Shown: positions 1-28,303 of the stretch, in pieces
Numbering within the stretch: the first letter of the stretch is position 1
How the letters are laid out: each line of letters begins with the position of its first letter
Source: Anaerolineae bacterium
GTDB lineage: Bacteria; Chloroflexota; Anaerolineae; B4-G1; SLSP01
Length of the DNA: 28,303 nucleotides
Direction: 5' to 3'
Assembly: GCA_016934645.1 (NCBI GenBank)
Contig: JAFGSL010000328.1
Location: 1 to 28,303, forward strand
The notes under the pieces: generated by a model
What the model saw: the letters and a program-made list of their open reading frames with translations, nothing else
What the model was told of the DNA's origin: nothing
The model's database searches: none
Position numbers and translations under genes: made by a program

Positions 1-342
1 GTTTCGGTTGAGGATCCCGTACAGAACCCTAGTCGATTTTATGAACCAGAGGAAGGGACAAGGCTGGTGGCGATTGAGTTTATCGTTGGTAATATCTCAG
101 GTGAGACGTTCAGTTCTAACGTTCTATATGCAGTCTTAGTAGACACTCAAGGCTTTGTATATGGGGCAGAAACAGGTTTGCTTGATATTGGCAAACAAAT
201 GGAGCTCCTGGATGTCAATCAGGGCGAAAAGGTCAAGGGATGGGCAGGGTTCAGTGTACCAGAAGACGTTGTGCCCGCATACTTTAGGTATGCTATCCGA
301 GGTTCAGCAGAGAAAACACTTGTGGTTGGTTTGCTTCCATAA
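1..342 (+). CDS. C-terminal part of a DUF4352-like (telokin-like Ig fold) protein
   Basis: The reading frame is open to the left edge of the window, so the N-terminus is missing; the GTG at 67 is probably internal because coding-like sequence precedes it. The visible 113 residues follow the pattern of the DUF4352 family of exported or lipoprotein Ig-like domains: a hydrophobic strand (RLVAIEFIVGN), an acidic middle, then GEKVKGWAGFSVPED and a final strand ending YAIRGSAEKTLVVGLLP. Such domains are normally anchored outside the membrane; the exact role is unknown. The gene is more A/T-rich than the phage-like genes to its right and is closed by a terminator at 380, so it may be host DNA or a lysogenic-conversion gene. 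Confidence 0.6.
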   Translation, partial: VSVEDPVQNPSRFYEPEEGTRLVAIEFIVGNISGETFSSNVLYAVLVDTQGFVYGAETGLLDIGKQMELLDVNQGEKVKGWAGFSVPEDVVPAYFRYAIRGSAEKTLVVGLLP

Positions 343-379
343 CAATACGTCTTAATAGACGTTTTCTTGTTTCGTTACG

Positions 380-420
380 ACACGCCGGAACGATTTTTCT
401 TGACGCTCCGGCGTGTTTTT
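380..420 (+). terminator. Intrinsic terminator after the DUF4352-like gene
   Basis: A 10-bp perfect stem, ACACGCCGGA (380-389) with TCCGGCGTGT (407-416), is followed by a T run. It ends the first transcription unit and separates it from the regulatory region upstream of the next gene. Confidence 0.85.
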
Positions 421-426
421 ATGGCC

Positions 427-442
427 GTTAATGTGATTTAAC
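427..442. promoter_or_regulatory. Operator candidate, copy 1 (GTTAA-N6-TTAAC)
   Basis: GTTAA (427-431), six bases, TTAAC (438-442) form a dyad 10 bp upstream of a TTGACA hexamer. The flanks match a second copy at 13648-13663: both have GGCC before the first half and GGCGTT or GGGCGTT after the second. A third core copy lies at 21886-21901. Recurrence next to promoter-like sequences suggests a binding site for a dimeric regulator. Confidence 0.5.
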
Positions 443-451
443 GGGCGTTTC

Positions 452-478
452 TTGACATCGGGCAACCTGGTGTACAAT
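452..478 (+). promoter_or_regulatory. Sigma70-like promoter for the zinc-ribbon gene
   Basis: TTGACA at 452-457 is followed 15 bp later by TACAAT at 473-478. The hexamers are good but the spacer is shorter than the usual 17. The start codon at 513 lies about 28 nt beyond the expected transcription start. Confidence 0.5.
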
Positions 479-512
479 ACAGTTATGAATAGAACATTCG
501 TTCGAGGACGAG

Positions 513-860
513 ATGCCACGCGCTAAGCCGTTTCGTTGTCATACGTGCGGAACATTGTACACCGGTGGTCGCTGCCCGAAGTGCTACCCGAAGAAGAGCA
601 AGAGGCGGAGAGCGGGATGGGGTAGCAGTGGTGGACAGCGCGGACGCCGGACGGCGGCGAGTGTGTTGGGGCACGCGCCGTGGCCGGTGAATGTGGATGT
701 ACCGGACGCCACAGCAGCAGATGAGTCTGCTATGTGGGGCGAAAGGCCCACTGATGGGACTTGCACGACCACGCCAGAGTTGCAGGTGCAGGAGTGGGAT
801 GGAGAGGAGGCGGTGAGCGTGGCCCCGCCTCCTGCTGATGTCGCCGATGCCACACGCTGA
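513..860 (+). CDS. Small protein with N-terminal C4 zinc ribbon
   Basis: A 115-residue protein of unknown function. Residues 9-24 hold CHTC, eight residues, then CPKC, a compact four-cysteine zinc ribbon, followed at once by a basic stretch (KKSKRRR) and a Gly/Arg-rich segment that suit nucleic-acid contact. The C-terminal half is acidic, rich in Ala/Pro/Thr and probably disordered. The ATG at 513 has a GAGGACGAG-type ribosome binding site and a promoter upstream. It is the first gene of a short unit with the gene at 838 and ends at the terminator at 1066. No family was recognised. Confidence 0.65.
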   Translation: MPRAKPFRCHTCGTLYTGGRCPKCYPKKSKRRRAGWGSSGGQRGRRTAASVLGHAPWPVNVDVPDATAADESAMWGERPTDGTCTTTPELQVQEWDGEEAVSVAPPPADVADATR

Positions 861-1056
861 CGCGGCCATGGATCCGGAAGATCTCGCCGCGATCGTAGAG
901 GACTTGCGGCGGTGCGTGGCTTTCGTGCGACAGGCTGAAGGGTACGGCGAGGTGACAGTGCGGCTGCAGGTACGGCCGCAAGGTTTCGCGGGGTGGGAAG
1001 TTTCACCGGTGGTGTCACGGAAGCCACGGCGGGAGACAGCAGGCAGTAGACGGTAG
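838..1056 (+). CDS. Small hypothetical protein
   Basis: A 72-residue protein, acidic at the start (PEDLAAIVEDLRR) and basic at the end (RKPRRETAGSRR), with a predicted helix and then beta-type sequence (YGEVTVRLQVRP). It overlaps the zinc-ribbon gene by 23 bp if it starts at 838. An ATG at 868, 7 nt after that gene's stop, is an equally possible start by termination-reinitiation; neither has a clear ribosome binding site. It is followed closely by a terminator. I do not recognise a family. Confidence 0.45.
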   Translation: MSPMPHADAAMDPEDLAAIVEDLRRCVAFVRQAEGYGEVTVRLQVRPQGFAGWEVSPVVSRKPRRETAGSRR

Positions 1057-1065
1057 ACAGAGGAG

Positions 1066-1094
1066 CGCCTGGTTCAGTGGAACCAGGCGTTTTT
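1066..1094 (+). terminator. Intrinsic terminator
   Basis: CGCCTGGTT (1066-1074) pairs with AACCAGGCG (1081-1089) across a 6-nt loop and is followed by TTTTT. It ends the two-gene unit starting at 513. Confidence 0.85.
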
Positions 1095-1242
1095 CATTTT
1101 CTCACAAAATTAACCGGCATTTTCTGGGGCATCCTAGGGCGCTTACAGAGAAAACGCGCCACAGATATACAAACTATCGGGTGGGGGTGTAAAAAAGACA
1201 GAGGAATAGATCCTCTTTGCATAGCAAGTGTACTATCAAGGA

Positions 1243-1274
1243 GCGGCTGATCATTCACGATCAGCCGCTTTTTT
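1243..1274 (+). terminator. Intrinsic terminator with no gene directly upstream
   Basis: GCGGCTGATC (1243-1252) and GATCAGCCGC (1259-1268) form a perfect 10-bp stem followed by TTTTTT. The 150 bp between the previous terminator and this one contain no credible gene, so either a short untranslated RNA is made here or this is a back-up terminator. The rest of 1057-1533 (no gene) holds this hairpin, a palindrome at 1279 and two promoter-like elements. Confidence 0.75.
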
Positions 1275-1278
1275 GTTG

Positions 1279-1295
1279 CAACATCCAGGATGTTG
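1279..1295. promoter_or_regulatory. 17-bp palindrome upstream of promoter-like element A
   Basis: CAACATCC (1279-1286), one base, GGATGTTG (1288-1295) is a perfect inverted repeat 13 bp before the conserved upstream box of promoter-like element A. It could be an operator. No second copy was noticed. Confidence 0.35.
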
Positions 1296-1307
1296 AAAAT
1301 GGATGAT

Positions 1308-1362
1308 GAAAACTGGTGATAACTCGTGATTGACACGGAGCGTGATCCTGTGCGAGAGTGAG
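1308..1362 (+). promoter_or_regulatory. Phage promoter-like element, copy A
   Basis: It contains the upstream box GATAACTCGTGAT, TTGACA (1330-1335), 14 bases, then GTG-C-GAGAGTGAG (1350-1362). The arrangement is identical in six places in the window. This copy has no obvious gene directly behind it: a small hairpin (AGCCCT/AGGGCT) and then copy B follow, so it may be a tandem promoter for the amidoligase gene or make a short RNA. Confidence 0.5.
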
Positions 1363-1440
1363 TGCGCTAAGCCCTGGAGGATTGGAGGGCTGCTCCTGCG
1401 ACGGAATTTAAGCCACGACGTGCTTATGGAAAAACTTGAG

Positions 1441-1505
1441 GAAAACTGGGGATAACTCGTGATAACTCGTGATTGACAACCCGTGATTGCCTGTGAGAGA
1501 GTGAG
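1441..1505 (+). promoter_or_regulatory. Phage promoter-like element, copy B (amidoligase operon)
   Basis: TTGACA (1473-1478), 14 bases, GTG-A-GAGAGTGAG (1493-1505). The upstream box GATAACTCGT is directly duplicated (1451-1460 and 1461-1470). A leader of about 28 nt with GAAAGGGG as ribosome binding site leads to the ATG at 1534. Confidence 0.6.
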
Positions 1506-1533
1506 AGCATCTTATTTGAAAGGGGATACGGAA

Positions 1534-2430
1534 ATGGCAAAGAACGGAGCAAGTCGCAGGGTAGTGGTGGATGTGGATGCAATGACCTTCGGGGTCGAGA
1601 TCGAGTGCACGTTACCGAGTCAATATGTGCGCGAACAGGGGATCCGAGTAGGCCGGTATCACCATGGTATCGAATTGCCGGCGCCCTTCCCGGCAGATTG
1701 GACCTCACAGTATGACGGATCGCTGGATGCACGCCGTGGTTACACGGCTCTGGAAATTGTCTCACCGGTATTGAAAGGGATGGCGGGCCTGGAGCAGGTG
1801 TTACAGGTCTTCAATATTCTGAACGAGGCCGGCGCGCTGGTGAATAACTCCTGCGGGTTTCACGTCCACGTGGGGGTGCGGTCGGTGTTAGGAGCACGGG
1901 CAAACGATGAGGGTCTGGTGGTGCGCTGGGTGCGGCGGATGTTGCACCTGGTCAGCGTCCACGAGCTGGGGCTGTTCGCCATCACCGGGAAACGGTCGCG
2001 CCTGGATAACTGCTACTGCCGGACCATCAAAGAGCAGTGGGACGAGGTACTCGAAACGACCAGCGGCCTGGACGTGATCACGCGCAAGGTTGCGGATCAC
2101 GGCGAGCGCTACCACACTCTGAACCTCTGCAATCTCACCGGTGGGAAGCGCACAGTAGAGTTCCGGCTCTTCGGCTCGACGCTGAACGGTATGCAGGCGC
2201 TCGGGTACATCATCACCGCCCTGGGGATCGCGCATCGCGCGGCAGCGTGCGGGGTTGCGCCCAAGTTCGACAATCGAGATTACATGCCTGTACGGATGAA
2301 CTGCGAGAAGATGGTCAAGGCGTTGCAGAGCACACTGGCGGGGTACGGCTGGCCGACCGGCGCAAAGCGGCGTTGGGGAAAGGCGATCCGCGCAGCGCAG
2401 CGCGAGGCCGTTGAGCAGTTCGTGGCATAG
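1534..2430 (+). CDS. Putative amidoligase (Amidoligase_2 family)
   Basis: A 298-residue protein matching the putative amidoligase family, which has a glutamine-synthetase-like fold and is thought to form amide or isopeptide bonds with ATP. Visible family marks are FGVEIE near residue 19, a SQYDGSL segment, EIVSPVL, the NNSCGFHVHVG core and the late VEFRLFGSTLN strand; acidic and histidine residues in these would bind metal-ATP. The ATG at 1534 is preferred because GAAAGGGG precedes it; upstream in-frame codons fall inside the promoter element. The next gene, a glutamine amidotransferase-type hydrolase, starts 9 bp after the stop, so the two are probably one ligase/hydrolase unit. The substrate (peptide, cell wall or nucleotide) cannot be read from sequence. 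Confidence 0.8.
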   Translation: MAKNGASRRVVVDVDAMTFGVEIECTLPSQYVREQGIRVGRYHHGIELPAPFPADWTSQYDGSLDARRGYTALEIVSPVLKGMAGLEQVLQVFNILNEAGALVNNSCGFHVHVGVRSVLGARANDEGLVVRWVRRMLHLVSVHELGLFAITGKRSRLDNCYCRTIKEQWDEVLETTSGLDVITRKVADHGERYHTLNLCNLTGGKRTVEFRLFGSTLNGMQALGYIITALGIAHRAAACGVAPKFDNRDYMPVRMNCEKMVKALQSTLAGYGWPTGAKRRWGKAIRAAQREAVEQFVA

Positions 2431-2439
2431 GGAGGAACG

Positions 2440-3057
2440 ATGGAACCACAGGTTTTGGTGACGCCGGGTTCGTGGATTGGAGAGATTCGAGAGCTGTTGA
2501 CAGGCCTAGGGGCGAGGGTACATATCCTCGCCCCCGGCGAAGAATGGCAAGCTGCCTACCGGGCAGCCACGCACGTTCTCATTCCGGGTGGTGCAGACAT
2601 TCACCCACGCGAGTATGGGGAGCGCACGTTATGGGCGCGCCCTACCGCTCCGGAGCGCGACGCGGTGGAGTTACCACTGGCGCGGCTGGCCCTGGCCGAG
2701 GGGAAGCCCTTGATGGGGATTTGCCGGGGGCACCAGGTGATCACGGTAGCAGCAGGTGGTTCGTTGCACCAGGATATTGGGAAGAGCCTCGGTGTGGCGC
2801 ATCCGTCGCGCCCACACGCAGTTCGGGTATATCCACGCTCGCGGGTAGGACGGGTATTGGGACCGGTGGCCTGGGTCAATTCCTACCATCACCAAGCCGT
2901 CAAGCGTGGGCCGGTAGGCTGGTGGGTGGTGGCGGAGTCGAAGGATGGGGAGGTCATCGAAGCCATCGAGCACCCTCGCCTGCCGGTGATCTCGGTGCAA
3001 TGGCATCCCGAAGCGATGGGAGATTGGGAATTGTTCGCGGCATTTTTGCAGATGTAG
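2440..3057 (+). CDS. Class I glutamine amidotransferase-like / gamma-glutamyl hydrolase (peptidase C26 type)
   Basis: A 205-residue single-domain enzyme. It has the nucleophile elbow GICRGHQ with Cys95, and VQWHPE with His189 and Glu191, completing the Cys-His-Glu triad. The early IPGGADIHPREYG motif is typical of the PuuD/gamma-glutamyl-GABA hydrolase group, which hydrolyses gamma-glutamyl amide bonds. The ATG has a perfect GGAGG site. It is co-transcribed with the amidoligase, so it may remove or edit the bond the ligase makes or supply ammonia; that pairing role is inference. A strong terminator follows at 3077. Confidence 0.88.
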   Translation: MEPQVLVTPGSWIGEIRELLTGLGARVHILAPGEEWQAAYRAATHVLIPGGADIHPREYGERTLWARPTAPERDAVELPLARLALAEGKPLMGICRGHQVITVAAGGSLHQDIGKSLGVAHPSRPHAVRVYPRSRVGRVLGPVAWVNSYHHQAVKRGPVGWWVVAESKDGEVIEAIEHPRLPVISVQWHPEAMGDWELFAAFLQM

Positions 3058-3076
3058 CCATCAGCGATCGGCTTTC

Positions 3077-3116
3077 AACGGCTAGTGGCGGATCGTGATC
3101 CGCCACTAGCCGTTTT
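3077..3116 (+). terminator. Intrinsic terminator of the amidoligase operon
   Basis: An 18-bp perfect inverted repeat (3077-3094 with 3097-3114) separated by only two bases ends in TTTT. It lies 20 bp after the amidotransferase stop. Confidence 0.8.
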
Positions 3117-3120
3117 GGTG

Positions 3121-3176
3121 GAAAAACTGGGGATAACTCGTGATTGACAATCAGAGCTTGACTGTGAGAGAGTGAG
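3121..3176 (+). promoter_or_regulatory. Phage promoter-like element, copy C (parB operon)
   Basis: GGGGATAACTCGTGAT, TTGACA (3144-3149), 14 bases, GTG-A-GAGAGTGAG (3164-3176). The leader ends in CTTGAAAGGGGG before the ATG at 3215. Confidence 0.6.
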
Positions 3177-3214
3177 CGTGCAACACGCAAGTAACCTACT
3201 TGAAAGGGGGTCTG

Positions 3215-3436
3215 ATGAAGAAGCAACAAATGCAGATGTTCGAGGCAGACGAAGTGCTGCCATTGTGGACGGGGACTGCCATGCAGGGGGAAGTGGAAGT
3301 GTATCGCCTGCGCCCAGCAGCGCGGCAGATGGGCTTTGGTTGCCCGGTATGCCACGACACGGGGGTGGTCCAGGTGAATGGGCGGACAGTGCGCTGCACG
3401 TGTCCGGCAGGAGCTAAGGAGGTCAAGCATGACTGA
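3215..3436 (+). CDS. Small zinc-binding protein upstream of parB
   Basis: A 73-residue protein with four cysteines arranged as CPVC (43 and 46) and CTC (61 and 63), around a short beta-hairpin (VVQVNGRTVR): a small zinc-knuckle-like unit related in pattern to DnaJ-type CxxCxG centres. The N-terminus is polar and Gln/Met-rich. The ATG at 3215 is chosen because AAAGGGGG lies just upstream. Its last 8 bp overlap the start of the ParB gene, so the two are translationally coupled and may work together. Function unknown. Confidence 0.65.
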   Translation: MKKQQMQMFEADEVLPLWTGTAMQGEVEVYRLRPAARQMGFGCPVCHDTGVVQVNGRTVRCTCPAGAKEVKHD

Positions 3437-4451
3437 GGTTCAGATGGTGACGGTGGCCCGGATCGTTCCGGGTGATAACGACAGGGAGGCGTTCGAGCCG
3501 GTGGCGCTGCGCGAGTTGGCCGACAGCATCGCCCAACACGGGCTGGCACAACCGATCACGGTACGTGCGATCGGGACGTTGTGTCCCTTCTGCCTTTCAC
3601 CGGCGGTCGATCAAGGGCCTGAATACAGCGATCAACCCTATGGGCATCGTTGGTACCGTTGCTCCAACCCGCGTTGTCTGAGTTCCTGCAATACGCGTTC
3701 GGTGGTAATGCAGTACCAGATCGTGGCCGGAGAACGACGCTGGCGCGCGGTGCAGCTCCTGGGATGGGAGACGGTCCCGGCGCTGGTGCGCGATCTCGAC
3801 GACGAGGCGGCCAGCGCAATCATGCTCCTGGAGAACATCCAGCGCGCGGAGTTGAATCCCATCGAGGAGGCACGTGCTTATCGCAAACGGATGACGCAGT
3901 TTGGGTGGGATGTGGAGCAGACGGCGCACGCGGCCAACGTGCCAGTGGAACGCGTGCGGCTGCGGTTGATGCTCCTGGAAGTTGTGCCGGAAGCTCAGCA
4001 GCTCATCCGCGACGGGCAGTTAGGGGTGAAGTACGCCTACGTGATGCGCGACCTGGATGCCAATCGGCAGCGGCTCGCGCTGCGCTACCTGAGCCAAGTG
4101 GACACACCGCGGTTGCGGGAGTTCCGCGAGCTGTGCGCACGCCTTTTAGCGGAGCAGGCGCAGGAAGCAATGTTCGACATAGCCGCGTTTATGACCGGCG
4201 TGCAGGATACGCGCGCGGCAGAGGTGGCTAACCGCCCGGAGCGTATCATCCCGGTGGATGGGGACCTGCCCGGTCTACGCAAAGCGCGCTCCACGGGACA
4301 GGCGCTGGAGCGCTACATCCGCGATCTGCTGGACGGTGGTCTGGAGGATGCAGCACGCGTGGTCGGCACAGTGTACCAGGGGTTGCTGGCACATGGACTG
4401 GTGAAGTTGCCGCAAGGACCCAGCCCACTGATCGAGGGCGAGACATTGTGA
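3429..4451 (+). CDS. parB: ParB/Spo0J-family protein with a cysteine-rich insertion
   Basis: A 340-residue ParB-type protein. The N-terminal domain has ELADSIAQHGLAQPITVR (about 29-46) and the nucleotide-contact motif GERRWRA (101-107), then ENIQRAELNPIEEA, followed by a KorB-like helix-turn-helix region (about 145-215) and a C-terminal dimer or adaptor region. Unusually, about 45 residues separate the first strand from YQIVAGERR and carry C52-x2-C55 and C78-x4-C83-x3-C87, a probable zinc ribbon inside the CTP-binding domain. The ATG at 3429 has AAGGAGG upstream. ParB proteins load on palindromic parS sites and slide on DNA using CTP; no ParA is present here, so a regulatory role is as likely as partition. 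A 40-bp palindrome lies 28 bp downstream. Confidence 0.85.
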   Translation: MTEVQMVTVARIVPGDNDREAFEPVALRELADSIAQHGLAQPITVRAIGTLCPFCLSPAVDQGPEYSDQPYGHRWYRCSNPRCLSSCNTRSVVMQYQIVAGERRWRAVQLLGWETVPALVRDLDDEAASAIMLLENIQRAELNPIEEARAYRKRMTQFGWDVEQTAHAANVPVERVRLRLMLLEVVPEAQQLIRDGQLGVKYAYVMRDLDANRQRLALRYLSQVDTPRLREFRELCARLLAEQAQEAMFDIAAFMTGVQDTRAAEVANRPERIIPVDGDLPGLRKARSTGQALERYIRDLLDGGLEDAARVVGTVYQGLLAHGLVKLPQGPSPLIEGETL

Positions 4452-4478
4452 GAGGGTGAATACGCGCGTAATCACATA

Positions 4479-4518
4479 GTTCTCTCGAAGAAACCGTCGA
4501 CGGTTTCTTCGAGAGAAC
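4479..4518. repeat. 40-bp perfect palindrome
   Basis: Bases 4479-4498 are the exact reverse complement of 4499-4518 with no spacer, centred on GTCGAC. There is no T run, so it is not a typical terminator. It lies between the ParB stop and the ribosome binding site of the next gene, where the neighbouring units have a promoter-like element. It could be a ParB binding site, an operator or a cruciform; which one is inference. Confidence 0.8.
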
Positions 4519-4553
4519 GCCATAGATTTATGGAGCTTGAAAGGGGAAAAACA

Positions 4554-5105
4554 ATGAGTGAGTTGAAAGGGTTTGGGTTAGCGTTGGCCGAGCATCTGCC
4601 AGGATGGGAGTTCGATACGGCGTATTGGCAGGACAGGCACCAGCGCTTTGCGCGATTGATGAATGCGGATATTCCCGGCGCGTGCGTATACGTGCAGTGT
4701 GCGCGGGGCCGCGCGGAGATCTCGGGTGGGTACCCCGATGGGTTCCATCCGCGCACTGAGGAAGACGTGCGGATTACGGTGAGTATGGAGCGCGAAGTGG
4801 AAGCCGTAGCGCGTGACATCGAGCGGCGCTTCCTGGGGACTTACCTGGAGAAGTTCCACGCAGCGATGGAAATCGCATACCGGGTGGCGCAAGCACAGGT
4901 CAAGACGCAGGATGTCGCCGACGAACTGGCGACGATCCTAGGGTGCAGTGCCCGGCACGACCGCGACAGATCTTCGATATGGTCCCGGCATGGGGCGTTA
5001 CACGTAGCGTGCGGCTCGGAGGGCCCATACATTACGGTGGAACGGTTGTATGGCCTGTCGGTGGAGCTGGCGAAGGCCATAGCGCGGGTAATGGCGCAGG
5101 GCTGA
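4554..5105 (+). CDS. Hypothetical phage protein
   Basis: A 183-residue soluble protein, not recognised. The N-terminal half looks like a small alpha/beta domain (LPGWEFDTAYWQDRHQRFARL, then ACVYVQCARGRAEISGGYPDGF), the middle is helical (EREVEAVARDIERRFLGTYLEKF) and the end is another alpha/beta stretch. An in-frame ATG exists at 4530, but GAAAGGGG lies between it and 4554, so 4554 is the better start. It has its own terminator 16 bp after the stop. Transcription probably reads through from parB across the palindrome. Confidence 0.6.
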   Translation: MSELKGFGLALAEHLPGWEFDTAYWQDRHQRFARLMNADIPGACVYVQCARGRAEISGGYPDGFHPRTEEDVRITVSMEREVEAVARDIERRFLGTYLEKFHAAMEIAYRVAQAQVKTQDVADELATILGCSARHDRDRSSIWSRHGALHVACGSEGPYITVERLYGLSVELAKAIARVMAQG

Positions 5106-5120
5106 CCACGGATAACGGAA

Positions 5121-5148
5121 AAGGCCGGTCTCCCGACCGGCCTTTTTT
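5121..5148 (+). terminator. Intrinsic terminator
   Basis: AAGGCCGGTC (5121-5130), loop TCCC, GACCGGCCTT (5135-5144), continuing into a six-T run. Confidence 0.9.
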
Positions 5149-5164
5149 CATGATCAAAAACTAG

Positions 5165-5221
5165 TGAAAAACTGGGGATAACTCGTGATTGACAAACCAT
5201 GATTGACTGTGCGAGAGTGAG
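5165..5221 (+). promoter_or_regulatory. Phage promoter-like element, copy D
   Basis: GGGGATAACTCGTGAT, TTGACA (5189-5194), 14 bases, GTG-C-GAGAGTGAG (5209-5221); then a short leader with AAGGAGG before the ATG at 5249. Confidence 0.6.
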
Positions 5222-5248
5222 AGCATCTTATTTTAAGGAGGTGCAGCA

Positions 5249-6142
5249 ATGGCTTTGAGTTGGTCGGAGAAACAATCGGTGATTGCCCTGGTGGGCGAGG
5301 AGCTGGCCCGGCGCGGCTGGCAGTTGTTCGGGTATCGGGAGGATCAGAGCGACATCATGACGGACTACTACTGCCCGGCCAGTTGGGACGGGATCGCTAC
5401 GCACCCTGACTATCCTGGGGTTGTGGTCGGTGTGGGGGTGAGTGATTACCAGGTGCGGCGCAGTGGCACGGAGGAGATCGCGGAGCGCCATCTGCCCGAT
5501 GCCGAGTGTCCCCATTGCGGTGGCAGCGGGGTGGATCCTTCGGGCTGGACGCTAGAGGCGGCGCGCCGCGAACCGGCGCGTTATCACCGCGAGCGGATCG
5601 CCGCCGAACACGGCCCTAACTCCGGGGTGGTGGCACTGATGAACACGGTGGTTTCGCCTATCCCCTTCCACGATGACGGACGACTGAAGTGCGTGAAGTG
5701 CGCAGGACGCGGACACACGCTGCGCCGCGAGGCGTACGTGCGCTGGACGTGGCCGGAGTTCCAGGTAACGCCCAGAGGCCGAATGTGGCACGTGGAGCGC
5801 GAAGGGCACATCGTCAAGAGCGGCACGGGGTACACGCAATGCCGGGAAGGGCGCTGGAACGAAGCCGGGAAACGCGCGGTGCGGGCGGTGTGCGACGCGA
5901 TCGAGGCCGCCGCGCGGCAGACACCTGCAGCGTCACCGGCTGAAACAGTCACCGGCGACGTGGGAGAATTTACTATCACCCACGAACGTGATTGGACCTG
6001 GATCCAGTTTCCGGAGAAGCCGGGAGAGGGGGTACGGACGACGCTAAAAGGGATGGGAGCGCGCTGGAGCAAGCGGCGCAGTGCGTGGTACATCCGGCAG
6101 CACATCGAGGTGCCGGCAGTGCAGGCGGCTTTGATGGGCTAG
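5249..6142 (+). CDS. Zinc-finger protein with DnaJ-type cysteine pairs and a C-terminal small alpha/beta domain
   Basis: A 297-residue protein. CPHCGGSG (Cys87, Cys90) and CVKCAGRG (Cys148, Cys151) are two halves of a DnaJ-like CxxCxGxG zinc centre split by about 55 residues. The end (about 239-297), with FTITHERDW, TWIQFPEKPGEGVRTTLKGMGARWSKRRSAWY, resembles a short domain often found at the ends of plasmid and phage proteins in which a strand is followed by an 'LK..G.RW...R.AWY' motif; its function is not known to me. The N-terminal 80 residues look like an alpha/beta domain of unknown type. The start has a perfect AAGGAGG site, and the gene is a single-gene unit between promoter-like element D and a terminator. 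Confidence 0.65.
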   Translation: MALSWSEKQSVIALVGEELARRGWQLFGYREDQSDIMTDYYCPASWDGIATHPDYPGVVVGVGVSDYQVRRSGTEEIAERHLPDAECPHCGGSGVDPSGWTLEAARREPARYHRERIAAEHGPNSGVVALMNTVVSPIPFHDDGRLKCVKCAGRGHTLRREAYVRWTWPEFQVTPRGRMWHVEREGHIVKSGTGYTQCREGRWNEAGKRAVRAVCDAIEAAARQTPAASPAETVTGDVGEFTITHERDWTWIQFPEKPGEGVRTTLKGMGARWSKRRSAWYIRQHIEVPAVQAALMG

Positions 6143-6165
6143 CGCCGTCAAGGGCATTCCCTCTC

Positions 6166-6195
6166 AAGCCGAGACCGTAGTGGTCTCGGCTTTTT
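6166..6195 (+). terminator. Intrinsic terminator
   Basis: AAGCCGAGACC (6166-6176) pairs with GGTCTCGGCTT (6182-6192), followed by TTTs. Confidence 0.9.
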
Positions 6196-6218
6196 CATTC
6201 AAATTCGTGTGTCTTGAG

Positions 6219-6264
6219 AGAAAACTCGTGATTGACAATCCGCGATTGACTGTGCGAGAGTGAG
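6219..6264 (+). promoter_or_regulatory. Phage promoter-like element, copy E (radC)
   Basis: AAAACTCGTGAT, TTGACA (6232-6237), 14 bases, GTG-C-GAGAGTGAG (6252-6264). The GGGGATA part of the upstream box is missing in this copy. The leader ends CTTGAAAGGGG before the ATG at 6304. Confidence 0.6.
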
Positions 6265-6303
6265 AGCGTTCCAATAAAAATCTACTTGAAAGGGGATTTG
6301 ACG

Positions 6304-6981
6304 ATGACTCACTACAGAATTGCGGACTTGCCGGCAGAGGAGCGCCCATTGAACCGGCTGCGGGAAGTAGGACCGGTGAACGTGAGCACGGCAGAGCTGC
6401 TAGCGTGCATCTTGCAGACCGGTGACGCGCTGCACCAGGCGAATACACTACTGACCGAGTTGGGCGGTTTGGAAGGACTGGCCCACGCTGAGCAGTGTAT
6501 GCTCACCGACGTTCCGGGCATTGGCCAGGCACTGGCGACCCGGTTGCAGGCAGCGATGGAGTTGGGGCGGCGCATTGTGGCAGGAAATACAGAGGAGCGG
6601 ATACAGATCCGTGCCCCGCAGGACGCGGCCAACGTGGTTATGCCGTTGATCGCCCAACAGGAGCAGGAGCATTTTCTGGTTCTCTTCCTGGATACCCGCA
6701 ATCGGATCGTCGACTGGGAGGTTCTGTACAAGGGGACGTTGAATTCGTCAATAGTGCGGATCGCCGAGGTCTTCCGAGGAGCGGTCCGGCGACATTGTGC
6801 GGCTATCATTGTGGCGCACAACCACCCTTCAGGGGACCCATCACCTTCTCCGGAGGATATCGCGCTTACACAGCGGCTGGTGGAAGCAGGGAAGTTGATG
6901 GAGGTAGACGTGTTGGACCATATGGTGGTAGGACGCGGACGGTGGGTGAGTCTACGGGAACGCGGGCTGGGGTGGGCATAA
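6304..6981 (+). CDS. radC: RadC-like JAB/MPN domain protein
   Basis: A 225-residue RadC-family protein. An N-terminal helix-hairpin-helix part (VPGIGQALATRLQAA, about 70-84) precedes the JAB/MPN domain with a full metal site: HNHPSGDPSPSPED gives His172, His174, Ser182 and Asp185 (H-x-H-x7-S-x2-D). RadC proteins are common on mobile elements and near restriction or antirestriction genes; despite the name, a direct repair role is not established. The ATG at 6304 is used because GAAAGGGG precedes it. It is the last gene of the early region before the A/T-richer cargo block. Confidence 0.9.
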   Translation: MTHYRIADLPAEERPLNRLREVGPVNVSTAELLACILQTGDALHQANTLLTELGGLEGLAHAEQCMLTDVPGIGQALATRLQAAMELGRRIVAGNTEERIQIRAPQDAANVVMPLIAQQEQEHFLVLFLDTRNRIVDWEVLYKGTLNSSIVRIAEVFRGAVRRHCAAIIVAHNHPSGDPSPSPEDIALTQRLVEAGKLMEVDVLDHMVVGRGRWVSLRERGLGWA

Positions 6982-7036
6982 CCTGGGCCAGCATCGGCAG
7001 TGATATAGCTGCCGCTGCACCATCCACCCGCCTGAT

Positions 7037-7432
7037 TCAGTCACTCAGAGCTATTGATTCATCTACACCGAGAAAGTCCAGCGCTTCTGCAATTTCTCGA
7101 AATACCTTGATTTCAAGTGGCCGATGTTCCGACAGTATTTGCCACATGCGCATAAATCCATAGGTGACGGCCCTGTCCGCCACGATTGCCACTTTAGCCC
7201 CTTCAACCCGATCGTTGAATGAACTATCCTTCGTGACCCCAAATCTTATCTCATCGTAACTGAAGTCAATCAGGCTACATGTACGCAGGTCGTATAGAAC
7301 ATTGTAACCCAGCATCCAACGTTCATCAGCGAGCATCTGCCGTGAGGCTGTCTTGATTTGTTCCACGTCGACTTGCTCGCGTCCGGTGAAAACACAGAGA
7401 CGATAATCGGGGAAAATCTCGTAACTGAACAT
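7037..7432 (-). CDS. STAS/SEC14 (SpoIIAA-like) domain protein
   Basis: A 131-residue single-domain protein, the only convincing minus-strand gene. The pattern matches small SpoIIAA-like/SEC14-type proteins: an opening strand (MFSYEIFPDYRLCVFTG), a helix, GYNVLYDLRTCSLIDFSYDEI, a central strand (KVAIVADRAVTYGFMRMW) and a closing helix ending in EALDFLGV. Such proteins bind small ligands or partner proteins and are not enzymes. AAGGGG lies about 10 nt before the start codon on that strand. It is convergent with radC and divergent from the CHAT-NB-ARC gene; its A/T-richer composition matches that gene, so the two may have arrived together. Confidence 0.65.
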   Translation of the reverse strand: MFSYEIFPDYRLCVFTGREQVDVEQIKTASRQMLADERWMLGYNVLYDLRTCSLIDFSYDEIRFGVTKDSSFNDRVEGAKVAIVADRAVTYGFMRMWQILSEHRPLEIKVFREIAEALDFLGVDESIALSD

Positions 7433-7491
7433 TTAACAGCCCCTTATGATGTAACAGCATACTTAGTTAATGGTCATTTTTCATAAAGGAT

Positions 7492-7524
7492 AGGCCCCCT
7501 TGCCATATCGTCAAGGGGGCCTTT
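7492..7524. terminator. Strong hairpin in the divergent intergenic region
   Basis: AGGCCCCCTTG (7492-7502) pairs perfectly with CAAGGGGGCCT (7512-7522), followed by TT. It sits between the minus-strand gene and the CHAT-NB-ARC promoter region and could stop transcripts entering from either side. The 7433-7916 gap also holds a variant dyad, a promoter-like pair and a decayed reading frame. Confidence 0.55.
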
Positions 7525-7542
7525 GGAGGTCGGATTACGCCT

Positions 7543-7558
7543 GTTAAAAGCGGTTAAG
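7543..7558. promoter_or_regulatory. Variant operator-like dyad GTTAA-N6-TTAAG
   Basis: It has the same spacing as the GTTAA-N6-TTAAC sites elsewhere, with one mismatch in the second half. It lies 58 bp upstream of a TTGACA/TAAATT pair. It could link the cargo gene to the phage regulator, or be chance. Confidence 0.25.
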
Positions 7559-7616
7559 AGACATTTCGAGCAAGTGTATATACCCACACAGGTAGATCTC
7601 CTGGTCAGAATCCCGG

Positions 7617-7645
7617 TTGACATTTCATCAAAATCAGAATAAATT
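7617..7645 (+). promoter_or_regulatory. Promoter candidate for the CHAT-NB-ARC gene
   Basis: TTGACA (7617-7622), a 17-bp spacer and TAAATT (7640-7645), four of six matches to the -10 consensus. If used, it leaves a leader of about 265 nt before the start codon at 7917. Confidence 0.4.
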
Positions 7646-7819
7646 GTGGGTCACGAACTCAACATCCTGGGCCAATATGGGCGATCTTAGGTCATGTAGT
7701 GCAAAGGCAGACGTGACACAGGCATCCTTCACCCTCTTGAGATTCGTATCCTCTCCTGCTACGAGAACGGCTATCTGGTGTAAATATGCCTGGATGAGCA
7801 GCAGGAATTCCCTGCGAGG
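7634..7819 (-). pseudogene. Possible decayed coding fragment
   Basis: On the minus strand an open frame of 61 codons reads like a helical protein (for example LLIQAYLHQIAVLVAGEDTN, then VKDACVTSAFALHDLRSP) but has no start codon at its front end. A frameshift to an upstream ATG near 7830 would supply one. It overlaps the leader of the CHAT-NB-ARC gene. It could be a remnant of a gene lost when the cargo inserted, or a chance open frame. Confidence 0.2.
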
Positions 7820-7916
7820 TCACCCCAATACATAATTTGAGAGACCAAAGGTATTGCCTCTCGCCAAGTCGATGATTTTAGCACAAGATTCAACAAAAGT
7901 AGTTTATGGGGGAGAA

Positions 7917-10900
7917 ATGTCAATCAGTAAATATACTGACCTCGAAATCGAATTCAGTCATCGTGAAGGGAATGAATACGAAATCCGACTCAGGCTCCGT
8001 CAACCTGAGAGACCTGTCGTTATTTATAAAAAAAAGGGGCTGACCGAGATTGATGTAAAGGATTGTGCTAATTTGGTCAATCCGATCGAGCACGGCAAAG
8101 CCTTGAGTAAGAGTCTGTTCACAACAGAAATCCTGACTTATTTCATACGGGCACGTGAGAGTGCTAGATCCCAAACCCCCCCAGTGCCACTACGCGTGCG
8201 TCTCTGTTTCGACTGGGAGGATACTAAGCTGCACGCTCTGCATTGGGAGACTCTTTGTGATCCTCTGAATCCTGGCACTTTCTTGTCTACAGATGCGAAC
8301 ATTTTACTCTCGCGTAATCCGCCAGTAGAGGATAGCAAAAGCGTCAGCCCAAAATCCAAAGGCAATCTGCGAGCATTAGTAGTGATCGCTAATCCAATCA
8401 ATCTTAGCAATAAGTGGAATCTGTCGCCAGTAGACGTCCTAGGTGAGTTGGCCCGTGCGCAGAATGCACTAGCAGAATTCGCGAATCTTACTGCACTCTA
8501 CCGTGCCGAAAAGCAAGGGGCTGTTGTTTGTGACGGACATCCGACATTTGCCAACCTAATCAGTCATCTGCGTGAAGGCTATGACATCCTCTACCTGGTA
8601 GCTCACGGCAAGGTGAGCAAGGACAGGCCCTATATATTACTGCTTGAGGATGAAGATGGTTGTCACGAATTAGTGGCAACAGAGGACTGGAAAGGACCCT
8701 ACGGTGAGTATGCTGTTGGTCTCATTACAAGTCTACGCCAAAGTGTGACAGAATTACCTCGCCTGATTGTGCTTGCATCTTGCCAGAGTGCCGGAGAGGA
8801 CGAAATTTGTAGTCACGATGAGGGCGAATTGAGTGCCTTGGGGCCTGCATTGATCAAAGCCGGTGTGTTATCGGTGATTGCGATGCAGGGTAATATCACA
8901 ATGGAGTCAGTTGAGCAATTCACCCCTGAATTTTTCAGAGAACTGGATCGCGATGGCCAGATTGATCGTGCAATGGCGGCTGCGCGGATTAAACTGATCC
9001 TCCACCATCGCCCTGACTGGTGGATGCCTGTCCTTTTTATGCAACAGGAAGACGGACGAATATTCGCTGATGATGTTCCACTACCTATCATGCAGGCCCC
9101 CCGCCTTCCAGATCAGTATGTCGAACGCTTGGACGAATTGAGGTGTTTGAAGAAAAAGCTTCTTCCTGGAAAAACTGGTGGTCCACTGCCAGTGTCCAGA
9201 GTTATTCTGCACGGTATGGGTGGCTTGGGCAAGTCAGCTATGGCTGCAGCCTTTGCCCGTGATAAAGAGGTCCAGAATGCCTTTCCCGATGGCATTTTGT
9301 GGGTAACACTTGGCAAAGAACCGGACTTGCCTCAGCGCCTTGCCCGATGGGGACTTGAGTTAGCAGCTCCAAAAGATTTAACTATTTTCAATAGTGCTTA
9401 TTTTGATACACAGGCACGCAGAGACAAGTTACGCGATTTATTGGAGGACAAAGTTTGCTTGCTAGTAGTGGATGATGTTTGGGAAGAAGATCATGTCGAA
9501 CCCTTCTCAGTCGGTGGATCAAAATGCTTGTTGCTGATCACCAGCCGCGAGGCTAATATGTTAGACGGGGCAATCCCTATCCCATTGAACAAGATGACCG
9601 AGGCAGAAGCTCTTGCGTTGATGGCCAACTGGGCGGGGGGAATTCCGGACACAGATCGGGATACGGCTAGCAAGCTTGCGGAGGGGGTTGGCTATTTACC
9701 ATTGGCTTTGAAACTCATCGCGGCACAAGCTACGCCCTTGAGAGGTGGATGGCAGGAAATTTACGAGCAGTGGAAGGAGCACAAGTTGCAGGTTGTCAAG
9801 CGTGGTCGTGAGCCGAAAGATGATAAAGAGGATAGTCTAATATGTTCTCTCGAGTTGAGTTGGGAGAGACTGAAGGAGGAAGACCAGAGATTGTATCGGC
9901 AGTTGGGCGTTTTTCCTGAAGATGCCCCCTTCCCTCTGACTGCGGCTGCAGCGCTTTGGGACTTGGAAGTGTCTGAAGCTAGAAAAGTCCTGATCGACTT
10001 CGCAGAGCAAGCATTGCTAACCTCGTATATAGTGGATGGGAACCAATGGTATGCTTTTCACGATGTCCTGTATGAGTTCGTATCAGGTCACTTAAGGAAA
10101 AACGGAGAGTTAGAACAGACCCATGCAAAGCTGGTTGCTGGTTACTCAAAGCGTTGCCGTGGCATGTGGGTTGAGCTGGAATCTGATGGCTACATTCACG
10201 ACCACCTGGCATGGCATATGTACAAGGCAGGACTGCTAAAGGAGCTATATGCCCTCATCGATAAACCTTGGAAGAATGCTCTATTCGATCTCACTTTTTC
10301 TCATCGCACTTTTGTTGAAAACGTCGATCTGGCTATTAAGGCTGCTAGTAAAGAAGAACCGATCAATTGGGTGCAACTGGTGCGCGGTTGCCAGCTTTAC
10401 GCTAAGCTGCACTCAATGGCGACCAGTGTACCGCCTGAAGCGTTAGGCGTCCTAGCACAGACTGGCGATCCGAATTTGGTGAGGAAGGCGGCCATCGATT
10501 ATGCCACTTTGATCTGGGACACCAAACAACAGCGTCGCGCATACAGACTGATTGGTGAAGCGTACATCAACCGGGGAGAAATGGAAGAGGCAAAAAAAGT
10601 GCTGGAGCTTGCGTTAGCATCAGCGAGTACTATTGAGGAAGACAGTGATAAGGGGTATGCACTAGTTGAAGCAGCGAAGGCGCTCGCACAGGTGGGGGAC
10701 GTAGAAACATTACGGAAGACCCTAACAGCTACGGAAGGTATAGGAGATGAACAGTGGAGAGCAAGAGCACTGGCCGAGATATCCCAGGCACTCGTGCAGG
10801 TGGAGGATGCGGAAATCTTGCGACAAGCGCTGGAACTCATCCAAGCTATTGAAAGTGAGGAGTGGAAAGCATATGCGCTAGGCGAAGTATCCCAGGCACT

Positions 10901-13523
10901 CGCGCAGATGGGGAATGTAGAAATCTTGCGACAAGCGCTGGAACTCGTGCAAGCTACTGAAAGTGAAGAGTGGAAAGCACATGCGCTGGGCGAGATATCC
11001 CAAGCGCTCGCGCAGGTGGGGGACGTAGAAATCTTGCAACAGGCGCTGGGACTCGCGCAAGCTATGGAGTGGAAAGCACAGGCATTACGTAAAGCGGCCC
11101 GCGAGAGACTGGGCCAGGAGGATGTCGGGGATGTGGAAGCACGTCGGTTAGCGCGGGTGAAGGCGAAAAAAATTGAGAATAATGCGCCGCATATAGTGTA
11201 TGCACTTAGTAGGATAGCTCAGGCGTTGGTTCAGGTAGGACAAGACAGTGCAGCGATCCAAGTTGTGGAACAGATACTGGAAGGTGAGGGAGCCGAAGTG
11301 TGCACTAGGGATGATTGCAGCCCGCAGGTGTTAATTACGGTGGCACAAGTGATGGTGGGGGTGGGGAAAATAGAAGAACTGCGGCATATTCTGGAGATAG
11401 CATATAAGATCCGGGATCAAGGGAAAAAAGCGGCTGCCCTAGCCGGCATTGCTCAGGCGTTGGCACAGGCCGGAGAACAGGAAGCGTCCGTCCAGGTTGC
11501 ACAACAGGCGCTGAAAGCGGTAAAAGCAATTGCGGCTGAATATGAGTTGAGACATGGGACCAGGGAGGGAGCAGTCTACAGTGGATATACAATAGGCTGG
11601 ATAGCTCAAACATTGATACAGGCGGGCGAACAGGAAGGACTGCAAGAAGTTCTATCGGTAGTGAAAATGATTAAGGGCGGAAGGAACAGAGCAGAGGCAC
11701 TTAGTGGAATAGCCCAGACCCTGGCCAAAACAGGTGAAGTAGAAACCCTGCAACAGCTACTAACAGTCGCGCAAGATAGTGAGGATGAGACAACAAGAAA
11801 CCTAGCATTGATCAAGGTGGCCGAGGCGCTGGTCAAGGAACAGACTCAGGAAGCTGCCACTCATCAAGCACTAAGAATGACGCTGGCAAACTTGAATAAC
11901 CTAGTAGGCGAGGGGTGGAAAGCAGATTGGCTAGGTAGAGTGTTGCGGATGGTGCCCCAGGTTAAGGATATTGAAGCACTTGGGCAAGCTCGTAAGATCG
12001 CAGAAGGTATGGAAGATGGAGATCACAAACTGCAAGCATTGAGCTACGTGGCGCAAGCACTGCTCCAGATCGGGAATATAGAGGAAGCAAGACAAATAGC
12101 AAGAAAGGTGCTGACGGCAGCCGAAACAACCGCAGATGATAGAGTAAACGAATCAACTTGGCTGGATGGAATAGCGCAATCGTTAGCTCAGATTGGAGAA
12201 ATGGAGGTGCTTCAAAAGGCATTGAGAGTCGCGCAGAACATTAAATACGGAAGAGCAGCCGCGATGTGGCTGTTAATCGGTAAGGCGAAGACCTTAGCCC
12301 GTGATGGAGCTACAAAAAAAGCAGGGCGTATGATGGTTGAAGCATTGAAAGCAGAGCATTGGGATCCAAACTGGTTGGATGCAACACTGGAACTAGGAGA
12401 CGTGTGTAGAATCTTAGTACAAGTCGGAGATGAAGAACCGCTTTTGTGGATACTCAATATGATGGGAAAAAGTAAAAATCTCGGGGGTTTCCGAGCTGAA
12501 ATCGTGAGTCATATAGCCCTGGCATTAGCACCAACGGGTGATATCAGAGCGCTTTGGTACGTATTGTCGATAGCAAAAAACTGTCAAGGAGGGACACACT
12601 ATAGTTATATAGCCAAAGAGCTGAGTGCAGTGGCGCGGGCCTTTATACAAGTCGGAGAGATAGAAGCCCTACAAGAAGTGCTAGAAGCAATTGAAGAGAT
12701 TCCAGAAGTGTACACTATCAAGGCACGGAGCGAGATAGCACAGGCACTGGCCCAGGCCGGAGAGATCGAAACTGCTGCTCAGATAACACACCGAGTACTA
12801 GAAATAACAGATCCTATAGCAGGTTCTATTGATGACAAGGAGCGTGTAAGGGCATGGATTGAAATTCTCCAGGCTTTGGTACAACTTGGTGAGTTCGAAA
12901 CTGCAAACCAGGTGCTAGAGCAAATACGCAAGGTAGCGCCATTCTATAGTGGCGAGGCATCTGAAGTGCAAGCATTGCTTGAATGTGCCAAAGGTCTAGC
13001 TCACATCGGAGAGATGGAAGAAGCTGCGCAAACAGCACGATCCGCACTCGAAATTGCGACAGAGACTAGAAATGCAAGTGTACTGGGTGAAGTAGCACAG
13101 GTGCTAGCGCAGTTGGGACAAGTTGAAGAATTGCGAAAGACATTGAGAACCACAGAAAATATTAAGGACCTACGTTTGAGAGCGGAAGCATTAGGCAAAA
13201 TAAGCCAAGCTTTGGCTCAGATTAATGAAGTCGAAGCGCTGAAAGAAGTATGGGCAACAGCCAAAACGATTGGAAGTACAAAGTATAAAGCAGAGGCATT
13301 CAACAGGATAGCTCCGGCTATACTCCAAACGGGACAAAAGATAGACGCAAACGCTTGGCAAGCCCTCCAAGACGCGTTCGAAGAGGCTAGGCTGATTGGA
13401 TGCAGGAGTGTATTCGACGTGCTACAAAACGGGAGCACTATACTGGCAGCTATTGATCGTGGCCAAACATTGTGGGAAGTGTGCGATGCCACGATGGAGG
13501 TAGAGCGTTGGTGGAAAAGCTAG
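7917..13523 (+). CDS. CHAT protease - NB-ARC (STAND) NTPase - helical repeat protein, NLR-like
   Basis: An 1868-residue protein built like an NLR. Residues about 1-140 are an uncharacterised N-terminal part. About 150-400 is a CHAT caspase-like domain with VAHG (His230) and LASCQS (Cys289) as catalytic dyad. About 425-720 is an NB-ARC module with P-loop GMGGLGKS (Lys439), Walker B LLVVDD (Asp519, Asp520), an LLLITSR sensor, GYLPLAL and a winged-helix end FHD (His715, Asp716) in the place of the MHD motif. About 835-1868 is an array of 36-residue helical-hairpin (TPR-like) repeats that probably sense a ligand. Such STAND proteins are typically inactive until the repeats bind a trigger, then oligomerise and free the effector, here a protease; several families defend against phage. 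The ATG at 7917 has GGGGGAG just before it; an upstream TTG at 7854 lacks one. It is A/T-richer than its neighbours, consistent with acquired cargo. No separate CHAT substrate gene is seen nearby. Confidence 0.9.
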   Translation: MSISKYTDLEIEFSHREGNEYEIRLRLRQPERPVVIYKKKGLTEIDVKDCANLVNPIEHGKALSKSLFTTEILTYFIRARESARSQTPPVPLRVRLCFDWEDTKLHALHWETLCDPLNPGTFLSTDANILLSRNPPVEDSKSVSPKSKGNLRALVVIANPINLSNKWNLSPVDVLGELARAQNALAEFANLTALYRAEKQGAVVCDGHPTFANLISHLREGYDILYLVAHGKVSKDRPYILLLEDEDGCHELVATEDWKGPYGEYAVGLITSLRQSVTELPRLIVLASCQSAGEDEICSHDEGELSALGPALIKAGVLSVIAMQGNITMESVEQFTPEFFRELDRDGQIDRAMAAARIKLILHHRPDWWMPVLFMQQEDGRIFADDVPLPIMQAPRLPDQYVERLDELRCLKKKLLPGKTGGPLPVSRVILHGMGGLGKSAMAAAFARDKEVQNAFPDGILWVTLGKEPDLPQRLARWGLELAAPKDLTIFNSAYFDTQARRDKLRDLLEDKVCLLVVDDVWEEDHVEPFSVGGSKCLLLITSREANMLDGAIPIPLNKMTEAEALALMANWAGGIPDTDRDTASKLAEGVGYLPLALKLIAAQATPLRGGWQEIYEQWKEHKLQVVKRGREPKDDKEDSLICSLELSWERLKEEDQRLYRQLGVFPEDAPFPLTAAAALWDLEVSEARKVLIDFAEQALLTSYIVDGNQWYAFHDVLYEFVSGHLRKNGELEQTHAKLVAGYSKRCRGMWVELESDGYIHDHLAWHMYKAGLLKELYALIDKPWKNALFDLTFSHRTFVENVDLAIKAASKEEPINWVQLVRGCQLYAKLHSMATSVPPEALGVLAQTGDPNLVRKAAIDYATLIWDTKQQRRAYRLIGEAYINRGEMEEAKKVLELALASASTIEEDSDKGYALVEAAKALAQVGDVETLRKTLTATEGIGDEQWRARALAEISQALVQVEDAEILRQALELIQAIESEEWKAYALGEVSQALAQMGNVEILRQALELVQATESEEWKAHALGEISQALAQVGDVEILQQALGLAQAMEWKAQALRKAARERLGQEDVGDVEARRLARVKAKKIENNAPHIVYALSRIAQALVQVGQDSAAIQVVEQILEGEGAEVCTRDDCSPQVLITVAQVMVGVGKIEELRHILEIAYKIRDQGKKAAALAGIAQALAQAGEQEASVQVAQQALKAVKAIAAEYELRHGTREGAVYSGYTIGWIAQTLIQAGEQEGLQEVLSVVKMIKGGRNRAEALSGIAQTLAKTGEVETLQQLLTVAQDSEDETTRNLALIKVAEALVKEQTQEAATHQALRMTLANLNNLVGEGWKADWLGRVLRMVPQVKDIEALGQARKIAEGMEDGDHKLQALSYVAQALLQIGNIEEARQIARKVLTAAETTADDRVNESTWLDGIAQSLAQIGEMEVLQKALRVAQNIKYGRAAAMWLLIGKAKTLARDGATKKAGRMMVEALKAEHWDPNWLDATLELGDVCRILVQVGDEEPLLWILNMMGKSKNLGGFRAEIVSHIALALAPTGDIRALWYVLSIAKNCQGGTHYSYIAKELSAVARAFIQVGEIEALQEVLEAIEEIPEVYTIKARSEIAQALAQAGEIETAAQITHRVLEITDPIAGSIDDKERVRAWIEILQALVQLGEFETANQVLEQIRKVAPFYSGEASEVQALLECAKGLAHIGEMEEAAQTARSALEIATETRNASVLGEVAQVLAQLGQVEELRKTLRTTENIKDLRLRAEALGKISQALAQINEVEALKEVWATAKTIGSTKYKAEAFNRIAPAILQTGQKIDANAWQALQDAFEEARLIGCRSVFDVLQNGSTILAAIDRGQTLWEVCDATMEVERWWKS
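10755..11100 (+). repeat. Near-identical 108-bp tandem repeats inside the NLR-like gene
   Basis: The phrase TGGAAAGC (TGGAGAGC in the first unit) recurs at 10755, 10863, 10971 and 11070. The period is 108 bp (36 codons); the last step is 99 bp because three codons are missing. Units share long nearly identical DNA stretches (AAATCTTGCGACAAGCGCTG in two, one change in the third), unlike the diverged repeats further on. This points to recent duplication or gene conversion. Confidence 0.85.
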
Positions 13524-13647
13524 CGCGACTTCAGATAGCTAGCTATGCTTATAGTAGCAAAATGGAGACACGTTAACTATCATTTGTAGAAGGTGATAGA
13601 TAGCCAAGGAAGGACTTCAAGGCCGCAGTTTTGATCGGAAAATGGCC

Positions 13648-13663
13648 GTTAATTTGACTTAAC
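13648..13663. promoter_or_regulatory. Operator candidate, copy 2 (GTTAA-N6-TTAAC)
   Basis: GTTAA (13648-13652), TTTGAC, TTAAC (13659-13663), flanked by GGCC and TGGCGTTAA as in copy 1. It ends 25 bp before the TTGACA of the strong promoter at 13689. 13524-13640 holds nothing recognisable beyond a 12-bp palindrome at 13535-13546. Confidence 0.5.
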
Positions 13664-13688
13664 TGGCGTTAATGGCAGGCAAGGGTTA

Positions 13689-13716
13689 TTGACATAGCTT
13701 GACATATATGTATAAT
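13689..13716 (+). promoter_or_regulatory. Near-consensus sigma70 promoter (late promoter candidate)
   Basis: TTGACA (13689-13694), 16 bp, TGTATAAT with TATAAT at 13711-13716. Both hexamers are exact consensus, making this the strongest conventional promoter in the window. A second TTGACA at 13699 is too close to the -10 to serve. It precedes a structured RNA and then the modification, lysis and head genes. Confidence 0.8.
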
Positions 13717-13722
13717 TAGAAC

Positions 13723-13949
13723 ATAAGTTCTGGATTTTTACCCAAGGGAAACGGGTTAAAAAATTGCGCTTAGTGGGTTACAGAGCTACTAGCTGCGATA
13801 ATCGGTTCAAATCCGACGGTGAGGTAGCTCAAGCCGTAATCGCCCTACACGGTCGAGCGGGGTGGAAGGCCTCCGCAAACCAATAGGCCGATGATGGTCT
13901 GTCAGCGACACAGATTCCGGGGCCAGCGTTTATAACGCTGGCCCCTTTT
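13723..13949 (+). ncRNA. Structured leader or small RNA with a tRNA T-arm-like hairpin
   Basis: About 227 nt between a consensus promoter and an intrinsic terminator with no open frame. Visible structure: TTTACCC/GGGTTAAA near the 5' end; GAGCTAC (13783-13789) pairing with GTAGCTC (13824-13830), enclosing TCGG-TTCAAAT-CCGA (13802-13816), the sequence of a tRNA T-arm; TAGTGGGTTA (13771-13780), like a tRNA D-loop; GGCCT (13868-13872) with AGGCC (13885-13889); then the block CAGCGACACAGATTCC directly before the terminator. No acceptor stem or anticodon arm fits, so it is not a tRNA. The terminator lies 18 nt before the next gene, so this is probably an antitermination leader or riboregulator of the late operon. 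A free small RNA with a tRNA-mimic domain, as in bacterial Y RNAs, is the main alternative. Confidence 0.55.
13919..13949 (+). terminator. Intrinsic terminator in front of the ParB-like gene
   Basis: GGGGCCAGCG (13919-13928) and CGCTGGCCCC (13936-13945), a perfect 10-bp stem, followed by TTTT. Only 18 nt separate it from the next start codon, leaving no room for another promoter. Confidence 0.9.
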
Positions 13950-13967
13950 CGTTTCTAAGGTGCTAAA

Positions 13968-14684
13968 ATGGATCAACCTGGCGACAACACAGTAAAGGAT
14001 ATCCAATCCCTCGCCGACCTGGAACTCGACGGAGACAACGCAAATCTGGGAACGGAGCGGGGGATGTGGACGCTACAAGAGAGCGTCATTCGCTTCGGCG
14101 TGGGACGGGGGATCGTGGTGGACCGGCGCGGGCGGGTGATCGGCGGCAACAAAACCACCGAAACATTGGAAAAGCTCAATCCCGGAGTGAAGGTCGTCGT
14201 AGTACCGAGCGACGGTGATACGCTGGTGGTGACGCAGCGCACCGATTTGGACCTGGTTGAGGATCCAGCGGCACGGGAATTGGCCTTCGCCGACAATCGT
14301 GTGGGTGAGTTGAACCTGGCGTGGGATGCGCAGCAGATCGCGGCGGGGATGGAAGCCGGGCTGGACCTGGCGGCGTTCTTCCGGCAAGGAGAGTTGGACA
14401 ATCTGGCGTTACCGGATGATGCACTGACCGGAACAAAGAAGGGATCAGACGCAGATCTAGTCCCTGAGATGGAAGTACAGCCCTTTGAGCATTACGATTA
14501 CGTGATGCTCGTGTTTCGGAATACGTGGGATTGGGCGCGCGCGGTAGACGTGTTGGACGTCGAGCCGCGCGCGTTTGCGTTTACATCTAGCAAGGGCGAA
14601 AAGCATCGCAAGATCGGGCTGTGCCGGGTATTGGACGGTGCAACATTTTTGCAGAAGGTAGAGCAATGGAAATCAGCGTCGTAA
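13968..14684 (+). CDS. ParB-like (ParB/Srx fold) phage protein
   Basis: A 238-residue protein whose first about 140 residues follow the ParB-like nuclease pattern seen in phage DNA-modification proteins: LQESVIRFGVGRGIVVDRRGRVIGGNKTTE, then a valine-rich strand, DPAARELAFADNRVGELNLAWD and AGLDLAAFF. The usual GERR or GHRR motif is replaced by GGNKT, so CTP-type partition activity is unlikely. The C-terminal about 80 residues (YDYVMLVFRNTWDWARAVDVLDV) form a second domain that I do not recognise. AAGGTG precedes the ATG. It overlaps the next gene by 19 bp, and a glycosyltransferase follows, a context known from phage base-modification operons. Transcription must pass the terminator directly upstream. 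Confidence 0.75.
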   Translation: MDQPGDNTVKDIQSLADLELDGDNANLGTERGMWTLQESVIRFGVGRGIVVDRRGRVIGGNKTTETLEKLNPGVKVVVVPSDGDTLVVTQRTDLDLVEDPAARELAFADNRVGELNLAWDAQQIAAGMEAGLDLAAFFRQGELDNLALPDDALTGTKKGSDADLVPEMEVQPFEHYDYVMLVFRNTWDWARAVDVLDVEPRAFAFTSSKGEKHRKIGLCRVLDGATFLQKVEQWKSAS

Positions 14685-14947
14685 TTCTTACTCATGAGGA
14701 TATGCGCCTGGCTGTAGGGCGATACTTATCTGAAGTGTTGAATGGACAAGTCCAGGTCAATAGCATCAAGACGCTGAAGGGACAGCGTGGTTTTTCCATC
14801 GATCTGGCTATTTTTGAGCCGGTCAATCTCGACGTAGACGCTGCAATGACGTTGCCACCGCAGGGAAACAGTGAAACCAATCCTTTTGCATCAGAGGATG
14901 CACATCCAGGTCATGAGAATCATCATCCCATCGCGAAAGAGGGTTGA
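14666..14947 (+). CDS. Small hypothetical protein between the ParB-like and glycosyltransferase genes
   Basis: A 93-residue protein. The first 60 residues look like a compact alpha/beta domain (MEISVVILTHEDMRLAVGRY, then QVQVNSIKTL, GFSIDLAIFEPV); the last 30 are polar and His-rich (DAHPGHENHHPIAKEG). The ATG at 14666 sits inside the end of the ParB-like gene and has AAGGTAGAG upstream; the protein also overlaps the following gene. This coupling suggests a shared role with its neighbours. Not recognised. Confidence 0.55.
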   Translation: MEISVVILTHEDMRLAVGRYLSEVLNGQVQVNSIKTLKGQRGFSIDLAIFEPVNLDVDAAMTLPPQGNSETNPFASEDAHPGHENHHPIAKEG

Positions 14948-15650
14948 AGCGTGCAGGTACGTACTGCGGATGTTTCCAGGGGCGCTGGTGGTGGTCCACG
15001 AGGAAGAGGTCGCCGATTACGCCGTCCTCGACGCAGAGCTGCTGGCCCATCCGCCCGAGGTGGCCGGGATCGCGCCATTGAAGAACTGGATTCTGGACAA
15101 TGTGCCGGACGAGACGATCTTCATCGTAGACGACGACATCAGCGCATTGAAAGCCATGCCCGGCCGGGCGACGGCCAGCGCGGTGATCCGCGATCCGGTG
15201 GCGATCCGGCAGATTATAGAGAACGCGGAGCAGGGTGCACGGATCCTGGGAACGCCCGTTTTTGGCTTCAATCAGAATGGTGGGGACGTGCGCAAATTCA
15301 AAAATCAGGACCCCTTCGGCTTCAGTGGTTGGGTGGGTGGCGCGATGGGGATCATTGGCCGGGAACTACGTTTCGACTCCCAACTGAAGCTGCGGGCGGA
15401 CATTGACTTTTGCCTGCAAGCGCAACTTAAGTATCGCTGCATCTTCGCCGATTTGCGCTTCGCCTTCGTCGAACAGCGATTTAACAACAGCGGAGGGAAC
15501 GCGCACATGCGCAGCGCAGAGCGCAACCAACGTGAACTGGCGTATTTGCAGCAGAAGTGGGGCAAGTGGTTGAGCATCGTCGAGGGCAAGGGGACGGTGA
15601 TGCTCAAAGTTCACGTCAACCGGCGGCAAAATCTCGTGCTGGTTTCGTGA
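14913..15650 (+). CDS. TET-associated glycosyltransferase-like (TAGT) GT-A enzyme
   Basis: A 245-residue glycosyltransferase of the GT-A fold. It starts MRIIIPSRKR, has the metal/nucleotide-sugar motif VDDDI (72-76) and an acceptor-side segment WVGGAMGIIGRELRFD followed by RADIDFCLQAQ (140-170), as in the phage TET-associated glycosyltransferases that add sugars to modified DNA bases. An earlier GTG (14871) and an ATG (14898) exist, but the family N-terminus and the Shine-Dalgarno spacing favour 14913. No TET-type oxygenase or base-modifying enzyme is in the window, so the acceptor base is unknown; it may lie outside, or the substrate may differ. Its stop overlaps promoter-like element F. Confidence 0.75.
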   Translation: MRIIIPSRKRVEACRYVLRMFPGALVVVHEEEVADYAVLDAELLAHPPEVAGIAPLKNWILDNVPDETIFIVDDDISALKAMPGRATASAVIRDPVAIRQIIENAEQGARILGTPVFGFNQNGGDVRKFKNQDPFGFSGWVGGAMGIIGRELRFDSQLKLRADIDFCLQAQLKYRCIFADLRFAFVEQRFNNSGGNAHMRSAERNQRELAYLQQKWGKWLSIVEGKGTVMLKVHVNRRQNLVLVS

Positions 15651-15693
15651 AATTTCGTGATTGACAAGGGGTGCGCTCTTGTGAGAGAGTGAG
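15641..15693 (+). promoter_or_regulatory. Phage promoter-like element, copy F
   Basis: TTTCGTGAT, TTGACA (15661-15666), 14 bases, GTG-A-GAGAGTGAG (15681-15693). It is the only copy outside 1300-6300 and starts within the end of the glycosyltransferase gene. The leader has AGGAGG before the ATG at 15721. Confidence 0.55.
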
Positions 15694-15720
15694 GACATCA
15701 TTTAATCACAGGAGGAAACG

Positions 15721-16332
15721 ATGGGTTACAGACCTTTTACGCAGAACGGCTATCCGCTGGACGAAATCATCAGCGCGCTACAGAAAGACATCCGGCGCGG
15801 GAAGGAGGAGCAGGCGCTTTACTGGTGCCTGGAGATGGTGCCGCGTTACGAGGCGTATTTATGGCGGCGGCTACTGGTGATCTGCAATGAGGACATCGGG
15901 ATTGCGAACCCCGACATCCTGACGCAGATCGCGGTGCTGCGCGGGCAGTTCTTCGAGTTCCGCGGCGAGGGCAAGGACGGCACGTGCCGGTTGATCCTGG
16001 CGAACGCGATGCTGCTGATGTGCCGCTCGCCAAAAGCACGTACGGCAGATCACCTGCAACGGGTGGTGACGCAGCAGTGGATGGACGAAGCACTACAGGG
16101 CCGACGGGGGATCCCCGATTACGCACTCGACAAACACACACGCCGGGGCAAGGCGCTGGGGCGCGGCTTCGATGATTGGCTGGACGTGGGATGCCGGCTA
16201 GAAAATCCCGGCGAGGTCAATGATCCGTACCGGGAACGCGCCGAGGCATTGTGGCGCGCGGGCAAGAGCGATGCACCGGCGTGGGGGAAGCGGAAGAAGA
16301 GTGGACCAGAGCAACTGAGTATGTTTGGATAA
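15721..16332 (+). CDS. RarA/MgsA C-terminal-domain-like protein
   Basis: A 203-residue helical protein resembling the C-terminal part of the replication-fork ATPase RarA/MgsA without its AAA+ domain. Marks are EEQALYWCLEMVPRYEAYLWRRLLVICNEDIGIANPDIL, corresponding to the 'ARRL...EDIGLADP' core, a later RSPKARTADH stretch and DYALDKHTRRGKALGRGFDDWLDVG. In RarA this region forms the tetramer and contacts SSB and DNA; here it could act as an adaptor on host replication or on phage DNA. It has its own promoter-like element and is followed by a terminator at 16379. The similarity is by pattern only. Confidence 0.65.
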   Translation: MGYRPFTQNGYPLDEIISALQKDIRRGKEEQALYWCLEMVPRYEAYLWRRLLVICNEDIGIANPDILTQIAVLRGQFFEFRGEGKDGTCRLILANAMLLMCRSPKARTADHLQRVVTQQWMDEALQGRRGIPDYALDKHTRRGKALGRGFDDWLDVGCRLENPGEVNDPYRERAEALWRAGKSDAPAWGKRKKSGPEQLSMFG

Positions 16333-16378
16333 GCATATCAACTCTGATACACTTCGGCCTGGCAGCGACAGAGATTCC

Positions 16379-16415
16379 GGGGCCATCACCATAGTCATGG
16401 TGGTGGCCCCTTTTT
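16379..16415 (+). terminator. Intrinsic terminator sharing a 5' block with the one at 13919
   Basis: GGGGCCATCACC (16379-16390) pairs with GGTGGTGGCCCC (16399-16410) with one G-T pair, followed by TTTTT. The bases just before it, CAGCGACAGAGATTCC (16363-16378), match those before the 13919 terminator at all but one position. It lies 31 nt upstream of the lysis cassette, which has no visible promoter of its own. Confidence 0.85.
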
Positions 16416-16446
16416 GTTTGTAACTTCTAGTGAGAGGAGAAGAACG

Positions 16447-16920
16447 ATGAAGAAGAGGCTATTCGTAATCGCAGGGGTTCTGGTTCTTTCGTTTTTGGCG
16501 GGATGTGTGACGACATCGCCTGGCGTTAGTCCGCTGGCAATGCCGACTTTGCCCGGTAGCGGGCTGGCGGTGGATACAGTGGACGTGCCGACTTTGCCGG
16601 ACTTCCTGGAAATGCTGGCCGGACCGACCGGGTGGGTACTCCTGGGCGCGGTGCTCTCCGCGTTGGTGGCCAAATGGCCATGGTACAACGCGCAAGGCGA
16701 TGTGCTCAAGCGCGGCTTGCTCATCGGTGGCTCGATGGTGATCGCCATCCTCGCACGCCTGGCCTTGACCTACATTCCAGCCACGTTCTGGGAGCAGACG
16801 GCGGCATATTGGTACATCATCGGCGGCACCGTGATCACTTGGTTGGGCTCGCAGGGCTGGTTCCAGGCTATGGTAAAACCGCAGCGGGAGAAAGAACGCG
16901 AGTGGCGCGTGTTGGAGTAG
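16447..16920 (+). CDS. Holin-like membrane lipoprotein
   Basis: A 158-residue protein with a lipoprotein signal (MKKRLF, hydrophobic stretch, LAGC with Cys20) and three further likely membrane segments: GWVLLGAVLSALVAKWPW, LLIGGSMVIAILARLALTY and YWYIIGGTVITWLGSQGW. The tail is charged (KPQREKEREWRVLE). Its position before a coiled-coil membrane protein and an amidase fits a holin or other lysis factor. A lipobox on a multi-span protein is unusual and might instead be an uncleaved first segment. The ATG at 16447 has GAGAGGAG upstream. Confidence 0.65.
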   Translation: MKKRLFVIAGVLVLSFLAGCVTTSPGVSPLAMPTLPGSGLAVDTVDVPTLPDFLEMLAGPTGWVLLGAVLSALVAKWPWYNAQGDVLKRGLLIGGSMVIAILARLALTYIPATFWEQTAAYWYIIGGTVITWLGSQGWFQAMVKPQREKEREWRVLE

Positions 16921-16924
16921 AGCC

Positions 16925-17485
16925 GTGGGTGAGAACGACATCAACGATTTGATCCTAGATCAATTACGCAAGATCAACGAGGAAGTGCGCCGTATGCCAA
17001 AGATCGAGGCGCGCGTCGAGGCTATGCGTGACGCGACGCAGCAGCTCGAAACGGCAATGCGCGAGACGACGGCCGGCCTGCGGATGCAGGGTGAGGCACA
17101 TAGTAAGATGATCAGCGAATTGCAGCTCCAGGTGCACCAGGCGGTGGCGGCATTGACCGCGGTCAGCGGGGATATGCAAGAATTGACTGCGCGGGTGAAA
17201 GATTTAGAGCGGCAGGTTCAGGCGTTGTTCACGCAGCAACAAACGCTTTCGCGTGAGACACGCGAAACAGATGAGTGCCTATCTGACTACCATGACATCA
17301 AAAGCCAGGTAAAAACGCTCTCTGAGGTGGTGCAGACGTTAGTCGAGCAGATGAAAGTGGTGCTTGACTATATCCCCTGGCTGCGCGTACTTAAATACTT
17401 CCTGGTTACGGCAGGTGGACTGGTTGTATTACTGATCATCAGAACAATTATGCAGCTCGTCCTCGAAAAAGGAGTAGTGCCATGA
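16925..17485 (+). CDS. Coiled-coil protein with C-terminal membrane anchor (lysis region)
   Basis: A 186-residue protein: residues about 5-140 are long amphipathic helices (RVEAMRDATQQLETAMRETT, ELTARVKDLERQVQALFTQQ), and one membrane segment is near the end (YFLVTAGGLVVLLIIRTIMQ). The GTG start has GGAG 7 nt upstream. Architecture and place resemble haemolysin XhlA/holin-associated or spanin-like proteins of lysis cassettes, but no specific family is certain. The stop overlaps the amidase ATG by 4 bp. Confidence 0.6.
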   Translation: MGENDINDLILDQLRKINEEVRRMPKIEARVEAMRDATQQLETAMRETTAGLRMQGEAHSKMISELQLQVHQAVAALTAVSGDMQELTARVKDLERQVQALFTQQQTLSRETRETDECLSDYHDIKSQVKTLSEVVQTLVEQMKVVLDYIPWLRVLKYFLVTAGGLVVLLIIRTIMQLVLEKGVVP

Positions 17486-18153
17486 ATACACACGTCGTGC
17501 AACCCGGCGATCAGGTGATCGTGCAAGTAGATGCCTGCGCAGTTGATCTGCAGCCGGTGACTTTCGCCGTCGAGGTGATCCAGCCGGAACCACCGGCGTC
17601 CGATATGCCGTGGGAAGACGTGACAGCGACCTTCCCCACCAATCCCACCGCCCAGAATCCGTACCAATCCTCCGGCCGGTGGGCGACACGCACGCCGACC
17701 GGGATCACGGTGCACCACACCGGCACTAACGATGCTTATGCGCTGGCGCGGGTGTGCCTGGGTAAGGCGTACATGATCAACGGTGTGGTGCGTTACGGGC
17801 TACCAACGACACAATATCACATTTTCGTGCAACAGGACGGCAGCGCGCTGTTATGCGTACCGCTAGAACAGGGCTTCTGGCACGATCACGCGGGTTATCC
17901 CAATGCCAATATCAGCGTAGGTGTGGCCGGATACTGGCACAAAACCCGCCCACCGGTGACGTTGATCGAAGGCCTGGCGCGCGTGTGTGCGCGTTTGATG
18001 GGAATGTATGACATTCCTGTAGCGCGCGTGGTGGGGCATCGTGATCGTGCTTTGCCTAATGGAATAGGCACGGAGTGCCCGGGCTGGTATCCCGCTCCCT
18101 TGGGTAGTGGCTGGCGTGACGATTTCTACGCAGCCCTGGGAGTACTGATATGA
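17482..18153 (+). CDS. Endolysin: N-acetylmuramoyl-L-alanine amidase (Amidase_2/PGRP fold)
   Basis: A 223-residue amidase that cuts the bond between the sugar chain and stem peptide of peptidoglycan. Zinc-site candidates are VHHTG (His78/79), GHRD (His186) and ECPG (Cys199); QYHIFV (112-117) and the GFWHDHAG region match the fold. About 65 residues precede the catalytic domain and may be a small wall-binding or linker part. There is no signal peptide, so it depends on a holin for release. It overlaps both neighbours by ATGA junctions, giving a tightly coupled cassette. Confidence 0.88.
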   Translation: MNTHVVQPGDQVIVQVDACAVDLQPVTFAVEVIQPEPPASDMPWEDVTATFPTNPTAQNPYQSSGRWATRTPTGITVHHTGTNDAYALARVCLGKAYMINGVVRYGLPTTQYHIFVQQDGSALLCVPLEQGFWHDHAGYPNANISVGVAGYWHKTRPPVTLIEGLARVCARLMGMYDIPVARVVGHRDRALPNGIGTECPGWYPAPLGSGWRDDFYAALGVLI

Positions 18154-19370
18154 GAATTGCCGTTTTCGGGATGGGACACGTGGGGCTGGTGACGGCAGCC
18201 CTGTTGGCCGAGGTCGGGCACCAGGTCGCCGGGATTGACGTAGACCTCGACAAACTGGCTTTACTTCGCCAAGAGCAAATGCCGTTTTATGAGCCCGGGC
18301 TGGAAGAGATCGTGCAGGTGCAGCAGGAAGAAGGCCGTTTGGAGTTTCTTTCCAATGGGGCAGAAGCTACCGGCGTGGAAGACATCGCGTTGATCTGCGT
18401 CGGAACGCCTTCCGACGATCTGGGGCTGGTGGACCTGAGTGCGGTGTACGACGTGTTAAGAGAGATTGTCGAGGTCTATACACGCAAGGATAGTGCGCCG
18501 GTGATCGTCCTCCGCAGTACCGTCCCACCTGCCGCGCTAGATGATATGAAGTTGTATTTGGAAAGCCTCTCTCGCCAGCACGATTGGCAGTTGTGCGCTA
18601 ATCCGGAGTTCTTGCGGGAAGGGTCGGCCATAGCTGATTTTCGCAACCCGCCGTTGGTCGTAATCGGGGCAGACGACGACCAGGCCGGGTACACATTGCT
18701 AGAGCTATATCTGCCGTTTATGGACCCCTTCTTCGGTTGGGAAGACGATCTCATCGTGCGTACGGACTGCAAAACGGCGATGCTGCTGAAATACGTTTCC
18801 AATGCCTGGCACGCGCTGAAGGTGACGTTTGCGAACGAAATAGGCGATATTGCAACAGAACTGGAGATCGACGGACGCGCGGTGATGGAGATTATGACGC
18901 GGGATAAGCAGCTCAATATCTCGCCGGCGTATCTGCGACCGGGTAACCCTTTTGGCGGTTCGTGTCTACCGAAAGATTTACGCGCGTTATTGCACATGGC
19001 CTGGAGGAACCCCTCTTCAATATTGAATGCCATCGTCCACAGCAACGACAAGCGGATATGGAACATCGTGGACCGGGCAATGGCGACCGGGGCATATAGT
19101 TTCGGCATTATCGGTATGAGTTTCAAGGGCGGCACGGACGATGTGCGCGAAAGTCCGTGGATGATTATTGCTGATCGTTTGCTACAAAGCGGGGGCGAGG
19201 TGCGCATGTACGATCCCGACGTGCGCGAGGATGCCTATGATGTATTGACCGACGATTTGGACACACTATTAGCGTGGGCGGAGTGCGTCATCGTGGGTAA
19301 GTCAGAGCTACTGCCGCAGGGCACACAATTGCCGCCTTGCGTCATTTACGGAGACGGCAGGTGTTCGTGA
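18150..19370 (+). CDS. Nucleotide-sugar dehydrogenase (GDP-mannose 6-dehydrogenase/AlgD-like)
   Basis: A 406-residue enzyme of the UDP-glucose/GDP-mannose dehydrogenase family, oxidising a nucleotide hexose to the uronic acid with 2 NAD. It has the Rossmann motif GMGHVG (7-12), NPEFLREG (151-158), LKYVSNAWHALKVTFANEIG (213-232) and catalytic Cys272 in GGSCLPKDLRAL. The last two read more like AlgD (GDP-mannose) than UDP-glucose enzymes. All three domains are present. It overlaps the endolysin by an ATGA junction, so it is expressed with late genes. It may supply a sugar donor to the glycosyltransferase at 14913 or alter host surface sugars; this link is inference. Confidence 0.88.
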   Translation: MRIAVFGMGHVGLVTAALLAEVGHQVAGIDVDLDKLALLRQEQMPFYEPGLEEIVQVQQEEGRLEFLSNGAEATGVEDIALICVGTPSDDLGLVDLSAVYDVLREIVEVYTRKDSAPVIVLRSTVPPAALDDMKLYLESLSRQHDWQLCANPEFLREGSAIADFRNPPLVVIGADDDQAGYTLLELYLPFMDPFFGWEDDLIVRTDCKTAMLLKYVSNAWHALKVTFANEIGDIATELEIDGRAVMEIMTRDKQLNISPAYLRPGNPFGGSCLPKDLRALLHMAWRNPSSILNAIVHSNDKRIWNIVDRAMATGAYSFGIIGMSFKGGTDDVRESPWMIIADRLLQSGGEVRMYDPDVREDAYDVLTDDLDTLLAWAECVIVGKSELLPQGTQLPPCVIYGDGRCS

Positions 19371-19373
19371 ACG

Positions 19374-19715
19374 GTGGATACAGCAGACGACGTACGACGG
19401 CTACGAGTAGCCGCATTACATCTACGCGGATTGACACCCCTCGAAATCCTCGCGGCACTGAAACAAAGTGGGATGACCGCCGACCTAGAAGCCGTTTGCG
19501 CGGATATCGCTTTCCTGGAAGCAGTCTGGGCGACCGAGGTGCGAGTAGAGACGGAGAAGCGCAAGGCGCGCTTGTTGGCGGAGTTGCGAGAGGCCCGGCG
19601 CGCGGCCTGGGCCGCAGGGAAGTTCGACCTGGTACTAAAGGGACTGGCACAGGAGGCCGAATTGCTGGACGAAGATCCGTCCTTGCCGGCAGTGAAGCCG
19701 TTGCGGCTCGGCTGA
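19374..19715 (+). CDS. Small DNA-binding-type protein, possible terminase small subunit
   Basis: A 113-residue, mainly helical protein. It opens with a helix-turn-helix-like stretch (RVAALHLRGLTPLEILAALK), followed by a long charged helix (EKRKARLLAELREARRAAWA) and GKFDLVLKGLAQEAELL, a layout common in phage small terminases and their relatives. The GTG start lies 3 bp after the dehydrogenase stop. Its place before the large terminase supports a packaging role, but the next gene is also a candidate. Confidence 0.5.
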   Translation: MDTADDVRRLRVAALHLRGLTPLEILAALKQSGMTADLEAVCADIAFLEAVWATEVRVETEKRKARLLAELREARRAAWAAGKFDLVLKGLAQEAELLDEDPSLPAVKPLRLG

Positions 19716-19800
19716 TGTGCATTTCGCGTATTCAAGTGATTGACATCACTACCCAGATTTTTCTCGGAAGTGTACAAACGAAACTCACCACAGGTACACC

Positions 19801-20457
19801 ATGAATTCGACGATTTTACCTATCGACCCACATTATCCGGTGCTGGACGAGGAACTGGCGGCCAGGCTGAGGGCAGTACGGGGCAAAGATGCGGGTAAAA
19901 AACGCTATACGGCGTTGATGTACGGCGTGGCCCGTGCCACGCCGGGCGTGCGTGAGGATGCGATCTTCGATCGCGAGCGTGAGGATAGCGATATGATCTG
20001 CTCGCGGTCGATATGGTACAAGAAGTGGAAAAAACAACCGGCTATCCGCCCAATATGGGAGTACGTCGAAGAGCTAACACGCACGTACCGTGAAGCGGAG
20101 ACCTTACGCATCGAGATGCAAGCGCAGCAGCTTATGCGGCGCGCGCTGGCCGAAGGGCAAGTCGATGCTGTGACCGGATTGCGGCAGACGGCACTCAATC
20201 CGCTGGACCGAGCAGATTATCGTACGGAGGCTTCGAAGACGTTACTGGTGTTGGGCAATGATGAGATGAGCACGCGCCTAGCGGCATTGGGCTCACGCGG
20301 CGTACCGGTGGAGATTTCTGAATTGCCGGAACAGGTGGTGAAACTTGACGTTAGCGGCCTCCCTCCTGAAATCTTGCGGGCTATCGTCGACGAAGGCACA
20401 GATAGCTCAGTTGCAGACGGATGCGCGGAGAGCGTTAGCCCAGCAGAACCTGATTGA
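19801..20457 (+). CDS. Putative terminase small subunit or packaging-associated protein
   Basis: A 218-residue helical protein directly before and overlapping the large terminase by 113 bp. It contains a likely DNA-binding N-terminal half (RSIWYKKWKKQPAIRPIWEYV) and a central helical region (QAQQLMRRALAEGQVDAVTGLRQTALNPLDRADYRTEASKTL), as expected of an oligomerising small terminase. The tail is acidic. There is no clear Shine-Dalgarno before the ATG. Either this or the preceding protein, or both together, would recognise the DNA to be packaged. Confidence 0.5.
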   Translation: MNSTILPIDPHYPVLDEELAARLRAVRGKDAGKKRYTALMYGVARATPGVREDAIFDREREDSDMICSRSIWYKKWKKQPAIRPIWEYVEELTRTYREAETLRIEMQAQQLMRRALAEGQVDAVTGLRQTALNPLDRADYRTEASKTLLVLGNDEMSTRLAALGSRGVPVEISELPEQVVKLDVSGLPPEILRAIVDEGTDSSVADGCAESVSPAEPD

Positions 20458-21844
20458 TTTTACGCGCTGGACGTTTCCGCAATACAAAGCGGATCCGGCG
20501 CACTGGCTCATAGCCAGGCACCTTGAAAAGGTTATAAGCGGCCAGATCACGCGCTTGATGATCTTCGCCCCGCCCCAGCACGGCAAGAGCGAGCTGGTCT
20601 CGCGACGCTTTCCGGCCTACTGGTTAGGAAAACGGCCCGACGATCCGGTAATCCTCTCCAGCTACGGCGCGAGCCTGGCGGAGAGTCACAGCGCCGAAGC
20701 GCGCAGTTGCGTAGAGAGCGATGAGTACGCGGCAGTTTTCCCCAGCGTGGAGACGCGTAACGACAGCCGTTCGAAGCAATTGTGGCGCATCGTAGGAAAG
20801 CTTGGCGGGATGCTGGCGGTGGGCGTCGGCGGGCCAATCACAGGGCACGGAGCTTTCCTGGGGATCATCGATGACCCGTTCGAGAACTGGAAGCAGGCGC
20901 AAAGCCTCACCGTGCGCAACCAGGTATGGGACTGGTGGCGGGGAACCTTCCGCACCCGCATCTGGGAGAACGGCGCGATCATCCTGGTGATGACCAGATG
21001 GCACGAGGATGACCTGGCCGGACGACTGCTGAGCGAACAAGGCGACCGCTGGACGATTCTGCGACTTCCGGCATTGGCTGAGACGCAGAAGGATCGCGAC
21101 AAAAGCCATGAGCTGTTGGGGTTGCGACCCGGGTTGCGCGATCCGTTGGGTCGTAAGGCCGGTGAAGCTCTATGCCCGCAGCGCTTCAGTGCACGCGCTT
21201 TGCAAGAGATCCAGCGTGACGTGGGCAGCATAGTGTGGTTTGCGGAGTACCAGGCTACTCCACGCGCTCCGGAGGGCAACAAGTTCAAACGCGAGTGGTT
21301 CAGCCAACTCGTCAACGAGGTACCGAAGGAAGCCCGGCGCGTACGTTACTGGGACAAAGCCGGAACGGAAGGCGATGGCGATTATACGGTTGGCTTGTTG
21401 ATGGCGGAATGGCAGAACCGCTACTACATCGAGGACGTAGTGCGTGGGCAGTGGTCCGATCTCGGACGAGATACCGTGATGCGCACGACGGCGGAGATGG
21501 ACGGGCCAGACGTGGAAATCTGGGCGGAACAGGAGCCAGGCAGCGGCGGCAAGGACAGCGCGAACGCGACGGTGCGCAATCTGGCAGGATTTATCGTCCA
21601 CGTCGAGGTCGCCAGCGGCAGCAAGGAGGTCCGGGCGGGACCATTCGCCGCACAATGCGAGGCGCGTAACGTCTTGCTAAAGCGCGCGAGCTGGAACGCA
21701 GCGTACGTTAGCGAGTTATGCGCCTTCCCTAACGGGACGAATGACGACCAGGTAGACACGAGCAGTGGGGCTTTCGGCAAGTTGGCGTTCGGCGTGGGAC
21801 GCGCGGCGAGTGCACCGGGGCGCGTGGTACAGAGTGTGGTGTAG
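20345..21844 (+). CDS. terL: Terminase large subunit
   Basis: A 499-residue packaging motor with ATPase and nuclease domains. ATPase: Walker A APPQHGKSE (75-83, Lys81), Walker B LGIIDD (172-177), coupling motif MTRWHEDDL (216-224). Nuclease: YWDKAGTEGDGDY with Asp337, AEQEPGSGGK (about 394-403) and NDDQVD (Asp467, Asp468, Asp471), the metal-binding acids. The TTG at 20345 has AGGTGG six bases upstream and is the longest start; a TTG at 20411 is possible, and no ATG or GTG lies near. It overlaps the preceding gene out of frame. The domains are complete, so it should be active. Confidence 0.95.
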   Translation: MTLAASLLKSCGLSSTKAQIAQLQTDARRALAQQNLIDFTRWTFPQYKADPAHWLIARHLEKVISGQITRLMIFAPPQHGKSELVSRRFPAYWLGKRPDDPVILSSYGASLAESHSAEARSCVESDEYAAVFPSVETRNDSRSKQLWRIVGKLGGMLAVGVGGPITGHGAFLGIIDDPFENWKQAQSLTVRNQVWDWWRGTFRTRIWENGAIILVMTRWHEDDLAGRLLSEQGDRWTILRLPALAETQKDRDKSHELLGLRPGLRDPLGRKAGEALCPQRFSARALQEIQRDVGSIVWFAEYQATPRAPEGNKFKREWFSQLVNEVPKEARRVRYWDKAGTEGDGDYTVGLLMAEWQNRYYIEDVVRGQWSDLGRDTVMRTTAEMDGPDVEIWAEQEPGSGGKDSANATVRNLAGFIVHVEVASGSKEVRAGPFAAQCEARNVLLKRASWNAAYVSELCAFPNGTNDDQVDTSSGAFGKLAFGVGRAASAPGRVVQSVV

Positions 21845-21862
21845 CAGCCACAGCAGGATTGA

Positions 21863-21891
21863 TTGACAGAATATTAGGATGGTCTGTTAAA
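21863..21891 (+). promoter_or_regulatory. Promoter candidate upstream of the capsid gene
   Basis: TTGACA (21863-21868), 17 bp, then GTTAAA (21886-21891), a weak -10. The -10 overlaps the operator-like dyad, as a repressed or regulated promoter would. Confidence 0.35.
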
Positions 21892-21901
21892 CCATTTTAA
21901 C
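21886..21901. promoter_or_regulatory. Operator candidate, copy 3 (GTTAA-N6-TTAAC)
   Basis: GTTAA (21886-21890), ACCATT, TTAAC (21897-21901), followed by TGACGTT as in the other copies (TGGCGTT, GGGCGTT). Confidence 0.45.
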
Positions 21902-21988
21902 TGACGTTTTTACAGGTAGACAGTGCGCCGCAGACGGCGTGGCAGACAGTAAATAGGGGTGTTAGGGCGGAGAAAAAACGCCAGTTAA
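21897..21988. repeat. Inverted repeat flanking the capsid-gene leader
   Basis: Bases 21897-21911 (TTAACTGACGTTTTT) are the reverse complement of 21974-21988 with one mismatch. The arms enclose about 62 bp with GTAGACAGT and CAGACAGTA motifs. The right arm abuts the ribosome binding site of the protease-capsid gene, so an RNA hairpin or looped regulator could control its expression. Confidence 0.5.
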
Positions 21989-22002
21989 TGCAGGAGGGGA
22001 GT

Positions 22003-24711
22003 ATGAAGAAGAAAAAGATTGAACGCGGGCAACCGCTGGATGAGGCTAAGGGGAGCATCGACTATATGACGATGCAGATCCGGCGGCATTTCCGGGAGCA
22101 GTTCCCCTATGACGATAGCGATGCGGATTGGTTGTGGGTCCGGGAGATCTTCACCGATCACGTCATCGTCGAGAGCGACAAGCTACAGCCGGAGGAATAT
22201 TACTTCGTGCCGTATCGCCGAGAAGGGGAGCGGTACGTATTCGATCCGCGCGAGCAATGGGAGGTCGTAGAACTGGCCTATGTGCCACAGACGACCGAAC
22301 AGCCCATGCAGGAAAGCGCGTCGCAGGGTGCGACGAGGCAGCGTTTGGTCGAGACGATCCCGGCAGCAGTACGCTTGCTGACCGAGGGGAAAGACAATCC
22401 TAACGGGCCGTGGCTATTGGAGGGGATTGGAGTTACTGCCGACACGGTGAATGCCAACAGGCGGCGGTATCCAGGTCCGGTGCTAGAGTCGGCGCTGCGA
22501 AGGTTACGCAGTCATCTGAACGAAAGCGCCGGGCAAGGGCGACTCAAGATCGAGTCGTCTTCAGTGTTGACGGGTGAAGCGGATCATCCGACCTCGAAGG
22601 GAAATCGACATCCTATATTGTTGGAAACGGTGGTCAATTGGACCGGCGTAGGGTTCGACGGCAAGCACGCAATCATATCGGGCAAGCTGTTGGGCACCGG
22701 CAATGGGAAGGATGTGCGCGCCATAATGGAGGGCGGCGTTATTCCGGGCATCAGTCAACGCGCTTATGGCGAAAGCCGCATTGTGGAAGAAGACGGCCAG
22801 CAGATCGAGGAGGTGACGTGGCTAGAGATCACCGGCTACGATCTTACGGCCCCGTACCAGCAGAGCGACCCGGAAGCGGGCGTGACGCTGTTTGAATCGA
22901 AAGACGAAAATCGACAGTCAGGAGATGAGACTATGTTGCTAGATCTGGAGAAACTCCGCAAGGAGTACCCGGACCTCGTGCGGGCAATCATCGAGGAACA
23001 TGACGCGCAGAAACGCGCAGAATTGGAAGAGGCCCTCCAACGCAAGGCGGAGGAGGATGCGCGCAAGGTCAAGTTGCTGGCCGAGCACGATAAGGATTTG
23101 CGGGCGCTGTTGGGCTTGAACGAGACCGCCGACATCACTGAAGCGATGCGCGCGCAGGGTGAGGAGCTGATGCAACTGCGCGATGAGAAGCGCCAGCGAG
23201 AGATCGACGAGTACATCGAGTCGCAGACCAAAGACCTGCCCTATAACCAGGTGATGAAGAAGAGCTTCGTCGAGGCGATCAAGGCCGCCAAGCCGCGGAG
23301 CATTGAAGAAGCGAAGACCGTTATCGTCGGCAAACGCAAGGAGTACGACGCGATCCAGGCCGATCTGGTTTTGAGCCAGCGCGGGTTCGGTGCCGGTGGG
23401 ATACGCATGATGGGGCCAGTAATCGAGAGTGAGTTGGGGATTCCGGCCTATGCGCGCGCGGGATGGGAGTTACAGGAGAGCATGATGGCGTCTGGTTTGG
23501 TGCGCCGCTGGGATCATCGTAAGCCGGTCACTGCCGCTGAAATCTTCGCGGCGAAGTATCTGGCCCGCTTCGATGAGGTATACCGGGGGCACATGATTCG
23601 TGAGGCCCGGCGCTTCGAGGAGGCTGAGATCACTTCCGATCTGAATCTGCCCTATAGCGTGAGCCGGGCCATCGTGGCCGAGGCGCTGCCCATGCTCGTC
23701 GCCGCAGACGTTTTTGCTACCGGGACTACCGATGTCAGTCCTTTCCGATTGTATTACGAAGAGTTCTCCGGTGACACTGGGTATACCGGCACATCGACCG
23801 CCGAGGCCGTGACCGCCGATCTGGATACCTGGGTGGCGATGACCTACAAGAGGCTTACTCCGGGTACCGTCGTGGTGACCAACTCCGGCGCGACTGTCAC
23901 CTACACTGAGGGCAGCGACTACGTGGTCGACTATGCCGGCGGACGTTTCAAGGCGCTGACCGCGGGCACAATCACCGATGCCCAGAGCCTGAAGGCAACT
24001 TACAACTACACCGCGATCAGGAAGGGCGAGATGGCGGCCATCGAGCGCGGCGAACTGAATCTGACCTACAAGACGGTGGATTCCGCTGCCGACCGGCTGG
24101 CACAGCAGATCAGCAGCGAGGCGGTCGTGTTCAGTCGCAGCCAGTTGGGTTGGGATGCCACGCAGCGCACGCTGACAACTCTCGTTGCGCAGGTCCGGCG
24201 TAAGATCGATCAGGGCATGCTCTACATGGGCCTGGCCGCTGCGCTGAGCGTCGCCAACAACATTTCCGGGACATGGACCGCCGCGACCGATTCGCTAGAC
24301 TCGCTGGTGAAGTTGATCGGTCAGGCTGGTGTGAAAGTCTGGAACCGCTACTACGAACCTACCGGCCTCGTCGCCAGCCGCACCAATGCCGATCTCATCT
24401 CGAACTGGACCGGTTTCAAGCGCGATGGTTTCCCGGATGCGGTGCTCAACGCGAATGGTTTCGTGGGCCGGGTGAAGGGGTATCCACTGTTTGCCAGCAC
24501 GGAATTCAGCGATAGTTACCTCCTGATCGCCAACCGCGAACTGGTGATGCATTGGGTCTTCAGCCCGATGACGATCAAGGGGCCATTCCCGACCTATGAC
24601 GTGAGCGGGGGCACGAGCAAGCTCATCGCGGCAGATCAGTATTACGCCGAGGAATACAACGTGACCGATTCGCCGGTGGCGGAGAAGGGCGCTTTGGTCA
24701 AAATCGCGTAG
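22003..24711 (+). CDS. Prohead protease - scaffold - major capsid protein fusion
   Basis: A 902-residue polyprotein. About 1-100 is a small alpha/beta part. About 105-300 matches a phage prohead serine protease of the S80/gp21-like kind: NANRRRYPG, GEADHP (His195), a GFDGKHAIISGKLLGTGNGKD strand region and GISQRAYGE (Ser251). About 311-460 is a charged coiled coil typical of a scaffold or delta domain (EEHDAQKRAELEEALQRKAE). About 465-902 is an HK97-fold capsid protein, carrying near 615-670 an Ig-like insertion (TVVVTNSGATVTYTEGSDYV). The start at 22003 has GGAGGGGAG; the ATG at 21988 lies upstream of that site. Usually protease and capsid are separate genes; here no stop divides them. An internal start with its own ribosome binding site is at 22933. 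Confidence 0.88.
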   Translation: MKKKKIERGQPLDEAKGSIDYMTMQIRRHFREQFPYDDSDADWLWVREIFTDHVIVESDKLQPEEYYFVPYRREGERYVFDPREQWEVVELAYVPQTTEQPMQESASQGATRQRLVETIPAAVRLLTEGKDNPNGPWLLEGIGVTADTVNANRRRYPGPVLESALRRLRSHLNESAGQGRLKIESSSVLTGEADHPTSKGNRHPILLETVVNWTGVGFDGKHAIISGKLLGTGNGKDVRAIMEGGVIPGISQRAYGESRIVEEDGQQIEEVTWLEITGYDLTAPYQQSDPEAGVTLFESKDENRQSGDETMLLDLEKLRKEYPDLVRAIIEEHDAQKRAELEEALQRKAEEDARKVKLLAEHDKDLRALLGLNETADITEAMRAQGEELMQLRDEKRQREIDEYIESQTKDLPYNQVMKKSFVEAIKAAKPRSIEEAKTVIVGKRKEYDAIQADLVLSQRGFGAGGIRMMGPVIESELGIPAYARAGWELQESMMASGLVRRWDHRKPVTAAEIFAAKYLARFDEVYRGHMIREARRFEEAEITSDLNLPYSVSRAIVAEALPMLVAADVFATGTTDVSPFRLYYEEFSGDTGYTGTSTAEAVTADLDTWVAMTYKRLTPGTVVVTNSGATVTYTEGSDYVVDYAGGRFKALTAGTITDAQSLKATYNYTAIRKGEMAAIERGELNLTYKTVDSAADRLAQQISSEAVVFSRSQLGWDATQRTLTTLVAQVRRKIDQGMLYMGLAAALSVANNISGTWTAATDSLDSLVKLIGQAGVKVWNRYYEPTGLVASRTNADLISNWTGFKRDGFPDAVLNANGFVGRVKGYPLFASTEFSDSYLLIANRELVMHWVFSPMTIKGPFPTYDVSGGTSKLIAADQYYAEEYNVTDSPVAEKGALVKIA
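22933..24711 (+). CDS. Nested in-frame start: scaffold-major capsid protein
   Basis: An ATG at 22933, in frame with the fusion, is preceded by AGGAGATGAG with the GGAG core 8 nt upstream, as good a ribosome site as any in the window. It would yield a 592-residue protein beginning MLLDLEKLRKEYPDL, just where the scaffold region begins and protease sequence ends. Separate expression would give the large excess of capsid over protease that phage heads need. The nested protease/scaffold arrangement of lambda C/Nu3 is a known parallel. Not proven by sequence alone. Confidence 0.6.
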   Translation: MLLDLEKLRKEYPDLVRAIIEEHDAQKRAELEEALQRKAEEDARKVKLLAEHDKDLRALLGLNETADITEAMRAQGEELMQLRDEKRQREIDEYIESQTKDLPYNQVMKKSFVEAIKAAKPRSIEEAKTVIVGKRKEYDAIQADLVLSQRGFGAGGIRMMGPVIESELGIPAYARAGWELQESMMASGLVRRWDHRKPVTAAEIFAAKYLARFDEVYRGHMIREARRFEEAEITSDLNLPYSVSRAIVAEALPMLVAADVFATGTTDVSPFRLYYEEFSGDTGYTGTSTAEAVTADLDTWVAMTYKRLTPGTVVVTNSGATVTYTEGSDYVVDYAGGRFKALTAGTITDAQSLKATYNYTAIRKGEMAAIERGELNLTYKTVDSAADRLAQQISSEAVVFSRSQLGWDATQRTLTTLVAQVRRKIDQGMLYMGLAAALSVANNISGTWTAATDSLDSLVKLIGQAGVKVWNRYYEPTGLVASRTNADLISNWTGFKRDGFPDAVLNANGFVGRVKGYPLFASTEFSDSYLLIANRELVMHWVFSPMTIKGPFPTYDVSGGTSKLIAADQYYAEEYNVTDSPVAEKGALVKIA

Positions 24712-24727
24712 ACGGTAAACAGTAGAC

Positions 24728-24752
24728 GGGAGCGGGGAGACTCCTCGCTCCC
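24728..24752 (+). terminator. Hairpin after the capsid gene
   Basis: GGGAGCGGGG (24728-24737) pairs with CCTCGCTCCC (24743-24752) with one G-T pair and a 5-nt loop, without a T run. It is more likely a processing or attenuation hairpin than a full terminator, lowering expression of genes after the capsid. GTAGACGG and GTAAACAGTAGACGG sequences precede it. Confidence 0.5.
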
Positions 24753-24780
24753 TCTCAAGCAAAAAGCAGGAGATGAGAGG

Positions 24781-25389
24781 ATGAAAACTAAGCGAAGTTT
24801 GATCTGGGTAGTGTTGTGTGTGTTGGTGTTGGCCCTTGGAGTAGGGGGCGCGGTGATGGCGAGCCAGCCAGGCGAGCCGCTGCCGGGCACCGTGCAAGGG
24901 TTGCGTGGGCCGAACGTGTTCTGGAATGGGACGGTGATCGCCGGTTCGACGGTGACATATACGGATGCGCCCAAAACGGTCTACGGCACGGACGTCAGTT
25001 TGACCTGGTTGTACCACAGTGCCGACATCTTCGTGACGGCGGACATTTCGCCCTCTTCGTACATCACGATTACGCCACAGTACAGCGTGGACCAGAGCAA
25101 CTGGACGGACGCGACTTACGTTTCCGAGGGATGGGTGTTACCGCTCTCTGCGTCGACGACTTTGACCAACAGCAGCGGCGTGACGAGCACCACGACCTCT
25201 ACTTCGACGACGACCTTCAGCGGCTCGACGGCCTCGCGCTCCAGTTCCGAGGTTACCTATCAGATTACCATGAGCGCGGACGGCACGGATTATCTGCGTA
25301 TACCGCTGGCCGGGAAGTATCTGCGGTTCAAGATCGAGCATAGTTCGACGGTGACGCCGACGATCAACGTGATGTTGCGGAACGATTAG
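24781..25389 (+). CDS. Protein with signal peptide in the head operon
   Basis: A 202-residue protein with a clear N-terminal export signal (MKTKR, then LIWVVLCVLVLALGVGGAV, cleavage likely near AVMA-SQP). The rest is beta-rich, with a Ser/Thr tract (TSTTTSTSTTTFSGSTASRS, about 139-158) and a final strand segment. An exported protein inside a virion gene cluster is odd: it may alter the host surface, for example superinfection exclusion, or the hydrophobic stretch may be a virion membrane anchor. AGGAGATGAGAGG precedes the ATG. Not recognised. Confidence 0.6.
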   Translation: MKTKRSLIWVVLCVLVLALGVGGAVMASQPGEPLPGTVQGLRGPNVFWNGTVIAGSTVTYTDAPKTVYGTDVSLTWLYHSADIFVTADISPSSYITITPQYSVDQSNWTDATYVSEGWVLPLSASTTLTNSSGVTSTTTSTSTTTFSGSTASRSSSEVTYQITMSADGTDYLRIPLAGKYLRFKIEHSSTVTPTINVMLRND

Positions 25390-25414
25390 AGCAGGATCGG
25401 CAGAATGTTTGAAT

Positions 25415-25446
25415 CGGTAGACGAGGAGTTCCCTCCTCGTCTACCG
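25415..25446 (+). terminator. 14-bp perfect hairpin between head genes
   Basis: CGGTAGACGAGGAG (25415-25428), loop TTCC, CTCCTCGTCTACCG (25433-25446). There is no T run. It lies just before the ribosome binding site of the next gene. It contains the GTAGAC motif seen near 1045, 21915 and 24715. Confidence 0.5.
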
Positions 25447-25459
25447 GATAGGAGGCAAT

Positions 25460-25876
25460 GTGGCAACGATCAAGATTTTACGGGATTGTGTGGTAGCACA
25501 TAAGCGGCGGATTCCGGGCGAGCTGCTGGATGTGGACGAGTATACGGCGCGGCGGTTAGCCGATGAGTCACCGGGAACGTTCGAGTGGGTAGATCGTCCG
25601 GTAGAGCAGTTCGTGGATGTGAAGCCGGAAGCTCCGGTGGGTGAAGACAAGGCGCGAACGCCAGCGCGCAAGTCGGCGCAGAGTCGCAAGAAGACAGATG
25701 CAGCCGCTATTGATGCGGAGGCGGTACCAGAAGCGAAAGAGAGTGAGGATACGAAGAAAACGTCGTCACGCACATCGACTCGACGTACATCAACGCGACG
25801 CACGTCGTCGCGGAGCAAGAAGACGAAAGAGGACGACGCGGAGGTGAGCGATGCCGCCGATGAATCCGCAAAGTAA
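25460..25876 (+). CDS. Small head-region protein with Lys/Arg/Ser/Thr-rich tail
   Basis: A 138-residue protein. The first about 50 residues (VATIKILRDCVVAHKRRIPG, then ELLDVDEYTARRLADESPG) form a small domain common in phage genes next to capsid genes. The last about 70 are low complexity: acidic patches and repeats of RTSTRR and SRKK, probably disordered and DNA-binding. The GTG start is 5 nt after GGAGG. It overlaps the next gene by 26 bp. It may be a minor head protein that binds the packaged genome; this is inference. Confidence 0.55.
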   Translation: MATIKILRDCVVAHKRRIPGELLDVDEYTARRLADESPGTFEWVDRPVEQFVDVKPEAPVGEDKARTPARKSAQSRKKTDAAAIDAEAVPEAKESEDTKKTSSRTSTRRTSTRRTSSRSKKTKEDDAEVSDAADESAK

Positions 25877-26165
25877 GCACGAGATTCTCGATGCGCCATT
25901 CGCGGCGGTGGGGTCGCAGACGCGTAACGCGACGCTGAGCAGCGCAGTGACGTTGACGGCTCCTGCAGGCGCAAACACACTGTGGATCAGCGTGGAGACG
26001 CAAAACGTGCGTCTCCGCTTCGATGGCGATGCCCCCACCGCGACGGTGGGACTGCTGCTCTACGCCGGGCAAACGTATATCCTGGCGGTATCGGCGTTGC
26101 AGGAATTCCAGCTCATCGAGGTGGCGGCTTCAGCAGTGATCAATTATCAGTGGGGCGTGCGGTGA
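25851..26165 (+). CDS. Small beta-rich phage structural protein
   Basis: A 104-residue, strand-rich protein (VTLTAPAGANTLWISVETQ, VRLRFDGDAPTATVGLLLYAGQTYILAV), as expected for a decoration or fibre-base protein of the head. GGAGGTGAG precedes the ATG. It ends in a GTGA overlap with the next gene. No precise family was recognised. Confidence 0.6.
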   Translation: MPPMNPQSKHEILDAPFAAVGSQTRNATLSSAVTLTAPAGANTLWISVETQNVRLRFDGDAPTATVGLLLYAGQTYILAVSALQEFQLIEVAASAVINYQWGVR

Positions 26166-26599
26166 CCTTACGCGCTGCCGGCTATGGTGAACCCTCACGG
26201 GACACAATCCGCACGGAGTATGGTGCGATTGCCTCCCGGTTTACGGCCGGTGAGGCTTTGTCTGCCGGCGAGCTGGCGGCGCAATCGACGGCTGAAGGTG
26301 CAGATCGCACCGCCGTCAAATGTGCAGCGGGAGCTGATAACCCGCTGGGTGTGGTGTGGCACGATGCGGCGCAGGGAGCCGACGTGTGGATCGTCCCACC
26401 CGGGTTCCTGGCCAAGGTTAGGTTCGAGACGGATCTCGCGCCGGAACGGGGCTTTCACGTGTATTCGAGCGCGAGCGAGGCCGGGCGCGCCGGCGGGCAA
26501 GCGGTGATCAACACGGCGCGCCATTGGGGTGAGATCGGGCATTGTCTGGAGACAGTGGCGGCCAATACGTTGGCGTTGTGTTTTCTGCACACGAACTGA
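26162..26599 (+). CDS. Capsid decoration-like protein
   Basis: A 146-residue protein. GTG at 26162 overlaps the previous stop by four bases and is the best start. The pattern (AGEALSAGELAAQSTAEGADRTAVKCAAGADNPLGVVWHDAAQGADVWIVPPG) resembles DUF2190-type capsid cement proteins, where small beta-barrels clamp the HK97 lattice; the late strand ANTLALCFLH closes it. Assignment is by pattern and position and moderate only. Confidence 0.5.
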   Translation: MTLRAAGYGEPSRDTIRTEYGAIASRFTAGEALSAGELAAQSTAEGADRTAVKCAAGADNPLGVVWHDAAQGADVWIVPPGFLAKVRFETDLAPERGFHVYSSASEAGRAGGQAVINTARHWGEIGHCLETVAANTLALCFLHTN

Positions 26600-26607
26600 G
26601 GTGTTGA

Positions 26608-27273
26608 ATGAGCGTAGCACTGGCTGATTTGATCGCAGAATTGCAGGCCGACGTCCCGGCACGGGGGAGCGTACCCTCGACGGCGCAATATGAACGCGCT
26701 ATCAAGGACGCGGTAGCCGATTTCTCACGCCGGCGACAGATGACTTTGATCACGACGTTGTCTATCGTCAGCGGGACAGCTAGCTATGACCTTCCCGACG
26801 ACTTTCTGTTCATCATCAAGCTGGACGATTTCACGGCGCGGGATGGCATTATCCACACCGCATCCGGCATCGTGCCACTATCGAGTGATTGGAATGAACG
26901 CTATACGGTCAACGGACGTACGATCACCTTTACCCCCACGCCCAGTTATACGCTGGAGCGCACGCTGCGTTATGCCGCCGGACACGTGTTGAACGGGAGC
27001 TACGTCTACCCGTATCTCACCGATGAAGATGCCGGCATTTTGCTGCTGAAGGCGCAAGCCATTGCGTTGCGCAAGCAGGCACTGGCAGCGGTGACAGCCT
27101 CCACCGGCGAAATCGTGGAATATGCGATCGGCGACGAGCGGGTGAAGAAGTCCTCGCCATCGCAGGTATTGAGCGCCCAGGCCAGTAGCCTGGAAGCACA
27201 ATATCTGGCGGAGTTCGAGCGTGGTCAGACAGGATCACGAGCGCGCTACGATAGTCTGGGACAGCTCATATGA
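26608..27273 (+). CDS. Head-tail connector (adaptor) protein
   Basis: A 221-residue protein in the place of the gp6/gp15-like adaptor that docks on the portal. The helical start (LADLIAELQADVPARGSVPSTAQYERAIKDAVADFSRRR), a central beta section (SGTASYDLPDDFLFIIKLDDF) and a helical end (LLKAQAIALRKQALAAVTAS, then SLEAQYLAEF) agree with connector proteins that wrap helices around a ring. It is coupled to the next gene by an ATGA overlap. Confidence 0.7.
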   Translation: MSVALADLIAELQADVPARGSVPSTAQYERAIKDAVADFSRRRQMTLITTLSIVSGTASYDLPDDFLFIIKLDDFTARDGIIHTASGIVPLSSDWNERYTVNGRTITFTPTPSYTLERTLRYAAGHVLNGSYVYPYLTDEDAGILLLKAQAIALRKQALAAVTASTGEIVEYAIGDERVKKSSPSQVLSAQASSLEAQYLAEFERGQTGSRARYDSLGQLI

Positions 27274-27587
27274 TGGATTGGACGCAAGCGGCGACCGACC
27301 TGGCAGCGGTGCGTGCGGATAACGCGCAGAGCCTGGTGCTGCGGCGCGGAGCCACAACGTTGACAGCGCAGAGCGTGCGCATCGCGCGGATGGGTGGCGG
27401 TGGCAGTGTGCGCCAGGATGGGCAGACGCGTGAGAGTTACGGTCGTGTCGTGGTGTTGTTCGGTACGACCGGTGACGTGCAGCCCGGCGACCGCTTCAAC
27501 GATAGCGCGGGCGTGCTCTACGAGGTTGTCTTCGTGCGGCCCAATCGCCGGTCGGCAGTGGTGGCCGAGGCGGAGGCTGTACAGTGA
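27270..27587 (+). CDS. Head closure (stopper) protein-like
   Basis: A 105-residue protein following the connector. Strand-rich (LVLRRGATTLTAQSVRIARM, YGRVVVLFGTTGDVQPGDRF, VLYEVVFVRP), as in gp16-like stoppers with a small beta-barrel that seals the packaged head. The gene order connector-stopper-gp10 supports the call more than sequence motifs do. Confidence 0.6.
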   Translation: MMDWTQAATDLAAVRADNAQSLVLRRGATTLTAQSVRIARMGGGGSVRQDGQTRESYGRVVVLFGTTGDVQPGDRFNDSAGVLYEVVFVRPNRRSAVVAEAEAVQ

Positions 27588-27627
27588 GAGCAGGAGAACA
27601 GGATTCTCAGAATGAGAGGATGGGAGA

Positions 27628-28065
27628 ATGGCTCAACCGCTGACGTTTCGCTGGGTGAAGAGGCCGAGTACGCTGAACAAACGCATCGAGGAGGAGTTTG
27701 GCGAAGGCGGGCGCATTTACATGGCGTTGCATGCGCTGGCAGCGCATTGGGGCGCATCGGTACAGAATGCGGCGCGGGCTGGGGCAAAGTGGGAAGATCG
27801 CACGGGCAATGCGCGGTCGGGATTGTTCTTCGCCGTGGATGGGTTTGGGCTAAATCCGATTGTAGGGCGCGTGACGGCGGACCAAGCGTTGAGGAAGGAC
27901 ACGGCGATGATTTCTGGAAGTCCAACACGGATGGTAATCGCGCTCGCGCACACGGTCTTCTACGGCAAGTTCCTGGAATTGAACGGTCGCTATGCGATCG
28001 TGATGAGCACGTTGGAGAGCAACCTTGGCCGGCTGGAAGGAATGCTGCGCGGCCTTTTGCGCTAA
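27628..28065 (+). CDS. HK97 gp10-like tail completion protein
   Basis: A 145-residue protein with the usual gp10/neck pattern: an alpha-helical start (YMALHALAAHWGASVQNAAR), a basic RTGNARSGLFF loop and, near the end, YGKFLELNGRYAIVMSTLES, typical of this family that joins head and tail or fixes tail length. The ATG has AGGATGGGAG upstream. Confidence 0.75.
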   Translation: MAQPLTFRWVKRPSTLNKRIEEEFGEGGRIYMALHALAAHWGASVQNAARAGAKWEDRTGNARSGLFFAVDGFGLNPIVGRVTADQALRKDTAMISGSPTRMVIALAHTVFYGKFLELNGRYAIVMSTLESNLGRLEGMLRGLLR

Positions 28066-28174
28066 GGCCAAGCGTATCATTGTCGAGGTCTTATGGATCG
28101 TTTTATTCATCATCGAGTGGCTAATTATGGCCGGGGCGTTGTGGGTCTGGATCAAGGCCGGATGTCCGATGTAG
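28025..28174 (+). CDS. Very small membrane protein overlapping the gp10-like gene
   Basis: A 49-codon frame from a TTG at 28025 to TAG at 28174, out of frame with the end of the gp10-like gene. It has one convincing membrane helix (EVLWIVLFIIEWLIMAGALWVW) after a short basic and cysteine-containing lead. GGAG lies about 9 nt before the TTG. Start and expression are uncertain, but the hydrophobic run spans a gap between two phage genes where such small proteins occur. Confidence 0.35.
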   Translation: MAGWKECCAAFCAKAKRIIVEVLWIVLFIIEWLIMAGALWVWIKAGCPM

Positions 28175-28181
28175 GAGCAAT

Positions 28182-28303
28182 ATGGCGTTAATCGATCAAA
28201 TTACACAATTGTTCACCGGCTGGCGGAAACGCGAGAAGAGTACAACGACAACGACGGTTGAGCTCGTCGCCGGGCGACCGGAGAAGCGCAGCGCCGGGGC
28301 AGA
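28182..28303 (+). CDS. N-terminal part of a phage protein, possibly portal
   Basis: Runs off the right edge; 40 residues are visible. AGGAG precedes the ATG. The start MALIDQITQLFTGWRKREKS, then a Thr tract and VELVAGRPEKRS, is like the opening of portal proteins (an amphipathic helix, basic patch, flexible lead). No portal exists between terminase and capsid, so a displaced portal would fit. A tail gene is equally likely by position. Confidence 0.35.
   Translation, partial: MALIDQITQLFTGWRKREKSTTTTTVELVAGRPEKRSAGA

Follow-up and report, generated by a model that had tools for sequence, protein, structure and literature searches.

Two box-bearing terminators and a promoter with a structured leader ahead of putative late genes in a group of related phages

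In the late leader of phage lambda, the promoter pR' directs synthesis of the 6S RNA up to the terminator tR', which is opened by Q; Q is loaded through a DNA site close to the promoter and a sigma-dependent pause. In systems of the LicT/RAT type, the RAT site overlaps the terminator and competes with it by folding. The put RNA of HK022 makes RNA polymerase resistant to termination by itself. It is described in PMC9378689 as an RNA of about 70 nt with two stem-loops, one copy of which lies behind each early promoter. How the phages of uncultured bacteria schedule their late genes is mostly unknown. Here we describe a locus in the window, i.e. the whole analysed stretch of 28,303 nucleotides from an Anaerolineae assembly, and compare it with its relatives and with these systems.

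Relatives were collected with the ParB-like protein encoded at the locus. A search with the protein gave 14 loci, and one with an alignment of 22 homologues yielded 64 loci, some contigs contributing more than one. The handles correspond as follows: G002 is L001, L019 and L059; G003 is L002, L024 and L060; G004 is L003, L047 and L061; G005 is L004, L035 and L062; G006 is L005 and L063; G007 is L064; and G412 is L150. At E <= 0.001 the ParB-like protein has 133 matches including itself, with one homologue from an Anaerolineae MAG. G001, a Chloroflexi MAG, was used only as the centre of a 400-genome sample of its phylum, in which A1 had no match at E <= 1e-10. Similar DNA in phage and plasmid collections was limited to one and five records, respectively, with short matches that we read as chance. 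Pattern scans of viral contigs gave no match in one case, ten stretches with two real ones in another, 34 with L019, L024, L035 and L047 as the real ones, three that were all real including the new L150, and eight with three real ones; two stretches matched in genome contigs were both dismissed as chance.

The first promoter, its leader and its terminator

The elements around the ParB-like gene are the following:

13689 to 13716, plus strand: predicted sigma70-type promoter TTGACA-16-TATAAT, 12 of 12 consensus positions
13719 to 13730, no strand assigned: LexA/SOS-type palindrome GAACATAAGTTC, overlapping the predicted start site
13735 to 13762, plus strand: first leader hairpin, predicted in both the window and L060, which differ by one double change from A-U to U-A
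13783 to 13876, plus strand: putative 94-nt RNA domain, its architecture found in separate minimum-free-energy folds of three of four sequences
13883 to 13902, plus strand: possible hairpin AUAGGCC/GGUCUGU overlapping box 1, weak in the consensus fold
13898 to 13918, plus strand: conserved box 1 (CTGTCAGCGACACAGATTCC), abutting the terminator stem, from an alignment of 14 copies from seven phages
13919 to 13949, plus strand: predicted intrinsic terminator 1 with T-run, from a hairpin scan and stem covariation over ten copies
13968 to 14684, plus strand: ParB-like gene, first behind terminator 1 (phrog_620, E 2.2e-11)

The original prediction of a perfect -35/-10 promoter, a structured transcript of about 227 nt and an excellent terminator that leaves no room for another promoter was borne out in each of these parts. 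In the promoter scan, TTGACA starts at 13689 and TATAAT ends at 13716 after a 16-nt spacer. Six promoter-like sites between 9000 and 19000 match at least nine of 12 positions, against 6.6 in shuffled sequences, so that ordinary matches mean little; the site at 13689 is the only one above nine, and it alone is perfect. By eye, comparable leader promoters are present in L060 (TTGACA-16-TATAAT), L061 (TTGACT-17-TATAAT), L062 (TTGACA-17-TACAAT) and L064 (TTGACA-17-TACCAT), with a weaker one in L063 (TTGCCT-17-TACACT); the region is lost at the contig end in L059.

According to PMC3323433, LexA of Bacillus subtilis, and by extension of Gram-positive bacteria, has the motif GAAC-N4-GTTC. The window contains two exact copies (0.41 expected; at least two in 8 of 100 shuffles), at 492 and 13719, both just 3' of a -10-like hexamer. 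In G003 the motif directly follows the leader -10 (position 77) and recurs at 50121, close to where a small early gene begins, and L062 has it directly after the leader -10 and twice elsewhere; G004 has one copy elsewhere and none at the leader, and L063 has none. This palindrome, overlooked in the original prediction, overlaps the promoter as expected of LexA-regulated promoters, and it suggests that initiation at promoter 1 may respond to DNA damage.

With a start estimated near 13723, 7 nt 3' of the -10, the leader RNA would measure about 227 nt. Its fold (13723-13950) has a z-score of -2.94, and two of 200 shuffles were equally stable. In the hairpin at 13883-13902, two of seven pairs fail in one of three sequences. 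Most of the leader is an add-on that several relatives do without: it is long in G002 and G003 as well, and in G004, G005 and G006 promoter, box, terminator and gene are closely packed. This matters for the idea that the transcript of about 227 nt is an independent regulatory RNA acting in trans, with the gene behind it living on incidental read-through. A promoter and a terminator do bracket a structured RNA here; however, G004 and G005 have little beyond box and hairpin after the promoter, the 94-nt domain of G412 follows another reading frame without a strong promoter visible by eye, and the association with the following gene is too constant, so we regard a trans-acting RNA as very unlikely.

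The stem of terminator 1 (13919-13945) has 12 bp with nine G-C pairs and is followed by TTTT up to 13949; the hairpin alone folds at -25 kcal/mol. From the T-run to the ATG at 13968 there are 18 nt, in which the scan found no promoter-like site, and since there is no space for one, the ParB-like gene must be transcribed through the terminator. Among 233 mechanically called ORFs of at least 80 aa in the window, G003, G004, L059, L062, L063 and L064, 15 have a strong terminator whose distance to an in-frame start codon downstream is 8-50 nt, namely all seven ParB-like genes and 8 of the 226 others. The genes behind the second box (see below) in the window, G003 and G004 account for three of the eight; the second copies of L059, L062 and L063 fall outside the count, probably because the stem is interrupted, the start codon lies at the wrong distance or the locus ends. 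As the seven sequences are related, their agreement is not independent, and the covarying stem is the better evidence. Over ten copies all 100 cells of the stem are paired (84% in shuffles), and both sides have changed in five of ten pairs, which 12 of 500 shuffles matched, while the number of further pair types was reached by 74 of 500.

The ParB-like leader of G007 has promoter and terminator and no box. Before the ParB-like gene of L065 no terminator is seen by eye, and a quick look at more distant relatives found one in L072 and, by eye, none in L066, L067, L069 and L070. A further strong terminator hairpin without box lies 18 nt before an in-frame start in G006 (14948-15010; L063:13619-13681). 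GTTAA-N6-TTAAC hairpins occur in the window at 421-449, 13642-13670 and 21886 and four more times in G004, where most of them are followed by a T-run; an operator role for the repeat at 421-449 and 13642-13670 was rejected, as the similar hairpins in G004 look like terminators.

A box common to two terminators

Further downstream, the window contains a second set of elements:

15642 to 15713, plus strand: copy of a repeated early-type promoter-like element between both terminators (repeat family D1)
16325 to 16353, plus strand: possible promoter of the extended -10 type (TTGGAT-17-TACACT), which overlaps the palindrome TATCAACTCTGATA (16336-16349)
16358 to 16378, plus strand: conserved box 2 (CTGGCAGCGACAGAGATTCC; repeat D14, 90% over 30 nt)
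16379 to 16415, plus strand: predicted intrinsic terminator 2 (14 bp) with T-run, from the hairpin scan
16447 to 16920, plus strand: small membrane-protein gene, holin candidate by position, with a homologue behind box 2 in G002-G007

The original prediction had taken the locus for a single late-operon switch. Promoter, leader and terminator stood up to scrutiny; in place of the single switch, the data indicate two or more box-tagged terminators in each phage, the second of which (16358-16415) had been overlooked, along with a LexA-type palindrome. Indeed, a box of about 20 nt with terminator occurs in two copies in each of seven phages (window, G002-G007). R1, a box/terminator model built from ten copies, includes both window copies (13898-13949 and 16358-16415) as training members. 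It found two copies each in G002-G007, i.e. in six of 11 records, the other five giving no full match, weak ones excepted; G004b, G006b, G007a and G007b, four of the 14 copies, were new to the model. The search also returned hairpin-only and reverse-strand matches, e.g. at G006 14948. In 59 loci of relatives it gave five matches at E <= 1, and we accept just that in L064 (G007a) as real. G412 has no box at E <= 5.

In the 14 copies, the box letters adjoining the stem (ATTCCGGGG) are nearly constant, and the 5' part varies between phages and is alike within G005, G006 and G007. Box letters are more alike within than between the seven phages (90 of 5040 permutations as low), and terminator-arm letters are not closer within phages (252 of 720 permutations; six phages, letters typed by hand). 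Because the phages are related and the two boxes of G004 are unlike (8 edits), this within-phage likeness is modest. The spacing from box to stem is nearly fixed, and the distance from the -10 to box 1 ranges from about 10 to about 180 nt. A reading of the box as a peptide leader was rejected by eye, as the copies have no start codon or frame in common.

The sequence ahead of box 2 is less uniform. TATCAN4TGATA palindromes also precede box 2 in G003 and L059 and box 1 in L063, and none precedes box 2 in G004 and G005, where no promoter is visible by eye either. In L060 (2716-2733; same bases in G003) the palindrome before box 2 is TTCGTGATGTATCACGAA, whose half site is similar to TCGTGAT in the promoter-like repeats, and one regulator may therefore read both. 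These 72-nt repeats occur six times in the window (1311, 1454, 3125, 5170, 6213 and 15642) and consist of TCGTGATTGACA followed by GTGMGAGAGTGAG at the -10 position; with a consensus -35 and no usual -10, they may involve an activator or another sigma factor. Early genes follow them, and G003 and G004 have four copies each. The copy at 15642 has the same place in L059 and G003, so that terminator 2 would stop its transcripts in all three.

Box 1 precedes the ParB-like gene in the window and G002-G006, and box 2 precedes a homologous small membrane-protein gene in the window and G002-G007. The nearest gene upstream of box 1 encodes a CHAT/NB-ARC/TPR protein in the window and RadC in both G004 and G005; that of G006 is an unknown. 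Upstream of box 2 the gene differs in G006 and G007, where the MgsA-like gene lies elsewhere, and in G006 the membrane-protein gene of box 2 lies upstream of the ParB-like gene. The other box of G007 stands before a gene for a head maturation protease (E 2.1e-11 in PHROGs; Mu-like_Pro above its cut-off). Since upstream genes swap and downstream homologues are mostly kept, the element goes with the gene behind it. Thus the predicted promoter, terminators and boxes, their conservation and their link to downstream genes can be read from the sequences themselves, and the element seems to accompany mostly late functions, as judged from gene content. The lysis, packaging and head genes that the original prediction placed downstream are there, and promoter, leader and terminator sit ahead of them, where the early-type promoters end.

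The product of 16447-16920 matches no Pfam family and nothing above noise in PHROGs, and its designation as a holin candidate rests on its position, with the amidase gene following at 17482. Its counterpart in L150 has a sub-threshold match to Phage_holin_4_1, and the two proteins have no detectable homology. The ParB-like protein has no Pfam match. Behind its gene, 14871-15650 encodes a protein of the TET-associated glycosyltransferase family (PF20691, with a score above cut-off); this points to a module for DNA base modification. The CHAT/NB-ARC/TPR protein of 1889 aa (window 7854-13523, and 7037-7432, minus strand), which we take to resemble STAND-type signalling or defence proteins, is encoded between RadC and the late promoter; as G004 and L062 have nothing like it there, its gene looks like inserted cargo.

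With 18 nt between T-run and start codon at the first terminator and 31 nt at the second, both modules need read-through, and one box common to both makes a shared factor the simplest account. We are inclined to think, with modest confidence, that both terminators are conditional and are opened by a factor acting in trans, with an SOS-responsive start at the first; regulated read-through by antitermination, a factor recognising the box as RNA and SOS control are what we infer from this arrangement. RNA polymerase would start at 13689-13716, make the leader and normally halt at 13919-13949. During lytic development, a phage or host factor recognising the box of about 20 nt would let polymerase pass the hairpin, which at terminator 1 would open the ParB-like/glycosyltransferase module. 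The same factor at box 2 would open the module of membrane-protein, amidase, packaging and head genes, which terminator 2 would otherwise shield from the early-type promoter at 15642. In some phages, the 94-nt domain would add a further layer of control.

As alternative, the terminators could be leaky and unregulated, insulating modules at a fixed low expression, with the box as a mere conserved part of the cassette. Several early genes of the window are already laid out as gene, terminator, promoter-like repeat, gene; box 2 starts 1-38 nt after the MgsA-like stop codon in the window, G003, G004 and G005; and the searches found no factor. However, the order at box 1 is promoter, terminator, gene, the elements keep the gene behind them while upstream genes change, and a fixed leak needs no box that changes in step at both sites of G006 and G007. 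We therefore think that unregulated leakage is rather unlikely to explain the arrangement.

The search for the proposed factor covered several families. NusG (PF02357) had no match in seven related phage records and matched 11 of 14 control genomes, and a host factor is possible. Antiterm (PF03589) likewise had none in the seven records, which may be fragments, as the window is, and Pfam misses some Q types; Phage_antitermQ (PF06530) matched one of the seven below cut-off, antisense to RadC. Among the 30 window ORFs compared with Pfam no antiterminator family appeared. Two candidate factor genes, 4530-5105 and 838-1056, belong to families of 10 and 9 proteins including themselves, and their models (pLDDT 93 and 79) have no fold match at E <= 0.001.

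The 94-nt RNA domain

The domain at 13783-13876, also overlooked in the original prediction, is common to the window, G002, G003 and G412 (L150). Its likely three-helix architecture comprises P1 (13783-13789/13824-13830), which encloses a T-loop-like hairpin, a short linker, P2 (13833-13837/13849-13853) with a loop of 11 nt, and P3 (13857-13863/13869-13876) with the loop GGAAG or GGAAA; both loops are conserved in the four sequences. P1 has both-side pair changes at several positions, with one pair failing in L060, and the covariance analysis of homologous leaders proposed with the original prediction was thus positive for P1 as well as for the terminator stem. P2 is invariant and hence uninformative on pairing. 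As the z-scores are weak (-0.64 to -1.33), the minimum-free-energy fold of L060 differs from the other three and the whole-leader fold of the window pairs the domain differently, the architecture is likely and not proven.

The model R2 matches the window, G002, G003 and G412, its entire training set, at 69.5-77 bits, once strongly per phage, and the next best match among twelve phage records has 14.2 bits; four of the seven box phages lack the domain. In the 400 genomes, 44 had a match at E <= 0.01; the highest score was 24.9 bits, below the 69.5-77 bits in the phages, and all were dismissed as noise from their scores. G412 has no ParB-like gene; there the domain is followed by a strong terminator and then by another small membrane-protein gene. 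Rfam had no match in the window at gathering score, and E-value scans (E up to 10) of the window, L060 and L150 leaders gave two, five and three matches below it, none resembling the domain. A tRNA search found none, despite the T-loop-like GGTTCAAATCC within the P1 part.

It is conceivable that the domain is a riboswitch-like attenuator that senses a ligand or protein and itself controls the terminator. In three phages it stands directly 5' of terminator and ParB-like gene and in G412 of terminator and membrane-protein gene, with conserved P2 and P3 loops and a covarying P1. Against this, the sub-threshold Rfam matches offer no parallel, terminators occur without the domain in the four box phages that lack it, and there are just four sequences with unremarkable fold z-scores. 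Pairing between the leader and the 5' arm of the terminator was computed for the three long leaders, where the gain is 1.8-7.8 kcal/mol, compared with -22.7 to -25.6 for the hairpin; a competing helix was sought in these leaders and not found. In them the pairing is too weak to open the terminator unaided, so no antiterminator helix is obvious. We consider control by the domain itself improbable, and favour a box-reading factor, with the domain as an addition.

A wider proposal, which we make tentatively and hold to be possible rather than probable, is an undescribed antitermination regulon, in which a terminator-adjoining box at several late modules changes in step within each phage and is read by a new kind of factor, and in which, in some phages, the new three-helix nascent RNA adds to this or substitutes for it as a cis-acting antiterminator.

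Comparison with described systems

The candidate switch points are placed to the base, twice per genome, and phages with and without the 94-nt domain form natural controls, so that reporters are usable. The literature surveyed holds no description of the box or the domain, which does not establish their absence from print. If regulated read-through is true, it would also involve an RNA domain without entry in the Rfam version searched.

As in the LexA-controlled temperate phage GIL01, LexA-type sites lie within phage promoters here; unlike here, a terminated leader is not mentioned in the parts of PMC6182141 and PMC4551915 that describe it, and at the present locus LexA binding is a prediction. 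With put, as described in PMC9378689, the locus shares a nascent stem-loop RNA of a phage with a promoter upstream and terminators downstream, and two related sites per phage. The 94-nt domain, however, has three helices and one copy per phage, at late genes, and what is repeated here is the short box, in which no pairing is conserved. Taken literally, the analogy to a put-like cis RNA in the original prediction therefore fails, the domain being at one site per phage and missing from four of seven box phages.

The likeness to LicT/RAT lies in a short RNA site beside a terminator, which here would be read by a trans-acting protein; in contrast, the box has no conserved structure, and the 30 window ORFs scanned against Pfam include no CAT-RBD family.

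Closest is lambda pR'/tR', as the original prediction had it for layout and position: a strong promoter at the early/late boundary, a short terminated leader, late genes, as judged from their content, and no second promoter before the first gene. Unlike lambda, there are two terminators with a common box that keeps its place beside the terminator and not beside the promoter, a LexA-type palindrome, and no match to a Q family above cut-off among the seven related records, so that membership is not supported, while the locus appears to work like pR'/tR'. If its read-through is indeed regulated, it would represent a form of antitermination in which the recognition element goes with the terminator, and not, as in lambda, with the promoter.
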